A stretch of 64,000 nt of DNA from Haloglomus litoreum (GTDB taxonomy: Archaea; Halobacteriota; Halobacteria; Halobacteriales; Haloarculaceae): positions 434,001-498,000 of the forward strand of contig NZ_CP119988.1 of assembly GCF_029338515.1 (NCBI RefSeq). Direction: 5' to 3'. Numbering within the stretch: position 1 is the first letter of the stretch; each line of letters opens with the position of its first letter. Positions 1 to 64,000 of the stretch are shown here, in pieces. A program made the translations under genes and the position numbers. The notes under the pieces were generated by a model. That model worked only from the letters and a program-made list of their open reading frames with translations. It was not told the DNA's origin and did not search any database.

Positions 1-1262
1 GGCCGTTCTCCCTGACCGGCCAGGCCAACTCGATGGGGACCCGGGTCTGCTCCTCGAAGGGCTCCTGGCCCGGCCACCGCGACTTCCAGGACCCACACGA
101 GCGGGCCGCGGTCGCGGACTACTGGGACGTCGACCCCGGCCGCCTGCCCGACGACACCGGTCCCGGGCCGGTCGGGACCCTCCGCGCGGTCGAGGACGAG
201 GTCGACGTGGTCTGGACGGTCGCGACGAACCCCGTCGCGGGCGTGCCCGACGCCGGGAACGTCGCCGGCCGCCTCGACGAGGCGTTCCTCGTCGTGCAGG
301 ACGCCTTCCACTCCGAGACCGTCGAGCACGCCGATGTCGTCCTCCCGGCGGCGACGTGGGGTGAGTCCGAGGGGACCGTGATGAACATGGAGCGCACCGT
401 CTCGCGGGTCCGTGCTGCCACCGAGACGCCCTCCGGCGTCAAGCAGGACATCGACATCATCGCCGATATCGGCCAGCGGCTCTGCCCCGGGCTGCTGGGC
501 GAGCCGCCGCTGGACCCCGAGGCCGTGTTCCGGGAGTTCTGCGACCTCACCGCCGACACGGACGCGGACTGCTCCGGGCTCTCGTACACGCGGCTGGAGG
601 CCGAGACCGCGGTGCGATGGCCGGCGCCCGGCCCGCGGGCGAGTGGCGGCTATCGGTACCACTCGCCGGCTGACGACGGGGCCGGGCCGACCGAGACCGT
701 GGACGGGGACGCCGATGCGACCGACGCCGACGGCGAGGCGGCCGCCCCCACCGGCGCGGACGCCGACTGGTCGTTCCCGACGCCGTCGGGGAAGGCGCGG
801 TTCTCGACCGCGGTCGAGCCCCACGACGCCGAGCCGACCGACGAGTCGTACCCGCTCGTCCTCACGACGGGGCGGGAGGCCGACGGCTACAACACGGGCG
901 TCCGGTCCCGGGAGGGCCCCGGCGAGCCGACGGCGCCCGTCGCCCGGGTCGCCCCGGCCACGATGTCCGAGGTGGCCGACGGCGACAGAGAGGTCAGCCT
1001 CGCCTCCCGGCGCGGCAGCGTGGACGTGACGCTCCACCCCGACGAGGCCGTCCCCGACGGCGTCGTCTGGCTCTCCATCCACCACCCCGCGACGAACCGG
1101 CTGACGACGCCGGAGCGTGACCCGCGCTCGGCCGAGCCGAACCTCAAGCAGTGTGCCGTCCGGGTCGAGCCCCGCACCGAGGAGTCCGAGGCGAAGGGGG
1201 CCGAGCCGGACGAGGAGACGCCGACCGACCGGCCCGCCCCGGTCGGGGAGGTGGCCGAATGA
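1..1262 (+). CDS. nasA: Assimilatory nitrate reductase, C-terminal part
   Basis: The gene enters from the left edge, open in frame 3 from base 3, and ends in TGA. About 420 residues remain. Molybdenum bis-MGD oxidoreductases of this group reduce nitrate to nitrite in the cytoplasm. Visible parts are the SMGTRVCSSKGSWPGHR region near the start, the stretch DVVLPAATWGESEGTVMNME typical of the cofactor-binding core, and a C-terminal molydopterin dinucleotide-binding domain from SFPTPSGKARF through TTGREADGYNTG to the end. The following mobA gene overlaps it by 4 bp (ATGA), and a ferredoxin-nitrite reductase follows, which supports an assimilatory rather than a respiratory role. The N-terminal Fe-S region lies outside the window. 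Confidence 0.9.
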   Translation, partial: PFSLTGQANSMGTRVCSSKGSWPGHRDFQDPHERAAVADYWDVDPGRLPDDTGPGPVGTLRAVEDEVDVVWTVATNPVAGVPDAGNVAGRLDEAFLVVQDAFHSETVEHADVVLPAATWGESEGTVMNMERTVSRVRAATETPSGVKQDIDIIADIGQRLCPGLLGEPPLDPEAVFREFCDLTADTDADCSGLSYTRLEAETAVRWPAPGPRASGGYRYHSPADDGAGPTETVDGDADATDADGEAAAPTGADADWSFPTPSGKARFSTAVEPHDAEPTDESYPLVLTTGREADGYNTGVRSREGPGEPTAPVARVAPATMSEVADGDREVSLASRRGSVDVTLHPDEAVPDGVVWLSIHHPATNRLTTPERDPRSAEPNLKQCAVRVEPRTEESEAKGAEPDEETPTDRPAPVGEVAE

Positions 1263-2122
1263 GCCGCGACGACGACCGGGAGCGGTCCGGGCGCCCCGAG
1301 CGCTCGGCGCTCCTCCTCGCGGGGGGTCGCTCCACCCGCTTCGGCGAGTCCGAGAAGGCGCTCGCCGAGCTGGGCGGTGCGCCGCTGCTCTGTCACACGG
1401 CGGCCGCGCTCGCGCCCGTCGTCGACGAACTCGTCGTCAACTGCCGCGAGGACCAGCGCGACGCGTTCGCCGCGGCGCTGGCCCCGCTCGACGAGCGGCT
1501 CCCGGTCCGCTTCGCGGTCGATCCGGTCGACGACGAGGGGCCCGTCGCCGGCCTGCTGACGGGGCTCCGGGTGGCGCGGGGCCAGTACGTCGCGGTGGCC
1601 GGCTGTGACCAGCCGTTCCTCCGGACCGCGACGGTGGCGGATCTGTTCGCGCACGCGACGGGCGAGGCCGGTGCCGGGACCCCGGCGGGCGCGGCGCCGC
1701 TGGCCGAGGACCGCCCCCAGCCGCTGGGCGCGGTCTACCACCGCGACCGGGCCCGCGAGGCGGCCGTCCACACGATGGCCGCCGGGTCGCGGGCCCTGCG
1801 GGACGTCCTCGCACGGGTCGACCCCCTGGCTGTCCCGGTCGCGCCCGGCGTGGTCCGCGATATCGACACGCAGGACGAACTCGGTGCGGTATCGGGCGAG
1901 GAAATGTCGAAAGATGCTGGCAATCGTGAAATAATGGAAGTAATTATCGAGAACACGGCGCCGACGGCGAACCGTCCTGCAAGCGACACCGCGGTCCTCC
2001 CGGACGGGGGCGAGGACCCACGGTCCGAGTCACGTCGGGGAGCGGAGCGGACCGACGGAGGTCCGTCGAGCGACGCGAGACGGACCACGTCAGACCTGCG
2101 GTCTGACGGAGGTGAGGACTGA
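1259..2122 (+). CDS. mobA: MobA-type molybdenum cofactor guanylyltransferase with long C-terminal extension
   Basis: MobA enzymes attach GMP to molybdopterin to give the MGD cofactor used by nitrate reductase. The N-terminus carries LLLAGGRSTRFGESEKAL, the nucleotide-binding loop, and GCDQPFL holds the metal-binding aspartate. The start is the ATG inside the nasA stop (ATGA). Haloarchaeal nitrate clusters contain such a gene, called nasC in Haloferax. MobA proteins normally end near 200 residues, which here corresponds to DIDTQDEL. This frame runs on for about 85 more residues of no recognisable domain across a locally AT-rich stretch (about 1900-1960) and a hairpin, and stops inside the next start (TGATG). 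The tail may be read-through of a former intergenic promoter region. Confidence 0.82.
   Translation: MSRDDDRERSGRPERSALLLAGGRSTRFGESEKALAELGGAPLLCHTAAALAPVVDELVVNCREDQRDAFAAALAPLDERLPVRFAVDPVDDEGPVAGLLTGLRVARGQYVAVAGCDQPFLRTATVADLFAHATGEAGAGTPAGAAPLAEDRPQPLGAVYHRDRAREAAVHTMAAGSRALRDVLARVDPLAVPVAPGVVRDIDTQDELGAVSGEEMSKDAGNREIMEVIIENTAPTANRPASDTAVLPDGGEDPRSESRRGAERTDGGPSSDARRTTSDLRSDGGED
2088..2108 (+). promoter_or_regulatory. Hairpin just upstream of the nitrite reductase start
   Basis: CGTCAGACC-TGC-GGTCTGACG is a perfect 9-bp stem with a 3-base loop, 13 bases before the nirA ATG and directly before the purine-rich GGAGGTGAGG. It could influence ribosome access in the nasA-mobA-nirA message or be a processing site. 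The structure is visible; the function is inference. Confidence 0.4.
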
Positions 2123-3891
2123 TGGTGCACAAGAAGGAGGGTATCAAGGAGGAGTGCTACGGCGACGAGGTCCGCGAGACGCTGCTGGCGTTCGCCGAGA
2201 ACGGCGGCGTCGAGGCCATCCCCGAGGACGAGCGCGAGGAGTGGTTCACCCGCTTCAAGTTCTGGGGCGTCTTCCAGCAGCGGACCGGCCAGGAGGAGTA
2301 CTTCATGATGCGCCTCACCGGGACCGACGGCATCCTCGAGCCGGGGCAGTTCCGTGCCCTGGCGGAGGTCGCCGACGAGTACGCCGGCGGCCCGGTCGAG
2401 AACCCGGAGTTCGGCAACAGCTGGCTCGACCTGACGACGCGCCAGTCGGTGCAGCTCCACTGGCTCGAACTCGAGGACGTGCCCGCGGTCTGGGACCGCA
2501 TCGAGGAGACGGGCCTCACCACGCGGTCGGCGGGTGGCGACACGATGCGCAACATCACGGGCAACCCCACGGCGGGCAAGGACGCCCGCGAGGTCATCGA
2601 CACGAAGCCCATCCTGGAGGAGATCCAGGCCACCATCCGGGACGACGACGACCTCGCCAATATGCCGCGCAAGTTCAACATCAGCGTCTCGGGCATCCCC
2701 GACGGCTCCGCCCAGGACGCCATCAACGACATCGGGCTGGAGCCGGCGATGAAGGCCGTCCAGGGCGATTCGCGGGTCGGGTTCAACGTCCGCGTCGGCG
2801 GCGGCCTCGGCGGGCACGAGCCCCGCGTCGCGCGGTCGCTGGACGTCTGGGTGCCGCCCGAGCGTGCCGTCGAGCTGGTCCGCGCGTTCGTCGAGTGCTA
2901 CTTCGACGAGGGGAACCGGACGAACCGGAACAAGAACCGCGCCCGGTTCTTCGTCGACGAGCGCGGCCCCGAGGCGATCCGCGCCCAGCTCCAGGCCGAG
3001 TACGTCGACTGGGAGCTCCGGACCGCGGGCGAGGACTGCCGCGAGAACTACACCTACAACGCCGGCCACGGGGACCACGAGGCCGCCCCGGAGGGCCCCA
3101 TCGACTACGTCGGCGTCCACGAGCAGCACGACGGCCGCTACTTCGTCGGGCTGAACGTGCCCGTCGGGCGCATCCCGGCCGACGACGCCCGCGCGCTGGC
3201 GGACCTCGCGGAGGCGTACGGCTCGGGCGAGATCCGGCTCACGCGCCGGCAGAACCCGCTCGTGATGGACATCCCCGAGGCCGACCTCGCGGCGTTCTTA
3301 GAGGAGCCGCTGCTGGAGGCCTACTCCCCCGAGCCGACCGTCTTCGAGCGCGGCGGGATGGCCTGTACGGGCACGGAATTCTGCTCGCTCGCGCTCGCCG
3401 AGACGAAGGCGCGCGAGGCCCGGCTGCTCCGCTGGCTCGACCGGAACGTCGAGCTCCCCGCCGACGTGGACACCATCAAGATCCACTTCTCGGGCTGCAC
3501 GGCGGACTGCGGCCACGCCAACACCGCCGACATCGGCCTGCTCGGGATGCGCGGCCGCAAGGACGGCGAGATGGTCGAGGCGCTCGACATCGGTGTCGGC
3601 GGCGGGATGGGCGAGGAGCCGTCGTTCGTCGACTGGGTCCGCCAGCGCGTCCCCGCCGACGAGGTGCCCGGCGCGCTCGCGAACCTGCTCAACGCCTTCG
3701 CCGCCCACCGCGAGGACGGACAGAGCTTCCGCGAGTGGGTCGACGCCACCGGCACCGAGGCCATCACGGAACTCCTCGAACCCGAGGAGACCGACTACGT
3801 CGACCCGGCGCTCCACGACGCCAAACAGTCCTGGTACCCCTTCGCCGACGAGGCGAGCGCCGACGACAGCCCCGCGCCCGCCGACGACTGA
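2122..3891 (+). CDS. nirA: Ferredoxin-nitrite reductase (siroheme, 4Fe-4S)
   Basis: A 589-residue enzyme reducing nitrite to ammonium with six electrons from ferredoxin, the second step of nitrate assimilation in the cytoplasm. It has the two-lobed layout of the nitrite/sulfite reductase family. The four cysteines that hold the [4Fe-4S]-siroheme centre are present as CTGTEFC (about residues 415-421) and CTADC (about 459-463). The start overlaps the mobA stop (TGATG) and has a good Shine-Dalgarno-like GGAGGTGAGG. The same gene is called nasD in Haloferax mediterranei. Length and motifs are normal for the family. Confidence 0.95.
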   Translation: MVHKKEGIKEECYGDEVRETLLAFAENGGVEAIPEDEREEWFTRFKFWGVFQQRTGQEEYFMMRLTGTDGILEPGQFRALAEVADEYAGGPVENPEFGNSWLDLTTRQSVQLHWLELEDVPAVWDRIEETGLTTRSAGGDTMRNITGNPTAGKDAREVIDTKPILEEIQATIRDDDDLANMPRKFNISVSGIPDGSAQDAINDIGLEPAMKAVQGDSRVGFNVRVGGGLGGHEPRVARSLDVWVPPERAVELVRAFVECYFDEGNRTNRNKNRARFFVDERGPEAIRAQLQAEYVDWELRTAGEDCRENYTYNAGHGDHEAAPEGPIDYVGVHEQHDGRYFVGLNVPVGRIPADDARALADLAEAYGSGEIRLTRRQNPLVMDIPEADLAAFLEEPLLEAYSPEPTVFERGGMACTGTEFCSLALAETKAREARLLRWLDRNVELPADVDTIKIHFSGCTADCGHANTADIGLLGMRGRKDGEMVEALDIGVGGGMGEEPSFVDWVRQRVPADEVPGALANLLNAFAAHREDGQSFREWVDATGTEAITELLEPEETDYVDPALHDAKQSWYPFADEASADDSPAPADD

Positions 3892-4007
3892 TGGCCCGAA
3901 CCGACACCCGCGCCGACGCCGGTGCCGACGGCCCCGACCCGGAGGTCGCCCCGATGGACGCCGCGCCGGAGCTGTTCGACGCGGTGGGGTGCGAGCCGGC
4001 GGAGTGA
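3891..4007 (+). CDS. Small hypothetical protein after nirA (38 aa)
   Basis: The ATG overlaps the nirA stop (TGATG), so the frame is translationally coupled. The product is a 38-residue acidic peptide, MARTDTRADAGADGPDPEVA then PMDAAPELFDAVGCEPAE. One cysteine near the end and no recognisable domain are seen. The coupling and the acidic haloarchaeal composition argue for a real gene; the size argues for caution. I do not recognise a family. Confidence 0.45.
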   Translation: MARTDTRADAGADGPDPEVAPMDAAPELFDAVGCEPAE

Positions 4008-4062
4008 GCCACGCGGCCGCCGCAATCGACAGCCCTTCCGTTCCCGTGTCCCGAATCGGGGT

Positions 4063-5280
4063 GTGGAGACGGACTCCGTCGACGCGCCCGCTTCCGAGGG
4101 CACCACCGCGGCCCCCACGCGCGGCTGGAAGCCGGTCGCGGCCATCGCCGGCTGGCAGACCGCCGCGAGCGCCTGCTACTACGGTCTCTTCGCCGCGACG
4201 GGCCTGCTGAAGCCCGCGTTCGACCTGACCGGCACGACCGTCGGTCTGTTCCTGACGGTCGGGTTGCTCGGCTACACGCTGGCGCTGTTCCCGAGCGGCG
4301 CGCTCGTCGATGGGTTCGGCGAGCGCCGCGTGATGCTCGCCGGGCTATCGGGCCTCGCCGTGGCGGCCGTCGGGGTGAGCCTCGCGCCGACGTACGGCGC
4401 GTTGCTGGGGGCGGCCGCGCTGCTCGGCGCGGCGTACTCGACGGCGATGCCCGCGACGAACCGCGCCATCGGTGCGAGCGCGCCGCCCGGCCGCGCCAAC
4501 CTCGCCATGGGGCTCAAGCAGGTCGGCGTCACCGCGGGGAGTGGCCTCGCCTCGCTGGTCTTCGCGGCGGTCGCGGCCTCGGCGCTGTTCGCGTGGGGCG
4601 ACGGCTTCCGGGCCGTCGCCGCGCTCGCCGTCGTCGCGGCCGCGGCCTTCGCGCTCCTGTACGACGGGCGCGCGGGGAGCGGCGACCTCGCCCTGCCGGA
4701 CCTCGACGGCCTCGGCGGCAACCCCGCGTACGTCCTGCTCGTCGCGGCCGGGTTCTTCCTCGGTACCGCCATCTTCGCCGCGCTGGGTTACGTCGTCCTC
4801 TACGTCGACGAGGGCGTCGGCGCGACGGTCGCCATCGGCGGCCTCGTCCTCGGCGCGACGCAGGTCGCCGGCAGCGTCGGGCGCGTGCTGGCCGGCGACC
4901 TCGCGGACCGGCTCGGCGGCGCGCGCGGTGCGGCGACCGTGGCGCTCGGGCAGGCGGTCATCGCGCTCGTCCTGTTCGGGGTCCTCGCCGCCGGGGTCGA
5001 TTCGACGCTCCTCGCCGGCCTCGTCCTGCTCGGTATCGGGGTCTCCGTGCTGGGGTCGACGGGCGTGTTCTACTCCTGTCTCGCCGGCCTCGTCGACGGG
5101 GACGACATCGGCGCGGCGACGGCCGGCGGGCAGACCGTCATCAACGTCGGCGGGATGGTCGCACCGCCCACCTTCGGCTACCTCGCGGACACCGCGGGCT
5201 ACGGGACGGCGTGGCTGCTGCCGACGGCGTGCATGGCGGCGGCCGTGGTGCTGTTGCTCGGCGTGCGGCGGACGGCGTGA
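4063..5280 (+). CDS. MFS transporter, probable nitrate/nitrite transporter
   Basis: A 405-residue protein with about 12 predicted membrane helices and the cytoplasmic loop DGFGERR after helix 2, a major-facilitator signature. The start chosen is the GTG giving VETDSVDAPASEG; upstream in-frame residues are arginine-rich and unlike a haloarchaeal protein. The only gene between it and nirA is a 38-aa frame, so it falls in the nitrate assimilation cluster, where haloarchaea carry an MFS nitrate carrier (nasB in Haloferax). The transport role is inferred from position; the sequence alone supports only an MFS carrier. Confidence 0.8.
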   Translation: METDSVDAPASEGTTAAPTRGWKPVAAIAGWQTAASACYYGLFAATGLLKPAFDLTGTTVGLFLTVGLLGYTLALFPSGALVDGFGERRVMLAGLSGLAVAAVGVSLAPTYGALLGAAALLGAAYSTAMPATNRAIGASAPPGRANLAMGLKQVGVTAGSGLASLVFAAVAASALFAWGDGFRAVAALAVVAAAAFALLYDGRAGSGDLALPDLDGLGGNPAYVLLVAAGFFLGTAIFAALGYVVLYVDEGVGATVAIGGLVLGATQVAGSVGRVLAGDLADRLGGARGAATVALGQAVIALVLFGVLAAGVDSTLLAGLVLLGIGVSVLGSTGVFYSCLAGLVDGDDIGAATAGGQTVINVGGMVAPPTFGYLADTAGYGTAWLLPTACMAAAVVLLLGVRRTA

Positions 5281-5309
5281 GGGCGGGGCGGGGTGGCCCG
5301 TCGCCGCAC

Positions 5310-5528
5310 TCAGCTCTCCGACTCGTTCGACGCCGTGCTGAAGCCGAACAGCAACCCGCCACCACAGACCCCCGTGGCGGCGTTCTGGAGCAGGCCCAGT
5401 CCGGCGATGCCGGTCATCAGGGCGGTCGTCCGTTCGCCGGCTCTGGCCGCGGAGACGGCGGTCGCCACGAGCCAGACTCCTGCGATTCCGCGGACGGTGC
5501 GGTCGACCTCGTCGAGGTTCGGTCGCAT
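5310..5528 (-). CDS. Small membrane protein, DUF2892/YgaP-like
   Basis: A 72-residue protein. The start chosen is ATG at 5528 (MRPNLDEVDRTVRG), which gives the typical DUF2892 opening, followed by two hydrophobic segments (GIAGVWLVATAVSAA and TALMTGIAGLGLLQNAATG) and a cysteine in GVCGGG. Longer upstream reading is arginine-rich and unlikely. It is convergent with the MFS gene. Function in this family is unknown; some members accompany rhodanese domains. Confidence 0.7.
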   Translation of the reverse strand: MRPNLDEVDRTVRGIAGVWLVATAVSAARAGERTTALMTGIAGLGLLQNAATGVCGGGLLFGFSTASNESES

Positions 5529-5698
5529 CGGTCGTCCATCTCGCCGCACGGAGGAGTCCGTACCGCCGAACGGCTCCGGGGGGTTCTTGACGCCCACCCG
5601 GGAGTCGCCACGGGCCCGTCGCACGCACCGGAGTCACCGCCGGACCGTGACGCGGAACCGGCGGTACCCCTATACTCGCCCGCTCCTGCCTGTCGGTC

Positions 5699-6355
5699 AT
5701 GAAACGGGTCCGACTCAGCATCTCCCCGCCGGACGCGTACCTCCCGCCCGTCTACCGTCGTCTCACCCGCGAGGCGCCGTACCTCTCGGTCGTTCGCATC
5801 GTCAACTGGAACGTCGCCCAGCCGCCGGTCGGGTTCCTCCTCTGGGTCCGGGGTGAGCACGAGCGACTGGCGCCGGCCCTGGCCGACGCCCCGAACGTCC
5901 GTGAGTTCGAGACCGTCCCGAACGGCGACGGGACGGCCTACTGCTTCCTCGCGGCGGAGGAATCGACGCCCGCCCGTGCGCTGTTCGAGAACTTCACTCG
6001 CGAGGACGTGCTGACCGTGCCGCCGGTCGAGTGCCACGACGACGGGAGCAGCACGTTCACGCTGGTCGGTACCGACGCCGCGATCCAGGCCGCGGTCGAG
6101 GGAATCCCGGATGCTGTCGGCGTCTCCGTCGAGGCCGTCGGCACGGGCCCGGTCGGCGCGGACGACGCCGTCCGTGCGCTCTCGCCCCGGCAGCGGGCGG
6201 CCGCGCGGGCGGGGCTCCGCGTGGGGTACTACGATGTCCCCCGCGAGGCCACCATCGCCGACGTGGCCGCGGAACTGGACTGCGGGCGGGCCACCGCGGC
6301 CGAACACCTCCAGAAGGCCGAGGCGAAGCTGTTCCGCGCGCTCTTCGACGCCTGA
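5699..6355 (+). CDS. HTH-10 (bacterio-opsin activator-type) transcription regulator
   Basis: A 218-residue protein. The N-terminal 150 residues form an unrecognised sensor-like region found in haloarchaeal Bat-like regulators. The C-terminus from about residue 163 is the HTH-10 domain: LSPRQRAAARAGLRVGYYDV, then TIADVAAELDCGRATAAEHL, then QKAEAKLFRALF. Start ATG at 5699. It lies close to the nitrate assimilation cluster, but control of that cluster is only a possibility. Confidence 0.82.
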   Translation: MKRVRLSISPPDAYLPPVYRRLTREAPYLSVVRIVNWNVAQPPVGFLLWVRGEHERLAPALADAPNVREFETVPNGDGTAYCFLAAEESTPARALFENFTREDVLTVPPVECHDDGSSTFTLVGTDAAIQAAVEGIPDAVGVSVEAVGTGPVGADDAVRALSPRQRAAARAGLRVGYYDVPREATIADVAAELDCGRATAAEHLQKAEAKLFRALFDA

Positions 6356-6378
6356 GTCACGCGCCGGCGAGCGCCCGC

Positions 6379-7098
6379 TCAGACCTCCAGCTCCTCGGCG
6401 GCCTCGGTCAACTCGGTCACGTGCTCGTTGTACGCCGCCACGAACGCGGCCACGTCCGGGGCGAGTTCCTTCAGGTCGGGGACGCTCGGCGGGCCGTACT
6501 GCGAGAGGAGGTAGACGCCGTCGCTGCCGCCGACCCGCAGGTACGACACCTGCGCGCCGTCGCGCTTCAGCTCCCAGCGCGAGCCGTTGACTCGGGCGGT
6601 GAAGGTGCCGTAGTCGTCGCCCTCGTAGCGGTCGAGTTCGCCGACCATCGTCGTACAGACCTCGCGGATGCGCGAGATGACGCGCTCGCGCTCGGCGACG
6701 ATGTCGCTGGTGTCGGCGGGCTCCGGGTAGTCGGTGGGGGTGTCGTCGAGCGCGCCCGCGAGCGAGTCGACCCAGCGGTCGAACGCGCGGACGAACGCGG
6801 CGTAGTCGGCCGCCGCGAGCGCCAGCGCGTCCGGTTCGGGCGGCTGTTTGGTCGAGACGACGTACACCGGTTCCCCGGAGCGGGGCTCGAACAGGAGGAA
6901 CTCCACGTCGCCGGCCTCGTACTTCAGCGTCCACTCCCCGGCGTCGGTGGTGAACGCGCGCCGGCCGTAGTCGCCACCCTGCACGCGGGCGAGGGCCCGC
7001 GCCAGCCCGCTCGCGTGGTCGCGGATGGCATCGGCCACCTCGTCGCGTCGGTCGGCCACCGCGTCGGGGTCCGTCTCCAGCTCCGGCAGGTCGGTCAC
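6379..7098 (-). CDS. Conserved haloarchaeal protein with internal duplication
   Basis: 239 residues from a GTG start (VTDLPELETD). Two halves look related: DYGRRAFTTDAGEWTLKYEA with a YAAFVRAFDRWVDSL helix, and DYGTFTARVNGSRWELKRDG with a VAAFVAAYNEHVTEL helix. Each half is a beta-rich unit followed by a helix. No membrane or signal segment is seen. I do not recognise the family. It is convergent with the HTH-10 gene (23 bp apart). Confidence 0.7.
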   Translation of the reverse strand: MTDLPELETDPDAVADRRDEVADAIRDHASGLARALARVQGGDYGRRAFTTDAGEWTLKYEAGDVEFLLFEPRSGEPVYVVSTKQPPEPDALALAAADYAAFVRAFDRWVDSLAGALDDTPTDYPEPADTSDIVAERERVISRIREVCTTMVGELDRYEGDDYGTFTARVNGSRWELKRDGAQVSYLRVGGSDGVYLLSQYGPPSVPDLKELAPDVAAFVAAYNEHVTELTEAAEELEV

Positions 7099-7200
7099 GT
7101 GCGGGGGTGGTGCGGAGTGGGCCTTAGGGTTCCGGTCGCGGGCCCGCGCAGCCGTCGCTCCCGGGTCGCATCGCGAAAGAACGAGTCCGCGCGGCCGGCG

Positions 7201-7458
7201 TCACTCCTCGTCGTCCTCGTCGGCGTCCGCCGACTGCGGGGTTCCGTCCTCGCCGGCGTCCGCCGACTGCGGGGTTCCGTCCTCGCCGGCGTCCGCCGAC
7301 TGCGGGGTGCCGTCCCCGCCGTCGGTGAGCAGTTCCACGTCCTCGGCCGGTTCGTCCTCGGCGAACGAGGGCGCCTCGGGTTCGCGCTCCTCGAGCTCCG
7401 CCTCGAACTCGTCGGCCATCTCACTGGACCACTCTCGGGGTGTGAATCCGTGGCACAT
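7201..7458 (-). CDS. Acidic haloarchaeal protein with tandem GTPQSADAGED tail
   Basis: 85 residues from ATG at 7458 (MCHGFTPREWSSEMADEFEA). The N-terminal 30 residues resemble a short conserved haloarchaeal motif; the C-terminus consists of three copies of an 11-residue acidic repeat, GTPQSADAGED. The longer upstream frame has a basic composition and is rejected. The tail is expected to be disordered. Function unknown. Confidence 0.65.
   Translation of the reverse strand: MCHGFTPREWSSEMADEFEAELEEREPEAPSFAEDEPAEDVELLTDGGDGTPQSADAGEDGTPQSADAGEDGTPQSADADEDDEE
7225..7323 (-). repeat. Three tandem 33-bp repeats inside a gene
   Basis: Units begin at 7225, 7258 and 7291. The first two are identical; the third differs at a few bases near its end. 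The 33-bp period keeps the frame and encodes an 11-residue acidic repeat. Copy number may vary between strains. Confidence 0.9.
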
Positions 7459-7592
7459 CGCGAGCGTATGTAACGATTCTACACGTTTAATCCCTCCGTC
7501 GAGGGCTCCGGGAGGTGGTCGCCGGCTGCGTACCGCGCGCTGACTGGTGCGTCCCGGCAGTCCTAACAGCCCCCCGCGACTCCCCATCACCG

Positions 7593-9356
7593 ATGCGACT
7601 GGAGGACTACTGGGGCGTCGGCCCGAAGACGGCCGCCCTGTTGCGCGAGGAACTGGGGGAGCAGCGCGCCATCGAGGCCATCGAGTCGGTCGACTCCCGG
7701 ACGCTGGCGGAGGCGGGGCTCTCGCGCGGCCGGGCGACCCGCATCCTCCGCCGGGCGGCCGGCGGCGAGGGGCTGGACCTGCTCGCGACGCGGGACTCGC
7801 GGGCCGTCTACCGGGACCTCGTCGCGCTCATCGAGGAGTACGCCGTCACCGATGGCGCGGGCGACCGGGTCCGGGTGCTGACGCCGCTCGCGAGCCGCGA
7901 GGCCATCGCGGACCGGCTCGCCGAGACGATGACCGCCGTCGAGTCCTGGCGGGCGCTCGACGAACCGACGCGCGAGGCCGTCCTCGCGGCGTTCGACGAC
8001 CACGATGGCGCCGGCGAGGTCGATGCCGCCGAGACCGCGCTCGCGCTGCTCGACGCGGGCGTCTCCGAGGGCGTGTTCGAACCGCTCGCGGCACTGGACC
8101 GCGACGCGCTGGCCGACGCGACCCGGGCGCTCCGGGCGCTCGGCGAGGGTGCCGACGGGACCGACGGCCGGGTCGCCCGGGGCGCCGACGACGAACTCGA
8201 CTCGCTCCGCGACGCGCTCGGCCGCGCCGAGGACATGCGCGCCGACGCGGAGTCCGTTCTCGAAGCGGTCCGCGAGGAGGCCCGCGACGCCAGCGAGTTC
8301 CGGGGCGCGCTCCGCCGGTACGTCGTCCGCGAGGCCGACGTGGACGACGCCGTCGTCAGCGAGGCGCTCCCCGACGAGGCGACCGCGGCCGACACGTTCG
8401 TCACCGAATCGCTGCGGGCCATCGTCTCGACGCTCCGGGAACGGGTCGACGAGCGCGAGCGCGAGGTCCGCGCGTCCCTCGAAGCCGACCTCGAAGCGGG
8501 CCGCGAGGCCGTCGATGCCGCCGTCGCGGCCGTCGACGACGTGGCCCTGGACGTCTCGCTCGCCCGGTTCGCCGTCGCGTTCGACCTCCGGGAGCCGGAG
8601 CTGACCGAGGGCGAGACGGTGCTCGCGGTCGAGGGTGCCCGCAACCTCGACCTCGAAGCGGCCGACGTCCAGGTCCAGCCCGTCGACTACGGGCTGGGGC
8701 CGCACTCGCTCGACATCGACGCGCCGACCGACGACCGCGTCGCGGTCCTCACCGGCGCGAACTCCGGCGGGAAGACGACGCTGCTGGAGACGCTCGCGGG
8801 CGTCGCGCTGCTGGCGCACATGGGCCTGCCCGTCCCCGCCGAGCGCGCGCAGGTCTCGGTGGTCGACCGCCTCGTCTTCCACCGCCGGCACGCCTCGTTC
8901 AACGCCGGCGTCCTCGAATCGACGCTCCGCTCGGTCGTGCCGCCCGTGACCCAGGAGGGCCGCACGCTGCTGCTCGTCGACGAGTTCGAGGCCATCACGG
9001 AACCCGGGAGCGCCGCGGACCTGCTGCACGGCCTGCTGACGCTCGCCGTGGAGCGTGGGGCGCTGGGCGTCTTCGTCACGCACCTCGCCGAGGACCTCGA
9101 ACCGCTCCCGACACCCGCCCGCACGGACGGCATCTTCGCGGAGGGGCTGACGACGGACCTGGAACTGGAGGTGGACTACCAGCCCCGCTTCGGCACGCTC
9201 GGGCGCTCCACCCCGGAGTTCATCGTCAGCCGGCTGGTGGCCGAAGCGTCGGACCCGGTCGAGCGCCAGGGCTTCGAGACGCTGGCCGCGGCGGTCGGCC
9301 AGCAGGCGGTCCAGCGGACGCTCGCCGATGCGGAGTGGAGTGGGAAATCAGAATAA
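7593..9356 (+). CDS. MutS-family ATPase with N-terminal helix-hairpin-helix (MutS5/MutS2-like)
   Basis: 587 residues from ATG at 7593 (MRLEDYWGVGPKTAALLREE). The N-terminal 60 residues resemble helix-hairpin-helix DNA-binding motifs; the middle is long, acidic and helical (probable coiled-coil arms); the C-terminus is a MutS ATPase with Walker A GANSGGKTTLLETL, Walker B TLLLVDEFEAITEPGS and a following VFVTH. The mismatch-binding domain I and its Phe-X-Glu motif are absent, so this is a MutS2/MutS5-type protein acting on branched DNA or recombination rather than classical mismatch repair. The stop lies in an abrupt AT-rich stretch. Confidence 0.85.
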   Translation: MRLEDYWGVGPKTAALLREELGEQRAIEAIESVDSRTLAEAGLSRGRATRILRRAAGGEGLDLLATRDSRAVYRDLVALIEEYAVTDGAGDRVRVLTPLASREAIADRLAETMTAVESWRALDEPTREAVLAAFDDHDGAGEVDAAETALALLDAGVSEGVFEPLAALDRDALADATRALRALGEGADGTDGRVARGADDELDSLRDALGRAEDMRADAESVLEAVREEARDASEFRGALRRYVVREADVDDAVVSEALPDEATAADTFVTESLRAIVSTLRERVDEREREVRASLEADLEAGREAVDAAVAAVDDVALDVSLARFAVAFDLREPELTEGETVLAVEGARNLDLEAADVQVQPVDYGLGPHSLDIDAPTDDRVAVLTGANSGGKTTLLETLAGVALLAHMGLPVPAERAQVSVVDRLVFHRRHASFNAGVLESTLRSVVPPVTQEGRTLLLVDEFEAITEPGSAADLLHGLLTLAVERGALGVFVTHLAEDLEPLPTPARTDGIFAEGLTTDLELEVDYQPRFGTLGRSTPEFIVSRLVAEASDPVERQGFETLAAAVGQQAVQRTLADAEWSGKSE

Positions 9357-10051
9357 AATAATTGTGTCTGGGATATTTTGTTTATATATTCTATAAATTT
9401 AGAATATTGTATACTTTGCCATAGGTTCGAGTCTTGGAGGAAGCCCCGGCGGGCTCGACTGTCCGAGACCTGCTCGCTCCGGTCGCTGTGCTCCCTCCGC
9501 TCGCACCAGCGAGCTGGCGGCTGCGCTCCTCGGCCTTCGGCCTGCGGTGCTTGCTGGGTCCGGGCCAGGTCGAGCCCGCCGCTCCTTCCATTCCCACCCG
9601 AGCGTTGAGTGTGGAGGCCCACGGTGCCCCTGCCCTTCCCCAGGTCGCACGGGTTCGCGCGCAAGGCGCTCACCACGTGCTTCCGGCCGAGGAGCGGCTG
9701 GTCGGCTGGCTGGTTCCGACACCAGGAAGCGCGCGAGCGCCACCCACGGCGAACCCCGAGGCCCTTGCGGTCCTCGCGAGCGAAGCGAGCGAGGGCTCGG
9801 CAGAGCTTGCTCTGCCGGCGCCGAGGGGGTGAGCCGTTCCCGGCGCTCGCGCGGGGAGGTGTGTGGACACTAGCACTCCGCTGGAACCGCCACGCGCGAA
9901 CGCTCGGTGCCACAAGCCACAGGGCGGGACTGAAAGGGGCCGCTCGCTCGACCCGGTGAGGCGACGGAAGCACCGCAACGAGCGAGCGAAGCGAGCGACG
10001 TGCGGAGCGCAGCGAGCCGCAACCGGTCGAGCGAGCGGGGGCTTTCAACAG

Positions 10052-10157
10052 GACTCCCCCGTCGCAGTCGTCTCATCAGGACTCCCCCGTCGCAGTCGTC
10101 TCATCAGGACTCCCCCGTCGCAGTCGTCTCAACAGGACTCCCCCGTCGCCGTCCCAG
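10052..10157. repeat. Tandem 28-bp direct repeat, about 3.8 units
   Basis: Units start at 10052, 10080, 10108 and 10136 with GACTCCCCCGTCGC. The first two are identical, the third has one change, and the fourth is degenerate and truncated. There are no spacers between the units. It lies about 140 bp upstream of the DUF7123-like gene. Confidence 0.9.
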
Positions 10158-10232
10158 AAAGAACGTACGGGGCCTTTCGACGGACTCCTCCGGTTTCGCC
10201 GCCGAACCGGATGACCCCACGACGGCGCCGGT

Positions 10233-10252
10233 ACTCAAATGACTCTTTGAGT
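10233..10252 (+). promoter_or_regulatory. Dyad upstream of DUF7123-like gene
   Basis: ACTCAAA-TGACTC-TTTGAGT, a perfect 7-bp inverted repeat, lies 44 bp before the ATG at 10296, with an AT-rich CAAATAGG between. Placement fits an operator at a promoter; this is inference. Confidence 0.4.
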
Positions 10253-10295
10253 TTACAGAAGGCCGTTCAAATAGGCGTTCCATGGTACGACCACG

Positions 10296-10580
10296 ATGAG
10301 CGTACACGCAAGCGCAGAACCCGAGCAGGAAGCAGGGACGTGCTCCGACGCCGAGCAGCTGGAACGCTACCTCCGCGACCGGGCCGCCGACGGCGAGTTC
10401 TACTGCAAGAGCAAGTTCATCGCCGACGACGTGGGCATGTCGGCCTCGCAGATCGGGAACCTGATGCCCGACCTCGACGAGAACGCCGAGGGCCTCGTCG
10501 TCGAGCGCTGGGCGTACACGAACGCGACGACCTGGCGGGTCGCGCTGGCGGAGGCCTCGGCCCCGAGCGCGAGCGATTGA
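10296..10580 (+). CDS. DUF7123-type haloarchaeal protein
   Basis: 94 residues. The conserved block FYCKSKFIADDVGMSASQIG and the ending ATTWRVALAE match a small haloarchaeal family (DUF7123) whose fold resembles a winged helix. The N-terminal 25 residues are acidic and variable. ATG at 10296 follows a promoter-like region with a dyad. It probably acts in DNA binding or regulation; no direct evidence of a target. Confidence 0.7.
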   Translation: MSVHASAEPEQEAGTCSDAEQLERYLRDRAADGEFYCKSKFIADDVGMSASQIGNLMPDLDENAEGLVVERWAYTNATTWRVALAEASAPSASD

Positions 10581-10659
10581 CCGGTCTGCTCGACCGGTTC
10601 CGACAGCTCCGCCTGCACGACCGGCCCCGACAAGTGGTCCCCCTCCGTAGGTCGCCGCG

Positions 10660-11541
10660 ATGAGCGACGACGCCGACCCGGCGGCTGCCGCCGGGGCCGA
10701 CACCCCGCTCCCGTTCGAGGTCGCCGCGTTCTACGACGCGTACGGCGAGCGCGAGTGGGAGCGACTCGACCGGGACTTCCACCACCGCCTGGAGTGGGAG
10801 GCGACCACGGCGTACCTCGACGAGCACCTCCCCGCCGAGGGGCACGTCCTCGACGTGGGGGGCGGCGCGGGCCGGTACGCGGTGTGGCTGGCCGAGCGTG
10901 GCCTCGACGTGACGCTCGTGGAGCTGAGTGCCGAGCAGGCACGACTCGCCCGCGAGAAGAGCCGCGACCACGGCGTCGCCGACCGGGTGACCGTCACGCG
11001 CGGTGACGCGCGAGCGCTCCCGGCTTCGGCCGGCGCGGCCGACGCGGTCTGCTGTCTCGGGGGCCCGCTCTCGCACGTGCTCGACGCGGACGGGCGGGTG
11101 GATGCTGCCCGCGAACTCCGGCGGGTGGCGGCCGACGGCGCGCCCGTCCTCGTCTCCGTCATGGGGCTGCTCGCCAGCCTCACGCGCATCATGCGCCACA
11201 GCGGCCTCGTGCCCGACGAACACGACGAGACCGAGCTCCTCCCGGCGCTCGCCCGGACCGGCGACTACGACGCCGCCCTGCTGGAGCGGTTCGACCGCGA
11301 GCCGACGGCCCAGCCGATGCACCTGTTCCGGGTCGACGAGTTCGAGGCGCTCCTCGAGGCGGCCGGCCTCGTGGTCGAGACGCTCGCCGCGCTGGAGGGG
11401 CCCTTCTCCCAGCGCCGTGAGGACCTGGACGCCCTGACCGAGGCCCACTGCGAGGCCATCCGGGAGACGCTGGCCGAACTCCGCGAGGACCGTCACGTCG
11501 TCGACCACTCGGCGCACATGCTGGCGGTCTGCCGGGCCTGA
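10660..11541 (+). CDS. Class I SAM-dependent methyltransferase
   Basis: 293 residues. SAM-binding motif I is VLDVGGGAGRYAVWLAERG, followed by the acidic end of strand 2 (VTLVELS) and motif IV around AVCCLGGPLSHV. The fold is that of small-molecule methyltransferases of the UbiE/Methyltransf_11 type. The substrate cannot be read from sequence. It starts at ATG 10660, 80 bp after the DUF7123-like gene on the same strand. Confidence 0.85.
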   Translation: MSDDADPAAAAGADTPLPFEVAAFYDAYGEREWERLDRDFHHRLEWEATTAYLDEHLPAEGHVLDVGGGAGRYAVWLAERGLDVTLVELSAEQARLAREKSRDHGVADRVTVTRGDARALPASAGAADAVCCLGGPLSHVLDADGRVDAARELRRVAADGAPVLVSVMGLLASLTRIMRHSGLVPDEHDETELLPALARTGDYDAALLERFDREPTAQPMHLFRVDEFEALLEAAGLVVETLAALEGPFSQRREDLDALTEAHCEAIRETLAELREDRHVVDHSAHMLAVCRA

Positions 11542-11557
11542 CGAGCCCGGAATCGAG

Positions 11558-11610
11558 CCGCTCCGCCTACTGCCGGAGCCAGTTCCGCTCCGCCTACTGC
11601 CGGAGCCAGT
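11558..11610. repeat. Direct duplication of 26 bp at the 3' end of the alpha/beta hydrolase gene
   Basis: Two identical 26-bp copies (11558-11583 and 11585-11610), separated by one base, begin CCGCTCCGCCTACTGCCGG. The upstream copy encodes the last hydrolase residues and stop; the second repeats them beyond the stop. Probably a simple slippage duplication. Confidence 0.8.
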
Positions 11611-12550
11611 CGATGATGGCGGGTTCGTTCTCCTCGACGACGGAGATGTGGCCGTACTCGGGGTAGAAGTGCGCCTCCGCCGTGGGGACGTGCCGTTCGA
11701 GGTACCGCCCGGCCGAGACGGGGACCAGCCGGTCCTGCCGGCCGTACCAGAGCCCGACGGGCACGTCGATGGTCCCGAGGTCGAACTCCCAGTCCGAGGC
11801 GTACAGCTGGAGGTCGGTCACGAGGTGCTCGTTGCCGTGGCCCTGCCGCGCGGCCACGGCGGTCGCGACGAGGAGCTTGCCCACGTCGCCGCGCCAGTAG
11901 TCCGCGTCGTAGTCCGCCGCGCCCGCCGCGCGGCGCTCCAGCAGCTTCTCGGGTGCGTACCGGGCGCCGAGTTCCTCGACGCGAAGGTACCGCCGGATGA
12001 GCCCGGGCGCGTACTTCGCGACGGTGAACGGGCCCCTCGCCGCCGGCGAGACGGCCTGCATCGGCCCGACACCGCAGCCAACCGCCACGCGGGGCGTCCG
12101 CTCGGGCGTCTCCGACGCGCACGCCAGCGCGTACGGCCCGCCGCCGGAGATGCCGAGCACGGGCGCCGACTCGACGCCGAGGTGGTCCATGAGCGCGGTC
12201 ACGTCCGCGGGCCAGTCCGTCAGCGTCCGGCCGGGGTCCGGGTCCGAGACACCGAAGCCGGGGCGCTCGGGCGCGACGATGCGGAGCCCGCGCTCCGTGC
12301 CGATCTCGTCGAACGCGGCCGCGAACGTCCGGCAGTTGGGCCAGCCGTGGAAGAGGAGCGCGGGCTCGCCGTCCGGGTCGCCGGCCTCCGCGTAGCCCAG
12401 GTCGCGCCCGTCGGGCAGTTCGACCGTCTGCGGGCTCTCGAAGAGGTCGCGACCGACCGCCAGCGGGCCCTCGGTCGCGTCGTCGAAGAAGGGCGGCACG
12501 GCGTCGCGCCCCTCGCGGAAGCGCCGCACCGTCTCGGTGAGTCCTGTCAC
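11594..12550 (-). CDS. Alpha/beta hydrolase
   Basis: 318 residues from a GTG start. The oxyanion region LLFHGWPNCRTF and the nucleophile elbow GISGGGPYALA (Ser in G-X-S-X-G) identify the alpha/beta-hydrolase fold; the histidine is probably in EYGHISVVEE near the end. Cytoplasmic, no signal peptide. The substrate is unknown; similar proteins are annotated as proline iminopeptidase or haloalkane dehalogenase-like. Convergent with the methyltransferase gene. Confidence 0.85.
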   Translation of the reverse strand: MTGLTETVRRFREGRDAVPPFFDDATEGPLAVGRDLFESPQTVELPDGRDLGYAEAGDPDGEPALLFHGWPNCRTFAAAFDEIGTERGLRIVAPERPGFGVSDPDPGRTLTDWPADVTALMDHLGVESAPVLGISGGGPYALACASETPERTPRVAVGCGVGPMQAVSPAARGPFTVAKYAPGLIRRYLRVEELGARYAPEKLLERRAAGAADYDADYWRGDVGKLLVATAVAARQGHGNEHLVTDLQLYASDWEFDLGTIDVPVGLWYGRQDRLVPVSAGRYLERHVPTAEAHFYPEYGHISVVEENEPAIIDWLRQ

Positions 12551-12626
12551 GACTCCGGTGTCGCCGGGCGGGGACGTAACGCTTTCTGGCCGACGTGGCC
12601 GTGTTCCGCCCTCCCCGCCCGGCCCC

Positions 12627-13862
12627 TCACTTCGGGTCGAGCGGGTCCCGGAGCCGCCAGCTGTCGGCCGTCGGGTCCAGGTTCGACGGCTCGGCGCCGC
12701 GCTCGGCCAGCAGCCCCGCGTGGTACAGCATCGCCTTCAGCTGGAAGACGGTCGGCGAGTGGTAGACGGCGCCGTCGCGCAGCGCCGCCTCGCGCAGCTC
12801 GCCGTCGGCCGTCAGGACGCGCTCGCGGGCGTCGTCGGTGCCGCGGACGAACAGCTCGACGGTGAACGAGGGGTGGTGCCGGTGGAGCGTCGTGACGAGG
12901 TCGACCAGCGACGGGTCGCGCTCGCCGTCCTCGGCCATCGTCTGTAACTCCGCCACCAGCAGCTCCGTCGCTGGGTAGTCGTAGACGACGCGCCGGGCGA
13001 GCTGGCCCCACGCCGGGTCCAGGTCGCAGAAGCGCCGTCCGGAGCCCTGCCAGCCCGCGAACCGCGCCAGCGCGGCGTCCATCGACCCCTCGTGTCGGAC
13101 GGCGAACCGGACCACCTCGCGGCCCAGCCCCGTCAGCCGCGGCCCGGCCGGTCGCTCCTCGACCAGCCCGAGGAAGGCCGCCCCGCGCCGAGCGTCGGCC
13201 ACGGCGCCGACGACGTGTTCGTCGACCAGCGCCGCGGTGTCGCCGGCCGCGTGGAGCGCGACCGCGTAGCCGAGGTAGTTCTTCGGGTGGTTGAGCCCGA
13301 ACGAGCGGTCCGTGACTCCCTGCGCGCTCGCCTGGAACCGGATGGCGCCGACCTCCGTGGTCGTCCGGTTCCCGACGACGCGGGCGGGTTCCAGTGGCTC
13401 GACCGCACCCGCCGCATCGACCGCGAGGACGCCCACGTTGAGGTCGCGCGCCAGCGTCCGGTTCGTGTTCGTCACAGCCTCGGCGGGCGCGGCCACGAAC
13501 GCGACGTTCGCCTCGCCCAGCCGGTCGTGGGCCTGGACGACGCCGCGCTCGACGTCGACGGTCCCGCCGGCGTACCCCTTCGCCTCCACGGCGACGAGCG
13601 GCGGGTCGCCGAACCGGTCGACCGACAGCAGGTCGTTCTCCAGCGCCCGGACGCCGACGAGGTCGGGGTAGCCCGAGCCGACCTGCACGTGGTTGAAGGG
13701 CGCGAGCGCCTCGCGCACCTCGGTCGGCACCGGCTCGTCGTCCAGCCACCGGTCGGTCGCGAACTGCGTGTCCGCCACCGCGTAGCCCGCCTCGCCGTCG
13801 TCGGGGAACAGCCGCCGCTTCGTGTGCGCCAGCACCTGGGGTTCGGGGAGCGCGCTCGACAC
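12627..13862 (-). CDS. Hypothetical protein with nuclease-like N-terminus
   Basis: 411 residues from a GTG start. The N-terminal region contains HVQVGSGYPDLVGVRALEND then PPLVAVEAKGYAGGT, a pattern (aspartate, then E-X-K) like PD-(D/E)XK nucleases. The remainder is helical, with FGLNHPKNYLGYAVALHAAG in the middle, and is not recognised. No membrane segment. A DNA-related role is possible but unproven. Confidence 0.6.
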   Translation of the reverse strand: MSSALPEPQVLAHTKRRLFPDDGEAGYAVADTQFATDRWLDDEPVPTEVREALAPFNHVQVGSGYPDLVGVRALENDLLSVDRFGDPPLVAVEAKGYAGGTVDVERGVVQAHDRLGEANVAFVAAPAEAVTNTNRTLARDLNVGVLAVDAAGAVEPLEPARVVGNRTTTEVGAIRFQASAQGVTDRSFGLNHPKNYLGYAVALHAAGDTAALVDEHVVGAVADARRGAAFLGLVEERPAGPRLTGLGREVVRFAVRHEGSMDAALARFAGWQGSGRRFCDLDPAWGQLARRVVYDYPATELLVAELQTMAEDGERDPSLVDLVTTLHRHHPSFTVELFVRGTDDARERVLTADGELREAALRDGAVYHSPTVFQLKAMLYHAGLLAERGAEPSNLDPTADSWRLRDPLDPK

Positions 13863-13962
13863 GAGCTGGTCGTCTCGGGCGAGCGGTATGGCTGTTGTGC
13901 CGGCGACGACCTCGGCACCACGTCGGCGGCGGGCCTAACTCCCCCCGACCCGAATCCCCCGC

Positions 13963-14958
13963 ATGGTCAGCGACACGCCGGGCATCCACCACGTCACGTC
14001 GATGGTGGGTGACGCCCAGGCGAACCTCGACTTCCACGCCGGCGTCCTCGGGTTGCGGCTCGTCAAGCGGACCGTCAACCACGAGGACGTCCTCCGGTAC
14101 CACCTCTACTACGGCAACGGGAGCGGCGACCTGGGAACCGTCTACACCTGCTTCCCGTACCCCGAGCAGCCGCCGGGTCGCCGCGGCGTCCCGCAGTGGA
14201 GCGCCGTCGCGTTCGCCGTCCCGCCGGGGTCGCTCGATTTCTGGGCCGACCGACTCGCCGACCACTCGGTCGAGGCCGAGCGCCGCGAGCGGTTCGGCGA
14301 CGAGTCACTGCTCCGGTTCGAGGACCCCGACGGCACCCGCCTCGAACTCGTTGCGGCCGACTCGCCCGTCGAACCGTGGCGCGAGGGGCCCGTCCCCGAG
14401 GCGGTGGCCATCCGTGGCATCCACGGCGTCACGGCGCTGCCGGCCGACCCGTTCCAGACCGCGAGCGTCCTCGAGACGCTCGGACTCGAACGCGTCGGGC
14501 AGGACGGCAACCGCGTGCGCTACCGTGCGGGCGGCGACCACGGGACGACGCTTGACCTGCTCGACCGCGGCGCCCGGGCGGCCGGCGACGACGGAGGCAC
14601 CGACGGCAACGCGGCGGCCGCCGTCTCCGGCTTCGGCCGCGAGGGCCCCGGCACCATCCACCACGTCGCCGTCCGGGTCCCCGACGACGACCTCATGGAC
14701 TGGCACGACCTGTTCCGCGAGCGCGGCGTGCAGGTCTCGCGGGTCCGGGACCGCCACTACTACCGCTCGGTGTACGTCCGTCCCGGGGGCGGCGTCCTGG
14801 TCGAGCTGGCCTCGGAGAAGCCGGGCTTCACCGTCGACGAGGACGTCGACGCGCTCGGGTCGTCGCTCGTCCTGCCGCCGTGGGCCGAGGACGACCGCGA
14901 GATGATCGAGGGGCAACTGCCGTCGGTCGAGGTGCCCACGGCCGACGACTGGCGATGA
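13963..14958 (+). CDS. VOC-family ring-cleaving dioxygenase-like protein
   Basis: 331 residues with two vicinal-oxygen-chelate repeats, one starting GIHHVTSMVGDAQANLDFHA and one near GTIHHVAVRVPDDDLMDWHD. Metal ligands expected are the histidines in GIHHVT and IHHVAV plus a C-terminal glutamate near VLVELAS. Homologues are annotated as glyoxalase or extradiol dioxygenase. The next gene, a hydrolase, overlaps it by 4 bp (ATGA), suggesting a two-step operon, as seen for linE/mhqO-type pairs with a mhqD-like esterase. Confidence 0.85.
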   Translation: MVSDTPGIHHVTSMVGDAQANLDFHAGVLGLRLVKRTVNHEDVLRYHLYYGNGSGDLGTVYTCFPYPEQPPGRRGVPQWSAVAFAVPPGSLDFWADRLADHSVEAERRERFGDESLLRFEDPDGTRLELVAADSPVEPWREGPVPEAVAIRGIHGVTALPADPFQTASVLETLGLERVGQDGNRVRYRAGGDHGTTLDLLDRGARAAGDDGGTDGNAAAAVSGFGREGPGTIHHVAVRVPDDDLMDWHDLFRERGVQVSRVRDRHYYRSVYVRPGGGVLVELASEKPGFTVDEDVDALGSSLVLPPWAEDDREMIEGQLPSVEVPTADDWR

Positions 14959-15662
14959 GCGGGGCCAGCGACGGCGAGCGTGCCGGTCCCCTCGCCGGCG
15001 TCGCGGGGCCCCACGGCGGTCGCCGGGTCGTGGCCGCGGGGGCGCCACGCGGCGCGGCCGAGGCCGCCGTCGTCGCGCTCCACGGTCGCGGCGCGACCGC
15101 ACAGGGGATCGTCAACCTCCTCGAACCCGTCCACCGCCACGGGGTCGCGTTCCTCGCGCCCGACGCCGAGCGGAGTCGCTGGCTCCCGCACGCGGCCGAC
15201 GCGCCGCGCGAGCGCAACGAGCCGCATCTCTCCTCGGCGCTCGCGGTCGTCGACGCCGTCGTGGCCGACGCGGTCGACCGGCTCGGCCTCGACCGCGAGC
15301 GCGTGGTCCTGCTCGGGTTCTCGCAGGGGGCCGGCATCGCCGCCGAGTACGCCGCGCGGACCCCCGGTCCCTCGCCGGTGGTCGTCCTGAGCGGGTCGCT
15401 GCTGGGGCCCGAGGTCGACCCGGGGCGCTATCTGGACGCCGATGGCGACGGGGACGCCCCGATGGCGGGCGCACCCGTCCTCCTCACCGTCGGTGCCGAG
15501 GACCCCCACGTTCCGGTCGCGCGGGTCCGGGCGACCGGCGACGTCTTCCGGGCGCTGGGCGCGGACGTGACCGAGCGCGTCCACGACGGCGTCGGCCACG
15601 AGGTGACCGACGACGCGTTCGCGTGGGTGGACGCGCTGCTGGCGCGGCTGGTCGGGGAGTGA
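14955..15662 (+). CDS. Phospholipase/carboxylesterase-family hydrolase
   Basis: 235 residues from the ATG overlapping the dioxygenase stop. Nucleophile motif is LLGFSQGAGIAAEYA (G-F-S-Q-G), and the end DGVGHEVTDDAF contains the likely catalytic histidine. YpfH/MhqD-type esterases of this size remove acyl groups from small molecules and often pair with a VOC dioxygenase in hydroquinone or aromatic detoxification. Cytoplasmic. Confidence 0.85.
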   Translation: MSGASDGERAGPLAGVAGPHGGRRVVAAGAPRGAAEAAVVALHGRGATAQGIVNLLEPVHRHGVAFLAPDAERSRWLPHAADAPRERNEPHLSSALAVVDAVVADAVDRLGLDRERVVLLGFSQGAGIAAEYAARTPGPSPVVVLSGSLLGPEVDPGRYLDADGDGDAPMAGAPVLLTVGAEDPHVPVARVRATGDVFRALGADVTERVHDGVGHEVTDDAFAWVDALLARLVGE

Positions 15663-15774
15663 CCGCCCGGCGCCCGGTCGTGGTCCTCGCTGGTCGACTC
15701 CGGGTCGTCCGTGCCGTGTCCACGCGTCCCGGGTCGACACCAGACCTATGCCGGGGTGTTCCGCACGACACGCC

Positions 15775-16692
15775 ATGAGCCATTCCGACGACCGGACGGC
15801 GACGGAGGCGTTCGAGACGCTGGCCGACGCCACCCGGCTCGACATCCTCCGGGAGCTGGGGCGGGCCGAACCCCACGGCGCGCCGACCGCGCTGTCGTTC
15901 TCGGAACTCCGTGCGCGGGTCGGGGTCCGGGACAGCAGCCGCTTCAACTACCACCTCCAGAAGCTGGGCGATACCTTCGTCGGCCAGTTCGACGAGGGCG
16001 ACGAGAAGGACGGCTACTTCCTCACGTACGCCGGCTACACCGTCTACCGATTGCTCGTCCGCGGCGTCTTCGCGGGGAGCCCGGCCGTCGACGCGCGGAC
16101 CGACGACTGGACCTGCCCGGAGTGTGGGTCGGCGCTGGCGGTGTCGAGCCGCGGTGACGGCGTGGCCGACGTGGACTGTCCGGCGTGCGGGACGGACTAC
16201 CTCCACTACGAGTTCCCGCCCCACGGCGCCGCCGAGCGGTCCGACGACGCCGACGACCTGCTGCTGGCGGTCGACGCGTGGGCGCGGAGCCAGCTCCTCC
16301 TGTTCGACCGGGGCGTCTGCCCGTGGTGCGGGGGGCGCGTCGATTCCCGGCTCACCACCGACCCGCACACGCTCCCGCACGATGTCGACGAGGACGCGCC
16401 CGCGTTCGTCCGGTACGTCTGCGGGGGGTGTGGCGGCGGGCCATCCGTCGAGGTGGACTACACGGTGCTGGACCACCCGGCGCTCGTCGCCTTCTGCCAC
16501 GACCACGGCATCGACAGCCGGGGGACACCCATCTGGCACCTCGTCGAACGGCTCGACGTGGCCATCGAGGTGGGGGGCGACGACCCCGACGGCCCGGTCG
16601 CGGTCGTGTCGATGGCCGAGGGCGGAGAGTCACTCCGCCTGCGGATCGACGCCGACGGGACGGTCACGGACACCGGGCGCAGTTCCGTCTGA
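15775..16692 (+). CDS. HTH regulator of the DUF7351 (ArsR-like + zinc domain) family
   Basis: 305 residues from ATG at 15775 (MSHSDDRTATEAFETLADAT). The N-terminal 100 residues are an ArsR-like winged helix (ADATRLDILRELG, then FSELRARVGVRDSSRFNYHL). The rest is a cysteine-rich module with CPECG, CPACG, CPWCGG and CGGCGGG pairs that should bind zinc. Two more members of this family lie at 23429-24361 and 37914-38801. The regulated genes are unknown. Confidence 0.85.
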   Translation: MSHSDDRTATEAFETLADATRLDILRELGRAEPHGAPTALSFSELRARVGVRDSSRFNYHLQKLGDTFVGQFDEGDEKDGYFLTYAGYTVYRLLVRGVFAGSPAVDARTDDWTCPECGSALAVSSRGDGVADVDCPACGTDYLHYEFPPHGAAERSDDADDLLLAVDAWARSQLLLFDRGVCPWCGGRVDSRLTTDPHTLPHDVDEDAPAFVRYVCGGCGGGPSVEVDYTVLDHPALVAFCHDHGIDSRGTPIWHLVERLDVAIEVGGDDPDGPVAVVSMAEGGESLRLRIDADGTVTDTGRSSV

Positions 16693-16752
16693 GCGCGGTT
16701 CCGGGTGCTGATGCGGTTCCGGGCCGTGGTCGCGAGCGCCGCCTCGGCGGGC

Positions 16753-17205
16753 TCAGCCGCCCGTCGGCGCCGTCGACTCGGCCCGCGCGGTCAGTTCGTC
16801 GGGGACGAGCCGGTGGAACTCGAACGTCATCTCCGACGTCGCCCGGCCGAACACGTCGTGGAGCGGGATGTGGACCCGACGCATCCCAGCCATCGCGTCC
16901 GTTCCGATGCCGTCCTCGTCGGTCGGCTCCAGCCGCCCGGTCGCCACCACGCTCCGGTAGCGGTCCGTCTCGCCGTGGGTCACGAACGTCACCATCCGGC
17001 CCGCGAGGTCGGACTTCTCGCCGCCCGGCCCGACAGCCAGCCGGAAGTAGAACGTCTCCTCGGCCGCGTCGTAGCCGTACGACACGGGAACGGCGTACGG
17101 CGGCTCGTCGCCCTCGCGTGCGTACGAGATGACACCCGTGCCGCCGGTGCCGAGGAACGCGTCGCGCTCCTCGTCGTCCATCGTGACGCTCTCGGTGTCG
17201 TCCAT
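16753..17205 (-). CDS. Pyridoxamine 5'-phosphate oxidase-family flavin protein
   Basis: 150 residues from ATG at 17205 (MDDTESVTMDDEERDAFLGT). The order of blocks (GTGVISYAREGDEPPYAVPV, then YFRLAVGPGGEKSDL, then VTFVTHGETDRYRSVVATG) fits the split-barrel FMN-binding PNPOx-like family, sometimes NimA-like. It probably binds a flavin or F420. The cofactor and substrate are not visible from sequence. Confidence 0.8.
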   Translation of the reverse strand: MDDTESVTMDDEERDAFLGTGGTGVISYAREGDEPPYAVPVSYGYDAAEETFYFRLAVGPGGEKSDLAGRMVTFVTHGETDRYRSVVATGRLEPTDEDGIGTDAMAGMRRVHIPLHDVFGRATSEMTFEFHRLVPDELTARAESTAPTGG

Positions 17206-17310
17206 GGCCGATGCTACGCTATCAGGTGACAAATACCATGCGTTGGTTCCCGGCGTGCGAGAGCTGACCGGGCGCCCCGGAGCGGTCCCGTGGCGGGGCC
17301 GTCGACCGCC

Positions 17311-17574
17311 TCACCCGCCGCCGTGCTCCCGGAACCAGACCCGCGCGCCGACCGGCTCGTCGGCATCGAGCCGCCGGAGGACGAGGTCGCGGACGGCCAG
17401 CGTCACCACGAGTTCGACCGGCTCGACGGTGGCCGAAGCGGCGCCGTCCTGGTTCCCCTCCGGCCGGACGGTGAAGACGGCGTGGCCGTCGCGCTCGGCC
17501 AGCGCCGTGATCGTTCCGACCCGCCAGTTCTCGGGGTCGTGTGGCGGCCGTGCGTGGACGCGGTCGTGGGGCAT
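17311..17574 (-). CDS. Small conserved haloarchaeal protein (87 aa)
   Basis: Starts MPHDRVHARPPHDPENWRVG from ATG at 17574, only 2 bp after the preceding lipoprotein stop, so they form an operon. The body is a small beta-rich unit ending in TLAVRDLVLRRLDADEPVGA. A family of similarly sized haloarchaeal proteins with the same opening exists; the function is unknown. Confidence 0.65.
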   Translation of the reverse strand: MPHDRVHARPPHDPENWRVGTITALAERDGHAVFTVRPEGNQDGAASATVEPVELVVTLAVRDLVLRRLDADEPVGARVWFREHGGG

Positions 17575-17576
17575 CC

Positions 17577-18209
17577 TCAGCGCGGTGCCAGCTCGACCGT
17601 CACGTCGTCGACGAAGTGGGTCATCTCCGTCTCCCAGACGACGGTCGTGCCGACGGAGACGTGGAGCCGGTCCGTCGTCAGCTCGGGTGTGGTCCACTCG
17701 AAGCGGTACTCGCGCCAGCCCTCCGCGAGGTGGAGCGGCTCGCGGAGCCCGCCGTACGGCGTCACGCCGAGGTCGGTCGTGTTCTGCCCCGGGTCCGGGA
17801 AGTCCGCCTCGGCTTCCGGTGGCTCGGCGCCGAGCCGCATCACCGCGTTCCGGAGGGTGTTGAACGACTCCGACTCGCTCCAGAACGTGGCCGTGACGCT
17901 GGCCGTGTACGCCTCGCCCGGCTCGACGGGGACCCGGTGGCTGGCCCAGCAGGTCCCGTCGTCGTGGTCGCCCTCGTTCCGGACCCGGAGGCTCCGGGTC
18001 CCCGTGGCGGCCCGTTCGTCGCTGACGTCGATGGTCCAGTCGAACTCCTCCAGCGGTTCCTCCGGCCCGATGTGGGCCGCGGTCTCCCAGTCGCCGAGCC
18101 CGTCCTCGAACCCTCCGTCGAACCGCGGCTCGGTGAAGCCGGCCGTGCAGCCGGTCACGGCCACGAGCCCGGCGGTCGCCCCGGCCCGCAGTAGCGTTCG
18201 TCGTCGCAT
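17577..18209 (-). CDS. Tat-type lipoprotein
   Basis: 210 residues. N-terminus MRRRTLLRAGATAGLVAVTG followed by C is an arginine-rich signal with a lipobox (VTGC), typical of Tat-exported haloarchaeal lipoproteins. The mature part is beta-rich (GGFEDGLGDWETA, FVDDVTVEL), resembling a carbohydrate-binding jelly-roll. It would be anchored outside the membrane. Forms an operon with the 87-aa gene downstream. Confidence 0.8.
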   Translation of the reverse strand: MRRRTLLRAGATAGLVAVTGCTAGFTEPRFDGGFEDGLGDWETAAHIGPEEPLEEFDWTIDVSDERAATGTRSLRVRNEGDHDDGTCWASHRVPVEPGEAYTASVTATFWSESESFNTLRNAVMRLGAEPPEAEADFPDPGQNTTDLGVTPYGGLREPLHLAEGWREYRFEWTTPELTTDRLHVSVGTTVVWETEMTHFVDDVTVELAPR

Positions 18210-18305
18210 GCTCCGCGTCTCACACGATGGACGGATAAGCGTGCCCCGGGCTCCAGGGTGGTGGGCTCCGCTGTGGCCGTCACTCGCCGTGGTCCACCTC
18301 CACCG

Positions 18306-18533
18306 TCACTCCGCCTCGGTGACCTCGATGCTCCGGCCCTTCTCGTCCCCACCCCGGTTGCGGCCCACCGGACAGGCGCTCCCGAGGAAGCCGAACGCGG
18401 CGCCGACGCCCGCGCCGACGCCGGCCCCGAGCGGCCCGAACCGGCTGCCCGCCTCCGCGCCGTCGGCTGCTCCATCGCGCGTCGCCGTCACGACCTCCTC
18501 GGCCGGCTTCAGTCCCGGCATGACTCGTCGCAT
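18306..18533 (-). CDS. Glycine-rich small protein (75 aa)
   Basis: Starts MRRVMPGLKPAEEVVTATRD at 18533 (an alternative ATG lies four codons in). A glycine/alanine-rich hydrophobic segment GPLGAGVGAGVGAAFGFLGS in the centre could span or sit in the membrane, followed by a charged end. Function unknown. Upstream in-frame sequence has a different composition and was left out. Confidence 0.55.
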   Translation of the reverse strand: MRRVMPGLKPAEEVVTATRDGAADGAEAGSRFGPLGAGVGAGVGAAFGFLGSACPVGRNRGGDEKGRSIEVTEAE

Positions 18534-18669
18534 TCGAGGCCGTACGACTGCCCTCGACTTGAAACGTCTCCACGTCCCCGTCGGCCCCCGGCTCCACGGC
18601 TCGCGTGTGAGTGAAACCGCGGGTTGACCCACCCTCACCTTCATGCTCGCGGCGGTGGCGCTCCCGTGT

Positions 18670-19056
18670 ATGGGCGACGGAGACACCCTCCTGAACGCGG
18701 TCATCGGTGCAGTCGTGACGGTCGTGCTCTCGTTCACCGGCTTCTCGCCGCTGCTCGGCGGCGGGGTCGCCGGCTACCTCCAGCGCGGCGACCGGATGGA
18801 GGGCGCCCGCGTCGGCGCCATCTCCGGGGCGCTCGCCAGCATCCCCTTCGTGCTGTTGCTCGTGTTCGTGTTCAGCTTCTTCGGCGTCTTCCTCGCCGGC
18901 GGCGCTCCCGCGGAGGCCGGGTTCGGCCTCGTCATCGTGCTCGTCATCTTCGTCTTCGGACTGGTCTGGAACATCGGCCTCGGGGCGGCCGGCGGCTACC
19001 TGGGCGTCTACGTCCTGCGGGAGTTCGAGGACGGCCGCGCCGGGGCGACGCGCTGA
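18670..19056 (+). CDS. DUF5518-type small membrane protein
   Basis: 128 residues from ATG at 18670. The order of segments NAVIGAVVTVVLSFTGFSPL, LLGGGVAGYLQRGD, ARVGAISGALASIPFVLLLV and a final glycine-rich helix matches haloarchaeal DUF5518 proteins, which have about four membrane segments. Function unknown; some resemble glycine-zipper proteins. Confidence 0.75.
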   Translation: MGDGDTLLNAVIGAVVTVVLSFTGFSPLLGGGVAGYLQRGDRMEGARVGAISGALASIPFVLLLVFVFSFFGVFLAGGAPAEAGFGLVIVLVIFVFGLVWNIGLGAAGGYLGVYVLREFEDGRAGATR

Positions 19057-19283
19057 CCGTCGCGGGTCCACCGCCCCGGGGCGCCCGGGGTCGTTCCCCG
19101 CTTCCGGCACGTATCGACCAGCCACGGGTTCGAGTGCAGATCACAACCAGTGCTGTGGCGGTCGGGTCCGCTCTCTCTGTCTCGACGTGACCGCTGAAGT
19201 GACCGTTCCGGGTGTTTCGAGCCCGTTCGCGGGTTCCGAGACCGACGAACTTACCGGCGGGATGTCCGATAGAGTTGCACACG

Positions 19284-20408
19284 ATGGGCAATACGGATCT
19301 CGCACCGGCGGCAGTCGCACGACGCGTCCACGACGACGGGGCCGACGACCTGACGGTGCTCGATGTCCGCAACGAGGAGGACTACCGGGTGTGGCATATC
19401 GAGGGGAGTACCAACCTCCCGGTCTACGACGAACTGCTGGAGTACGACTACTCGACGCTCGAGGACCACCTCGACGACCTGCCGGAGGACGAGGAGCTGG
19501 CGGTCGTCTGCGTCGCCGGTGTCACCTCGAGTCGGGCCGCGGCGTTCCTCCGCGAGCACGGCTTCGACGCCCGATCCGTCGACAACGGGATGCACGGCTG
19601 GGGTCGCGTCCATCGCGAGCACGAGGTCGAGGGCGTCGATGGCGTCGTCCAGGTCGTCCGTCCGGGGACGGGCTGTGTCTCGTATCTCGTCCACGACGGC
19701 GACGAGGCGCTCGTCGTCGACCCGAGCCAGTACGTCGGGCAGTACCTGGCAGCAGCCGACGAGCGTGCCCTCGAGATCGTCGGCGTCGCGGACACGCACG
19801 CCCACGCCGACCACGTCTCCGGGGCCCGCCGTCTCGCCGGCGAACTCGACGTGCCGTACCACCTCCACGCCGAGGATGCGGGCGACCTCGACCGCGTGAG
19901 CGAACTCGCGGACGGGGACACCATCGAGGTCGGCGGCCGCGAGGTCGTGGTCCAGCACACGCCGGGCCACACCCCTGGGAGCGTCTCGCTGCGCGTCGGT
20001 GACGCGTTGCTGTCGGGCGACACCCTGTTCCTCCGGAGCGTCGGCCGGCCCGACCTCGAAGACGGCGACGAGGTGGCCGTCCGCGAGGCCGCGAGCCGCC
20101 TGTTCGACAGCGTCGACGACCTGACCGACGCGGACGACGACACCGTGGTCCTCCCCGGTCACTTCGACGACGCCGGGGGACGGCCGGTGGCGACCGAACT
20201 CGGGAGGCTCCGCGAGGAGACGACCAACGAACTGCTGGCCCACGTCGAGGCCGACGAGGCGGACGCGTTCGTCGAGACCATCGTCGACGGCCTCGCCGAC
20301 GAGCCCGCGAACTACAACGAGATCAAGCGGATCAATCGGGGCGAGGCACAGCCCGTCGGTGACGTCGAGGGCCTCGAACTCGGGCCGAACAACTGCGCCG
20401 CGAACTGA
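19284..20408 (+). CDS. Rhodanese + metallo-beta-lactamase fusion (persulfide dioxygenase-like)
   Basis: 374 residues from ATG at 19284. The N-terminal rhodanese domain starts VLDVRNEEDYRVWHIEG and has its active cysteine in LAVVCVAGVTSSRAAAFL. The C-terminal metallo-beta-lactamase domain has THAHADHVSGARRLAGEL, HTPGHTPGSVSLR, LLSGDTLF and VLPGHFDD, all metal-ligand blocks. Such fusions act in persulfide and sulfide metabolism, oxidising or transferring sulfane sulfur. The domain order (rhodanese first) is common in haloarchaea. Cytoplasmic. Confidence 0.88.
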   Translation: MGNTDLAPAAVARRVHDDGADDLTVLDVRNEEDYRVWHIEGSTNLPVYDELLEYDYSTLEDHLDDLPEDEELAVVCVAGVTSSRAAAFLREHGFDARSVDNGMHGWGRVHREHEVEGVDGVVQVVRPGTGCVSYLVHDGDEALVVDPSQYVGQYLAAADERALEIVGVADTHAHADHVSGARRLAGELDVPYHLHAEDAGDLDRVSELADGDTIEVGGREVVVQHTPGHTPGSVSLRVGDALLSGDTLFLRSVGRPDLEDGDEVAVREAASRLFDSVDDLTDADDDTVVLPGHFDDAGGRPVATELGRLREETTNELLAHVEADEADAFVETIVDGLADEPANYNEIKRINRGEAQPVGDVEGLELGPNNCAAN

Positions 20409-20428
20409 CGAGCGGCCCGCGAGCCCAC

Positions 20429-20734
20429 TCAGCCGTCGAACCCGGGGAGCATCGCGATGTCGCTCCACGCGGCCGCCTCGTGGCGCGCGCTCATCACCTC
20501 GACGTACTCCTCGTCCTGCATGAACGCGTACGCGTCGCCCTCCGACGGGAACTCGATGATGACGGTCCAGTTACCCTCCCACTCCCCCTCGAGTTCCTCG
20601 GCCTCGTCGCTCGCCACCAGCACCTCGCCGTCGTGGGCGGTGATCCGCTCGAACGTCTTCGGCATGTACTCGGACTCGTAGGTGTCCCAGTCCTCGACCT
20701 CGATCTGAGCGACGACGTACACTGTCTCTCCCAT
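20429..20734 (-). CDS. DUF1330-family protein
   Basis: 101 residues. MGETVYVVAQIEVEDWDTYE at the start and VIIEFPSEGDAYAFMQDEEY in the middle match DUF1330, a dimeric alpha/beta-barrel family. Possibly a small enzyme or a binding protein; unknown substrate. Convergent with the rhodanese fusion (20 bp apart). Confidence 0.85.
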   Translation of the reverse strand: MGETVYVVAQIEVEDWDTYESEYMPKTFERITAHDGEVLVASDEAEELEGEWEGNWTVIIEFPSEGDAYAFMQDEEYVEVMSARHEAAAWSDIAMLPGFDG

Positions 20735-21084
20735 GGTCGGGGGTACGGTGCACGACGGTATAATCGTCCGTGTCTCTCGTCCGACGGTTCGTTGCCGGAC
20801 GCGGCGGGACGCTCGGCGACGAGACGGCCAGCGAGAACACGGAGTCGGTCACGGTTGCCGCGCCCGTTGGGCGTCTGGTTCCCGGCGTCCGATGTCCGGT
20901 CCCGAACCGCGAGTGGAGCGCGACACGTCGACCAGCTCGGCCGCGCAGGATGAGCTATGGTCATCCGCCTCGGGCGGGCGCGGGGGCCGAAATCACGGTG
21001 TGGCGTCCGAGCGGGGGCGACTGGGCCAGAAAGACCGCCCGATAGCAGCGGACGAAGCACAATCGTAGTTGTAGCCCCGGGCGG
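20735..21084. other. Non-coding interval at the start of the accessory region
   Basis: 350 bp with no recognisable gene. Short frames on both strands have no family features. It marks the change from dense chromosomal genes to a region of fragments and lower GC. Confidence 0.5.
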
Positions 21085-21291
21085 TCAGGACAGGAACCGT
21101 CGATGGACGTGGGCGGTGGCGTACTCGACGTCGAACTCCTCGGCGATCCGCTGCTGGAGCCGTCGTGCCGTCCACTCCTCGGCCTCCTCGGGTGGGTCCG
21201 CGACCCAGGACGCCACCGCGGCGCGCTGTTCGGCATCCGGGCTACGAGATGTGCTGGCCCTCGTTCGGGGCTTGGAAACGTCGGGACCCAT
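21085..21291 (-). pseudogene. IS630-type transposase N-terminal fragment
   Basis: About 68 residues from ATG at 21291, ending RRLQQRIAEEFDVEYATAHV then HRRFLS. This is the winged-helix part found in IS630-family transposases ("W-T...R-L...I-E-E-F-X-V-X-Y"), with QRAAVASWVADPPEEAEEWT before it. The DDE catalytic part is missing and the frame stops at 21085. Probably a remnant. Confidence 0.5.
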
Positions 21292-21539
21292 CTCCGGAGG
21301 TGCGGTCGCAATCCTCACGTCGATCCCGACGTGGCCCCCCTTCGATTCCGGGTCTAGCTGTCACGGGGAAATGGTGGTGGGAGCAATACTGGTCGCTAGC
21401 AGCCCGTATCCGTCAGACGATTCTGGCTCTTCTCGGTCTTGCATTGATCTGGCAGTTCAGGATACTGGGATTTCTGGCCTGATCCTGTGGGACGTTCTGC
21501 TCCCCCTTTCGGTGAACGGTGATGAGGGGAATCGGTATG

Positions 21540-21710
21540 CAGTGTTTCGGCAGAACGGATACCGGCCGCCCCCTCGTTCTCGTACGTCTCCGCGGTATCG
21601 AGATGCCGGTACCCGCGGTCCAGCGCGATCCCGACGCTCCTCCGACACGCGTCGGGAGCCACGTCGTAGGTGCCGATTCCGAGCTCCGGGATACTGTCTG
21701 CGGGTCTCAT
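21540..21710 (-). pseudogene. Aldo/keto reductase, 5' fragment
   Basis: From ATG at 21710: MRPADSIPELGIGTYDVAPD, then ALDRGYRHLDTAETYENEGA. The catalytic-core opening of aldo/keto reductases (G-Y-R-H-L-D-T-A-X-X-Y-X-N-E) is clear, but similarity stops after about 55 residues and the frame runs on into unrelated sequence to 21396. More than three quarters of the usual 270 residues are missing. Confidence 0.75.
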
Positions 21711-21714
21711 GTTC

Positions 21715-22112
21715 TCAGTGGTCGGATGCCGCTGTGGACGAGCGGCTCGCTGGTGACGCGGGGAGGCTGGATTCGATCGCATCGGCGAAGGCAGCGACCG
21801 CCCCCTCGGCGGTATCGAGACTCAGATACGCTCGATGAGTTCCAGCTCCATCAGCAGGAACTCGCCCCCTCGTTCGATACCATCCACCCGGGCATAGGGC
21901 AGTTCAGCGGGACCGACCCCCAGTTGGTCGCAGGCGGCTCGCAGAATCCCCATGGCCGTCTCGATGGTCCCCGTCGGTGATCTCGGCGCGGACGCCTGAA
22001 CGAGTACGCCATCCTCCGCGGTGAGCGTCTCGAACCGCTGCTGGTGTGTCGGAGCCTCGGCGACCGACGTTCCCCAGACGTCGGCCGGGTGACCGTCTCA
22101 CCTGTTTGGAGC
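21715..22112 (-). pseudogene. ATP-grasp (RimK-like) protein remnant
   Basis: One frame gives DVWGTSVAEAPTHQQRFETL, then TAEDGVLVQASAPRSPTGTI and LPYARVDGIERGGEFLLMEL then ELIER, the C-terminal ATP-grasp core. It is broken at a stop near 21822 and continues in another frame as LSLDTAEGAVAAFADAIESS to 21715. The expected metal-binding middle between VLVQ and the helix before LPYARVDG is shortened, so an internal deletion and a frameshift are likely. The aldo/keto reductase stub begins 5 bp downstream, so the two were once an operon. Confidence 0.65.
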
Positions 22113-22220
22113 GGGAAGAGGGACAACATCTCACGGATCACCTACGGCGAGCTGGGGAACGGACTGGGGAGCCACGGCCTCGACTTCGGGCGGACGACTC
22201 CAACCGCTCGGAGCGACGGC

Positions 22221-22589
22221 TCACAGCGGCCCATCGGGGGAGAACTCCTCGTCCCAGTCTCTGGCCCACTCCTCGAGTGCCGATAGCGCCTCGGTGAGTT
22301 CCTCCCCCTTCGTGGTGAGGCCGTAGTAGACGGCGACCGGGGCGTCCTCCTCCATCCGTCGGACGACGATGTCGCTCTCGACCAGGGCGTCGAGTGCATC
22401 CGAGAGGGTCTTCGAGCGTGCTCCGGTCGACCGCTTGAGTTCGTTGAACCGCTGCTCGCCGTCCGTGAGGGCGTGGATCACGTTCATCCGCCACGGGGTG
22501 CCGACCTGGTCGATGGTGCTGACGACCGGACATGCCGAGGCGTTCTGCTGTTCGATATCTCTCTGTCGGGATTCTGATTCGGCGGACAT
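22221..22589 (-). CDS. HxlR-family winged-helix regulator
   Basis: 122 residues from ATG at 22589. The HxlR pattern is clear: ACPVVSTIDQVGTPWRMNVI, then ELKRSTGARSKTLSDALDAL, then VYYGLTTKGEELTEALSALE. A single N-terminal cysteine is a possible thiol sensor, as in the QorR/YodB group. It follows the FMN reductase stop by two bases and is probably co-transcribed; such regulators often control quinone or aldehyde reductases next to them. Confidence 0.85.
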   Translation of the reverse strand: MSAESESRQRDIEQQNASACPVVSTIDQVGTPWRMNVIHALTDGEQRFNELKRSTGARSKTLSDALDALVESDIVVRRMEEDAPVAVYYGLTTKGEELTEALSALEEWARDWDEEFSPDGPL

Positions 22590-22591
22590 GA

Positions 22592-23176
22592 TCAATCAGC
22601 CCTCGGAACCGCACAGGCAGTCGTCGTTTCGGGATACGACTCGACGCCAGCGTACCGGACGAGGTCGGCGCCGAGCGTGTCGATGCGCTCGGCCAGGCGC
22701 TCGTCGGTGAGCCGGCCGTCCTCGAACTTCTCGTGGACGCTGGGGATCGCGACTCTAGTGGGCAGCACCCAGGCCTTCAGCTCCCGGGAGACCGACTGGA
22801 GGTGCTCCAGTGCCGGCGTGGGGAAGTCGCCCCCTGCGACGACCAGCAGTCCGACCGTCTTGCCCTCGAACTCGTCGAACCCACAGTAGTCGAGCGCGGT
22901 CTTCAGCGGCGAGGCGTAGGAGCCGTGGTACATCGGTGAGCCGAGGAGGATCCCATCGGCCTGGCCGACCCGACTGCGGAGCTCCGGCGCATCACCAGCG
23001 TCGCTGCGGTCCGGGTCGAACAGCGGGAGATCCAGCTCACCGAGGTCGACGAAGTCGGTCGTTGCTCCCCGCTCTTCGGCAGCAGTGAGCGCCCGGGAGA
23101 GCGCCCGACGAGTGTGGCTGCCGTCACGTTGACTACCGCACAGAGCGACGATATGTTCATCGGATTTTATTTCCAT
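22592..23176 (-). CDS. NAD(P)H-dependent FMN reductase
   Basis: 194 residues from ATG at 23176. Flavodoxin-like fold: IVALCGSQRDGSHTRRALSR binds the FMN phosphate, DGILLGSPMYHGSYASPLKT is the P-M-Y-H-G-S loop, and GLLVVAGGDF follows. Family members (azoreductase/ArsH/ChrR type) reduce quinones, azo dyes or metals with NAD(P)H. Operon partner of the HxlR regulator; the pairing suggests an oxidative or quinone stress role. Confidence 0.88.
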   Translation of the reverse strand: MEIKSDEHIVALCGSQRDGSHTRRALSRALTAAEERGATTDFVDLGELDLPLFDPDRSDAGDAPELRSRVGQADGILLGSPMYHGSYASPLKTALDYCGFDEFEGKTVGLLVVAGGDFPTPALEHLQSVSRELKAWVLPTRVAIPSVHEKFEDGRLTDERLAERIDTLGADLVRYAGVESYPETTTACAVPRAD

Positions 23177-23428
23177 ATCTGGGACTAACCGATGCACTGC
23201 ATCCAAATAGTCTCTCCGTGGAACTGTTTCCAGTAAAGTATCTGAAACAACCGACGGGTTCGTCGGCAGAATCGGAGACGGCGGTCCGACGCCTGGCTCT
23301 GAGTGACGCTGTGACGGCAGTGGTGCCGGACTGATCCCTTCGAAGGAGAGGACTCTCCTCCGGGGTTCGGGCTGTCGTCTCGAGCCTGCCGAACTGGTGC
23401 CAGACCGTCCTGTAGAGCCCGGCCACCG

Positions 23429-24361
23429 TCACGGTGCGCTCTTCCGAGTTACCGCCAGTTCCTCGTCGACCGTGAACGCCAGTTCCTCGTCGACATCCGG
23501 AATCGCGACCTCGATGCGCATGGGGTCGGTCTCCTCGATGCTGAGCGCTGCCGCGTCGACGACGAACCCCAGGTCCCACAGGGGGGTCGCCTCGGCGTCG
23601 AGTCCGGCATCGTGGAGTCGGCTCGCGACCACCATATCGTTCAGCAGCACCACGCCGACGGGGACGAAGCTGTAGAAGCTACAGCGGTTGCAGTCGACGG
23701 AGGTGATGATTGGATGGTCACGGGCGAAGTACTCGTCGTACCGTTCGAGCTGCTCGATGACCCCGACACAGGCCCCTTGCTCGTGGACGTGGCTGGTCAG
23801 CTCCCGCTCGACCCGCCCGGCGCAGAACGGACAGATGCCGTCCAGGGCACAGGCCCAGATGAGTCGGGTCCGGCGGTCGAACGCGGCGACGATGGCCTCG
23901 GGCTCACGGCCTGCGGTTCCACCGGGGTCGAACGGCCACTCCAGCGCACGGTTGCCACAGTCGGAACACCGGATTCGGGCGATACAGTCAGCGCCGTACT
24001 CGAACGCGAGGGGCTCCCCACAGTCCCGGCACGTCTCCTCCAGGTCCACCGGCCCGACGCTCGTCTCCTCGTGGAAGACGCCGCTCTGAATCGCGTCGAG
24101 CACACGATGGCCTGGGTACTGGAGCTCGTATCCACGGTCGGTCTTCATCACGAAGTGGTCCTGCAGCTGCTCCAGGTGGTAGTTGAAACTCCCCGAATCC
24201 CGCTCCCCCACGGCCTTCCGAAGCTCGGAGAAGGACAGCGCATAGTCCCGGGCGTCCCACAGGGCGAGGAGGATCTCCAGTCGGAGGTCGTGGCTCAGGA
24301 TCTTGAACGCCGACTCCGCATCGGATGCAGTTTCGGCTCTGGGTGAGGGCTCATCGATCAT
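23429..24361 (-). CDS. HTH regulator of the DUF7351 family
   Basis: 310 residues from ATG at 24361. ArsR-like winged helix (LSHDLRLEILLALWDARDYA, then GERDSGSFNYHLEQLQDHF) followed by a zinc-binding-type module with CRDCG, CSDCG, CPFCAG and CNRC pairs. It follows the MFS gene by 31 bp on the same strand and likely belongs to the doxX-MFS operon, which it may control. Confidence 0.85.
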   Translation of the reverse strand: MIDEPSPRAETASDAESAFKILSHDLRLEILLALWDARDYALSFSELRKAVGERDSGSFNYHLEQLQDHFVMKTDRGYELQYPGHRVLDAIQSGVFHEETSVGPVDLEETCRDCGEPLAFEYGADCIARIRCSDCGNRALEWPFDPGGTAGREPEAIVAAFDRRTRLIWACALDGICPFCAGRVERELTSHVHEQGACVGVIEQLERYDEYFARDHPIITSVDCNRCSFYSFVPVGVVLLNDMVVASRLHDAGLDAEATPLWDLGFVVDAAALSIEETDPMRIEVAIPDVDEELAFTVDEELAVTRKSAP

Positions 24362-24392
24362 ACCGGCGTGTGGCTACTGCGCTGGCAAAAAA

Positions 24393-25604
24393 CTAGCCCG
24401 CTCGGAGGTCAGCGGCTACGACGACGATGATCGCGGCAGCGAGGGCTGCACCTGCACTCCCGCCGGCCAGCGTCGCCTGGTAGCCGAGTTCCCCACCGAG
24501 GAACGTGAAGATCGCGGGCCCGGTTGCCTGGCTGATCCCGATGGTCGTCGTCTGGAGACTCATGACGCCACCTCTGACCCGGTCGGGGGCGAGACTGCTG
24601 AGCCCCGCGAACAGCGTCGGCGTCACCAGTCCGCCGCCGATTCCGAAGACGAGCAGCGCACCGACGAGTGTCGGCGTCGTGGTAGCTACCGCCACTCCGA
24701 GTAGACTGATGGCGTACAGCCCGAACCCGGCGGTGAGCAGGGTGGTCGTGGAAGCCATCGTCGCCAGCCGGCCGTTCTGCGTCGAGACGAGGCCCGTCAT
24801 CAGGAGGACCGCGCTGGTCGTCAGGCCGACCATCGTGGGTGAGAACCCCCAGGTGGCGGCGGTCAGGTAGAACGGGAGGGCGGTGTATATCCCACCGAAG
24901 ATGAGGGTGAACGAGGCGAACATGACCCCGTACAGGATCGTGGCCTGTCTGGCCGGGACGAGCCGCAGCGCCTCCCTGAGGTATCCTCCGTCACCGCCAG
25001 TGTCGGTCGATCCCCCGTCGAGAGCGACGAAGACGAACCCCGCGACGGGCAGCGTGAGCGCGTAGAGCAGGAACGGTGCGTTCCACGCCCTGGCAGCGAG
25101 GATGCCGCCGAGGACGGGATACGCCGCCGTCCCGAGCGAGAGCATCGCGGACGTGACGCCCATCACGGCATCGTGCCGGCGTCCGGTGTAGCGGTCGCCC
25201 ACGACCGTCATCGCCAGGGCCGAGAGGATGCTCCCGGCCGCGAACCCCTGGAGGACACGCAGCGCGAGCGCGACCGTGAACTCGCTGGTGAACGCGATGG
25301 CGGTACCCGCGCTCCCGAACAGGACGAGACTGCCCACGAGGACGTCACGGCGACCGATGCGGTCCGCGAGTGACCCGATGACCGGGGCGAGCAGGATGCC
25401 CGGGAGGGCATAGAGGGTGATGAACAGCCCGGCGTTCGCCTCCGAAACGCCGAACTTCGCCTGTATCTCGGGGAGCGCCGCGCTGATCAGCGGGACGTCC
25501 ATCGGCGTCATCAGCGTCGCTGCCAGGATCGCCAGCAGTGCCGGCGACGTCCAGGGAACACCAGCCGTGTCGGGGAGCCCCACCGAGGTCTCGCTCGCCG
25601 TCAT
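24393..25604 (-). CDS. MFS drug/solute efflux transporter
   Basis: 403 residues with about 12 membrane helices. The loop after helix 2, GSLADRIGRRDVLVG, is the MFS signature, and the second half has the weaker copy. Closest in style to Bcr/CflA or arabinose-efflux type drug pumps. The gene begins 6 bp after the DoxX gene on the same strand and precedes a DUF7351 regulator, so a three-gene operon is likely. Confidence 0.85.
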   Translation of the reverse strand: MTASETSVGLPDTAGVPWTSPALLAILAATLMTPMDVPLISAALPEIQAKFGVSEANAGLFITLYALPGILLAPVIGSLADRIGRRDVLVGSLVLFGSAGTAIAFTSEFTVALALRVLQGFAAGSILSALAMTVVGDRYTGRRHDAVMGVTSAMLSLGTAAYPVLGGILAARAWNAPFLLYALTLPVAGFVFVALDGGSTDTGGDGGYLREALRLVPARQATILYGVMFASFTLIFGGIYTALPFYLTAATWGFSPTMVGLTTSAVLLMTGLVSTQNGRLATMASTTTLLTAGFGLYAISLLGVAVATTTPTLVGALLVFGIGGGLVTPTLFAGLSSLAPDRVRGGVMSLQTTTIGISQATGPAIFTFLGGELGYQATLAGGSAGAALAAAIIVVVAADLRAG

Positions 25605-25610
25605 CGGTCG

Positions 25611-26027
25611 TTAGAGGCCGATTCCGGCTGCCAGTGGCCACGCCGTGGTCGAGAGCGACAGGAAGACCAGTGCACCGCCGATCAGCCCCACGTTCTTGAG
25701 GAAGTGGATCTGCTCGTTCTGGCGGTCCTGGCCGTCCATCGTCCAGAAGTCGTGCATGATGACCGTGATCGGGACGAGGAACACGGCGACCGCCAGCGCC
25801 CCGAGAGCGGGGTAGACCCCTGCGAGGACGGACAACGCACCGACGAGGAGTCCGAGACTCCCCAGGGGAACGCTGATCCCGGCGAGGGGGACGCCCTTGC
25901 TCTGCGCGTACCCGACTGCCGATTCGAGGTCCAGCAGGTTCCCGAGCGCGAGGTATCCGACGACCAGCGCGAACAGCAGCCGGGCGAGCAGGAAGGCTGC
26001 TTCCGACAGTGCCGAGTCGAACACCAT
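25611..26027 (-). CDS. DoxX-family membrane protein
   Basis: 138 residues with four membrane segments. The order FLLARLLFALVVGYLALGNL, GSLGLLVGALSVLAGVYPAL, and FLKNVGLIGGALVFLSLSTT fits the DoxX family (HFLKNVGLIGG is characteristic). DoxX proteins work with sulfur/redox partners or in quinone pools and are often found with thiol-stress genes. It starts 124 bp downstream of a 35-bp element that also precedes the dsbA-like gene. Confidence 0.88.
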   Translation of the reverse strand: MVFDSALSEAAFLLARLLFALVVGYLALGNLLDLESAVGYAQSKGVPLAGISVPLGSLGLLVGALSVLAGVYPALGALAVAVFLVPITVIMHDFWTMDGQDRQNEQIHFLKNVGLIGGALVFLSLSTTAWPLAAGIGL

Positions 26028-26371
26028 CAGCGCTCACCCCTGGCCCCGCTCTCGGGGGATACGTCGCTCTTCATCCGCTCGATTCCGACCGTCGTGCGTC
26101 GAGTGTCGTTCGATGACATCGATGCAAATCGAAGATCGGAGCGAGAGGGGATATATCTCAGGCAAGTTATACTATACCAGGTTTACTGCACTAAATTGCC
26201 GCTCAGTGCTGAATACTGTGTGCGACCTGCACGGGCTGGTGACCGAAAATATTCCATATCATCCATCAGGATCCTGACCGAGATGGGTATTATAGAATAT
26301 CGAACACTTGTGTGGCCGGGCCCCGGTCGGCGCGTCTGCAGGCGCAGGGACCAGCGTACGTGCTGCCCGCC
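26028..26371. other. Intergenic interval upstream of doxX
   Basis: 344 bp without a gene. It contains the 35-bp shared promoter-like element (26151-26185) and, at 26207-26232 on the minus strand, a sequence resembling the left box of the cassette repeats described further on. Confidence 0.55.
26151..26185 (-). promoter_or_regulatory. 35-bp upstream element shared with dsbA-like gene
   Basis: On the plus strand it reads ATATATCTCAGGCA then AGTTATACTATACC then AGGTTTA. It matches 27704-27738 over 35 bp with six differences. In the direction of doxX it contains a TATAGTATAA box. Probably a promoter plus operator; the repressor is unknown. Confidence 0.6.
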
Positions 26372-26826
26372 TCAGCGGGCTTCTATCGGAACCCAGGTCC
26401 GCCCGGATTCACCGACGTATCGGGAGCCGGGGCGGTCAATCGGTTGTCGCCTAGCTGCTCCAGCGCGTGGGCCATCCATCCCCCGACCCGTGAGATAGCG
26501 AACGTGGGCGTGAACAGCGCCTTCGGGACACCGACCCCATCCAGCAGGATGGCGGTGTAGAACTCGACGTTGGTCTCCAGTCGACGGTTCGGCACTCGGT
26601 CGGCGAGCAGGTCCGTGGCGATCGTGTCCTCGAGTCCGAGAACCCGCCGCACCAGGGCCGTACGGTGTGCCCCACGGACACGCTCGAGAGATGTAGAGTC
26701 GGTAGCGACCGCTCTCGACGGGATAGGCCGCCTCGGCAGCGTTCACGATCCGGTCGTCGAAGGTATCGTGTTCGTCCTGGTCGCGAGTCGGGTCTGGCTC
26801 CCAGACGCCGTCGTGAAGGACACCCG
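26372..26826 (-). pseudogene. Chimera: glutathione transferase N-terminus joined to citrate synthase C-terminus
   Basis: The first part, VWEPDPTRDQDEHDTFDDRI and YPVESGRYRLYISRACPW, is the start of a haloarchaeal glutathione S-transferase (glutathionyl-hydroquinone reductase type). One extra G after CPW shifts the frame; corrected, it continues AHRTALVRRVLGLEDTIATD. Sequence then becomes citrate synthase C-terminus: NRRLETNVEFYTAILLDGVG, TPTFAISRVGGWMAHALEQL, DNRL. A missing base after DNRL shifts again, and the ending RYVGESGRTWVPIEAR is standard. So two broken genes are fused and carry two opposite frameshifts. No good start codon remains after the upstream dsbA-like gene. Confidence 0.75.
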
Positions 26827-27678
26827 TCAGTCGTCACCCCCGGTCGGTGTCATCCAGAACGACCCGTTTCCGCGGGTGTCTTCGATCACGTTCCCCTCGT
26901 CGACGAGGGACTGGAGCACCTGCCGAGCCTTGCCAGGGTCGAGCTGGTAGACCGCCGCGACCTCTCGCGTCGCGACGGGCCCGTACTCGTCGATGAACTC
27001 CTGAATCGGTGGTGGAGAGGTCGGCTCCAGCGACGGTGCCATCTCGAGGAGTGTCCCAACCAGGTCCTCGTAGGGGGTGAATCCAGCCACCTGTCGGCCA
27101 CCTGCCGGCCCGATGATCCGGTAGGTCGGGAAGGCTCGGACCCCGGCCTCGCGAGTTCGGGCGAGGTCTTCCTCGAACGCGGTCCGGGCCGTTCCGTCGT
27201 CCAGCGCCTCGGTGAACGCGTCGACATCGAGTCCGACTGACTCGGCCAACGATATCTGCTCCTCGCGCCGATTCACGTTGCGGACTTCGGTCGCGTACGC
27301 TTCCCGGAGCCGGCGGAGGTACCGATTGGCGAGATCGGGATCCTGCTGTCGGGCGGCTGTGAACGCGATGCTGGCGGGATAGGTCGATCGGGCTGGGTCG
27401 GTCTCGAAGATCTCCGTGTCGACCGGCATCCCGTGCTGGGCAGACGCCTCGAGCCAGTGCGGTGCGACATCACCAGGGGAGGAGATGTCGTTCGCCGGGT
27501 CGTAGAACTCCTCGAAGTCCTCAACGAGGCCGCCCATCACGTAGTTCAGTTCGACCTGCTCTCCGAGGGTCGTCTGCACGCGGCGGATGATGGGCTCTGA
27601 ACCCCAGCACCACGTACACATCGGGTCGGTCAACTGGACGATAGTCGGCCTGTCGGGTTCGGTGGTTCCTACCGACAT
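26827..27678 (-). CDS. DsbA/FrnE-like thioredoxin-fold protein with C-terminal winged helix
   Basis: 283 residues from ATG at 27678. N-terminus TIVQLTDPMCTWCWGSEPII carries a C-X-X-C (Cys21, Cys24) of the DsbA/FrnE group, and GVRAFPTYRIIG has the cis-proline. These act as cytoplasmic disulfide or glutathione-type oxidoreductases in oxidative stress. The last 65 residues (EYGPVATREVAAVYQLDPGK, then LVDEGNVIEDT) look like a winged helix, an addition found in some haloarchaeal members. Upstream lies the 35-bp element shared with doxX. Confidence 0.88.
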   Translation of the reverse strand: MSVGTTEPDRPTIVQLTDPMCTWCWGSEPIIRRVQTTLGEQVELNYVMGGLVEDFEEFYDPANDISSPGDVAPHWLEASAQHGMPVDTEIFETDPARSTYPASIAFTAARQQDPDLANRYLRRLREAYATEVRNVNRREEQISLAESVGLDVDAFTEALDDGTARTAFEEDLARTREAGVRAFPTYRIIGPAGGRQVAGFTPYEDLVGTLLEMAPSLEPTSPPPIQEFIDEYGPVATREVAAVYQLDPGKARQVLQSLVDEGNVIEDTRGNGSFWMTPTGGDD

Positions 27679-27703
27679 ATGCCCGACTGGGAAGCGGAGT
27701 GGA

Positions 27704-27738
27704 ATATATCTCAGGCAGACTATAATAAACCAGGTTTA
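27704..27738 (-). promoter_or_regulatory. 35-bp upstream element shared with doxX
   Basis: Plus strand reads ATATATCTCAGGCA then GACTATAATAAACC then AGGTTTA. In gene direction it contains TTTATTATAG, a TATA box about 45 bp before the ATG. Six differences from the doxX copy at 26151-26185. Confidence 0.6.
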
Positions 27739-28222
27739 GCTCACTTGATCAGTAATCTCGCGTGCTTCTGGACAGAGCTTTTATCATCTCGAACGGGTTC
27801 TGAGGGGGGTATAACTACGGGATATTGGTTTTCGTCTGCTGACTATCGGCCTCTCACTCTGATGTTTACAAAATATAAGATGTTTTACTGGATCCGGTTC
27901 CTGGAGGCGTTTTTGTTGCTGGAGCAACCGGACGGTGTTGATGTCCCACTCGTCGAATCGAGCATTCCACGACATGCCGCCGAACCGTGACCTATGACCG
28001 AACCTGGAACCGTACGCGGCCTCGCGTCTGGCGTCCGAATCGATGCCCCGTTGGAAACCCGTCTGGGGACGGTTCTGGCGATCACTCTCCTGCCAGTGCC
28101 GGTGGTTTCGCATCGCAGGATGGCGATACCACTCCCGGTCATCAATCAACCAGCGAACGGATGGGCCCTGCCGGGCCAGCGTTCTGTGGCGAGCGAAACC
28201 GTCGGTGAGTGGACTAGCCCAA
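27739..28222. other. Interval between dsbA-like gene and integrase
   Basis: About 480 bp. A 153-residue minus-strand frame crosses it but shows no domain and is not counted as a gene. The left half is AT-richer than the right. No tRNA or clear attachment site was found. Confidence 0.45.
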
Positions 28223-29257
28223 TCATTGGTCTGGAAGGTACTCACTGCGCTGCTCAGCCCGCTCTCGGTTGCTTCGCCGGTCGTAGTGCTTGTCCAGAAT
28301 ATCCTCGCTTGCGTTGAGCCGATCTTCGACCACTTGGCGGGGGGTCTCGTTCCGCCGATAGTACGTCACCCGACCGCTTCGCGCGTCGTGTGGTGACCGC
28401 GACGAGGGGCACTTGCTGGCGCTCTCGATACGGGTTGCCTCGCACTCCTCGATGTTCCGGTCGTGGGGGCAGCCAGCGTTGCGCCAGCAGGGGCGGGTCA
28501 CTCGATAGAGCGTGTTCCGGATGGTCGAGGTTGCCGGCCGGCCGGCGGTGGTGGTCACGAGCGGCGCCCGGCCCTGCTCGTCGCGGACGTCCTCGCGGTT
28601 GTGCTCGATGTAATCGCGGAGGACCTTCGCGACGTACTCGCCGATGCGATTCCAGCGGTTCCCGCGCTCGCCGTTCTTCAGCGGCGTCTCCGGCGGCCGG
28701 TGGACGAAGTGGACCGCGGGCTCCTCGCTCTCGAGGTCGACATCGCGAAGGTCCAGCGCCCGGATGCCACCGATGCGACAGCCCGTCCGCCACAGGAGCA
28801 GCATGATGACGTGGTTGCGGCTGGCGTACTGGTAGCGCCCGAGATAATCGAGAATCTGCTCGGCACGTTCCGGGTCGAGCGTGGACTCACTCACGTCCTC
28901 GCCGGCATCCAGGGTCGGGAGCGGGACCTTATCATGCAGGTCCGGTGGCACCGCCTCGATGTCACCACAGAACCGCAGGAAGGCCTTCAGCGTCGCAAGC
29001 TGGCCACGAAGCGTGACCGGCTTGACCGGATCCCGGCCGTGCCCGTTGCCCTCGCGGCGCCACACACGGTAGGCATACAGGTCTCGGCCGGTGAGCTGGT
29101 TGAGGTTCTCGAGGTGCTGCTCGCTGCACCACTGGACGAACGCATCCAGGCGATAGCTCTGGCCCTCCAGTGTGGCCTCGGCGAGGTCGTCCTGTTTCGC
29201 CTCGAGATACAGCTCGACGGCTTCCCGCGGGCCGAGTGCCTCGAGGTCCTCACTCAT
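28223..29257 (-). CDS. Tyrosine recombinase/integrase
   Basis: 344 residues. N-terminal SAM-like core-binding domain (AVELYLEAKQDDLAEATLEG), then the catalytic domain with Arg in RTGCRIGGIRALDLRDVDLE, the second catalytic motif in SRSPHDARSGRVTYYRRNE (H-X-X-R type) and Tyr325 in DILDKHYDRR. It is the last gene of the leftward operon and overlaps the J-domain gene by 8 bp. Typical of haloarchaeal proviruses and integrative plasmids; its attachment site is not identified. Confidence 0.9.
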   Translation of the reverse strand: MSEDLEALGPREAVELYLEAKQDDLAEATLEGQSYRLDAFVQWCSEQHLENLNQLTGRDLYAYRVWRREGNGHGRDPVKPVTLRGQLATLKAFLRFCGDIEAVPPDLHDKVPLPTLDAGEDVSESTLDPERAEQILDYLGRYQYASRNHVIMLLLWRTGCRIGGIRALDLRDVDLESEEPAVHFVHRPPETPLKNGERGNRWNRIGEYVAKVLRDYIEHNREDVRDEQGRAPLVTTTAGRPATSTIRNTLYRVTRPCWRNAGCPHDRNIEECEATRIESASKCPSSRSPHDARSGRVTYYRRNETPRQVVEDRLNASEDILDKHYDRRSNRERAEQRSEYLPDQ

Positions 29258-29846
29258 CGCACATCGCCTCCTCGGCCGCGATGACCCGCTGGAACGCCTC
29301 GGTGGAGCCGCCGTTGTCCGGGTGGGTTTCCTTCTTCCGAGCGCGTGCGGCGCCTCTCACGACCGCCTCGGGGGCATCCGGCGCGACGCCGAGTACCTCG
29401 TGGGGTGGTGGGCCCGTGGCGACCGCCTCATCGGGCTCGGGCAGGGCCTGGGTCTCGAACTCCGAGCCCACCGTCTGGACGCCGTACCGGTCGAGTGCCC
29501 GTTTCGCGTCGAGGTACTTCGCGATGGCCCGCGCGTTGTCCCGAAGGCTGGCCCAGCGGTCACAGGGGAAGGCCACGCCCTGCCCGTCGAGGTCACAGTA
29601 GACCACGACGCCCGGATCCGCGGGGTCCCGATCCGCGTACGGCCGGTGCGGGTGCGTCTGTGTGTGTGGGGCCGCGGTCTCGATGCGAATGTTGACCGCG
29701 TCCATCAGTTCGAGCTCGGCGAGAATCGAGTCGAACGCCTCGGCCCGAGTGACACGGAACCCGTGTGGGTACGGCTCGCGCTCTTCGGGCGGCGTGCGCT
29801 CGAATCCCGGCGGCCAGTCTAACTCGCTCTCGGTGGCGTCGGCCAT
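29250..29846 (-). CDS. Hypothetical protein with C-terminal J-domain-like segment
   Basis: 198 residues from ATG at 29846 (MADATESELDWPPGFERTPP). The C-terminus EVLGVAPDAPEAVVRGAARA then KKETHPDNGGSTEAFQRVIA has the helix-HPD-helix layout of a DnaJ J-domain. The N-terminal part is not recognised. J-domains stimulate DnaK; small J-proteins are known from haloarchaeal viruses and plasmids. Start overlaps the previous stop by one base in the operon. Confidence 0.75.
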   Translation of the reverse strand: MADATESELDWPPGFERTPPEEREPYPHGFRVTRAEAFDSILAELELMDAVNIRIETAAPHTQTHPHRPYADRDPADPGVVVYCDLDGQGVAFPCDRWASLRDNARAIAKYLDAKRALDRYGVQTVGSEFETQALPEPDEAVATGPPPHEVLGVAPDAPEAVVRGAARARKKETHPDNGGSTEAFQRVIAAEEAMCDE

Positions 29847-30091
29847 CACCGGAACACCTCCTCGTCGACGGCGTCCCACTCGAGGACGCCGACCTCGGCG
29901 AGGTGCTCGACGATCTGGCGGCGGGCGTGACGGTCGTCGAACGTCTCGCCACAGGCACAGCGGTAGTGCTGCCGGCCGAACCGCTCGTCCCACTCGAGGG
30001 CTGTGCCATCGGCGGCTACTGACTGGAGGACCGCCTCCCCGTGTGGCGCCGCGGTGATGCGGTGTGCATCAGGGACGTCGGTGTCGCTCAT
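29846..30091 (-). CDS. Small CXC protein of the integrated element
   Basis: 81 residues from ATG at 30091. A short motif YRCACGETFDDRHARRQIVE resembles half of a zinc finger. It ends within the next gene's ATG (one-base overlap). Probably a small accessory protein of a virus or plasmid; function unknown. Confidence 0.65.
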   Translation of the reverse strand: MSDTDVPDAHRITAAPHGEAVLQSVAADGTALEWDERFGRQHYRCACGETFDDRHARRQIVEHLAEVGVLEWDAVDEEVFR

Positions 30092-30723
30092 GCATCGCCC
30101 TCCGTGGTGGCGTCGGGCGCCGGGCACGGCCCGTCCGCGCCGGTGACGGTCAGCTCGACGGCGGGCTCGCCCTGGGGCTTGATGCGGACGCGGTCGGGGG
30201 CCAGCTCGGGGTTCTGGAGGTCTTCGAACGCGTCGGCAGGACCGAAGTGCCGCGGCCGGACGAGAGGGTAGTAGGCCTCGGTCTCCCCGTCACTGCTGAA
30301 GTACTGGACCGTGACCGCGGGCGTCCGGATGACGAGCTGGGCCTCGAACTCCCGTAACTCGGGCGGTATCCACAGGCCCTTCTCCCCGACGTGGGTGGTC
30401 GGTTCGCCGCCGTCCGTGATGAGGTCCTCCGGGTCGGCCTCGGCGAGCGTCTTCGCGGTGCCGTGCCGGCACGAGCCCGACTCGCGCTCGGAGGGGCGCT
30501 CGACCGGCTCCGCGAACGCCTCCCCACACGCCTGGCAGGTGTAGGTCGCGCTGGCGGGCTTGCCGCCGAAGTCGGCGCCGGCGTGGTACTCGATGCTGGC
30601 ACTCGAACACGCGGGGCAGGCCGTGACGCGGTCGTCCGCTACCTCCTCGGGCAGCGTGTCCTCGCGCTCGGCGAGCCGGAGTTGGGCGGCCACGCTCGAG
30701 GCGTGGCCCGCGTCCTTGCTCAT
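30088..30723 (-). CDS. Zinc-ribbon hypothetical protein
   Basis: 211 residues from ATG at 30723. The first half has CPACSSASIEYHAGA and CQACGEAFAEPVE, a four-cysteine zinc ribbon. The second half (LREFEAQLVIRTPAVTVQYF and further) is beta-rich and unrecognised. Overlaps both neighbours by 4 bp. Likely part of the element's leftward operon. Confidence 0.7.
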   Translation of the reverse strand: MSKDAGHASSVAAQLRLAEREDTLPEEVADDRVTACPACSSASIEYHAGADFGGKPASATYTCQACGEAFAEPVERPSERESGSCRHGTAKTLAEADPEDLITDGGEPTTHVGEKGLWIPPELREFEAQLVIRTPAVTVQYFSSDGETEAYYPLVRPRHFGPADAFEDLQNPELAPDRVRIKPQGEPAVELTVTGADGPCPAPDATTEGDA

Positions 30724-30839
30724 CGAGTCACCCCCGCGGCCTCGGCGACCGACCACAGCATCGCCAGCACGAGGCCCAGGCCCGCCAGCACGCCGACGCC
30801 GGTGACGATGGCCAGGCCGAACGCCGCGAGCTCGCTCAT
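30720..30839 (-). CDS. Single-pass small membrane protein (39 aa)
   Basis: MSELAAFGLAIVTGVGVLAG then LGLVLAMLWSVAEAAGVTR. One hydrophobic helix fills most of the protein. ATG at 30837-30839 overlaps the preceding stop, and its stop overlaps the next start, so it is coupled on both sides. Too short for most gene finders. Confidence 0.65.
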   Translation of the reverse strand: MSELAAFGLAIVTGVGVLAGLGLVLAMLWSVAEAAGVTR

Positions 30840-31288
30840 GGCTGGCCCTCCGTGCCCGCGGCGAGGTCGTCCAGGTGCTCGCGGAAGCACTGCTGGCCAC
30901 AGAACGCGGTCGGCCGGTAGTGGTCGTCGCCCTCGACCTGCAGTTGCCAGATGACGAGGTCGTTGGTCTCGTGGTGGGCGTCGGGGGGGCAGATGGTCTC
31001 ACCGCAGTGGCCACAGGTCCATTCGTTCGCCCCCGGCAGCGCCGCGAGGTGGCGTTGAATCACCTCGTCGAACGATTCGTCCCCGACGGCCGCCCACTCC
31101 AGCCACTCCCGGGTCTCGCTGGTGACCCGGACGTGATTGCCGTTGGCGGTCCTCAGGTGCTCGGCGATGCGGTCGAGCGCGCCCGCGTACTGGTCGGGCA
31201 CTGCGGGGTCGCTGGCGGCTTCGGCGGCGTAGTGCTGAGCCTCGGTGCGTGCCTCCTCGAACGCCTCGAGCGGGTCGGCCTCGCTCAT
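30836..31288 (-). CDS. Zinc-finger-like hypothetical protein (150 aa)
   Basis: An N-terminal helical, acidic half (EAFEEARTEAQHYAAEAASD) is followed by WTCGHCGETICPPDAHHETN and FCGQQCFREHL, two cysteine pairs of a treble-clef or zinc-ribbon type. Overlaps its neighbours by 4 bp on both sides. Similar proteins occur in haloarchaeal mobile elements. Function unknown. Confidence 0.7.
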   Translation of the reverse strand: MSEADPLEAFEEARTEAQHYAAEAASDPAVPDQYAGALDRIAEHLRTANGNHVRVTSETREWLEWAAVGDESFDEVIQRHLAALPGANEWTCGHCGETICPPDAHHETNDLVIWQLQVEGDDHYRPTAFCGQQCFREHLDDLAAGTEGQP

Positions 31289-31512
31289 CGCTGGCCCTCC
31301 GTGGTCCGGCGTTCGATGGCGTAGTCATGGCCCGGATGCGTGGGGTCGTGCTGGTACTGGTCCTGGAGGTTCTCGATGACTCCGAAGTCACTGCTCCAGG
31401 CGGTGTAGTGGGCCAGGTCGGCCACGTACCAGCGCAGCCGGTACTCGGTCTCGGCATCGTCGGTCGGTTCCTCGTCGGTACGTTCTTCCGTCGGGTTGGC
31501 TAGGGTTTCCAT
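31285..31512 (-). CDS. Small acidic protein (75 aa)
   Basis: METLANPTEERTDEEPTDDA, then a more ordered half EYRLRWYVADLAHYTAWSSD. ATG at 31512 is preceded by an AT-richer stretch. The stop overlaps the following gene. No family recognised. Confidence 0.6.
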   Translation of the reverse strand: METLANPTEERTDEEPTDDAETEYRLRWYVADLAHYTAWSSDFGVIENLQDQYQHDPTHPGHDYAIERRTTEGQR

Positions 31513-31603
31513 GGTTCTCTTGATGGGGAACCGTGGTCCGGAACGGAGCGCGTCGAGCCTTGGACAGTTCAGGCGCGCTCCAGTGGGACCACGGGTGATC
31601 GCG

Positions 31604-31879
31604 TCACGGTGCGTCGGGTGCGTCGCGAGCGGTGCAACCGGTCGTGATGTCGTCGGCGTCGGCCTCCAGGAGCGACTGGGCGTGGGGCGAGCGTGGGCTC
31701 GCGGGCCCGCGGCGCTCCCGATAGGCGACGGTATCGCCGGTCCAGTCACACTCGGGCGCGACACAGCGGTAGCGGTCCTCGCGGTGGAATCGGTCGTTCC
31801 CGAGCAGGTTGCCACCGGCTTTCGGCGCCGGGTTGGCGGTCCCGCAGTCGGGGCAGACCGGGAGCTGGTCGTCACTCAT
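31604..31879 (-). CDS. Zinc-ribbon protein, first gene of the leftward operon
   Basis: 91 residues from ATG at 31879. LPVCPDCGTANPAPKAGGNL and YRCVAPECDWTGDTVAYRER give a four-cysteine zinc ribbon; the tail is acidic. It is the upstream-most gene of the leftward set that ends with the integrase. The gap upstream (31880-32125) holds the operator-like dyad of the divergent winged-helix gene. Confidence 0.7.
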   Translation of the reverse strand: MSDDQLPVCPDCGTANPAPKAGGNLLGNDRFHREDRYRCVAPECDWTGDTVAYRERRGPASPRSPHAQSLLEADADDITTGCTARDAPDAP

Positions 31880-32053
31880 GATCGGTGCGTGTCGTATCGT
31901 GCGGGGGTTTGAAGCCCCGTGTCGCCGTTCGGTCGCATGCAGTTGAGGCGACGCGGCGGCCCCGATGGCCCCGGGGTCGCCGACCCTCGTTTTCTGGGCC
32001 GGCGCAATCCGCCGCGGAGTTGCCTCGCTATCTGTTGTGTCGGCATCCAACTT

Positions 32054-32076
32054 AACTATTGTGTGGACACAACAGT
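32054..32076 (+). promoter_or_regulatory. Promoter/operator with TTGTGT-GG-ACACAA dyad
   Basis: Reads AACTATTGTGT then GGACACAACAGT. It contains a perfect 6-bp dyad and an AT-rich AACTATT. It precedes the winged-helix gene at 32126, and the same 23-bp pattern, five differences, precedes the second winged-helix gene at 32606-32628 on the other strand. Confidence 0.6.
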
Positions 32077-32125
32077 CTGGGTGGAAACAAATTATCACCT
32101 CGCTTTGCGAAGATGGACCAACTTC

Positions 32126-32389
32126 GTGTCCCGCCCCGGACCAGATCCTTCGGTCACGGAAGACGAGATAATCCGGGCCCTCGTAGCCGCCCACAAGCCT
32201 GTAATGACTACAACGGAGGTCGCGGACGAGGTTGGACTCAGCCAGCAGGCGATGAGCCGGCACCTCAAGCGGATGGAAGGAGAAGGCCTGCTCTGTTCCG
32301 ACAAAATCGGCAGTGCGAAAATATGGTGGCCGACCGACGACGGGCTTGCTCAGCTGTCGCCGTCGAGGAACGAATCCTCGGACCAGTAG
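32126..32389 (+). CDS. Winged-helix (MarR-like) regulator, small
   Basis: 87 residues from GTG at 32126 (VSRPGPDPSVTEDEIIRALV). The winged helix is clear: PVMTTTEVADEVGLSQQAMS then RHLKRMEGEGLLCSDKIG. A longer in-frame start upstream would run through the dyad and is less likely. Its 3' end overlaps the opposite gene by 40 bp. Suggests a lysogeny-type or plasmid-copy regulator. Confidence 0.72.
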   Translation: MSRPGPDPSVTEDEIIRALVAAHKPVMTTTEVADEVGLSQQAMSRHLKRMEGEGLLCSDKIGSAKIWWPTDDGLAQLSPSRNESSDQ

Positions 32390-32598
32390 ATCGTATACCT
32401 GCTCCCAACGCTTCCCTGGTGGATTTCCTTGTCCTCTGCGAGCCGCTGTAGTCGCTCGCGCGTTCGGTTTTCTGAGAGTCCTACCTGTCCGGCGACGTAT
32501 TTCGCTGTCGCGTAGGGCTTGTCTCTGGACTCGATTGCCTCTATGAGTTCGTCGTCGGTTACCTGGGGGGCGGGTCCGCTCTTGGCCATGTCTCTCAT
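32350..32598 (-). CDS. Winged-helix regulator, opposite strand
   Basis: 82 residues (MRDMAKSGPAPQVTDDELIE, then ATAKYVAGQVGLSENRTRER then LQRLAEDKEIHQG). Starts at ATG 32598, or at a second ATG three codons in. Convergent with and overlapping the gene at 32126-32389. The matched promoter elements suggest that one protein may read both, forming a switch. Confidence 0.75.
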   Translation of the reverse strand: MRDMAKSGPAPQVTDDELIEAIESRDKPYATAKYVAGQVGLSENRTRERLQRLAEDKEIHQGSVGSRYTIYWSEDSFLDGDS

Positions 32599-32605
32599 GC
32601 TTGTA

Positions 32606-32628
32606 ACTGTTATCTCGACACAATAGTT
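32606..32628 (-). promoter_or_regulatory. Promoter/operator matching the one at 32054
   Basis: In gene direction: AACTATTGTGT then CGAGATAACAGT, 18 of 23 bases identical to the copy at 32054-32076. One half of the dyad is kept (TTGTGT) and the other weakened. It lies 8 bp before the ATG at 32598, so transcripts are short-leadered at most. Confidence 0.55.
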
Positions 32629-32752
32629 TTATGGTGCTGGCGGTCTGTAGCTGTTCGTAGGAACAGACGCCTCTCGCGAGGATATTCGGCAAGAACGCCG
32701 ATTCCTCGCCCCGCTGGAACGGGACGAGGTGGACGTTCCGGGTGTAACAGCA

Positions 32753-33019
32753 ATGGCAACTGGAATCTACAGCGGCAAAGTCGTTGCGGGGCGCCCGAAG
32801 TGGCTCTGTATCCAGGGCCGCCCGGACGCCGAGGGCGCATGGCACCACCTGAACACGACCACTGGCGAGATCGTCGTGGTGCGTGACGGCCACATCGAGC
32901 ACCGAGAGAACCTCAACCAGCGCTCGGTGGCCGAATGGAAGCAGTTCGTCGCCGCCCGCCGGGGCTGGACCGAGCGCGAGCCGACCGCGGCCGACGCACT
33001 GGTGGAGGGCACCGCATGA
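32753..33019 (+). CDS. Hypothetical protein (88 aa)
   Basis: From ATG at 32753: MATGIYSGKVVAGRPKWLCI, then EGAWHHLNTTTGEIVVVRDG. Small beta-rich protein, no cysteine cluster, no membrane segment. Its stop overlaps the next start (ATGA), opening a three-gene rightward operon. Upstream sequence 32641-32752 has two short hairpins (TGTTC-GTAG-GAACA). Confidence 0.6.
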   Translation: MATGIYSGKVVAGRPKWLCIQGRPDAEGAWHHLNTTTGEIVVVRDGHIEHRENLNQRSVAEWKQFVAARRGWTEREPTAADALVEGTA

Positions 33020-33231
33020 GCCAGCCCGACCCGGACCACGAGTTCGTTCGCGAACGCGTCCGCCGCGCCTCTCGCCTGACCCGGCACCCGGAGGCTCGGG
33101 CGGAACTCCGGCGGGTCCTCGCGGAGCTGGCGCCCGACCTGGGCGCCCCGGTCGAGCAGTGCCCGCAGTGCGGACTGCTCGGCCTCGAGGAACAGCTCGA
33201 GACCCACGACTGCACGCGGGGGCGGGCATGA
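33016..33231 (+). CDS. Hypothetical protein with zinc-finger-like end (71 aa)
   Basis: MSQPDPDHEFVRERVRRASR at the start is helical and basic; the end EQCPQCGLLGLEEQLETHDC has CXXC and a later H-X-X-C, like a C2HC finger. ATGA overlap with both neighbours. Function unknown. Confidence 0.62.
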   Translation: MSQPDPDHEFVRERVRRASRLTRHPEARAELRRVLAELAPDLGAPVEQCPQCGLLGLEEQLETHDCTRGRA

Positions 33232-33368
33232 CCCGTACCGAGTGGCTGTACCCGGCGGACTCGGTCCGGGGCCGAGCGGATCGGGCCCACGTCGACCTGC
33301 GGCAGCGGACGCTTCGGGAGTTCGTCGACGGGACGAACGCCGATCCGCTGTCCGCGACCGAGCGGTAA
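33228..33368 (+). CDS. Small hypothetical protein (46 aa)
   Basis: MTRTEWLYPADSVRGRADRA, then HVDLRQRTLREFVDGT. Coupled to the gene before it by ATGA. No family recognised. Last gene of the rightward trio. Confidence 0.5.
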   Translation: MTRTEWLYPADSVRGRADRAHVDLRQRTLREFVDGTNADPLSATER

Positions 33369-33381
33369 CCGGCGCTCCTTC

Positions 33382-33627
33382 TCATGGCCGTACCCGCCAC
33401 CGGAGTTCATCGGCGGGCCCGTGCGACAGCCGGAGCACCGAGAGCGGGCCGTACTGCTCCAGGCGGCCCATCGCAGTTTCGATGTCGTGGGTATCCGTGT
33501 CCAGTGCTGCAGCCAGTTCCTCGAGCGTGAAGATCGTCTGGCCGCTCCCGTAGCGGTCCAGGAGGACACAGACGAGGTCGCGGCGGAACTGCTTGCGGTC
33601 GGTCGTGCGGCGTCTGGTGGTCGCCAT
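33382..33627 (-). CDS. Small winged-helix protein (81 aa)
   Basis: MATTRRRTTDRKQFRRDLVC, then FTLEELAAALDTDTHDIETA then MGRLEQYGPLSVLRLSHG. A small basic winged helix that would bind DNA. It starts 42 bp from a block of repeated TTTCGTTTGC sequence that also precedes the orc1 gene at 47646. Convergent with the small gene at 33228. Confidence 0.65.
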   Translation of the reverse strand: MATTRRRTTDRKQFRRDLVCVLLDRYGSGQTIFTLEELAAALDTDTHDIETAMGRLEQYGPLSVLRLSHGPADELRWRVRP

Positions 33628-33668
33628 GGTCCATCGTGGTGCGGGAACCGATGTGAAAGCGATAGCCG

Positions 33669-33697
33669 CGTTTCGTTTGCTTCGTTTGCTTCGTTTC
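33669..33697. repeat. TTTCGTTTGC direct repeats upstream of a winged-helix gene
   Basis: CGTTTCGTTTGCTTCGTTTG then CTTCGTTTC. The unit TTCGTTTGC repeats every 9 bp. The same 29-bp string, one base different, lies at 47688-47716 upstream of orc1. A relic in inverted form (CGAAACGAAA) is just downstream at about 33718. Confidence 0.7.
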
Positions 33698-33816
33698 CCG
33701 GCGCTGTATGGCGATTTACGAAACGAAATTTCAGGTGCTCTCTTGGGCGAAAGCCGTTCTCCGACAGAGCGATGATTCTGTTGGCTCCGTTGAAATCCTC
33801 GGAGCGTGACAAGTTC

Positions 33817-33847
33817 ACCGTGCTGAATACAGTGCGCGAGTCGGTCA
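33817..33847 (-). repeat. Cassette repeat R1, left box (inverted)
   Basis: Minus strand reads ACCGACTCGCGCACTG then TATTCAGCACGG. This is the left-box consensus of the dispersed two-box repeat. No right box is found 66 bp away. It closes the inverted unit holding the lipoprotein gene at 33912. Confidence 0.75.
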
Positions 33848-33911
33848 GGGATGAACCAGTCCAGAGTGACCTACCGAGAAAGCTTACCCCTCTTGATGAA
33901 GACTACTCGCT

Positions 33912-34463
33912 ATGGACAGACGAACGTATCTGGCAGCTGTTGGGAGCCTTTCCGCCGGATGCGTGGGCGGTGCATTAGACAGTCAAGCCCCACCTCCCCG
34001 GGAAGTTCGTCGAGTTCATATCTCCCCGCCAGAGGATACCCTGTTTGAGATTAATGGGGCCGTGACGCGGTCGGCGATTACAGCCGAACAGACGGCTACC
34101 CTCGAATTCGAGGTAACGTGGTCAGGAGATGAGACGATTCGTCTGGCGAGCCAAATCCCGTTCGGCGGTAGTCCAAAGTTTTCAGATAGTCCGAAGGGGC
34201 TCTTGCTCTATCATACAGAGGCACTACCAGAACGGAGAAATTCTACAACGTGGATTCCGAACTCGGTGGGGTCAAATCAGGCGTACGGAAGCCAACCTAT
34301 CTCGTCAGGACAATCTATCTCGACCACTTGGGAAGTGTGGGCGAATCCAGAGCATATGTCCAGCATTCAGCCCGGGGATTACTTGTTCAACCATCGGATT
34401 GGAAGCGAGAACTCAACCGAACATTCTCCGTGGAGCGCCACGGTACCTATCCAACAAAAATAA
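33912..34463 (+). CDS. Tat/Sec lipoprotein, cassette-borne
   Basis: 183 residues. MDRRTYLAAVGSLSAGC is a short signal with a lipobox (LSAGC). The mature part is threonine/serine-rich with a beta-sandwich look (ATLEFEVTWSGDETIRLASQ). Haloarchaeal lipoproteins like this sit outside the membrane. GC content is much lower than in the first 20 kb. It lies between an inverted left box (R1) and an inverted right box (R2). Confidence 0.75.
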   Translation: MDRRTYLAAVGSLSAGCVGGALDSQAPPPREVRRVHISPPEDTLFEINGAVTRSAITAEQTATLEFEVTWSGDETIRLASQIPFGGSPKFSDSPKGLLLYHTEALPERRNSTTWIPNSVGSNQAYGSQPISSGQSISTTWEVWANPEHMSSIQPGDYLFNHRIGSENSTEHSPWSATVPIQQK

Positions 34464-34506
34464 GACGTGCTACAGCTCTCACCTCGGATAAGAGACCAGA
34501 GAACTT

Positions 34507-34540
34507 CTGCTGAACCCATCCTCTATATTCAGCACCACCT
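34507..34540 (-). repeat. Cassette repeat R2, right box (inverted)
   Basis: Minus strand reads GTGCTGAATATAGAGGATGG then GTTCAGCAG, a right box with some changes from GTGACCGATACAGAGGGTGA. It faces away from the recombinase pseudogene to its right. Confidence 0.65.
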
Positions 34541-34579
34541 GGCGATACTCCCAATTCACCAGCATGAGGACGGCCACGG

Positions 34580-35283
34580 GTGTCTCATCATAATCAATCG
34601 GCGACGGAATGGGCAGATCGACATCGCCGGGCGCTCACGACTCGGCATACCCACGAGGATGTTCTCACCGACCGCCAGTTCGAACTCTTGCTGGAAGCGT
34701 GTGGAGCCCTCCCAGCGCCGCAGGATTTCGAGGCGCGGTTCATCTGTCTCATCGCAGGCCGGCTCGGGCTTCGTGCTGGCGAAATCGCGCACTTTCAGAG
34801 CGCGTGGGTGAATTGGAATCGCCGAACGATTCGCATTCCCCAGCACGAACCGTGTCAGTGCGGCTACTGCCAACGACAGGCCCGACAGGAAGCCTCACAT
34901 AACGACGATTGTCTATCGGAGCTGCCCTTGCATCGCGATGGCATCCGAAGACAGTAGCCTCGGCTCGACTCATCCCGTTCGACCTCTCACTCCGGCTGGA
35001 GTTGTGTGTAGAGCGGTTCGGCAATCGGTACGAGGCGTTTCCTCGATCACGGTCAACCATCAACAGACGAGTACAGGCGGCAGCGAAGCAAGCCGGGATT
35101 TCGGGCCGTGTCTATCCGCACTGTCTACGAGCGACCGCAGCCAGTTACCACGCTTACAAAGGAGTCGCCCCGGTACCGCTCCAGGCTCTGATGGGGTGGA
35201 GCGATCTGGCGACTGCGCAAAAATACATCCGGATCTCGGGGACAGCGACGGCCGATGCGCTACGACGAGTCCATCACCAGTAG
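34580..35283 (+). pseudogene. Tyrosine recombinase, frameshifted
   Basis: Two overlapping frames make one integrase: LTDRQFELLLEACGALPAPQ, RLGLRAGEIAHF (catalytic Arg region) in the first; then LASRWHPKTVASARLIPFDL, VYPHCLRATAASYHAYKGVA (H-X-L-R motif) and LMGWSDLATAQKYIRISG (Tyr) in the second. The break is near 34915. A whole protein would be about 235 residues. It lies between two outward-pointing right boxes (R2, R3), the place an array-building recombinase would occupy. The catalytic residues themselves are intact, so the frameshift may be recent. Confidence 0.8.
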
Positions 35284-35298
35284 GATTCGTCACCCATC

Positions 35299-35340
35299 GC
35301 TCACTACCGCCGTGACCGATACAGAGGGTGAGTTCTGCAA
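35299..35340 (+). repeat. Cassette repeat R3, right box
   Basis: CTCACTACCGCCGTG then ACCGATACAGAGGGTGAG then TTCTGCA. The position of the missing left box is taken by the 3' end of the recombinase pseudogene. Confidence 0.75.
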
Positions 35341-35496
35341 GACTCAGTGTTTATCTCAGCGAATCGGTACTGGAGATGGATGGCTGTTGTAGGACTCGTT
35401 CGCTCCTCCAGTCTGGTCGAATCCGGGGGCAGTCTTGTCGCTGCGGTATTTAACGCTCGGAAGAAAGCACTTGTAGGAGGTGGTATCAGTGGCGGC

Positions 35497-36060
35497 ATGG
35501 ACCGTCGTCGGGTGCTAGCCCTGATTGCCGCGACGACCGGCGCCGGCTGTCAGGAGCAGCTGTTCGGCGGCACCCCTGAACTGCCACGGGGCTCGATATC
35601 GCTCGTCGAGTTAGATGGGCCATCTCCGTCTGGATACGAGGGTAGGGTCAATATCCGCCGATCTAGGTTCGATTCCGATGGGCCTGCCCTGCTAGAACTC
35701 CGATTGCGGAACACCGGCGAGGAATCCCTGCCCTTCGACCGCTTCAACGACTATCCGCTCGGGCTGGTGTTTCCGGACGACTACGACGGGACGAACCTGG
35801 CACTTCTCGGTACTGAACGAGTAGATGGCCTCTGTTGGAGAACGGCCACTAAACCCCTGCTTACCGACACGATATCCGACGATACGCTCCACCCGGGCGA
35901 GGAGATCGGCTCACTCAGGGAACTCCACAGCTACATTCTTCAATCCAGCGCCCCGGAATCGAACTCGGATACGTGCCTCCCTCCCGGAGAGTACACCTTC
36001 AGCCGATTTCGACCGGACTGGTCGTTCACCCTCGAACTGTCCCATGAAGAGGTCCGATAG
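35497..36060 (+). CDS. Lipoprotein, cassette-borne
   Basis: 187 residues from ATG at 35497: MDRRRVLALIAATTGAGC, a Tat-like arginine-rich signal with a lipobox. The mature part is an unrecognised beta-rich region (GYEGRVNIRRSRFDSDGPAL, then LELRLRNTGEESLPFDRFND), like the many small haloarchaeal lipoproteins of unknown role. Bracketed by R3 right box and R4 left box. Confidence 0.72.
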   Translation: MDRRRVLALIAATTGAGCQEQLFGGTPELPRGSISLVELDGPSPSGYEGRVNIRRSRFDSDGPALLELRLRNTGEESLPFDRFNDYPLGLVFPDDYDGTNLALLGTERVDGLCWRTATKPLLTDTISDDTLHPGEEIGSLRELHSYILQSSAPESNSDTCLPPGEYTFSRFRPDWSFTLELSHEEVR

Positions 36061-36165
36061 CCGGGACACATCTCGCACCTCGTTTGGATCCGGGATTCAG
36101 AGACCGTCTGTGCTGACGATTCAGCATTTATTGAGAGACATAATTGCTCGCTGTTAGGACTGCCG

Positions 36166-36193
36166 TGACCCACTCGCGCTATGTATTCAGCAC
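36166..36193 (+). repeat. Cassette repeat R4, left box
   Basis: GTGACCCACTCGCGCTATG then TATTCAGCACG. No right box at the expected 66 bp. Confidence 0.7.
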
Positions 36194-36341
36194 GACTTCA
36201 AAAACATGTCTGCAACTGAGGGTTTCAACAGAGCCCACAATCCCTGTCGTCTACGAGTTCTCTACGGGCGTTGCGGGTGTGTTAGGGTGGTGTAGATGTT
36301 CGAGTGAATTCAAGTGAAGGGCATCCTTGGTATCGGGTTGT

Positions 36342-36563
36342 ATGCCCATCCGAGCCCTCCAAGAGAACGTTCCCCGACACACAGTGCCAGCGATTGTATT
36401 CCTACTCGTCGTGAGTCTGCTGTACAGTCTCTTCATCTCGCAGACTGTGGGCCTGTGGTTCGTTACGTGGGGAGCTGTGTTCAGCGTCGCTGTGACACTG
36501 CTATTCCTGTACCTCTTTTATCGATTCGTAGTTGCAGTTGAGAAGATTGCCGATTCCCTCTGA
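36342..36563 (+). CDS. Small membrane protein (73 aa), cassette-borne
   Basis: From ATG at 36342: MPIRALQENVPRHTVPAIVF, with two hydrophobic helices (FLLVVSLLYSLFISQTVGLW and TWGAVFSVAVTLLFLYLFYR). Two-helix proteins of this kind are common and of unknown role in haloarchaea. Lies between R4 and R5. Confidence 0.65.
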   Translation: MPIRALQENVPRHTVPAIVFLLVVSLLYSLFISQTVGLWFVTWGAVFSVAVTLLFLYLFYRFVVAVEKIADSL

Positions 36564-36600
36564 GATTCCGCCCCCCTACTCGGGGTCAGTCTCAGTGAGT

Positions 36601-36692
36601 AACCGATTCGCGCCCTGTATACAGCATTCCCTTGGACAATGACTCGGTTTCTGTCAGTAACGGTGTGACCGATACAGAGCGTGGATACATCA
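36601..36692 (+). repeat. Cassette repeat R5, complete
   Basis: Left box ACCGATTCGCGCCCTGTATA at 36602; right box ACCGATACAGAGCGTGG at 36668, exactly 66 bp on. About 70 bp of it is identical to R11 at 43869-43950. Confidence 0.85.
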
Positions 36693-36810
36693 AGTGACCA
36701 CTGAATTTGCGACTCGGTTCGCTATGTGCTAATGTGGACTGTCGGACGGCTAATTATTGGGCTCATAATCCAGCGCTTTCCGATCGGACTCTTGAAGATA
36801 CCCTGTCACA

Positions 36811-36822
36811 TAATATATAAAG
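36811..36822 (+). promoter_or_regulatory. TATA-like box
   Basis: TAATATATAAAG, AT-rich within a less AT-rich flank, 65 bp before the ATG at 36887. The usual archaeal position is about 25-30 bp before the transcription start, which leaves a leader of about 35 bases. Confidence 0.5.
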
Positions 36823-36886
36823 TCTTACAGGAAATCTCTCCAGCAAAGGTCTATCCAGGAGGCTATTGAAAATAATTTTACTACTG

Positions 36887-37363
36887 ATGGATACGACCAG
36901 ACGAAATCTTCTACGATCTGCTGTCGGAGTTGCTTCGGCAGGCAGCATCGCTGGATGTGCTTCGAACGGTACCGGAACCACCACCCCAACCGAAACCCCG
37001 GACTATCTGTATGCGCTTACGGGTAGTTACACACTGCAGAGCGGTGAGTTTCGTGATCTCCCGCTCGATATCGACAGCCCCGCCGTGATTGATTACATCG
37101 CCGACGTTCGCTCCGGGCCGAACATCGACGTACTGGTGTTGGCACGGGGTGAGTTCCGCGAGTTCGAGCGCGGGAACGCCTTCGAGACGATCGAGAGCGC
37201 GTCGGCTCTCGATACCAGTTACGGTGACGTACGCGCAGATCTCGGCCCGACCGACGTCAACGTCGTGTTTGATAACACCGATGCCGGCTCGGTGTCCCCG
37301 CACGAGAGCGACGGTACCGTCGAGTTGAATTTCGAACTCACTGTCAGTCAACGAGAGACATGA
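36887..37363 (+). CDS. Tat-type lipoprotein, cassette-borne
   Basis: 158 residues from ATG at 36887: MDTTRRNLLRSAVGVASAGS then IAGC. RRNLL is a twin-arginine signal, and IAGC a lipobox. The mature protein has a threonine-rich linker (GTGTTTPTETPDYLYALTGS) and a beta-rich body. Its stop overlaps the start of a small membrane protein gene (ATGA). Confidence 0.78.
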   Translation: MDTTRRNLLRSAVGVASAGSIAGCASNGTGTTTPTETPDYLYALTGSYTLQSGEFRDLPLDIDSPAVIDYIADVRSGPNIDVLVLARGEFREFERGNAFETIESASALDTSYGDVRADLGPTDVNVVFDNTDAGSVSPHESDGTVELNFELTVSQRET

Positions 37364-37554
37364 GCCGACTCGAAGACTACGACGGGTCTGCGATACTGAG
37401 TCTCGTGGCTGGAATCATTTTCATGCTGGTCGCTGCGATTCAATTGTCGAGTGACGGTGCAGGGCCACTGACCGTGGTGAACGGGGGTCTCGGACTGCTG
37501 TTGCTCCTCGATGGTGGGCGTCGGATCTTGCAACCCGGGAGGTCGGCGGAGTAG
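37360..37554 (+). CDS. Small membrane protein (64 aa)
   Basis: MSRLEDYDGSAILSLVAGII, followed by a second hydrophobic run PLTVVNGGLGLLLLLDGG. Two short membrane segments. Coupled to the lipoprotein gene by ATGA. Function unknown. Confidence 0.62.
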   Translation: MSRLEDYDGSAILSLVAGIIFMLVAAIQLSSDGAGPLTVVNGGLGLLLLLDGGRRILQPGRSAE

Positions 37555-37560
37555 ACTCTG

Positions 37561-37731
37561 TCAGTCCGCTAGTCCGAGTCCGATGCCCAGAGCGATGCCG
37601 AGTGCAAGGCCCGCACCGATCCCCAGCACAATTTGTCCGGTTGACACACCGATTACAACCCCGAACAATAGACCAGCGACCACCCCAATAAGCCCCTTCT
37701 GCGGGTCGAGATCGCTAACGTCAACACTCAT
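37561..37731 (-). CDS. Glycine-rich membrane protein (56 aa)
   Basis: MSVDVSDLDPQKGLIGVVAG, LLFGVVIGVSTGQIVLGIGA, GLALGIALGIGLGLAD. Two glycine-zipper-like hydrophobic segments. Below usual gene-finder size limits but with a clean ATG, acidic start and a stop immediately past the neighbour. Convergent with the 64-aa gene. Confidence 0.6.
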   Translation of the reverse strand: MSVDVSDLDPQKGLIGVVAGLLFGVVIGVSTGQIVLGIGAGLALGIALGIGLGLAD

Positions 37732-37913
37732 CGTTTATTCGCACTTCGTTTGACGAACGATGCCAGAAATGTACTTGACTGGCGATTGAACCGGAATAGT
37801 GGATTGTACCCGGAGTGTCGTTTGGAATAACCATCGAACAAGCAACTGGCCGCCAATCGAATAGGTGTTTGGTGGAAAACGTTCCTGTTTCGCAACTGGC
37901 AAAGTAATTCAGC

Positions 37914-38801
37914 ATGGCGAGTCAGAGAAAACGTATGACGGAATCGGACGCTTCAACCGAATTTACCGACGCGTTTGGGATACTGAACAATCCAACCCGG
38001 TTGACTATTATCGAAGAGCTGGCACGCAACCGGGCTGACGCACCCCGAGATCCTGCTCTCACCTTCTCCGAACTCCGTGAACGAGTCGGCGAATCCGATT
38101 CCGGGACGTTCAACTACCACCTCGACCAGTTGCGAGACATCTTCGTTCGAAAAGAAACGAACGGATATGTTCTCTCCCCGGAGGGGCAGCGCTTCGCGGG
38201 CATCGCCGCTGCCGGCGGTATGGTCGGAGCGTCAGAGGGGTATCCCCGGGAACTTGAAGAGACCTGTCCCGTCTGTTCCGGCCGATTGACGCTTGATTAC
38301 CGCGACGGTGTATTCGGTGTCACGTGCCCTGACGATCACCAGTTTCGCAACCGTGTTCCACGGTCGGTCGTCCGCGGACGGTCTATCGAGGCGGCGATCG
38401 ATCGCTTCACGAAGTATTCGTGGCAACAGCTGGAGTTCGCCCGCGAGTGCGTCTGCCCCGCCTGCTTCAACGAACTGGACACGCACGTCTTCGAACTCGA
38501 CGAGTCGTACGACGTCCGCATAGGGTTCGAAGGCGTCTGCGACCGATGTGGTGAATTCGTCCACGTCCCGGTCGGGCTGATCGTGGCCCACCATCCGGCC
38601 GTCCTCGCCCTCTATCTCCCTGACGACCCGGAGTATCAGCAGCGCCCCTTCTGGCAGTTAGAGGCGGCGACCGACCGCGTTGCGACAGTGGTCGAACGGG
38701 ACCCGCTCCTCGTCAGAGTCACCTTCGAGAACGCGGGAGAGCGTGTCGTCCTGTCGATTGATGAGGCGGGACGTATCTCTGTCGTCCCAGAAGTGGATTG
38801 A
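37914..38801 (+). CDS. HTH regulator of the DUF7351 family, cassette-borne
   Basis: 295 residues. ArsR-like helix-turn-helix (LNNPTRLTIIEELARNRADA, then GESDSGTFNYHLDQLRDIFV) and a zinc module with CPVCSG, CPACF and CDRCG. It is the third member of this family in the window. It occupies the cassette between R5 and R6 together with a lipoprotein and small membrane proteins. An alternative ATG lies seven codons in. Confidence 0.85.
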   Translation: MASQRKRMTESDASTEFTDAFGILNNPTRLTIIEELARNRADAPRDPALTFSELRERVGESDSGTFNYHLDQLRDIFVRKETNGYVLSPEGQRFAGIAAAGGMVGASEGYPRELEETCPVCSGRLTLDYRDGVFGVTCPDDHQFRNRVPRSVVRGRSIEAAIDRFTKYSWQQLEFARECVCPACFNELDTHVFELDESYDVRIGFEGVCDRCGEFVHVPVGLIVAHHPAVLALYLPDDPEYQQRPFWQLEAATDRVATVVERDPLLVRVTFENAGERVVLSIDEAGRISVVPEVD

Positions 38802-38915
38802 ACGACAGCCCCCCGGGAGGCGTCTGGGCGTACGAGGGCAAGTCTCCTTTCGAGCGGGAGAATTAGTAGTCACTAGAGAACAGGACAGATAGTTGCAGTT
38901 CCTATCTTGGCGCAC

Positions 38916-39008
38916 GACCGATACGCGCTGTGCATTCAGCAGCGCCGTTTCGACCTACTCGCTGGCTGTCAGTAGCCGCGTGACCGACTCAGAGGATGAG
39001 TTCAGCAA
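38916..39008 (+). repeat. Cassette repeat R6, complete
   Basis: Left box ACCGATACGCGCTGTGCATT at 38917; right box ACCGACTCAGAGGATGAG at 38983, 66 bp on; ends TTCAGCA. The centre is unlike that of other copies. Confidence 0.85.
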
Positions 39009-39067
39009 ATTCCAGCACCATCTGCCCCTTCTCCAGCAGTGCGTTGATTCGGAACCGTCTCAGGCGC

Positions 39068-39208
39068 TCACCCGATCGTTTGCCAGTCCCTAGAGGAGAG
39101 ACTCTGGTCACACGTCGTGCAATGATAGGGCGCGCGCTCCCCAGCATCCGGGGTAGAGATGACCGTCCGTTGCTTACAATATGGGCAGATGCGACGGCTC
39201 CCCGTCAT
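39068..39208 (-). CDS. Small zinc-ribbon protein (46 aa)
   Basis: MTGSRRICPYCKQRTVISTP, then APYHCTTCDQSLSSRDWQ. Two CXXC pairs make a rubredoxin-like or zinc-ribbon knuckle. Its ATG overlaps the peroxiredoxin stop (ATGA), so the two were translationally coupled before the insertion sequence split the upstream gene. Small haloarchaeal CPxCG-type proteins of this sort are often regulators. Confidence 0.65.
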   Translation of the reverse strand: MTGSRRICPYCKQRTVISTPDAGERAPYHCTTCDQSLSSRDWQTIG

Positions 39209-39414
39209 TCTGCCCAGTCGAGAGTCTCTTCGAGGTCGTCGAAGTCTGGTTCTTCATTGGCATCCTCGTCGTGCCACCGATAGCCGATAGTCCGGTCGGG
39301 GTTGATGCCGAAGATGGCACGTTGACAGATTGCGGGCTGGTCTTCCCACTCCTCGTATCTGACCCCGAACGCCCCGGCGACGCTGGCCAGCCGGTCGGTC
39401 AGGAGCGGGAACTG

Positions 39415-40160
39415 GGCACTGTCTAGTTAGCGCAGATTGAGGAACGAGCAGGTCGTTGAGTGTCTTGCCTAGAGATGCTCGCAGACCTGCTCGAGAACGA
39501 TTACAACGGCGACTTAGATGAATATTGGGAGCGTGAGCGGACGGCGACGCCCGTCAGGGCGTTCGCCGTCCGGCTTCACGCGACCGGTTGTTCACTCAGA
39601 GAAACAGAAGCGATTCTTGCGTCTCTCGGTGTGGAGCGTTCGCATCAGGCGATCTTTCAGTGGGTACATCGGCTGACTGACAGCAGTCCAGACCCGCCGA
39701 CGGCTTCGCCGTCGCGGGTCGCGGTTGACGAGACTGCTGTCCGGATCAATGGCGACCTGTGTTGGGTGTACGCTGCAATCGACCTTGATACAAAGCTGAT
39801 TCTGGATGCCCAGATTTTCAAGCGTCACGGCACCGATCCAGCGGCTGCGTTCCTCCACCGACTCCGTGAAAATCACGACTGCGCGAATACCACGTTTTTG
39901 ACTGACTCGTTCGGCTATCGGACTGCCCTCAATCGATTAGGGCTGAGCGGTCGGGTGGACTACACCGACCGAAACCTCATCGAAAAGTGGTTTCACACCC
40001 TCAAGCAGCGCATCGACCGCTTCCATCACTCGTGGGTCGGCAGTCGGCGGAGCGTCCGCCGTTGGATTTCTCACTACGTGCAATACTACAACGAACAACG
40101 ACCGCACCAATCGCTCGACGGACGAACGCCAGCTGAGGAGGTGCTAAACTAGACAGTGCC
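39415..40160 (+). mobile_element. IS6-family insertion sequence, 746 bp, intact
   Basis: Inverted ends begin GGCACTGTCTAGTT at 39415 and, on the minus strand, GGCACTGTCTAGTT at 40160. The 8-bp target repeat GGGAACTG is present at 39407-39414 and 40161-40168. One transposase gene fills it. Intact duplications and ends suggest a recent insertion. Confidence 0.92.
39475..40152 (+). CDS. IS6-family transposase
   Basis: 226 residues from ATG at 39475 (a GTG five codons upstream is possible). DDE catalytic residues: RVAVDETAVRINGDLCWVYA, FLTDSFGYRTALNRL, and a C-terminal glutamate in YTDRNLIEKWFHTLKQRID. The end YYNEQRPHQSLDGRTPAEEV is characteristic of the family. Compact IS6/IS26-like elements (ISH14/ISH15 group) are common in haloarchaea. 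Copies can move adjacent DNA. Confidence 0.9.
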   Translation: MLADLLENDYNGDLDEYWERERTATPVRAFAVRLHATGCSLRETEAILASLGVERSHQAIFQWVHRLTDSSPDPPTASPSRVAVDETAVRINGDLCWVYAAIDLDTKLILDAQIFKRHGTDPAAAFLHRLRENHDCANTTFLTDSFGYRTALNRLGLSGRVDYTDRNLIEKWFHTLKQRIDRFHHSWVGSRRSVRRWISHYVQYYNEQRPHQSLDGRTPAEEVLN

Positions 40161-40765
40161 GGGAACTGGAAGTTGTTCGCCTCCCGAAACGCCCGATGCG
40201 AGTAGGTGCTGTCTCCCGATATCGCGAACACGTCGGTGTCTTCGGCCACCCTGACCCACTCGATGTCCCGGAAGCGACAGAGTTGGCTCTCACAGACGGG
40301 GCTGAAGTCGAACGGGTAGAACGAGAGCAGGACCGGTCCACTCTCGGTGTAGTCGGACAAGCGGAACGTGTCGATTCCGTCCTCATCGACGCCCGGTAAC
40401 TCGAAGTCCGGTGCCGTCTCGCCTACCTCGAGCGGACAGGAGGTGACCTTCTCTCTGTCATTGGCTGCATCCCGTTCGGGCGTGTCACCCGGATTCGAGG
40501 TCTCTTTGGGAGTATCCGGACCAGCCTCCCACGCCTTGTACGTGAGGACGAACTGACGGCTACAATTCCCACATACTTCGAAAATGTCTGCTTCGTGTTC
40601 ATCCGCCCATGCCCCCGCCGCAGACACACTCGCGCCACAGGGGCAGTCGAAAGTGGTCTGCATTGCATACGACATTTACTGCCCGCATCAAAAAACACTT
40701 CCACAACTTGCTTGGTGTTTAAACAGGCTGTACCGATTCAGGAAGTTGACGCGAGTCCTCACCTA

Positions 40766-40858
40766 TGACCGACTCGCGCACTGTATGCAGCAAGGCGGGG
40801 AGGAACTGCTGGATGTCTGTCAGCCACGTAGTGCTGACTATAGAGGATGCATGCAGCA
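40766..40858 (+). repeat. Cassette repeat R7, complete
   Basis: Left box ACCGACTCGCGCACTGTATG at 40768; right box CTGACTATAGAGGATG at 40834, 66 bp on. Confidence 0.82.
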
Positions 40859-40909
40859 GCAGGGTTGCACCTGCGGGAGATATATTTTCCAGCACGCTAC
40901 AGGATTGGT

Positions 40910-41845
40910 ATGGGTGGTGGTTGGTCCCGTCGACTGTTCCTTGGGGTGGTGGGCGCCGGGGGCCTCGGGTCGCTTGCCGGGTGTTCATCGCTGCTCGGCA
41001 GTAGGGGGGCGTCGCTATCGATGGAACCCGTTGACGCAGCGGCCATCGCCGAGCGGGCGACGCTGGACCTGGACCCGGCCGAGCGGGAGATATTCCTGGA
41101 TGCTCTGGAGAACGGGAGCACGACGGTCACGTACGATAACCCGCCGTTCGCGCCACTCAGGACCTTGAATCCGGTCGAGCACGAGGGGCGCTATTATGCG
41201 ATCGCCTACACGATCACCGACACTCACGACGCGCTCGGTGTCACCGTGGAGATAGACTACGACCCGCGAACGACTAGCGGCCCGACAGTCGCATACCAAG
41301 ACCTGCCGGCCCGCGACCGGGCGTTACTCGACTCGCTGGTACTTCCGACGCCGAAGCGACGTATCGACGGCCGGGATATGGGGACGGTGGATGTCTATCG
41401 CCTCGACGAGGTGGAAGGGTCGGTGCTGACCCCCGAGACGCAGTACGACTACGTCACTCACGATGGGGAGACGTACCGCATCTGGGTCGAGACATACCCG
41501 GCGACCGTGGCAGACTACCGCTACACGGTCCACGAGGTGGCGCGGAATCGAGCGGCGTTCGTCCGCCGGACCCGCGACCGCTACCAGTTCCACCTGAATG
41601 GCCTCGCTCCCGCCGAGCAGGAGATCGTCGAGACGGCGACAGGCCGGACCGGCTACGTGATCAGTCAGGTCCCCCAGGAGCGGGCGGCCTACCGGTCGCT
41701 ATCCGAGCGGTTCCAGGCCCACGAGGCGGTCGTCGGGAGTTCGACCGACCCCGACATCGCCTACGGCGAGTACCTCGTCCGCTACGAGGGGACGACCTAC
41801 TGGGCAGAGATGGAGTTCTACGCGACACCGACGGACACGGCCTGA
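40910..41845 (+). CDS. Tat-type lipoprotein (311 aa), cassette-borne
   Basis: From ATG at 40910: MGGGWSRRLFLGVVGAGGLG then SLAGC. SRRLFL is a twin-arginine signal, SLAGC a lipobox. The body contains a repeated motif (DLDPAEREIFLDALENGSTT; LPARDRALLDSLVLP; LAPAEQEIVETATGRTGYVI), so about three similar units of a helix-rich domain appear. Outside-facing, function unknown. Largest of the cassette lipoproteins. Confidence 0.75.
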   Translation: MGGGWSRRLFLGVVGAGGLGSLAGCSSLLGSRGASLSMEPVDAAAIAERATLDLDPAEREIFLDALENGSTTVTYDNPPFAPLRTLNPVEHEGRYYAIAYTITDTHDALGVTVEIDYDPRTTSGPTVAYQDLPARDRALLDSLVLPTPKRRIDGRDMGTVDVYRLDEVEGSVLTPETQYDYVTHDGETYRIWVETYPATVADYRYTVHEVARNRAAFVRRTRDRYQFHLNGLAPAEQEIVETATGRTGYVISQVPQERAAYRSLSERFQAHEAVVGSSTDPDIAYGEYLVRYEGTTYWAEMEFYATPTDTA

Positions 41846-41895
41846 ACGAGTTGAGATGGGAGCGCGGCCAGTCTGTGGTCGCGGTGGGCAACCTG

Positions 41896-41986
41896 CTCAA
41901 CAAACGCTATCAGTCCAGCAGCCGGTGAGAATCACAGATATTGGCTGTCTGTTCGGGCGTGACCGACGTAGAGGGTGAGCGCAGCA
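41896..41986 (+). repeat. Cassette repeat R8, complete but degenerate
   Basis: Left box is weak: CGCTATCAGTCCAGCA. Right box ACCGACGTAGAGGGTGAG at 41962 is good. CAGCA of the left box and the ACCGA of the right box keep exactly the standard spacing. Confidence 0.65.
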
Positions 41987-42099
41987 GTCCCTCGCTGGAC
42001 TCACCGACCGCCGTGGTTTTGGGGCGCAGCGTAGCGGCAGAGCGTTGGACCGTTGGAGTCGGAACCGTGGGAACAGCGGCCCGGGTGGCCGTCAGCGTG

Positions 42100-42504
42100 T
42101 CATCCGGGCGGGGTGGCCGACCGACGCCAGTAGTAACCGACGACCGGACCGAGAACGACGATCACGCCCACGACGAACCCCGCGATAGTGACGAGGCTCT
42201 CTGAGAGTGTTGTCGCGGTTCGGAGCCAGTCGGCGGTCACCGCGGTCACGAGGATGATGAGTGTCAGCAGCGCCAGTCCCCTGACCGAATAGAGCCGGCT
42301 GTCCGTATCGAGGAGTGGACGGTCACCCCTGAACAACCGGGGGAGTACATCAGCCGCAGCGATGATTCCGAGACTGATGACCAGCGCCCCGGCCACCCTG
42401 GTGTACGGATGAAATCGGGGTGCAAGCGCAGTGGCGACGATCCCATACAGGAGCAGGAAGGCGAGTCCTCGGCCAGCATCGACCCACGTCCGGGCGGAGA
42501 CCAT
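42100..42504 (-). CDS. Membrane protein (134 aa), cassette-borne
   Basis: Four hydrophobic segments: GLAFLLLYGIVATALA, VAGALVISLGIIAAADVL, LALLTLIILVTAVTADWL, IAGFVVGVIVVLGPVVGY. ATG at 42504. No family recognised. Opposite in direction to most cassette genes. Confidence 0.7.
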   Translation of the reverse strand: MVSARTWVDAGRGLAFLLLYGIVATALAPRFHPYTRVAGALVISLGIIAAADVLPRLFRGDRPLLDTDSRLYSVRGLALLTLIILVTAVTADWLRTATTLSESLVTIAGFVVGVIVVLGPVVGYYWRRSATPPG

Positions 42505-42864
42505 CGTTTCTACCTGTCACCAACGCGGGAAAGTAGTTGGCCTCCCAGTCGTTGATGCTGAAGTGGAGGCCTCCCCTCGCCGTTCTACGTCGGGGTGGAC
42601 AGTGACTCGGCGGTGACCAGTTCGCGCTCTCTATTCGGCACGCTCTCAGATACTTGCTCAGATGCTGTCAGGAGGGCCGTGACCGATATAGAGGATGAGT
42701 TCAGCAGGACTGTGCGAAACGTACTCGTGAGTATCGGAAACGGCACGGCTTCTACTGGAGATACCATGCGAACCTCGGGGGCATTCGCATCCTCCATGGA
42801 GCAGGGTCTTTGAGACCGACCAGTTCTCTGTCAGAGGAAGCGGGCTGAATACAGGGCAGTTAGC
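42505..42864. other. Intergenic interval containing R9
   Basis: 360 bp. A 72-residue plus-strand frame covers R9 and beyond, but the frame is produced by the repeat boxes and is not counted as a gene. Confidence 0.55.
42614..42706 (+). repeat. Cassette repeat R9, complete
   Basis: Left box ACCAGTTCGCGCTCTCTATT at 42616; right box ACCGATATAGAGGATGAG at 42682, 66 bp on; ends TTCAGCA. Here the left CTCTAT and right ATAGAG are still complementary although both differ from the usual CTGTAT/ATACAG. Confidence 0.85.
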
Positions 42865-43287
42865 TCACCGCTCGGTCGGGGTCGGCTGTTCCGAGCGCCG
42901 GTACGTGTATAGAACCACCGTGTCACCACCGCCGGGCGGCTCCCACAGCAGTCTGACGGTACCACGCTGGCCTGTCGTGACGATCAGTTCGTCGCCGGCT
43001 TCGACCGGGAACCGGTCGGCCTTCTGGCCGCCGGCCCACACCTTCCGGTACGGGTCGGCGTCCGGGAACCTCACCCGGACGGCGAGCTCTCCGGTATTAG
43101 CGTCGGTGAACCGTCCGTCCACCAGGTCGATCTCGTACGACGAGAATTCGGCGTCCCAGGCGATTCGCGTCTCAACCGACGGCGGTTCCTGCGGCGCCGT
43201 CGGGGTACGGTTTCTGAAGGGGCTTGAACAGCCCGCGAGACCGAGGACACCGGCCCCGAGGCCGGTGAGGAGGGCACGTCTGCGCAC
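42865..43287 (-). CDS. Tat-type lipoprotein (140 aa), cassette-borne
   Basis: From a GTG start: VRRRALLTGLGAGVLGLAGC. Twin-arginine-like signal and lipobox (GLAGC). The body is a single beta-rich domain (WDAEFSSYEIDLVDGRFTDA, then VRVRFPDADPYRKVWAGGQK). Secreted, anchored. Lies between R9 and R10. Confidence 0.75.
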   Translation of the reverse strand: MRRRALLTGLGAGVLGLAGCSSPFRNRTPTAPQEPPSVETRIAWDAEFSSYEIDLVDGRFTDANTGELAVRVRFPDADPYRKVWAGGQKADRFPVEAGDELIVTTGQRGTVRLLWEPPGGGDTVVLYTYRRSEQPTPTER

Positions 43288-43481
43288 ACGTGGCGTCCCC
43301 GGCGCACTCGGTAAGTATCTCCCGCCTCGTGTCCCGGCGACCCAGCCGTGTGATGCGCGCTGTCCGGACCTCCATACGATTGCCTGCTGCCCGACTGGGG
43401 TACGTGCCCCTGTTTGCTTGGCTGGTCGCTAGCTCGACATGGTTGATATTGTGGCACTGACCTAGTAACCCAATCAGTACG

Positions 43482-43574
43482 TGACCGACTCGTGCGCTCT
43501 ATGCAGCACGGTCGAAGAAACCTCCCCAGTCCCTGTCAGTATCGACCTGCGAGATACAGAGGGTGTATCTGGCA
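43482..43574 (+). repeat. Cassette repeat R10, complete
   Basis: Left box ACCGACTCGTGCGCTCTATG at 43484; right box degenerate (GCGAGATACAGAGGGTG) at the 66-bp position. Confidence 0.78.
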
Positions 43575-43587
43575 CCTGTTTTCGTGC

Positions 43588-43800
43588 TCAACGGGTTTGA
43601 TTCGGATTGAATACGTACTGTAGAAGTACCATCGTCGCTCCGAACGCTACAGCACCAGCAACCATCGTGTCCCCGAATACGGCACTAACGCCGAGGAAGG
43701 TCAGGCCCGAGGCGACACCAACGAGCGCGGCATACGAGGCTCGCGGCAGGTTCCCGCTCCACTCATCGAACCGCGCATAGAGGCGGCGTGGAGAGACCAT
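43588..43800 (-). CDS. Small membrane protein (70 aa), cassette-borne
   Basis: MVSPRRLYARFDEWSGNLPR, then two hydrophobic segments ASYAALVGVASGLTFLGVSA and GAVAFGATMVLLQYVF. ATG at 43800. Small two-helix family found in haloarchaea; unknown function. Lies between R10 and R11. Confidence 0.65.
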   Translation of the reverse strand: MVSPRRLYARFDEWSGNLPRASYAALVGVASGLTFLGVSAVFGDTMVAGAVAFGATMVLLQYVFNPNQTR

Positions 43801-43868
43801 ACTTGTTTGTCTGCTGGCTTTCCGATAAACGTTCGCTGGGGAACATCAATATCCACGAAAAGCCGCTG

Positions 43869-43950
43869 CGGGGTACGCGCCCTGTATACAGCATTCCCTT
43901 GGACAATGACTCGGTTTCTGTCAGTAACGGTGTGACCGATACAGAGGTTG
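43869..43950 (+). repeat. Cassette repeat R11, complete
   Basis: About 70 bp identical to R5 from GCGCCCTGTATACAGCA through TGTGACCGATACAGAG; only the outer edges differ. Right box at 43935, 66 bp after the left-box position. Confidence 0.85.
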
Positions 43951-44022
43951 TGGTCCCCATTTGTAGAGCTATCCACTCGTGCTGTCTCAAGTAGGATAGC
44001 TGTTGATTACGCACAAAGTGTG

Positions 44023-44847
44023 CTAGAGTATCGGGCGAGGGAGCTCTGTCAAACGGTCATTAGAGAGATGTCTGATGCCGTGGATTGAGATCGCACCCAG
44101 CGCAGCAATCCACAGCACAATCAAGACGAGCACGTTAGGAGAGATTATTCCAGCACCCGTAATAGCAGGGCCGATAACGCCCTGGATGGCATTCCACGTC
44201 GTGTGGAACAGCATTGCCAGCAGCACGCTTCCTCGTGTGTTATTATAGAGAACGGTGAGAAGAAACGTGAGTGGAAGGACGCTCATGCCGTACAGGAAAA
44301 GGGAGGAACCCGCTTGATTCGTCCCCTGTGTGACGAACAATGGGAGATGCCACGTCGTCCAAATCACTCCGAGAACGACGCTTGCGATGGTCGCATTGAA
44401 TCGCTTTTGAAGGAGGGGCAGCGCCATCCCGCGCCAGCCGGGCTCTTCGAGCCCTCCGCGCAGGAATGTCCAGAAAAAGATCGTGATGACCGTCCCAACC
44501 TGCGGCAGACGAGCTAAGTCAAGCCCGCCGCCAGATACGACGCTCCCGACGCCAACGAGGCTGATGATGCCTATCGGGACTAGCACAGCATACGCCCACC
44601 ACCGCAATGGAACCTGCCAGCGGACGAGTTGAGCGGCCCAGGGACGAACATCTCCAGCGATCCAGGCGGTGATAGCGGCGGCGATCAACGGCCCGAATCC
44701 GCCAATGAGTTGGAGAAGCATCGTCGCTGACGTATCAACGAGAATTACTCCGCCCCAGAATCCCCACGTCACGAGAAATGTGAGCGCGAGGTACGTGATA
44801 AGACGGCGATTGGCAGCCCATTGTCGGAGAGATGCGAGACTTGTCAT
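44023..44847 (-). CDS. CPBP-family intramembrane protease
   Basis: 274 residues from ATG at 44847 (MTSLASLRQWAANRRLITYL). About eight membrane segments. The CPBP (ABI) motifs are there: GGLEEPGWRGMALPLLQKRF (E-E-X-X-X-R) and IWTTWHLPLF, with a later HTTWNAIQG. This family processes prenylated or small peptide substrates and often occurs with peptide-antibiotic immunity. It is the first of two CPBP genes in one cassette. The EE and H residues are intact. Confidence 0.88.
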   Translation of the reverse strand: MTSLASLRQWAANRRLITYLALTFLVTWGFWGGVILVDTSATMLLQLIGGFGPLIAAAITAWIAGDVRPWAAQLVRWQVPLRWWAYAVLVPIGIISLVGVGSVVSGGGLDLARLPQVGTVITIFFWTFLRGGLEEPGWRGMALPLLQKRFNATIASVVLGVIWTTWHLPLFVTQGTNQAGSSLFLYGMSVLPLTFLLTVLYNNTRGSVLLAMLFHTTWNAIQGVIGPAITGAGIISPNVLVLIVLWIAALGAISIHGIRHLSNDRLTELPRPIL

Positions 44848-44993
44848 AAATTCGTCTCTTCTATCCACAATCAAAGTAGTACTGTTCAACCCACTGCCCC
44901 TCGGCTCCCGGATAGTTAGCAGTCACATACACCTGGATCGGATAGGTAAGTCCAACTCCGGCTGGAAATTATCGAACAGCGCTTCGTAGCTTA

Positions 44994-45236
44994 GTGTCCC
45001 TGTTCCTACAGGGAATAATCGGTGTCTCTCTCGCCGTGCTGTTGTCTGCGGGTGTCCATTTCAGTGCGAGCGGAATCACGTTGTTATTAATCGGGTAGCT
45101 TGCCCCGGTTCGGATGGAGATCTGGGCGACGGTCGTCACGGTCGTCGTCTACTTGAGCTTCCTGGGGGCTGCGATGAACAACTCTCATCCGGGTCCATCT
45201 TGGCTTAATGGCGACCCCGGTGTTTTGAGGCACTAG
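44994..45236 (+). pseudogene. Small membrane protein gene with an in-frame stop
   Basis: A plus-strand frame VSLFLQGIIGVSLAVLLSAG then ITLLLIG stops at TAG (45096), then continues in the same frame as MEIWATVVTVVVYLSFLGAA then NSHPGPSWLNGDPGVLRH to 45236. Two hydrophobic segments in one frame of 80 codons with a single interrupting stop suggest a small membrane gene broken by one mutation. Uncertain. Confidence 0.4.
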
Positions 45237-45256
45237 CCACTGGTGTCTTAGCGGAC

Positions 45257-46249
45257 CTACCGAAGTTCCGGTACCCAGATCCTCGCTTCATCCTCGGCGA
45301 ACGAGTCGGTCCGACGGACCCACAGGACAACGACACCGATGCCGAGAAACACGGCGGCTACGCCGAGAAGGCCTGCTTCCGGTCCGAACGCACCACCTGT
45401 CAGCACGGTCGGGCCTGTCTGTCTCGTCGCAACGACCTGCACGCCAGGGATGACGCCGCTGACGGGGAACCCGTAGACAACTCCCTGGACGTAGTTCCAG
45501 GTCAGGTGGACGCCCAGTGGAACTGCAAGGTCGCCAGTGAGTACGTACCCCAGCGCGAGAAACACCCCTCCGAAGGCAACGCTAGCACTACTGATCACCG
45601 TTGCATTGGGGTTGTTTAGGTGCAACGCACCGAACAGAACAGAGGTAAGCACCACGGCGACCGCTGTCCCGCCCCGCTCCGAGAGCGGTCCCAGTCCGGC
45701 GAGGCCCTCCGCGAGGTTGGTGAGCAGGATACCCCGGACGAGCAGTTCCTCCGTGAGTGAAGTTCCGACGAACACCAGCAATGTAGTGAGTAACAAGACT
45801 GAGGGCGCGAAACCTGGGCTTGCAGTAAGGAATCCCGTAATCTGTATCCACCCCAAAGCGAGTTCGGTTACGAACACGAGCGTCATCAGCGCGGCCCCGA
45901 GGAACAGGCCGAACCCCAGTTGGTACCACCACGCCCGTCGAAACCGGAACCCGAAGTCTCTGAACCGACGCCGGTCAACAACAAATGCGGTCACGCCCGC
46001 AGTGAAGATGGCGGTGAGCGCCCCGAACAGGCTGACGCCTGCCCGAATCGCCTCCCTGAAGTTCGTCTCACCGAAGACGACGAAGAGCCCGCCCTGGTAC
46101 TGATCCGAGATGAGCCCGAACACACCGCCGACCAACTGACCGACGATAACGAACACGAGCACGGCCCCGACAAGCCGAAAGGGCATTCTGAGTCTGTTCT
46201 CGTTCTGATTCCAAATACGACCTTTCACGTCGACGAAGACGCTGGTCAT
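45257..46249 (-). CDS. CPBP-family intramembrane protease
   Basis: 330 residues from ATG at 46249 (MTSVFVDVKGRIWNQNENRL). Eight or nine membrane segments. Motifs: VGTSLTEELLVRGILLTNLA (E-E-X-X-X-R), ALHLNNPN and HLTWNYVQGVVYG. Paralogous in type to the gene at 44023 but not close in sequence. Both face the same way, about 400 bp apart. Confidence 0.88.
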   Translation of the reverse strand: MTSVFVDVKGRIWNQNENRLRMPFRLVGAVLVFVIVGQLVGGVFGLISDQYQGGLFVVFGETNFREAIRAGVSLFGALTAIFTAGVTAFVVDRRRFRDFGFRFRRAWWYQLGFGLFLGAALMTLVFVTELALGWIQITGFLTASPGFAPSVLLLTTLLVFVGTSLTEELLVRGILLTNLAEGLAGLGPLSERGGTAVAVVLTSVLFGALHLNNPNATVISSASVAFGGVFLALGYVLTGDLAVPLGVHLTWNYVQGVVYGFPVSGVIPGVQVVATRQTGPTVLTGGAFGPEAGLLGVAAVFLGIGVVVLWVRRTDSFAEDEARIWVPELR

Positions 46250-46608
46250 CGGTTCGAAAACCTTCACCAAGACTTACAAATATTTGCTTCAGCGGGCCTG
46301 CACCAACTATCGGCGCTTTTCTCTGGGAACAGAAAGGATACGCACCACTCCAGTTGCCGGGAGGTGATTGGTCAGGTACTTTCACTGGTTTGTTCTTCGC
46401 CAAGACTCCGTCGTCGTAGGGTGGCAACTATGGCTATCGAGCAGGCGCTCCTGGGAAAAAGTGGTGGATAGATTTCCCGTCGCCACGGAAGCCAGGAGCG
46501 AGTCGGAGTCGGTTCATCTGGTTGTGGTTGGTTCGCGCCCTGTATGCAGCACGACTCTGAAAATATAGCATCCCTCGTAGTCCTTCACCGAGACATCGAT
46601 TCTGACCG
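46250..46608. other. Intergenic interval containing R12
   Basis: 359 bp without a gene. Plus-strand frames show nothing recognisable. R12 lies near the right end, next to the Orc1 gene. Confidence 0.5.
46527..46552 (+). repeat. Cassette repeat R12, left box
   Basis: GGTTCGCGCCCTGTATG then CAGCACG. No right box follows; the Orc1 gene begins to its right. It closes the forward array. Confidence 0.7.
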
Positions 46609-47646
46609 TCAGCCAGTGTACTCCTCCAGCCGCGGGAGCGCGGTACTGGGAATGTAGGTGCGGTCCTGCTTGGGGCCGCGTTGTTCGATGAGGCCGTAGT
46701 TGACGAGCTTCCCGATGTAGTCCTGAACGGTCCGATCGGTCTTCGGGTCGGCAACCCGGTCGCAGTACCGGTCGTAGAGCGTCGGCCGGTCGATCTCCCC
46801 GGCGGCCTCGATGATGTGATAGACGGTCTGGCAGTGGTCGTTGAGCCGGGCCAGTTGCTTCTCCCGGATGGCGTCGTTCGCATCGTCGATTGCCTCCTCG
46901 CGGACGAGGGCCGCGGTCACGTGGTCGACCCCGACATCCTGACCGTTCTGGACGGCCTCCCGGAGCGTCATGATGCCCCGGCGGGCGTCGCCCTCTGCAA
47001 GCCGGGCGATGGCGGTGAGCGCCGACATCTGGATGAACTCCCGCCACTCGGGACCCAGGGCCCATTCGACCCGGTCCGAGAGGATATCGAGTAGCTCCCC
47101 GCGGTCGTAGCGACGGACCCGAAGTAGCTCGCCGCCGGCCAGACGACTGACCGTCGGGTCCGTGATTCGCCCGAACAGGCGTTCCTGGTCGTTGGCGATG
47201 CCGATGAGGGCGATGCGCGGGGCATCGTAGAGGTCGAGGAGGACCCCGGGCTCTTCGAGCTGGTTGGCTTCGTCCAGGACGACCACGTGCCACCCATCCA
47301 GTTGGTGGAGGGCAGTCAGGACGGCACTGGTCGACTGGGGATGGGTGTCGAGCCCGGCCCCGACCGCCTCACCGACCTTGCAGAGCGTGCCGAAGCGCGT
47401 CTGGCCGTAGCGGCAGTTGATGTGGTGGGTGTCGACGCCTGGCAGCTCTCGACCGAGGCGCTTGAGGCCTTCCTCGGCAAGCGTGGTCTTGCCGACGCCC
47501 GACGGACCGAAGAGGAAGATGGGCTCGGGAGCCGCCCCATCGACCAGTGGCATGAGACTGCGGGAGAGCTGTTGGAGTTCGGCGTTCCGGTGGCGCACCT
47601 GTCGGGGTGCGACCTCGGGATTCAGGGCGCGCCAGTTGACGGTCAT
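46609..47646 (-). CDS. Orc1/Cdc6-family replication protein
   Basis: 345 residues from ATG at 47646. AAA+ ATPase: Walker A GPSGVGKTTLAEEG (about residues 47-60), Walker B VVVLDEANQLEEPG, sensor IALIGIANDQERL. A C-terminal winged helix (LYDRYCDRVADPKTDRTVQD, then LVNYGLIEQRG) binds origin DNA. It is shorter than chromosomal Orc1 proteins and resembles plasmid or provirus versions. Its upstream region holds direct repeats and an inverted repeat, possibly the origin. Confidence 0.9.
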   Translation of the reverse strand: MTVNWRALNPEVAPRQVRHRNAELQQLSRSLMPLVDGAAPEPIFLFGPSGVGKTTLAEEGLKRLGRELPGVDTHHINCRYGQTRFGTLCKVGEAVGAGLDTHPQSTSAVLTALHQLDGWHVVVLDEANQLEEPGVLLDLYDAPRIALIGIANDQERLFGRITDPTVSRLAGGELLRVRRYDRGELLDILSDRVEWALGPEWREFIQMSALTAIARLAEGDARRGIMTLREAVQNGQDVGVDHVTAALVREEAIDDANDAIREKQLARLNDHCQTVYHIIEAAGEIDRPTLYDRYCDRVADPKTDRTVQDYIGKLVNYGLIEQRGPKQDRTYIPSTALPRLEEYTG

Positions 47647-48191
47647 CGGCGGTGATTCCGCTGGCCGAAGGATAAAACGAAAGGCCACGTTTCGTTTGCT
47701 TCGTTTGCTTCGATTCGAGGGAAGCAGGCCTGACTGGCTCGGATCGGCGCCTCGCTGGCCACCACCAGTGCCGCGAGTGGCACGAACTCCTGCGTGTCGA
47801 ACACGCGGGCGTCCTGAATCATCGTCCTCCACCCCGGTCGTCGGCGCCGTCACCCGGCCAGGTGGTGCGTGGTTGGAGAGCGATGCCAGGACGGGGCGTC
47901 GAGTGCGAGACCATGCCCGAGCCCAGCACGGCGGGTATGGTAAGGCTGAGTGCGCGGTGTTGGAAGTGACCGAAGTTGCGCTGAAACGCTGAAATCGTCT
48001 GCGAGCGAGCCGCTCTCTCGAATATCTTTCCAACACGGGGCGGTTCCGAAAGTGGCGTGCTGGGCCGAGTCCAGGCACTGCTGGCCACCGGTCCGGTGGC
48101 CCGGCGAAGTCCGCTCACCATCGCCACGCCCGCCCCCGAGCGGGCCGTGCCGGCGGCTGCGGGGGAGCCCCGCTCCGATACGGCCGTCGGG
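47647..48191. other. Orc1 upstream region, possible replication origin
   Basis: 545 bp with no convincing gene. Next to the orc1 start lies the TTTCGTTTGC block (47688-47716). Further away GTGTTGGAA (47957-47965) is matched in inverted form by TTCCAACAC (48028-48036), about 60 bp apart, with an AT-richer step (GAATATCTTTC) by the second. Orc1 genes commonly lie next to their origins; no proof here. Confidence 0.4.
47688..47716. repeat. TTTCGTTTGC direct repeats upstream of orc1
   Basis: CGTTTCGTTTGCTTCGTTTG then CTTCGATTC, one base different from 33669-33697. It lies 42 bp before the orc1 ATG, the same distance as the other copy from its winged-helix gene. Confidence 0.72.
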
Positions 48192-48416
48192 TCATGACCG
48201 ACGCACCGTCCACTGGCCGGTGCCGTTCTCGCGAACGACCATGGCGGCCTGGGCCTGGAGCCGGTGCAGCACGCGCTCGACGGTGGTGGCGCCGGTCGCC
48301 GCGCGCTGCTGGAGGGTCGCGCTCGTGACCGTGCACTCGGCACCGCGTGCACGGCGCAGCTCGTTCAGCGCCGCCAGCACGGTCTGAGCGTCGACGTCGC
48401 TGCTGTCTGTCGCCAT
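48192..48416 (-). CDS. Small winged-helix protein (74 aa)
   Basis: MATDSSDVDAQTVLAALNEL, then TSATLQQRAATGATTVERVL then HRLQAQAAMVV. A basic small winged helix similar in layout to the protein at 33382. ATG at 48416, with TTTCCAG repeats upstream. Probably a regulator of the element. Confidence 0.65.
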   Translation of the reverse strand: MATDSSDVDAQTVLAALNELRRARGAECTVTSATLQQRAATGATTVERVLHRLQAQAAMVVRENGTGQWTVRRS

Positions 48417-48459
48417 ATCAGCGTGTGCGAACGGGTGGAAGAAGAGCCTCAGGCGTTCG

Positions 48460-48483
48460 TTTCCAGCATTTCCAGATTTCCAG
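48460..48483. repeat. Three TTTCCAG direct repeats
   Basis: TTTCCAG at 48460, 48469 and 48477. They lie 44-67 bp before the winged-helix start at 48416. Candidate operator. Confidence 0.6.
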
Positions 48484-48687
48484 ATTAGCGGCTATGGAGA
48501 GATTCGCCATCGCCGACTGGGTTCAGCAACCGTGGTCCATGACGGGTATGAGCCGTTCACGAGGATCTGGTATTGAATATCCTCTCAAATCGGTAAACTC
48601 CGAGGTTGGGACTATCGATTTTTGACAGATATCACAGACAGTACAACAAGCAGATGACGGGACAGCGGTGTAGGTACCTGATAGTAT

Positions 48688-49500
48688 CTAACTGCTGAAA
48701 TCAATATCGTCAGGCTCAATTAACATCATAGAGGCCCCTTCCTCCTCACCGACAGGATCTCCAATTCGCCCCCTTTCTGCTCCCGAATCGATGGCGTCCC
48801 CTATATCTAATTCACCATCCATTTCAATATCGTGAAAACTCCCGAACCAGAATCCAAACGGGTTCCCAGTCACGTCGCTGAATAACAACCAGAACTCTAT
48901 TGCGACTTTATCTGAGTCCCACTCTCGGTAGATACGCTGCATTACCTCGGAGAATGGGGCCTCGTATCCTCCCGATCCCATCGAAAGGGGCTTCATTTTG
49001 ATGGTTGCTTCAAATTGAACGCCATCGTCGCCTTCCTCAATACGGCTTCCAGAAAGATTGGGTTCTCCACCATCGGTGAGGGTTCCTGTGTGACGAGTTA
49101 AGGGGTTCCATCGTGGAACCACAGCAGTCCCTTGTCGTTCGTACCCTTTCCTAAACTGCCGCTCCCCATCTTCAGACTCCGTTTGTTCGTACACTACACA
49201 TTGAATGTGGAGATTCTCTGCAGGGCCATTACCTCTGTTCGTGATCCTAGTTATGAGCTTGTCTGCCTCTCCTCGAATTGACTCTCGGGCGAGTCGAGGC
49301 TGGTGATTCGCCGCCATTAGGTCGGTCTGGCGATTCATCAACCGATTCTGTTGTCTCTGTATTTTGTTCTGTTCATCCTGAATATTCTTCATTCGCCAAT
49401 AAAGTATAAACAATCCAATCGTCACTAAAAGTGAAATTATATCGGTGAATCTAACATTCCAGAAGTCTGGAGGAAGCGTCTGGAGAATCGTCGAATCCAT
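48688..49500 (-). CDS. Membrane-anchored hypothetical protein (270 aa)
   Basis: MDSTILQTLPPDFWNVRFTD, then a single hydrophobic helix IISLLVTIGLFILYWRM near residue 25, then a short coiled-coil-like stretch NIQDEQNKIQRQQNRLMNRQ and a large cytoplasmic or surface beta-rich domain. AT-rich DNA with unusual codon use compared with the first 20 kb. No family recognised; topology resembles small membrane effectors found in defence islands, but that is only an impression. Confidence 0.6.
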   Translation of the reverse strand: MDSTILQTLPPDFWNVRFTDIISLLVTIGLFILYWRMKNIQDEQNKIQRQQNRLMNRQTDLMAANHQPRLARESIRGEADKLITRITNRGNGPAENLHIQCVVYEQTESEDGERQFRKGYERQGTAVVPRWNPLTRHTGTLTDGGEPNLSGSRIEEGDDGVQFEATIKMKPLSMGSGGYEAPFSEVMQRIYREWDSDKVAIEFWLLFSDVTGNPFGFWFGSFHDIEMDGELDIGDAIDSGAERGRIGDPVGEEEGASMMLIEPDDIDFSS

Positions 49501-49616
49501 TTATTAGGTGAGTGTCAAGCGTTTCCCATATAATTACCCCCGAGTGGGATTACTATGCTTCACTGGTGCGCGTCCGGTACTCTGATTCCGGCACAACCTG
49601 GTCCTGACTAAGCGCA

Positions 49617-50000
49617 TCAGGACAACGGCTCCACAGCCCGCCACCCGGCACTCCGCCCCGCCCCAACGCGCTCGACGAGATTGTAGTCCGCAAGCGCCCG
49701 CAGGTAGTTCCGCACCTGGCGCTCGCCCCGCGGCTCCGCAACCGCCTCAGCATACCCCGCGTGCACCTCGCGACTACTCAGCGCCTCCCCAGCAGCATCC
49801 AGCACGTCCCACACTTCCCGGGGATGATCGTCTAACCGCTCCAGCCGCTTCTGCCGGACGTCGGCCCGCGCCGCCTCGGCCACCGCATCGATCACCTTGG
49901 TCGTAACGTGCTCCTGCCCCCGGTCGCTGGCTTCGCGAGCGGCGTGCCGGAGAATCGACAGCCCATCTGGGCGGTTCCGGTGGCGGCGTCTGCAGAGGGA
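49617..50000 (-). pseudogene. Orc1/Cdc6 C-terminal remnant
   Basis: The frame begins inside the gene with NRPDGLSILRHAAREASDRG, then TTKVIDAVAEAARADVRQKR, and winged-helix SSREVHAGYAEAVAEPRGER then LADYNLVERVGAG. The ATPase domain is absent. Its 5' edge is cut where the opposite gene begins. Marks an older replication module. Confidence 0.75.
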
Positions 50001-50029
50001 CTATGAGACTCGGCAACACGGGTTGGGGC

Positions 50030-51031
50030 ATGACTGACGATCTTCAGGGCACTGTCACAGAGGCCCAGGAGTATCTGGACTCACGGGATGGGGGTGCGGA
50101 ATTGAACGAGGCTGAAACGAGGCACGGAATCATCGACCCACTCCTGACGGCGGTCGGGTGGCGCCCGATCGACATCCGGCACGAGTACGACGTACAGATG
50201 GGTTCTGCCACGAAGAAGGTCGATAGCGCCCTTGCGACAGGAGACCATCCCGACGTGTTCGTCGAGGCGAAGGCAGCAGCTAAGGACCTGAACACAACCG
50301 ACGTCGACCAGCTCAAGAGCTATATGGTCCAGGAATGGGTCCAGTTCGGGCTCTTGAGCAACGGTATCTCGTTCGAGCTGTACTACCTCGTCCCGGGTGG
50401 GGAGGACGCGCCGACGATTACCTTACTTGCCCAGGAACGCCTCGACAGCCTGGTCGATAGTCCAATCCCCGAGATAGTGGATCGGGAGCACATGGCCTCA
50501 GGGCACGCCGAAGACCGGGCGGACGACCTATTGCAACTCGACACCGTTCGGACGTGGCTCAAGCGTCGTCCCGATCGCGTGGAAGCCGCATTACAGGCAG
50601 TCGGCTGTCCGCAGCCGGACGTGGAGCGATTCCTCGGTAATCTCTTCGGACGAACGGAAACCTCGTCATTCCGCTATACCGTGGAATTGTCAGTTGGTGG
50701 GGCACCGGTTCGCGTCGGTGGGGACAGTCAGAGCGAGGCGATGGCACAGGTCGCGAAGTATCTGGACCGGGAACATGGCCTGCTGGGGAAGGTGGAGCTG
50801 CCGTTTCTGGGCCGGTCAACGAAGATTCCACTGCTGAATGAGGGGCGGCCAGATGAATGGAGACGGTCTGATGATTATCCCTCCGAATACCGTTCGCATG
50901 AGCAACTCCGAGGGAACGTCTATCTCTACACCAGCCTGAATTCTCGGGGAAAGCGGAGCAAAATCAGCGAACTCTGTGAGGTCTGTGGACTGGGGGAGCC
51001 GGAATTCAACGACGCCTGGGATGGCTCGTGA
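50030..51031 (+). CDS. Type I restriction HSDR_N-like nuclease domain protein
   Basis: 333 residues from ATG at 50030. NEAETRHGIIDPLLTAVGWR, KKVDSALAT, DVFVEAKAAAKDL form the PD-(D/E)XK nuclease core of HsdR N-terminal type (D ... E-X-K); VQEWVQFGLLSNGISFELYY follows. The rest is not recognised. Stand-alone HSDR_N proteins occur often in haloarchaeal mobile regions. The nuclease residues appear intact. Divergent from the Orc1 remnant. Confidence 0.8.
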   Translation: MTDDLQGTVTEAQEYLDSRDGGAELNEAETRHGIIDPLLTAVGWRPIDIRHEYDVQMGSATKKVDSALATGDHPDVFVEAKAAAKDLNTTDVDQLKSYMVQEWVQFGLLSNGISFELYYLVPGGEDAPTITLLAQERLDSLVDSPIPEIVDREHMASGHAEDRADDLLQLDTVRTWLKRRPDRVEAALQAVGCPQPDVERFLGNLFGRTETSSFRYTVELSVGGAPVRVGGDSQSEAMAQVAKYLDREHGLLGKVELPFLGRSTKIPLLNEGRPDEWRRSDDYPSEYRSHEQLRGNVYLYTSLNSRGKRSKISELCEVCGLGEPEFNDAWDGS

Positions 51032-51108
51032 TAGCGGGTGAGGGCCCCAAATCTATGCTCCTGCTGACTAGGTGTTTATTATGCTCCGCTTAATTGTTGA
51101 AGGAATCA

Positions 51109-51759
51109 ATGGAGATAACTATCACATTTCGGGACGGTCCGATTGAGGCCGAAATCCGAACATCGGAGGAAGAGGATTATGACAAGGTGCTTACCGAGCT
51201 GGCAGAGTTCGTTGACGGATACGGACCAGTCCACAGGCAACAAGAGCCTGCGGAAGACGGATCGGAGCCGGAGACTGAAGAAGACCCTCAGCAGGTGACC
51301 CTGAGTGAGTCTTCTGAAGAGTCAGATGAGGATGTTTCAAATCCAGTGGTGGCTGAGATTGATGCCACAGAATTCGAATTTTACAGCGTGCTTCAGGAAG
51401 GGCGGGTTAATGAAGACGAAGTGGAAGAGTTTCCAGCAATTCTGACGGCTCCTGATGTTCTTGGCGACTCCGAACAGGAGAGGGCAATTAACGCTGCAGC
51501 AGTCATCATGACTGTTCTTTCAGATATACATGATATCGAACGTATAAAAACAAGCGACCTTAAGAGTGCAGTTGGGGAATCAGGAATCGCTGAAAGTGTC
51601 TGGAAGAACACTTCTCGGGTTGAAGAACGTGATGTCTATTTCAATTCCCGAGGCAGAGGGGGATCCGCAACCGTCGAAATCCGCCCTCCAGGCAAAGCGG
51701 TTGGCTACGAGCAAATAGAGCGGCTCGTAGATGAATATCGGTCGGATTCGGAGGAATAG
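51109..51759 (+). CDS. Hypothetical protein with acidic linker (216 aa)
   Basis: MEITITFRDGPIEAEIRTSE begins a small beta region to about residue 45; then an acidic disordered stretch (EPETEEDPQQVTLSESSEES); then a helical region VVAEIDATEFEFYSVLQEGR and NAAAVIMTVLSDIHDIERIK ending near EQIERLVDEYRSDSEE. AT-rich, ATG at 51109. Convergent with the HEPN-type gene. I do not recognise it; it may belong with the neighbouring defence-type genes. Confidence 0.62.
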   Translation: MEITITFRDGPIEAEIRTSEEEDYDKVLTELAEFVDGYGPVHRQQEPAEDGSEPETEEDPQQVTLSESSEESDEDVSNPVVAEIDATEFEFYSVLQEGRVNEDEVEEFPAILTAPDVLGDSEQERAINAAAVIMTVLSDIHDIERIKTSDLKSAVGESGIAESVWKNTSRVEERDVYFNSRGRGGSATVEIRPPGKAVGYEQIERLVDEYRSDSEE

Positions 51760-51772
51760 ACTCCCCCCAATA

Positions 51773-52588
51773 TTAGCTGACCTGTTCCTGTTCTCGACGG
51801 GAGACTTCTGGAATGCCCTCATCGAAGTGTTCTTCAATAATCGACTCGGCCTCTTCCGATCCTATTGACGTGATTTTCGCCATCCCTTCGTCGTAGTGTA
51901 CCTTCCGTGCCTGCTTCATGTTCCCGAGTTTGCTCTTCACAGTGTGGCCGTCTGCGCCGAGAATCCACTCTGTCAACTTGTCAGCCTCCACCTCGCGACC
52001 GATAGCGTGTAGGTGCACGAGAAGTTCCTGCTCCACGTCGAGTTCGCGGCTCATAATGACTCGCTTCCCATTATAGCTATCAATATACGGATTCAGCGGC
52101 TGCGACAGTTCCTCAATCAGTTCGGCAATTTGGTCAACCTCGTCCTCATCCCCGTAGATCCGGAGTAGTTCGGCCAACATCCACGTACATAGCCTCACCG
52201 CAGTCTGGGTGTCGGAGTGATTGACCGGGACTTCCAGATTGATATGGACGGAATCGCGGTTGTTCCGCATATCATATGCTACACGCATCGCTCGGGGGAT
52301 GCTGATACGGATCTCGTAGTCCAGATTTGCTGTGCCGTCGTAGTTGTTACTCTCGATTGTGTCGATGAAGGTCCCGACGCTCAGGTGATTTTGCACGCCT
52401 TCGTCAGTGTCGCTCAGAATGGCGTTGGCGAGGTTCTCGCAGAAGTTTCCGATGTGGGCTCCGGCCTCCTCGTACTTGCCGTTGGAGAGGTGAAACCGCA
52501 TGTCCTGATAGTGCCGTAGCAATCGGTTGACTGATTCTTGGTGAAGGCCGGCACCAATCAGCTGCTCGCGAACGAGCTCGACGCTCAT
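51773..52588 (-). CDS. Probable HEPN-domain protein with C-terminal winged helix
   Basis: 271 residues from ATG at 52588. Helical N-terminus; then RAMRVAYDMRNNRDSVHINL contains R108-X6-H115, the HEPN RNase R-X4-6-H pattern, with WMLAELLRIYG after it, as in AbiJ/Abi-like proteins where R-N-X-R-X-X-X-H recurs. The C-terminal half (KRVIMSRELDVEQELLVHLH, then DGHTVKSKLGNMKQARKVHY) looks like a winged helix. Last gene of an operon with an XPB-like helicase; its ATG overlaps the preceding stop. HEPN proteins are RNases in abortive infection systems. Confidence 0.62.
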   Translation of the reverse strand: MSVELVREQLIGAGLHQESVNRLLRHYQDMRFHLSNGKYEEAGAHIGNFCENLANAILSDTDEGVQNHLSVGTFIDTIESNNYDGTANLDYEIRISIPRAMRVAYDMRNNRDSVHINLEVPVNHSDTQTAVRLCTWMLAELLRIYGDEDEVDQIAELIEELSQPLNPYIDSYNGKRVIMSRELDVEQELLVHLHAIGREVEADKLTEWILGADGHTVKSKLGNMKQARKVHYDEGMAKITSIGSEEAESIIEEHFDEGIPEVSRREQEQVS

Positions 52589-52980
52589 CCGTTCAACCCT
52601 TCGATGCGACCGAGGGCTTTTGGGAGGCTCTCTGCGACGAGCTTCCACTCGCCGCTCTCGTCGTCCTTCTCGACGATGTGGTCGTCGTTGAGCCCATTCA
52701 TGAACTTCCGAACCGTGCTATCGTCGACATCAGCCTTCGAGTAGAAGTAGTCGTATGGGAGCGTGGGCGTATCGGCTTTTCCGCCCTCGAAGGCGTACCG
52801 TCGCCCGATGAGGTGAATCAGAATACGTTCCCTCCAGGGGGCGTCTTCGAAGTCGTCTTTTAGGCCAATTGATCCGTCTTGGAAGATACGGAACAATCTG
52901 GCAGCTTCGTCGAAGTGGCTCTCGAGGAACGACTCTGGGTCAGCAACCATCTCCTCGTTGATGCGGTCCTCAAGCCCCAT
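52585..52980 (-). CDS. Winged-helix protein of the helicase operon (131 aa)
   Basis: MGLEDRINEEMVADPESFLE, then RERILIHLIGRRYAFEGGKA, SKADVDDSTVRKFMNGLNDD, HIVEKDDESGEWKLV. The middle is a small winged helix. It overlaps the next gene by 4 bp and the previous by 11 bp. No known family; three such small proteins follow each other. Confidence 0.65.
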   Translation of the reverse strand: MGLEDRINEEMVADPESFLESHFDEAARLFRIFQDGSIGLKDDFEDAPWRERILIHLIGRRYAFEGGKADTPTLPYDYFYSKADVDDSTVRKFMNGLNDDHIVEKDDESGEWKLVAESLPKALGRIEGLNG

Positions 52981-53368
52981 CAGCCATCACCTCCTCAACC
53001 ATATCGAGACCGTCCATAGTGAGCTTCCGAACCGTAGACTGCCCCTCCTTTCCATCACGCATCACCCAGCCATTCTCCTCGCAGGCGTTGAGTACGTCGC
53101 TCATGTTCGCCGGCAGGTTCATCCGGCAGGTGCGATATCCTTCTTCGATATCCCCTGTGGTGAAGCGGTCTTGGTTCTCGTATTCCTCGAGATAGTACGC
53201 GATTCCAGCAGCACGCTCCTTGTGCGTGCTGGGGTCGAATTCACGGATGAATGACTGCATGTCCGTCGCTTCATTCGCTGCCCCTGGGTTCTCCTCCAGT
53301 TTCGCCTCAAGTGCAGCAACGCGCTTTTTTAGATTCTCGATTTCGTCTTGAAGTTCGCTCTCACTCAT
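52970..53368 (-). CDS. Coiled-coil plus winged-helix protein of the helicase operon (132 aa)
   Basis: MSESELQDEIENLKKRVAAL then EAKLEENPGA is a short coiled coil, after which RFTTGDIEEGYRTCRMNLPA and NACEENGWVMRDGKEGQSTV form a winged helix. It may form dimers or bind the helicase. Three bp separate it from the preceding gene. Family not recognised. Confidence 0.65.
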   Translation of the reverse strand: MSESELQDEIENLKKRVAALEAKLEENPGAANEATDMQSFIREFDPSTHKERAAGIAYYLEEYENQDRFTTGDIEEGYRTCRMNLPANMSDVLNACEENGWVMRDGKEGQSTVRKLTMDGLDMVEEVMADGA

Positions 53369-53371
53369 GAT

Positions 53372-53758
53372 TCAATCCTCTGCGAGGAATTCTTTCGCTT
53401 TCTCCAGATTGACTGACGGGAGCATGTACTCGCCATCCTCGCTACGGAGAATCCCTTCATCGTCGAGGTCGCGGACAGAGGGGTATACAGTGCCCTTCTT
53501 GACGCCACTCATGGAGCTGATATCAGACGGTGTGACCCATTCATCGTCGGCCATGCCGAGTTCGTGCAGTGCCTTTTGCGCCATGAGCGCGACAACAATC
53601 TTCCGCTTCGAATTGAGGTCGTTGTACCTCTCGTTCGGGATGAGGTCCCCGCTGTCTTTACCGATTTGAGCGTACCTGCCGACCGTTTCCGCGAGGAGTT
53701 CTTCGTTGAGCGCCTCCTCATCAACGAGGAGATCTTCTAATGTCGATTGCTCCGACAT
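53372..53758 (-). CDS. PadR-like winged-helix protein of the helicase operon (128 aa)
   Basis: MSEQSTLEDLLVDEEALNEE, then VALMAQKALHELGMADDEWV and SSMSGVKKGTVYPSVRDLDD EGILRSEDGEYML. A PadR-like winged helix in the second half. It follows the helicase by 126 bp, and the gap has AT-rich TAAGAATTATGTGTATGG in gene direction about 30 bp before the ATG, so it may have its own promoter. Possible regulator of the operon. Confidence 0.68.
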   Translation of the reverse strand: MSEQSTLEDLLVDEEALNEELLAETVGRYAQIGKDSGDLIPNERYNDLNSKRKIVVALMAQKALHELGMADDEWVTPSDISSMSGVKKGTVYPSVRDLDDEGILRSEDGEYMLPSVNLEKAKEFLAED

Positions 53759-53884
53759 ATGCGGGCCTAGATGTAGCCATACACATAATTCTTACTTGGG
53801 GCTTGGCTACCATCTGATATCTGCAACGGTTTAAGTTAGATAGGTGGAAGATAGAAATCTGCATTCAGATACAAGCCTCAAGGG

Positions 53885-55810
53885 CTACTCTAATTCTGCG
53901 CTCCTCTTACTGATATCAATCCCTTTCTCTGCTAAGTACTGGGTACTCTCTCGTCCCCAGTCTTCTTCTCCAGATCCCTTAGTGAGAAGGACGTACACCT
54001 TTGAATCACCGAAAGGACGCATCGTACGGCCTGCACGCTGTCCTGTTTGTGCGCGGGATGCCCCTCGTGTAGAGGCGAGAATCGCAACTTCTGCGTCGGG
54101 TAGGTCGATGCCTTCATCTCCAATTCTCGAAATGATTAGGCTGTCGAGATTGCCGTCTCTGAATTGTCGGTATCGTTCCTCGCGTTCGTCGTGTGCCGTT
54201 TCACCGTAGATGAAGGGGATTCCTAGTTCGCTGGAAAGTTCCTTACCCTGATCCACCCAATCAACAAATACGAGAGTCTTCTCCTCAGAATGCTCCGTGA
54301 GCAGTTCTCTGACGACGCTTGCTTTCGCTGGGTTTTTCGCTGCTTCGATGAGTTTCTGGCTGCCTTCTGCCTGCTGATACCGCTCTCTGGCCCGTTCGGA
54401 CGCCCATGGGACCATCAGAAGTTCCACATCCGGCTGGGAGACCCATCCCTCGGCGAAGAGAGAGCCCCAGTCTGTTCCGACTGGCGGCCCGATGAGTGTG
54501 TAGATCTCCTTGGCGTCGCCGCTCTCACGGATGGGTGTCGCGCTGAGGCCCAACCGTGCTTTTGACTGAATCTCTCGGAATCGCTTCCAGGTACTCGCGA
54601 CCGAGTGGTGGCATTCGTCTGCGATGACGAGCCCCCAATCTCGCTCTTGGAACAGTTTCCGGTGCCGGCTCATCGCGGCCGTGTCGTATGTGGCGATAGT
54701 AACCGAGCGGATTTTCTTCTCGCCTCCGTGGTATTGGCCGATATCGTAGGGTGTCAGGGTTGTCTTCTCGGCCAGCTCGTCTTCCCACTGCTGGGCAAGT
54801 TCTCGCGTCGGAACGAGAATGAGAGTCTCGCCACCGATTGCTTCCATCGAGGCGATGGCGGCGACTGTCTTACCGGAACCTGACGGGCCGACAAAGACGC
54901 CGGAACGACGCTCTAGGAAGTGGTCAACCCATTCGCTCTGATAGTCTCGCAACTCGAAATCATCGTTCAACTCGATATGGAGTGTCTCTCCATCCTCGAG
55001 CCGCCGTTGATCGATAACGGGGTAGCCTTCTTCGTAGAGGCGCTCTTTCACGCCTGCTTCGCCGCCGTTCCGGACACGGAGCTTTGTGTCCGAAAGGAAC
55101 CTCGTGTAGTGCGTATTGTGTTCGAGCTTTCGCTTAGCAACGTTCTCGAACACTTCAGAATCATTCGCCTCAAGGACGGTGATTTCTCGTCCCTCAGAGT
55201 CGATTTCGGTCCGGAGATAGAACTGGTGTGCCCGCTGCCAGTCGTCCTGGATTCGTGACTCGAAGCCGCCATCCCATCTCTCCTCTCCGACGACTAACTT
55301 CAGCTCGTCACGGTACTGCTCAAAGTCGTCGTATGGGGCGTTCCAGACGTCTTGCTTTCCGAGTTTGTAGAGATACGAGTCCCCAGTTGAGTCTACGAGA
55401 TGGGCTGCTTGAGAGAGGATACTACGGGTTTGCTGTGCAGGCTTGTCCACGGCAATTTCCCGGCGGCTCGGGAAAAACAGAACGCGCTCATCGGAAGATT
55501 GCGTCGGCGCAATCTCTTTCTGAACCTCCGTTTCCGGCGGTGCCATCGGCTCACCAGAATCAAGACTCGCATGCTGCTCCAATCCAGAGGGGTAGTATAT
55601 GATGGCCCCTCCTCCGACCTGCCTTTCCTCCAAAATTCCAGAGCGGGATTGACTCTTCAGGAACTGGCGTGCTCGTTCTCGAGAACAGTTTACCCGATCC
55701 GCAATCCACCTCGACGTTACGACGGGTGTCACCTTGAGCTGGTTGACTACCGCTTCCTCAAAACGTTCTGCTGGGTAGCCCCGGTTGACCTCTGTCGAAT
55801 GATTAGACAT
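53885..55810 (-). CDS. XPB/SSL2-like DNA helicase with N-terminal winged helix
   Basis: 641 residues. N-terminal HTH (VVTSRWIADRVNCSRERARQ) then an unrecognised 200-residue domain; helicase core from about 285: Q-motif FELRDYQSEWVDHFLERRSG, Walker A GPSGSGKT (308-315), ECHH box VIADECHHSVASTWKRF, SATPIRESG, and motif VI SRAQTGQRAGRTMRP. It matches the XPB/Ssl2 superfamily-2 group used in phage-defence and repair. Upstream are two 14-bp inverted operator-like sites. It is first in an operon with three winged-helix and one HEPN-type protein. Confidence 0.85.
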   Translation of the reverse strand: MSNHSTEVNRGYPAERFEEAVVNQLKVTPVVTSRWIADRVNCSRERARQFLKSQSRSGILEERQVGGGAIIYYPSGLEQHASLDSGEPMAPPETEVQKEIAPTQSSDERVLFFPSRREIAVDKPAQQTRSILSQAAHLVDSTGDSYLYKLGKQDVWNAPYDDFEQYRDELKLVVGEERWDGGFESRIQDDWQRAHQFYLRTEIDSEGREITVLEANDSEVFENVAKRKLEHNTHYTRFLSDTKLRVRNGGEAGVKERLYEEGYPVIDQRRLEDGETLHIELNDDFELRDYQSEWVDHFLERRSGVFVGPSGSGKTVAAIASMEAIGGETLILVPTRELAQQWEDELAEKTTLTPYDIGQYHGGEKKIRSVTIATYDTAAMSRHRKLFQERDWGLVIADECHHSVASTWKRFREIQSKARLGLSATPIRESGDAKEIYTLIGPPVGTDWGSLFAEGWVSQPDVELLMVPWASERARERYQQAEGSQKLIEAAKNPAKASVVRELLTEHSEEKTLVFVDWVDQGKELSSELGIPFIYGETAHDEREERYRQFRDGNLDSLIISRIGDEGIDLPDAEVAILASTRGASRAQTGQRAGRTMRPFGDSKVYVLLTKGSGEEDWGRESTQYLAEKGIDISKRSAELE

Positions 55811-55812
55811 GT

Positions 55813-55860
55813 TTGCGCCGGCACAAGCCGGTTCAGTCTATCAGTATTGTGCCGACGCAA
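55813..55860 (-). promoter_or_regulatory. Two 14-bp inverted operator-like sites before the helicase
   Basis: TTGCGCCGGCACAA (55813-55826) and, inverted, TTGTGCCGACGCAA (55847-55860). One base differs. Each is also nearly palindromic by itself. They are 20 bp apart and the first ends 2 bp from the helicase start codon. A regulator could block transcription or start. Confidence 0.6.
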
Positions 55861-55914
55861 CTAATGTTTTTCGTCGAAATCAGCAAAATGAAACTGTTTC
55901 TGTGGGGGGTCAAT

Positions 55915-56165
55915 TCATCGCCTCTCCGATCCGCCCCTCGGTCGGTTCGGCGAGATACGGCTCGCCGAGTAATCACTCCCTCCGCTGACGGCCATCATCG
56001 TCCGGACATCGACCTGCCGCTCGACAAGATGATACGTCGCCCACGACCGCTGAAGATCGTGGTGGACGCTTCCTGACGACACTCGATTGGGCGGCAGCCT
56101 GGGCTGCAGAAACTTCTTCATCGAAGGGGTCGCCAGTGGGGGCATGCCGAACAGGCCGCCGACTC
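55915..56165 (-). pseudogene. Integrase C-terminal remnant (direct repeat of the downstream integrase)
   Basis: Frame HHDLQRSWATYHLVERQVDV then RTMMAVSGGSDYSA matches the end of the integrase at 59182-59778. A missing four-base string in place of GATCGC and a frameshift spoil the tail (SRISPNRPRGGSERR). About 160 bp align with 59190-59353. The restriction-modification gene lies between the two copies. Confidence 0.8.
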
Positions 56166-56205
56166 CTCGTTCTCCGTCGAATTCGGGAGGACCGACCCGG
56201 CACAA

Positions 56206-59163
56206 ATGACTGAATATCCAAACCCTGAGGCAGACTTCCACAGTCGGCTCTACGTCCGGCTCGCGGACTACCTGGACGCAACGCCGGATGCGCCGTTCTC
56301 CGAGGTCAGCATCGAGGAGAACACGGCGGGTGGACGGGCCGATATCCTGGTCGATAGCCACGAGGTCGGAAGTGTCGTTATCGAGGTCAAGCGTACCGAC
56401 GTGAATCCGCGGTCGAAAGACGTGATTCGCCAGGCCCGAAACTACGCGGATGCCGTCGGAGCCGACTTCTTCGCAACCTGCAACGCGAACGACTTCTTCC
56501 TCTTCGACTACCGTGGTGAATTTGAGGTCCGCAACGTCGATTTCTACTATCTCAATCTCCGCGGCCAGACTCTCTCGGACTCGATTCCCGAGATTCTGAA
56601 CACGGTCGTCCACCTCTACCAGGAGAACCGGCTCCCACAGCAGCACGAGCGCGAACGAATCGTCGGAATACTCCGGAGCTTCCATTCATCAGTCTGGCCC
56701 ACGCTGAAGTACCTCGCTGGCCGAGCGTACGAGAGCAACGAGCAGTTCATCCAACTGTTCGATACCTGGGTCCGTGAGAACGATTATGTCGGCCTTCCGG
56801 AGGACAAGCAGCTCGAACTGGCCGCGAAGCAGTACGCGTATCTCCTTACGAATCGGGTCCTCTTCTACGAGGTTGTTCGTGAGCGGACTCCGGAGCCGAT
56901 CAGTACGGAGAGCGGCTTCCAGTTAGACTCGCTCATTGGCGAGGCCTCGATTGATGTCCTCGAGGACCACCTTTCGCGAAAGTTTGAGGAAATCATCAGT
57001 GAAGTCGACTATGAGCCGATTTTCGACCCAGATACCGGGTTGTTCGAGGCCTTCCCCCACAACACGAAGACACGGCGAGCGATGGCGGACCTCATCGAGA
57101 ACATCGAGCACCGCTCGATTACCGATATTGATGAGGACCTGCTTGGAGAGATATACGAGGAACTCATCCCTGCAGAGGAGCGGAAAGCCCTGGGACAGTA
57201 CTATACCCATCCGAAAATCGCCGAGACGATCGTCCGATGGGCGCTCCCCGACGATGCGAACCATCAGGGCCTCGACGATGCCGATACGCTCCCCCGCGTG
57301 CTCGATCCGGCTTCCGGGAGTGGTACCTTCACCGTCGAGGCGTATCAACAGGTTGCGAATTTTTCCGGGGCAGCTACTCACCAGGACATCGTCGACCACC
57401 TCGTCTCGGTCGATATCAATCGGTTTCCACTGCACCTCACCTCGCTCAACATCGCGAGTCAGAACATCGAGGAAGAGACGGACAGCATCCACGCCTACCA
57501 TTCCTCGTTCTTCGACATCGATCCGGAGACGGATCCGCTGATTTCGAGCCGCCTCTCGAAATCCGAGACCTCGCTCGGAGAACTCGGGACGTTCGATGCC
57601 GTCGTTGGGAATCCACCCTACATCCGCCAGGAGAATCTCTACCCCTCGAAAGAGCACTTCCGGGCGCATCTGAAAGCGTTCGGCCGATCTGACCGGACCA
57701 CGTACTACGATGGAAGCAAGAGTCTGAGTAAGAAGAGCGACGCCTACATCTACTTCGTGACGCACGGGGCGAAATTCCTTCGTGAGGGTGGCCGGCTCGG
57801 TTACATCATCCCGACGAAGTGGATGATGACCGATTACGGAAAATCGTTCCAGGAGTTCCTCTTCGACCACTTCAAAATCGAGGCTGTGGTCGGGTTCAGC
57901 GTTCGTGCTTTCGAGGACGCCCTGGTGGATACGGCGCTCCTCCTACTTGAGCGGTGTGAGGATGCGGAGGAGCGAGCAAACACGGTCACGAAATTCATCC
58001 GACTCAAGAAGTCGATGGAGGTTGAGCACATCGTCGACACGGTTCGATTCGGCGAGGAGATTCCGGAGGGGGATGACATGCTCATCAAGACCCGCCCGAA
58101 TTATCGGACCGTCGCCATCCAGCAATCGGATGTCGCCGAAATCGAGTCCGGCAAGCTCGGGCACTTCCTCAGTGTTCCCCAGGATATCATTCGGCTCGTC
58201 GAGCATCCGAAGCTGATTCGCCTCTCGGATATTGCCAACGTCGCGTACGGCAACAAGACTGGTGCGAACCCGTTTTTCTTCCTCGATAGCGAGGACCTCG
58301 ACGAGTGGCCGATCGACGAGCGGTTCCTCACGCCCGCGATTAAGAGCATCCGCGATACCGAATCGCAAGAGGTCACGGCGGAGACGACCGACCGATATCT
58401 CCTCGACGTCCACGACTACGTTGCTGAGGTTGAACGGACCGGAGGTCTCGCAGATGGCTCGGACCTAACCGAACGCGTCAAGCGCGCTCTGAAGCGCGAT
58501 GGGTACGATACGCTGGCGTCGTACATAGAGGCTGGAGAGCGTGAGGGCTACCACGAACGGAACACGTGTGCAGCACGTGAGGTCTGGTTCAACCTGGGCG
58601 AACTGAAGACGCCGGAGATTCTCCATCCGAAGTTCTTCAACGACCGCATCATCCCGATGTGGAATCGAGATCGGTTAGCGCCGAGTAACGCCGTCGACGG
58701 CATCTACCTCGACGAGGGAATCGATGACGAGGTGATGATTGGGATCCTGAATTCGACAGTCCACAAGGTGATGCTGGAATGTTGGGGGCGGGCAGAGGGC
58801 GGTGGGGCGCTCCAGTTGATGACCTACGAGATGGAGTCGCTCCCACTCGTCGACCCAGCCCTCATCGAAGGCGACCAACGCCAGCGGTTCAAAGCGACGG
58901 TCCGTCGCTTGTTGGACGGTGATGACGGTGCACAGGATGCGCTCGACGAGATTATCCTCGACGCCCTGGGAGTCGATTTCTCGGTCCAAGAACTCCAGGA
59001 GATGCAACAGACCATCGCTGAACGGCGGATTCGGAGCGGCGATGAGGTGGAAGTGATGATGGAACGAATCGACGAGTTCGACGATGTCGGGACGCAGTCG
59101 TTCGCCACCAGCGTGAGTGACGATGACGAGAATACGACGCTCGGGGAATTCGTCGACGGATAA
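56206..59163 (+). CDS. Type IIG restriction-modification enzyme (nuclease + N6-adenine methylase)
   Basis: 985 residues. PD-(D/E)XK nuclease near the start: GGRADILVDSHE (D46) and VVIEVKRT (E60, K62). Linker helices follow, then the gamma-type methylase with motif I LDPASGSGTFTVEAYQQV (about 366) and motif IV FDAVVGNPPYIRQE (about 469). The C-terminal half should recognise the DNA target. This is the Eco57I/MmeI-like arrangement, one polypeptide for cutting and adenine modification. Catalytic residues look intact. A single gene without partner subunits. Confidence 0.88.
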   Translation: MTEYPNPEADFHSRLYVRLADYLDATPDAPFSEVSIEENTAGGRADILVDSHEVGSVVIEVKRTDVNPRSKDVIRQARNYADAVGADFFATCNANDFFLFDYRGEFEVRNVDFYYLNLRGQTLSDSIPEILNTVVHLYQENRLPQQHERERIVGILRSFHSSVWPTLKYLAGRAYESNEQFIQLFDTWVRENDYVGLPEDKQLELAAKQYAYLLTNRVLFYEVVRERTPEPISTESGFQLDSLIGEASIDVLEDHLSRKFEEIISEVDYEPIFDPDTGLFEAFPHNTKTRRAMADLIENIEHRSITDIDEDLLGEIYEELIPAEERKALGQYYTHPKIAETIVRWALPDDANHQGLDDADTLPRVLDPASGSGTFTVEAYQQVANFSGAATHQDIVDHLVSVDINRFPLHLTSLNIASQNIEEETDSIHAYHSSFFDIDPETDPLISSRLSKSETSLGELGTFDAVVGNPPYIRQENLYPSKEHFRAHLKAFGRSDRTTYYDGSKSLSKKSDAYIYFVTHGAKFLREGGRLGYIIPTKWMMTDYGKSFQEFLFDHFKIEAVVGFSVRAFEDALVDTALLLLERCEDAEERANTVTKFIRLKKSMEVEHIVDTVRFGEEIPEGDDMLIKTRPNYRTVAIQQSDVAEIESGKLGHFLSVPQDIIRLVEHPKLIRLSDIANVAYGNKTGANPFFFLDSEDLDEWPIDERFLTPAIKSIRDTESQEVTAETTDRYLLDVHDYVAEVERTGGLADGSDLTERVKRALKRDGYDTLASYIEAGEREGYHERNTCAAREVWFNLGELKTPEILHPKFFNDRIIPMWNRDRLAPSNAVDGIYLDEGIDDEVMIGILNSTVHKVMLECWGRAEGGGALQLMTYEMESLPLVDPALIEGDQRQRFKATVRRLLDGDDGAQDALDEIILDALGVDFSVQELQEMQQTIAERRIRSGDEVEVMMERIDEFDDVGTQSFATSVSDDDENTTLGEFVDG

Positions 59164-59181
59164 CCCTCGTCGTCCTGGCGA

Positions 59182-59778
59182 TTACACACTCATCGCTTCC
59201 CCAATCCGCCCCTCGGTCGGCGCGGCGAGATACGGCTCGATCGCCGAGTAATCACTCCACCCGCCGACGGCCATCATCGTCCGGACGTCGACCTGCCGCT
59301 CGACGAGATGATACGTCGCCCACGACCGCCGGAGGTCGTGACTCGACACTTCCCGCCACCGATCGGGCTGAGAAGCCTCCTCGGCAACCTCTGCAGCGGC
59401 CTCCTTCACCCACCGGCGCACACTCGATTTCGAGACCTGCACCCACGCCTCACCAGTCTCCCGCCCGCGCTCCCGTGAGAACCGCCGGACGTTCGCCTCG
59501 ACCGGCTCGGGCATCCAGGCGTCCCGCACCTTCGGCGCCCCACCCGAGGTGTTCTTGCCCCGGACCTCGAGGAACCAGCACTCACCTTTCTCACTCCAGC
59601 GTAACTCGGCATCCCCAGGATACGCCACCTCGTCGGCCCGCAACCCACACCGCCCCATCAGCTGCAGCGCAATCTCTCGTTCCCAATCCGACCGAGCCGC
59701 GGCCGCTTCGAGCTGGTCGAGTTCCTCACGATCGAGCCAGCACTTCGTCACGGCCCCGCCATCGTCCAGGCGAACCAT
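59182..59778 (-). CDS. Tyrosine recombinase, short form (198 aa)
   Basis: Arg in GRCGLRADEVAYPGDAELRW, H-X-L-R in VSSHDLRRSWATYHLVERQV and Tyr183 in SDYSAIEPYLAAP. The N-terminal core-binding domain is nearly absent, as in some haloarchaeal mobile-element recombinases. It lies convergent with the restriction gene, 18 bp apart. A degraded copy of its C-terminus is found at 55915-56165. Probably mobilised the enzyme gene. Confidence 0.88.
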   Translation of the reverse strand: MVRLDDGGAVTKCWLDREELDQLEAAAARSDWEREIALQLMGRCGLRADEVAYPGDAELRWSEKGECWFLEVRGKNTSGGAPKVRDAWMPEPVEANVRRFSRERGRETGEAWVQVSKSSVRRWVKEAAAEVAEEASQPDRWREVSSHDLRRSWATYHLVERQVDVRTMMAVGGWSDYSAIEPYLAAPTEGRIGEAMSV

Positions 59779-59930
59779 GGCCGGGTTTGCAGGCCAATGC
59801 GTCTAGTTCTTTCGCCGGTCCGCCCCGATATCCAGTGGAAACGGGGGGGTAGCTGGGGAGTAATAGACGAGTTGTCTACCAACCCGATTACGAGATAGGA
59901 AACGCTCAGTCAGTGATAGGTTTCAGAAAC

Positions 59931-59957
59931 CGTGCTGAATACAGTGCGCATCTACAC
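59931..59957 (-). repeat. Cassette repeat R13, left box (inverted)
   Basis: In minus orientation GTAGATGCGCACTG then TATTCAGCACGG. Closes the inverted unit that carries the DUF7344-like gene. Confidence 0.7.
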
Positions 59958-60010
59958 CATGCCTACGAGTGGTAATTCTCCGGCGCACCGTCTCGGTGAC
60001 CCGACTCGTT

Positions 60011-60430
60011 TCAGCCTGAGTGAGAGGAATACGGTTGGTTGGAGAGCATCGCGGCCAGTTCGGTCAGCAGTGCCTCTGCCGAATCATGACCCCGGTATCG
60101 GATGTGGTGAGTACGAGTGTCGTGCTCAATCCACCTGTTCGATTCGAGCTTCGGGAGGTGTGTGTGCGTCAGTTCGAGAACGACTCGCTCTCGGTCCATC
60201 TCAGGGACGCGCCGGGTAATGTGCTCGGCCACCTCCTCCAGCGTGGCTGTATTCGTTGCTTCGATGTTCTCGAAATAGTGGATGACCTCCCGACGGAGGT
60301 GATGACGAAGGGTATCCAGCAACCTGTCCATCATCTGGGCCTTATCCGGATAACACGCTGTATGTGACACGGTGACATTACTATTGGTGTAGAACAGTGA
60401 TAATTCCTCCGCCCATTCCAAATCGACCAT
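60011..60430 (-). CDS. DUF7344-like HTH protein
   Basis: 139 residues from ATG at 60430 (an inner ATG at MMDRLLDTLRHHLRREVIHY is possible). The core RLLDTLRHHLRREVIHYFEN then LEEVAEHITRRVPEMD then VLELTHTHLPKLESNRWIEH fits haloarchaeal DUF7344 winged helices. Reads away from R14 and toward R13, as the forward cassettes do. Probable regulator. Confidence 0.78.
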   Translation of the reverse strand: MVDLEWAEELSLFYTNSNVTVSHTACYPDKAQMMDRLLDTLRHHLRREVIHYFENIEATNTATLEEVAEHITRRVPEMDRERVVLELTHTHLPKLESNRWIEHDTRTHHIRYRGHDSAEALLTELAAMLSNQPYSSHSG

Positions 60431-60757
60431 ACGGTTGAGACCGATTTGCGGACTACACCCTCTGTATCGGTCACGCTCAAACTGTCACTTTGCGAGATGG
60501 TAAGTGGATTGTCCCTCGCTCCGGGTCCGAGTAGTCCCACAACTCGGCTACCCGCAACCGTGTAGACAGCCCACCAGTCGGAAACGATGAGCACCATACG
60601 ACGCGTCGCACAGCAGGCCTGTCAACGACCAACCTCTCGGGGCCACGAACGACGCCAGACAATTTCTCAGCGGAATCGTTGAATTGCACCGGCCGTTGAA
60701 CAGCGCCATGAAAATTTTCACGAAATTTTTTATTTGCTATGGCCGTACGCCGAGCCG
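60431..60757. other. Intergenic interval with R14 and Fic promoter
   Basis: 327 bp. Contains R14 and, near the right end, an AT-rich palindromic GAAAATTTTC and TTTTTTATTTGC, a likely TATA box about 26 bp before the Fic ATG. No gene seen on either strand. Confidence 0.55.
60452..60488 (-). repeat. Cassette repeat R14, right box (inverted)
   Basis: In minus orientation: TGACAGTTTGAGCGTG then ACCGATACAGAGGGTG. Bases of the right box are almost all kept. Confidence 0.75.
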
Positions 60758-62026
60758 ATGAAAGACGGCTATGATTTGGCTGATTCAGCGCCGGGTCAGT
60801 ACATGCCGTTGCGAGAGGACAAGCAGCTGTCGAAGGCGTATTTTCCGGATCGGCTCCCACCGTCGCTCACGTTGTCCGATGACGTAGTCGAGGCGTATGG
60901 CGACGCGATGTGGGCGCTGGGCCGCCTCGACGGATTGGGAAGCGAAGTCTCGAACCCGGGCGCGGTGTTCGGTTCCTTCGTCTACAAGGAGGCCGAACAG
61001 TCCTCGCAGGTCGAGGGGACGGCGGTGACGCTCTCGGATATCTACCGATTCGAGGTCGAGGGCGCCCAGCTCGGCGAGGGACAGCCGACCGACGAGTACG
61101 AAGCCGACGTGCGAGAGGCGCGTAACTACATCCGGGCACTCGACGAGGCGGTCGACTACCTCACGACCGCTGGTCGGTCGCGCGAGAACCTCACCGCCGA
61201 ACTGATCAAACAGCTCCATGCGACGCTGCTCTCGGGCGGGCGGACCGACGAGCCGGACCCACTGCCTGGAGCGTATCGCCCGGACTTTGCGGTCATCCAA
61301 GAGTCGAATCCGAACGCCCTCGGAACACGCATCCGATTCGTCCCGCCGAAAGCGGAGATGGTCCCGCGGCTGATGGACAACCTCGAGGAGTATCTGCAGT
61401 CGGGCAGTCGGTGGCCGCCACTGATCGATATCGCGGTCGCACACTACCAGTTCGAGACGATTCATCCATTCAAGGACGGCAACGGTCGGGTAGGGCGACT
61501 GCTGGTGGTGCTGATGCTTCTGGCGATGGATTTACTCCACTATCCGATGCTCTACCTGAGTTCCTACATCGAGCGCCACCGCGACGAGTACGCCGATCGG
61601 CTACTGGCCGTGAGCGAGCAGGGCGACTGGGAGGCGTGGTTGCAGTTCTTCCTCCGGGGCATCCGCGAGCAGGCCACGGAGGCGTTCGTCCGCGCGAAAC
61701 TCCTGCTTCAGCTCCGTCACGAGTACGACCAGCAGTATGCCGCCGCCCCGAAGTCCGTCCAGCGGCTCATGGCGGCGCTGTTCGAGGAGCCGTACTTCTC
61801 GGTCACCGAGGCAGCCGACATGATCGAGATGACCTACCAGAGCGCGAACAACGCCGTTGGGGAGCTGGAAGCGGACGGCGTCATCCGAGAGATAACGGGG
61901 AACCAGCAGAACCGCGTCTTTCGGGCCGAGGAGGTCATGGAGATCGTTGAGCGACCGGCCGAGGCGCTGCCGGCCGACGACGACCTGGTAGACGTGGAAG
62001 CGGCGTGGACGCTCCCAGAGCGGTGA
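60758..62026 (+). CDS. Fic/DOC-family protein (AMPylase-like), class II
   Basis: 422 residues from ATG at 60758. The N-terminal helix has the inhibitory motif S82-X3-E86-G87 (in EQSSQVEGTAV), the class II arrangement. Catalytic loop HPFKDGNGRVGR starts at about residue 236. A C-terminal winged helix follows (FSVTEAADMIEMTYQSANNA, then VGELEADGVIREITG). Fic proteins attach AMP or similar groups to targets. Intact motifs imply an active enzyme. Confidence 0.9.
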   Translation: MKDGYDLADSAPGQYMPLREDKQLSKAYFPDRLPPSLTLSDDVVEAYGDAMWALGRLDGLGSEVSNPGAVFGSFVYKEAEQSSQVEGTAVTLSDIYRFEVEGAQLGEGQPTDEYEADVREARNYIRALDEAVDYLTTAGRSRENLTAELIKQLHATLLSGGRTDEPDPLPGAYRPDFAVIQESNPNALGTRIRFVPPKAEMVPRLMDNLEEYLQSGSRWPPLIDIAVAHYQFETIHPFKDGNGRVGRLLVVLMLLAMDLLHYPMLYLSSYIERHRDEYADRLLAVSEQGDWEAWLQFFLRGIREQATEAFVRAKLLLQLRHEYDQQYAAAPKSVQRLMAALFEEPYFSVTEAADMIEMTYQSANNAVGELEADGVIREITGNQQNRVFRAEEVMEIVERPAEALPADDDLVDVEAAWTLPER

Positions 62027-62044
62027 CGCCAGTGAGGGTGGCCT

Positions 62045-62407
62045 TCAGGGAGCCGTATCCTCGGCGACGAGCTGGCGGAACTGTTGCTCCCCGGAGGTAC
62101 CATCGCCGGGCGCTCTTGCCCCGCTACTGGGCGCCCAGTCGTTGACTGACTTGAGCAGCACGGGCGACGCCTCTTCTTGCCCATCCGAGGGCGCCTCCCG
62201 AACCACTGCGGGCACGGGACCGTCCGCATCCGGCCGATGCACCCGCCGCGTCCCGTCCGCGTCGGGCGCGGCGCCGGCGCCGTTCGCGAGCGCGGCCTGA
62301 TTCGTACACCCCGGACACGCATGGAGCGCATCGTCCTGGTCGCCGAACACGCGTGCGTAGGCCATACTGACGGTTGCTCCACACCCCTGGCACTCAGCAG
62401 AAGGCAT
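62045..62407 (-). CDS. DUF7563-like small zinc-finger protein (120 aa)
   Basis: MPSAECQGCGATVSMAYARV then FGDQDDALHACPGC: two CXXC pairs of a zinc finger, as in the DUF7563 haloarchaeal family. A variable tail follows. ATG at 62407. Convergent with the Fic gene. Confidence 0.72.
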   Translation of the reverse strand: MPSAECQGCGATVSMAYARVFGDQDDALHACPGCTNQAALANGAGAAPDADGTRRVHRPDADGPVPAVVREAPSDGQEEASPVLLKSVNDWAPSSGARAPGDGTSGEQQFRQLVAEDTAP

Positions 62408-62517
62408 AGCCCGCCGTGACGGGGCACGCCGAAAACCCCCGCCCGCCGAGTGACGGCTGTCCGGACGATGTCAAAACGGGATAGGGCTTTAGTGCGGGTC
62501 CAGCCGTCCCCCTGTCC

Positions 62518-62721
62518 ATGAGCCAGGCCGCGCCACTGGTCCTGCTCGGGTCGCGCCGCATCCAACAGACGGGCAACAGCCACGCCGTCACCATCCCGAC
62601 CGAGGCTCTCGAAGCGATGGGTGTCGAGAAAGGCGACGAGGTGCTGTTGACCTACGACCGCGAGAACGAGCAGTTGCAGATCGAGCACGACACGGACGCG
62701 TTCTTCGGAACATCACAGTAG
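62518..62721 (+). CDS. AbrB/SpoVT-type DNA-binding protein
   Basis: 67 residues. LGSRRIQQTGNSHAVTIPTE then ALEAMGVEKGDEVLLTYDRE is the swapped-hairpin AbrB fold (MazE/antitoxin-like). It usually pairs with a toxin; the next gene at 62827 is not a known toxin. Could also be a simple regulator. Confidence 0.82.
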   Translation: MSQAAPLVLLGSRRIQQTGNSHAVTIPTEALEAMGVEKGDEVLLTYDRENEQLQIEHDTDAFFGTSQ

Positions 62722-62793
62722 GCCAGTCCGCCATCTTCCGCCTCGACCTCGAGGCCATCTCGACTGGCACAGCTCCATTCCACCTGAGGACAG

Positions 62794-62800
62794 ATATAAT
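62794..62800 (+). promoter_or_regulatory. TATA box for the 98-aa gene
   Basis: ATATAAT, about 30 bp before the ATG at 62827, the distance expected for a leaderless haloarchaeal transcript. A palindromic TTTCGGCCGAAA follows. Confidence 0.5.
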
Positions 62801-62826
62801 GGATTTCGGCCGAAAGCCGGGGATGG

Positions 62827-63123
62827 ATGTCAAAGACAGTCTATCTCATTATTCCAAAAGAGAAGGCTGCCAGGGTGATCGAAACCAAGCATTCCAAGTA
62901 CGAGGTATATTCTGAAAGCTCGGATACAATCAAGATACGGCACTCAACGAATCATGGTTGGCGGGCGACACTAACCGACTACAAGTACACGGGCGAACGA
63001 ATCGAGTTCCCCGACGGGAGCGTAGAGACGGGCGTGGTTGGGACGAAGATGAGCTACGATACCGATATTTCCTCGTCTGTACTCGACGACACGCTCTCAG
63101 AGTACATCGAAATCGAGCCATGA
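62827..63123 (+). CDS. Hypothetical protein (98 aa), beta-rich
   Basis: MSKTVYLIIPKEKAARVIET, then YEVYSESSDTIKIRHSTNHG and YTGERIEFPDGSVETGVVGT. A small, mostly beta protein with locally lower GC. Downstream of an AbrB-like gene by 105 bp, so toxin pairing is a possibility but no toxin family is recognised. Confidence 0.6.
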   Translation: MSKTVYLIIPKEKAARVIETKHSKYEVYSESSDTIKIRHSTNHGWRATLTDYKYTGERIEFPDGSVETGVVGTKMSYDTDISSSVLDDTLSEYIEIEP

Positions 63124-63136
63124 CCTCTCTCGACTA

Positions 63137-63871
63137 TTAGTCCGCCCCAACTGACACACCGCCCGCCACGTCGAGCGACACCTCCCCGGCGAACGAGCAG
63201 TCCTCAGCAGAACACTGCACCGTCACCCCACTGACCGCGTCCACCCGCGGTCCCTGCAACAGCCCGACACCGATAGCGCGCCCACAGTCCGGGCACGACA
63301 CCGGCTCCAGTTCGCGTGGCCGATGCCGCCGGGCACAGTCCATACAGGCTCGCTTCGCCGGATACACCGCGTTCACCCGGACGATACGATACTCCACGTC
63401 GGTCGTCCCGTTGCACCCACCACACGCGGGCTGCGCTTCTCCGCGGGCCGCAGCGACGGGCTCGGGGAAGTGATACACGTCCGAACTCCCGGTCGTCCGA
63501 CACACGACCCATGGTACCTGCGTGACCAACTCCTCGAGTGATTCCAGTGCGTACCGCCGGTCTGCCTCGTACCAGTTGGCGGCCTCGAGGACGTGGACGC
63601 CCGCCTCCTGCCGGTCGGCATAGGTCTCGAGGAGCAACCCACACGCGGTCGCGTCACCCTGGCCGCTCGTCCGAACCCGCACCGCGTGCTTGTGCTGGCG
63701 GGCGTCGGGCGTGTGCTGGAGGTCCTGTTCGACGACCTCCTGGACGGCCCAGGTCCGCCGGTCGCCGTTGATCACCACGAGGTCGTCCGCGGTGAGTCCG
63801 GTGAGCGTCTCGGCGAGCGCCGGCGCGACGGGCTGGGTGTCCACACCGTCGGGGAGCTGGTCGCCGTCCAT
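63137..63871 (-). CDS. Zinc-binding haloarchaeal protein (244 aa)
   Basis: MDGDQLPDGVDTQPVAPALA at the start; the middle is beta-rich (WAVQEVVEQDLQHTPDARQH); then ACGGCNGTT, RACMDCARRH, CPDCGRAIGVG and CSAEDCSF provide several cysteine pairs. Such proteins occur in haloarchaeal mobile elements. The ATG is 2 bp from the upstream partial gene's stop. No function known. Confidence 0.7.
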   Translation of the reverse strand: MDGDQLPDGVDTQPVAPALAETLTGLTADDLVVINGDRRTWAVQEVVEQDLQHTPDARQHKHAVRVRTSGQGDATACGLLLETYADRQEAGVHVLEAANWYEADRRYALESLEELVTQVPWVVCRTTGSSDVYHFPEPVAAARGEAQPACGGCNGTTDVEYRIVRVNAVYPAKRACMDCARRHRPRELEPVSCPDCGRAIGVGLLQGPRVDAVSGVTVQCSAEDCSFAGEVSLDVAGGVSVGAD

Positions 63872-63873
63872 GC

Positions 63874-64000
63874 TCAGTCCCCACCGATGGCGTCCGGGTC
63901 GGCCTCGTACAATCGCCGGGAGAGCCCGTTGCTGGGTGGTTGCCGTAACTCGAGGCCGTGCTTCTCGGCGGCCCGATACACCGTCCGCTTCGAGACGTCG
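63874..64000 (-). CDS. Winged-helix/HTH protein, C-terminal part only
   Basis: Enters from the right edge: DVSKRTVYRAAEKHGLELRQ then PPSNGLSRRLYEADPDAIGG, ending in TGA at 63874. The helix-turn-helix (VSKRTVYRAAEKHGL) is clear. The start lies outside the window. Likely heads an operon with the zinc-binding gene. Confidence 0.6.
   Translation of the reverse strand, partial: DVSKRTVYRAAEKHGLELRQPPSNGLSRRLYEADPDAIGGD

Follow-up and report, generated by a model that had tools for sequence, protein, structure and literature searches.

What is the function of an operon in which an XPB-type SF2 helicase is followed by three small winged-helix (wHTH) proteins and a protein combining HEPN and wHTH domains? 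The operon lies in the haloarchaeon Haloglomus litoreum, whose genome is a single contig of 4.7 Mb, within a 64,000-nucleotide stretch of DNA referred to here as the window. A preliminary description of this DNA had proposed an undescribed antiviral system. Undescribed it is as far as Pfam, PADLOC, NCBIfam, PHROGs and the searchable papers extend, and an antiviral role is plausible: because relatives keep the wHTH proteins and exchange the motor and the RNA cutter, the operon has the appearance of a modular system that is new and probably serves against viruses.

Operon layout and the small wHTH proteins

The gene order of the preliminary description (helicase, three wHTH proteins and HEPN-wHTH protein, from 55810 to 51773) was reproduced, with all five ORFs in place on the strand given (Table 1). 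The four small genes are, as it also reported, tightly packed, with a gap of 3 bp followed by overlaps of 11 bp and 4 bp. The spacing between the helicase and wHTH-1 genes is 126 bp, and because of this gap their co-transcription is putative. G120/L014, from another haloarchaeal family, has all five genes in synteny and in the same order, with protein identities of 69, 67, 52, 69 and 62%, and a chance arrangement is thereby excluded. With 0.54-0.56, the GC content around the operon is lower than in the first 20 kb of the window, where it reaches 0.71-0.75.

Table 1. Genes and domains of the operon and its convergent neighbour, in window coordinates
Feature	Position	Strand	Length	Basis
XPB-type SF2 helicase	53885-55810	(-)	641 aa	Pfam, NCBIfam, PDB, tree
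wHTH protein 1 (TrmB/MarR/PadR-like)	53372-53758	(-)	128 aa	weak Pfam, family alignment, cassette synteny
Coiled-coil and wHTH protein 2	52970-53368	(-)	132 aa	family alignment, hhalign, HMM link
wHTH protein 3	52585-52980	(-)	131 aa	hhalign, alignment with G124 fusion
HEPN-wHTH protein	51773-52588	(-)	271 aa	AlphaFold, Foldseek, 20-sequence alignment
Predicted HEPN catalytic motif R108-N-N-R111-D-S-V-H115 (Rx6H)	52244-52267	(-)		conservation, model, published rule
C-terminal wHTH of HEPN protein, residues 185-254	51827-52036	(-)		model secondary structure, Foldseek Zalpha/MarR folds
Probable accessory wHTH protein	51109-51759	(+)	216-221 aa	convergent with operon; family recurs beside the system

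A type IIG gene in the neighbourhood is flanked on both sides by 150-bp copies of the 3' end of an integrase gene, and for that reason looks like a separate insertion. A link to a restriction module was accordingly set aside, and the adjacency to restriction-type genes, on which the preliminary description had drawn, is weak evidence.

None of the four small proteins belongs to a family named by Pfam, PADLOC or NCBIfam; PADLOC returns nothing for wHTH-2, wHTH-3 and the HEPN protein, and only marginal wHTH matches for wHTH-1. The earlier label "PadR-like" for wHTH-1 is too narrow, its likeness to TrmB/MarR being equal to that to PadR (weak Pfam matches: TrmB 1.7e-4, PadR 0.039). wHTH-1 and wHTH-3 are paralogues (hhalign, 97%), and wHTH-2 aligns with its Archaeoglobi counterpart (hhalign, 98.5%). 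In other haloarchaea, an HMM link shows a wHTH-2-type domain joined in one protein to another HEPN-like domain (HEPN2), and wHTH-3 is fused to HEPN2 in G124, as seen by alignment. Since fused proteins often interact, the wHTH adaptors probably contact the HEPN protein.

The count of three wHTH proteins also holds, with two additions, namely the C-terminal wHTH domain of the HEPN protein itself and a fourth, convergent wHTH-type gene. The family of this accessory gene is present in 19 of 391 haloarchaeal genomes, a sample covering part of the class; genes of the relatives were called in this analysis, and neighbourhood distances were judged inside 20-kb stretches. In G120 and G088 the accessory gene adjoins the XPB/HEPN set, and in G373 it adjoins XPB/HEPN2; on N. 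pharaonis PL131 a fragment of it neighbours the HEPN gene, and in L096, L102, L105 and L106 it forms a two-gene unit with wHTH-HEPN2. On the plasmids inspected, RefSeq labels the small components as hypothetical or helix-turn-helix proteins.

The HEPN-wHTH protein

According to a published rule, HEPN domains have an Rx4-6H motif where helix 3 ends, and an acidic residue in helix 2 (PMC3710099). The preliminary description had read an R108-X6-H115 motif, and R108, R111 and H115 are indeed at these positions; the spacer is six residues long and an N follows R108 directly, in agreement with the Rx4-6H spacing and with the polar residue expected after R. In an alignment of 20 relatives (identity about 20-60%), R108, H115, E51, D126 and E140 are each at least 90% conserved and R111 is invariant, the motif being lost in a single degenerate member (L020). 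AlphaFold models of the protein have pLDDT values of 84 and 90, and the latter contains HEPN-like helices at residues 17-35, 39-58, 91-109, 124-145 and 148-161, with the Rx6H motif spanning the last part of helix 3 and the loop after it, and E51, the conserved acidic residue, in helix 2 (39-58).

A Foldseek search of the PDB with the HEPN domain only (wHTH matches dominate when the whole protein model is used) places mostly HEPN-superfamily structures on top among natural proteins, including 2hsb, 1wol, 1o3u, 1ufb, 3o10, 2q00, 4nqf, AbiV, Csm6 and LinB. Target TM-scores for 2hsb, 1wol and 3o10 are 0.68-0.70 with E-values of 0.1-0.7, and E-values of the matches overall, at about 0.1 to 1, are alone not significant. 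The C-terminal domain matches Zalpha/MarR folds. Nothing above noise was found for this protein in Pfam, PADLOC, NCBIfam or PHROGs, its family profile matched no PDB sequence, and relatives are absent from phage records and, as for the helicase, from IMG/VR. The fold prediction and Foldseek matches, together with the conservation of R108, H115 and E51, support the HEPN assignment and point to a probable RNA-cutting protein.

Interchangeable motors and effectors around conserved adaptors

The helicase comprises an N-terminal wHTH-like region (residues ~20-75) and an XPB-related SF2 core (residues 285-630; Pfam ResIII 2.9e-25, ERCC3_RAD25_C 2.2e-21), and matches XPB/RAD25 structures in the PDB with an E-value of about 1e-41. 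With 351 bits against a cut-off of 610, it is not a member of the DNA-repair XPB equivalog NF045503 (NCBIfam). XPB homologues are near universal in haloarchaea (373 of 391 genomes), but a score above 860 bits with an alignment from the N-terminus is reached by only eight besides that of the window. These eight, the window helicase and the intein-interrupted homologue of G124, which was added, form a clade of 10 that is split from other haloarchaeal XPBs with support of 100/100 in a tree of 24.

A HEPN-type gene lies within about 5 kb of the helicase in eight of the 10 clade members, and belongs to one of three families: HEPN1, that of the window (also G120, G088 and G319), HEPN2 (G373, and G124, where it is fused to wHTH-3), or HEPN3 (G063 and G356). 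HEPN2 carries the signature [RK]-x2-[GA][ND]-x2-AH, reminiscent of DUF4145, and HEPN3 carries MRNPSGGHG; neither has a Pfam match, and their motifs alone mark them as putative HEPN-type proteins. The two remaining members (G115 and G126) have no recognised HEPN gene nearby, and their surroundings resemble a provirus or plasmid. The three HEPN families, the only ones sought there, are missing from seven other XPB loci, namely five picked controls, G026 and the second XPB of the H. litoreum genome. A 481-aa ORF beside this second XPB, considered with a view to an XPB-Bax1 pair, is without a Pfam match and probably an antisense ORF.

The wHTH proteins extend beyond this clade. The wHTH-3 family is found in 17 of the 391 haloarchaeal genomes and the three-wHTH cassette in 13, in the order wHTH1-wHTH2-wHTH3 in 11 of them (window, G120, G319, G124, G067, G268, G309, G333, G009, G294 and G024), with wHTH-3 divided into two ORFs in G319; in G076 the cassette is spread across two contig ends, and in G380 it is rearranged. 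An ATPase lies within a few kb of all 13 cassettes, which is XPB in four (window, G120, G319 and G124) and HerA-like in nine. In the HerA loci, the place of the HEPN gene is usually taken by a 325-329 aa AAA-associated/tandem-wHTH protein, and HEPN is absent from this place in seven of the nine haloarchaeal cassettes, with the AAA-associated protein or nothing recognised in its stead; in G076 the HEPN1 family adjoins HerA, and in G009 a HEPN2 protein lies near HerA.

Relatives of the window HEPN protein occur in eight of the 391 haloarchaeal genomes, in other Halobacteriota (by profile), and in Geoglobus, Archaeoglobaceae, Thermoplasmatota, WOR-3, Aminicenantes and Alphaproteobacteria including Hephaestia caeni (by pattern scan). 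Archaeoglobi operons have the arrangement wHTH-wHTH-wHTH2-HEPN-HerA. The neighbourhood survey called for in the preliminary description thus finds the neighbourhood conserved, in the G120 operon, the 13-genome cassette, Archaeoglobi and Alphaproteobacteria. With a HEPN-like fold as well, neither of the two outcomes that the preliminary description had named as refuting it was observed. The motor is replaceable (XPB in its own clade, HerA in most relatives), as is the HEPN effector (three HEPN-type families), and the wHTH adaptors persist. On balance, we favour the reading of the operon as a conditional RNase module of the abortive-infection type, in which a motor and wHTH sensors would trigger a HEPN effector.

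Simpler loci bear on a first alternative, stabilisation of the toxin-antitoxin type, in which a HEPN toxin would be neutralised by the overlapping wHTH proteins, also acting as operon repressors, and the ATPase would be an accessory or a mere neighbour. Alphaproteobacteria contain the trio wHTH2-wHTH3-HEPN in the same order as the window (wHTH2 being uncalled in one of four loci), and these trios have no adjoining ATPase, so that the motor is not universal. Thermoplasmatota, Aminicenantes and WOR-3 have pairs only, of one wHTH and one HEPN gene with short gaps or overlaps, and there are known examples of HEPN toxins paired with an antitoxin (HEPN-MNT, PMC3710099). However, the ATPase is constant in the haloarchaeal cassettes and recurs in the Archaeoglobi operons, and three or four wHTH genes exceed the needs of a toxin-antitoxin pair, making this explanation unlikely.

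The genomic settings suggest a second alternative, slightly less probable than the first, that the genes are mobile-element machinery for plasmid or provirus replication, transfer or partition, with XPB or HerA motors and multiple DNA-binding wHTH proteins, and with HEPN as a regulatory or stability part. Many relatives are located on plasmids or islands near Orc1/Cdc6, PolB, ArdC-like or MCM genes, and the two HEPN-less clade members have provirus- or plasmid-like surroundings. However, each element surrounds the cassette with different neighbours, so that it behaves as cargo; moreover, the catalytic R/H motif is strongly conserved, and some copies lie on the largest contig, presumably chromosomal. 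A DNA-repair or transcription-stress module, with HEPN replacing Bax1 beside an XPB paralogue, is improbable: the helicase is a true XPB relative and archaeal XPB pairs with the nuclease Bax1 (PMC7293015, PMC7672443), but HEPN domains are RNases rather than DNA-repair nucleases, most relatives use HerA as motor, and occurrence is patchy compared with the near-universal haloarchaeal XPB.

Proposed mechanism and relation to known systems

For the conditional RNase module, a mechanism can be proposed in which the wHTH proteins bind DNA and/or keep the HEPN-wHTH protein in a resting complex, while the XPB-type ATPase would load on, or translocate along, foreign or abnormally structured DNA. Upon meeting its target, the ATPase would remodel the complex, and the freed or dimerised HEPN domain would cut RNA through R108 and H115, stopping virus production or host growth. 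No clear defence island was recognised in the surroundings of the relatives inspected. The patchy distribution, with HEPN in 8 of 391 genomes, the placement on plasmids or islands and the exchange of effectors are features typical of defence genes.

Among described groups, the HerA/FtsK capture anti-invader systems, related to DndFGH (PMC10853773), come closest in concept. Like the operon, they combine a translocating ATPase, wHTH proteins and an effector nuclease, and they likewise show repeated ATPase exchange and mobile neighbourhoods. They contain Orc/Cdc6 with REase or DndFGH proteins, none of which is present in the window operon, where the effector is HEPN and the motor XPB, with HerA only in relatives. 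With the RNases of the HEPN superfamily (Abi, HEPN-T, DUF4145, Csm6; PMC3710099), the operon protein shares the helical fold, the Rx4-6H motif, the helix-2 acidic residue and the polar residue after R, but it is unmatched by the tested models and is distinguished by its C-terminal wHTH and recurrent wHTH neighbours.

PbeABCD, a haloarchaeal phosphorothioate-linked defence (PMC6459918), likewise groups an SF2 helicase with small proteins in one multigene locus, and among the otherwise generic SF2 matches of PADLOC to the helicase, PbeA models match the core at 7.6e-35. However, PbeA has a PLD/HKD nuclease, and its partners are an ABC ATPase (PbeC) and a DndE (PbeD); the window helicase lacks a PLD match and no DndE or ABC ATPase is found among the five operon proteins or the tested neighbours, so membership was rejected. 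Archaeal XPB-Bax1 (PMC7293015) likewise partners an XPB helicase with a nuclease, but Bax1 is a DNA repair nuclease, while the partner here is a HEPN protein and the helicase falls in a separate clade. HEPN-MNT toxin-antitoxin systems (including PDC-M05) are small operons with a HEPN protein; by contrast, the operon has wHTH proteins and an ATPase and no nucleotidyltransferase, and no minimal nucleotidyltransferase was found among its scanned neighbours.

In the full text that could be searched, a body of literature mostly excluding subscription papers and preprints, HEPN and XPB coincide in one thaumarchaeal genome description, with one mention each. A 2026 survey of archaeal immunity, which reports no antiviral systems in nearly a third of archaeal genomes, mentions HEPN in its main text only with PDC-M05 (PMC12988326). 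The composition thus matches no named system in the databases and papers searched, as the preliminary description had supposed, and the operon is probably a multi-gene ATPase/wHTH/nuclease conflict system outside any system named there. More tentatively, it may represent a new class of immune module, archaeal and partly bacterial, in which conserved wHTH adaptors would couple interchangeable motors, either a dedicated XPB clade or HerA, with HEPN RNases that are themselves exchangeable, and the action of the motor on foreign DNA would switch RNA cleavage on.

Apart from CRISPR and restriction, little is known of the antiviral systems of archaea, and a modular locus with adaptors conserved from haloarchaea through Archaeoglobi to Alphaproteobacteria, and invisible to defence databases, would add a candidate class. 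If the proposal is true, XPB, a repair and transcription helicase, has been recruited to immunity; the system would tie an XPB paralogue to an effector with RNase activity, and it lends itself to direct tests in haloarchaeal laboratory hosts.

A methylase gene bracketed by integrase repeats

On each side of the type IIG/Eco57I-like methylase gene lies a direct-repeat copy of a tyrosine-integrase gene's 3′ end (see table). This bracketing points to insertion or duplication of the methylase gene in a 3.3-kb integrase-linked unit.

Features near the XPB/wHTH/HEPN operon (window coordinates)
Feature	Position	Strand	Remarks
Predicted membrane-anchored protein	48688-49500	-	270 aa
Stand-alone HSDR_N_2 protein (PD-(D/E)XK-type)	50003-51031	+	Pfam 2.4e-11
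Integrase 3′-end repeats	55915-56061; 59190-59340		direct, ~150 bp, 90-92%
Type IIG/Eco57I-like methylase gene	56206-59163		

Surroundings of related loci

Long synteny around the HerA ATPase and its wHTH cassette is shared by three related haloarchaeal elements (L045, L049 and L050), whose common neighbours include a PolB-like gene among others. A uvrA-like gene adjoins each of two sphingomonad wHTH-HEPN loci (L081 and L082), which are probably a single orthologous locus. In G124, an intein splits the clade helicase (L051, 5654-8986); this intein carries a LAGLIDADG endonuclease domain.

Possible accessory genes

A repeated gene pair, comprising a wHTH protein of the accessory type (51109-51759) and a fusion of wHTH to the second HEPN-type family, HEPN2, is found in L096, L102, L105 and L106, outside XPB or HerA loci. 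In the window, the HSDR_N_2 gene lies between the accessory wHTH gene and the membrane-protein gene. Proteins similar to this predicted membrane protein adjoin the cassettes in L046 (G380) and in L100, on a plasmid of Halorubrum sp. CBA1229; it may therefore be another optional component.
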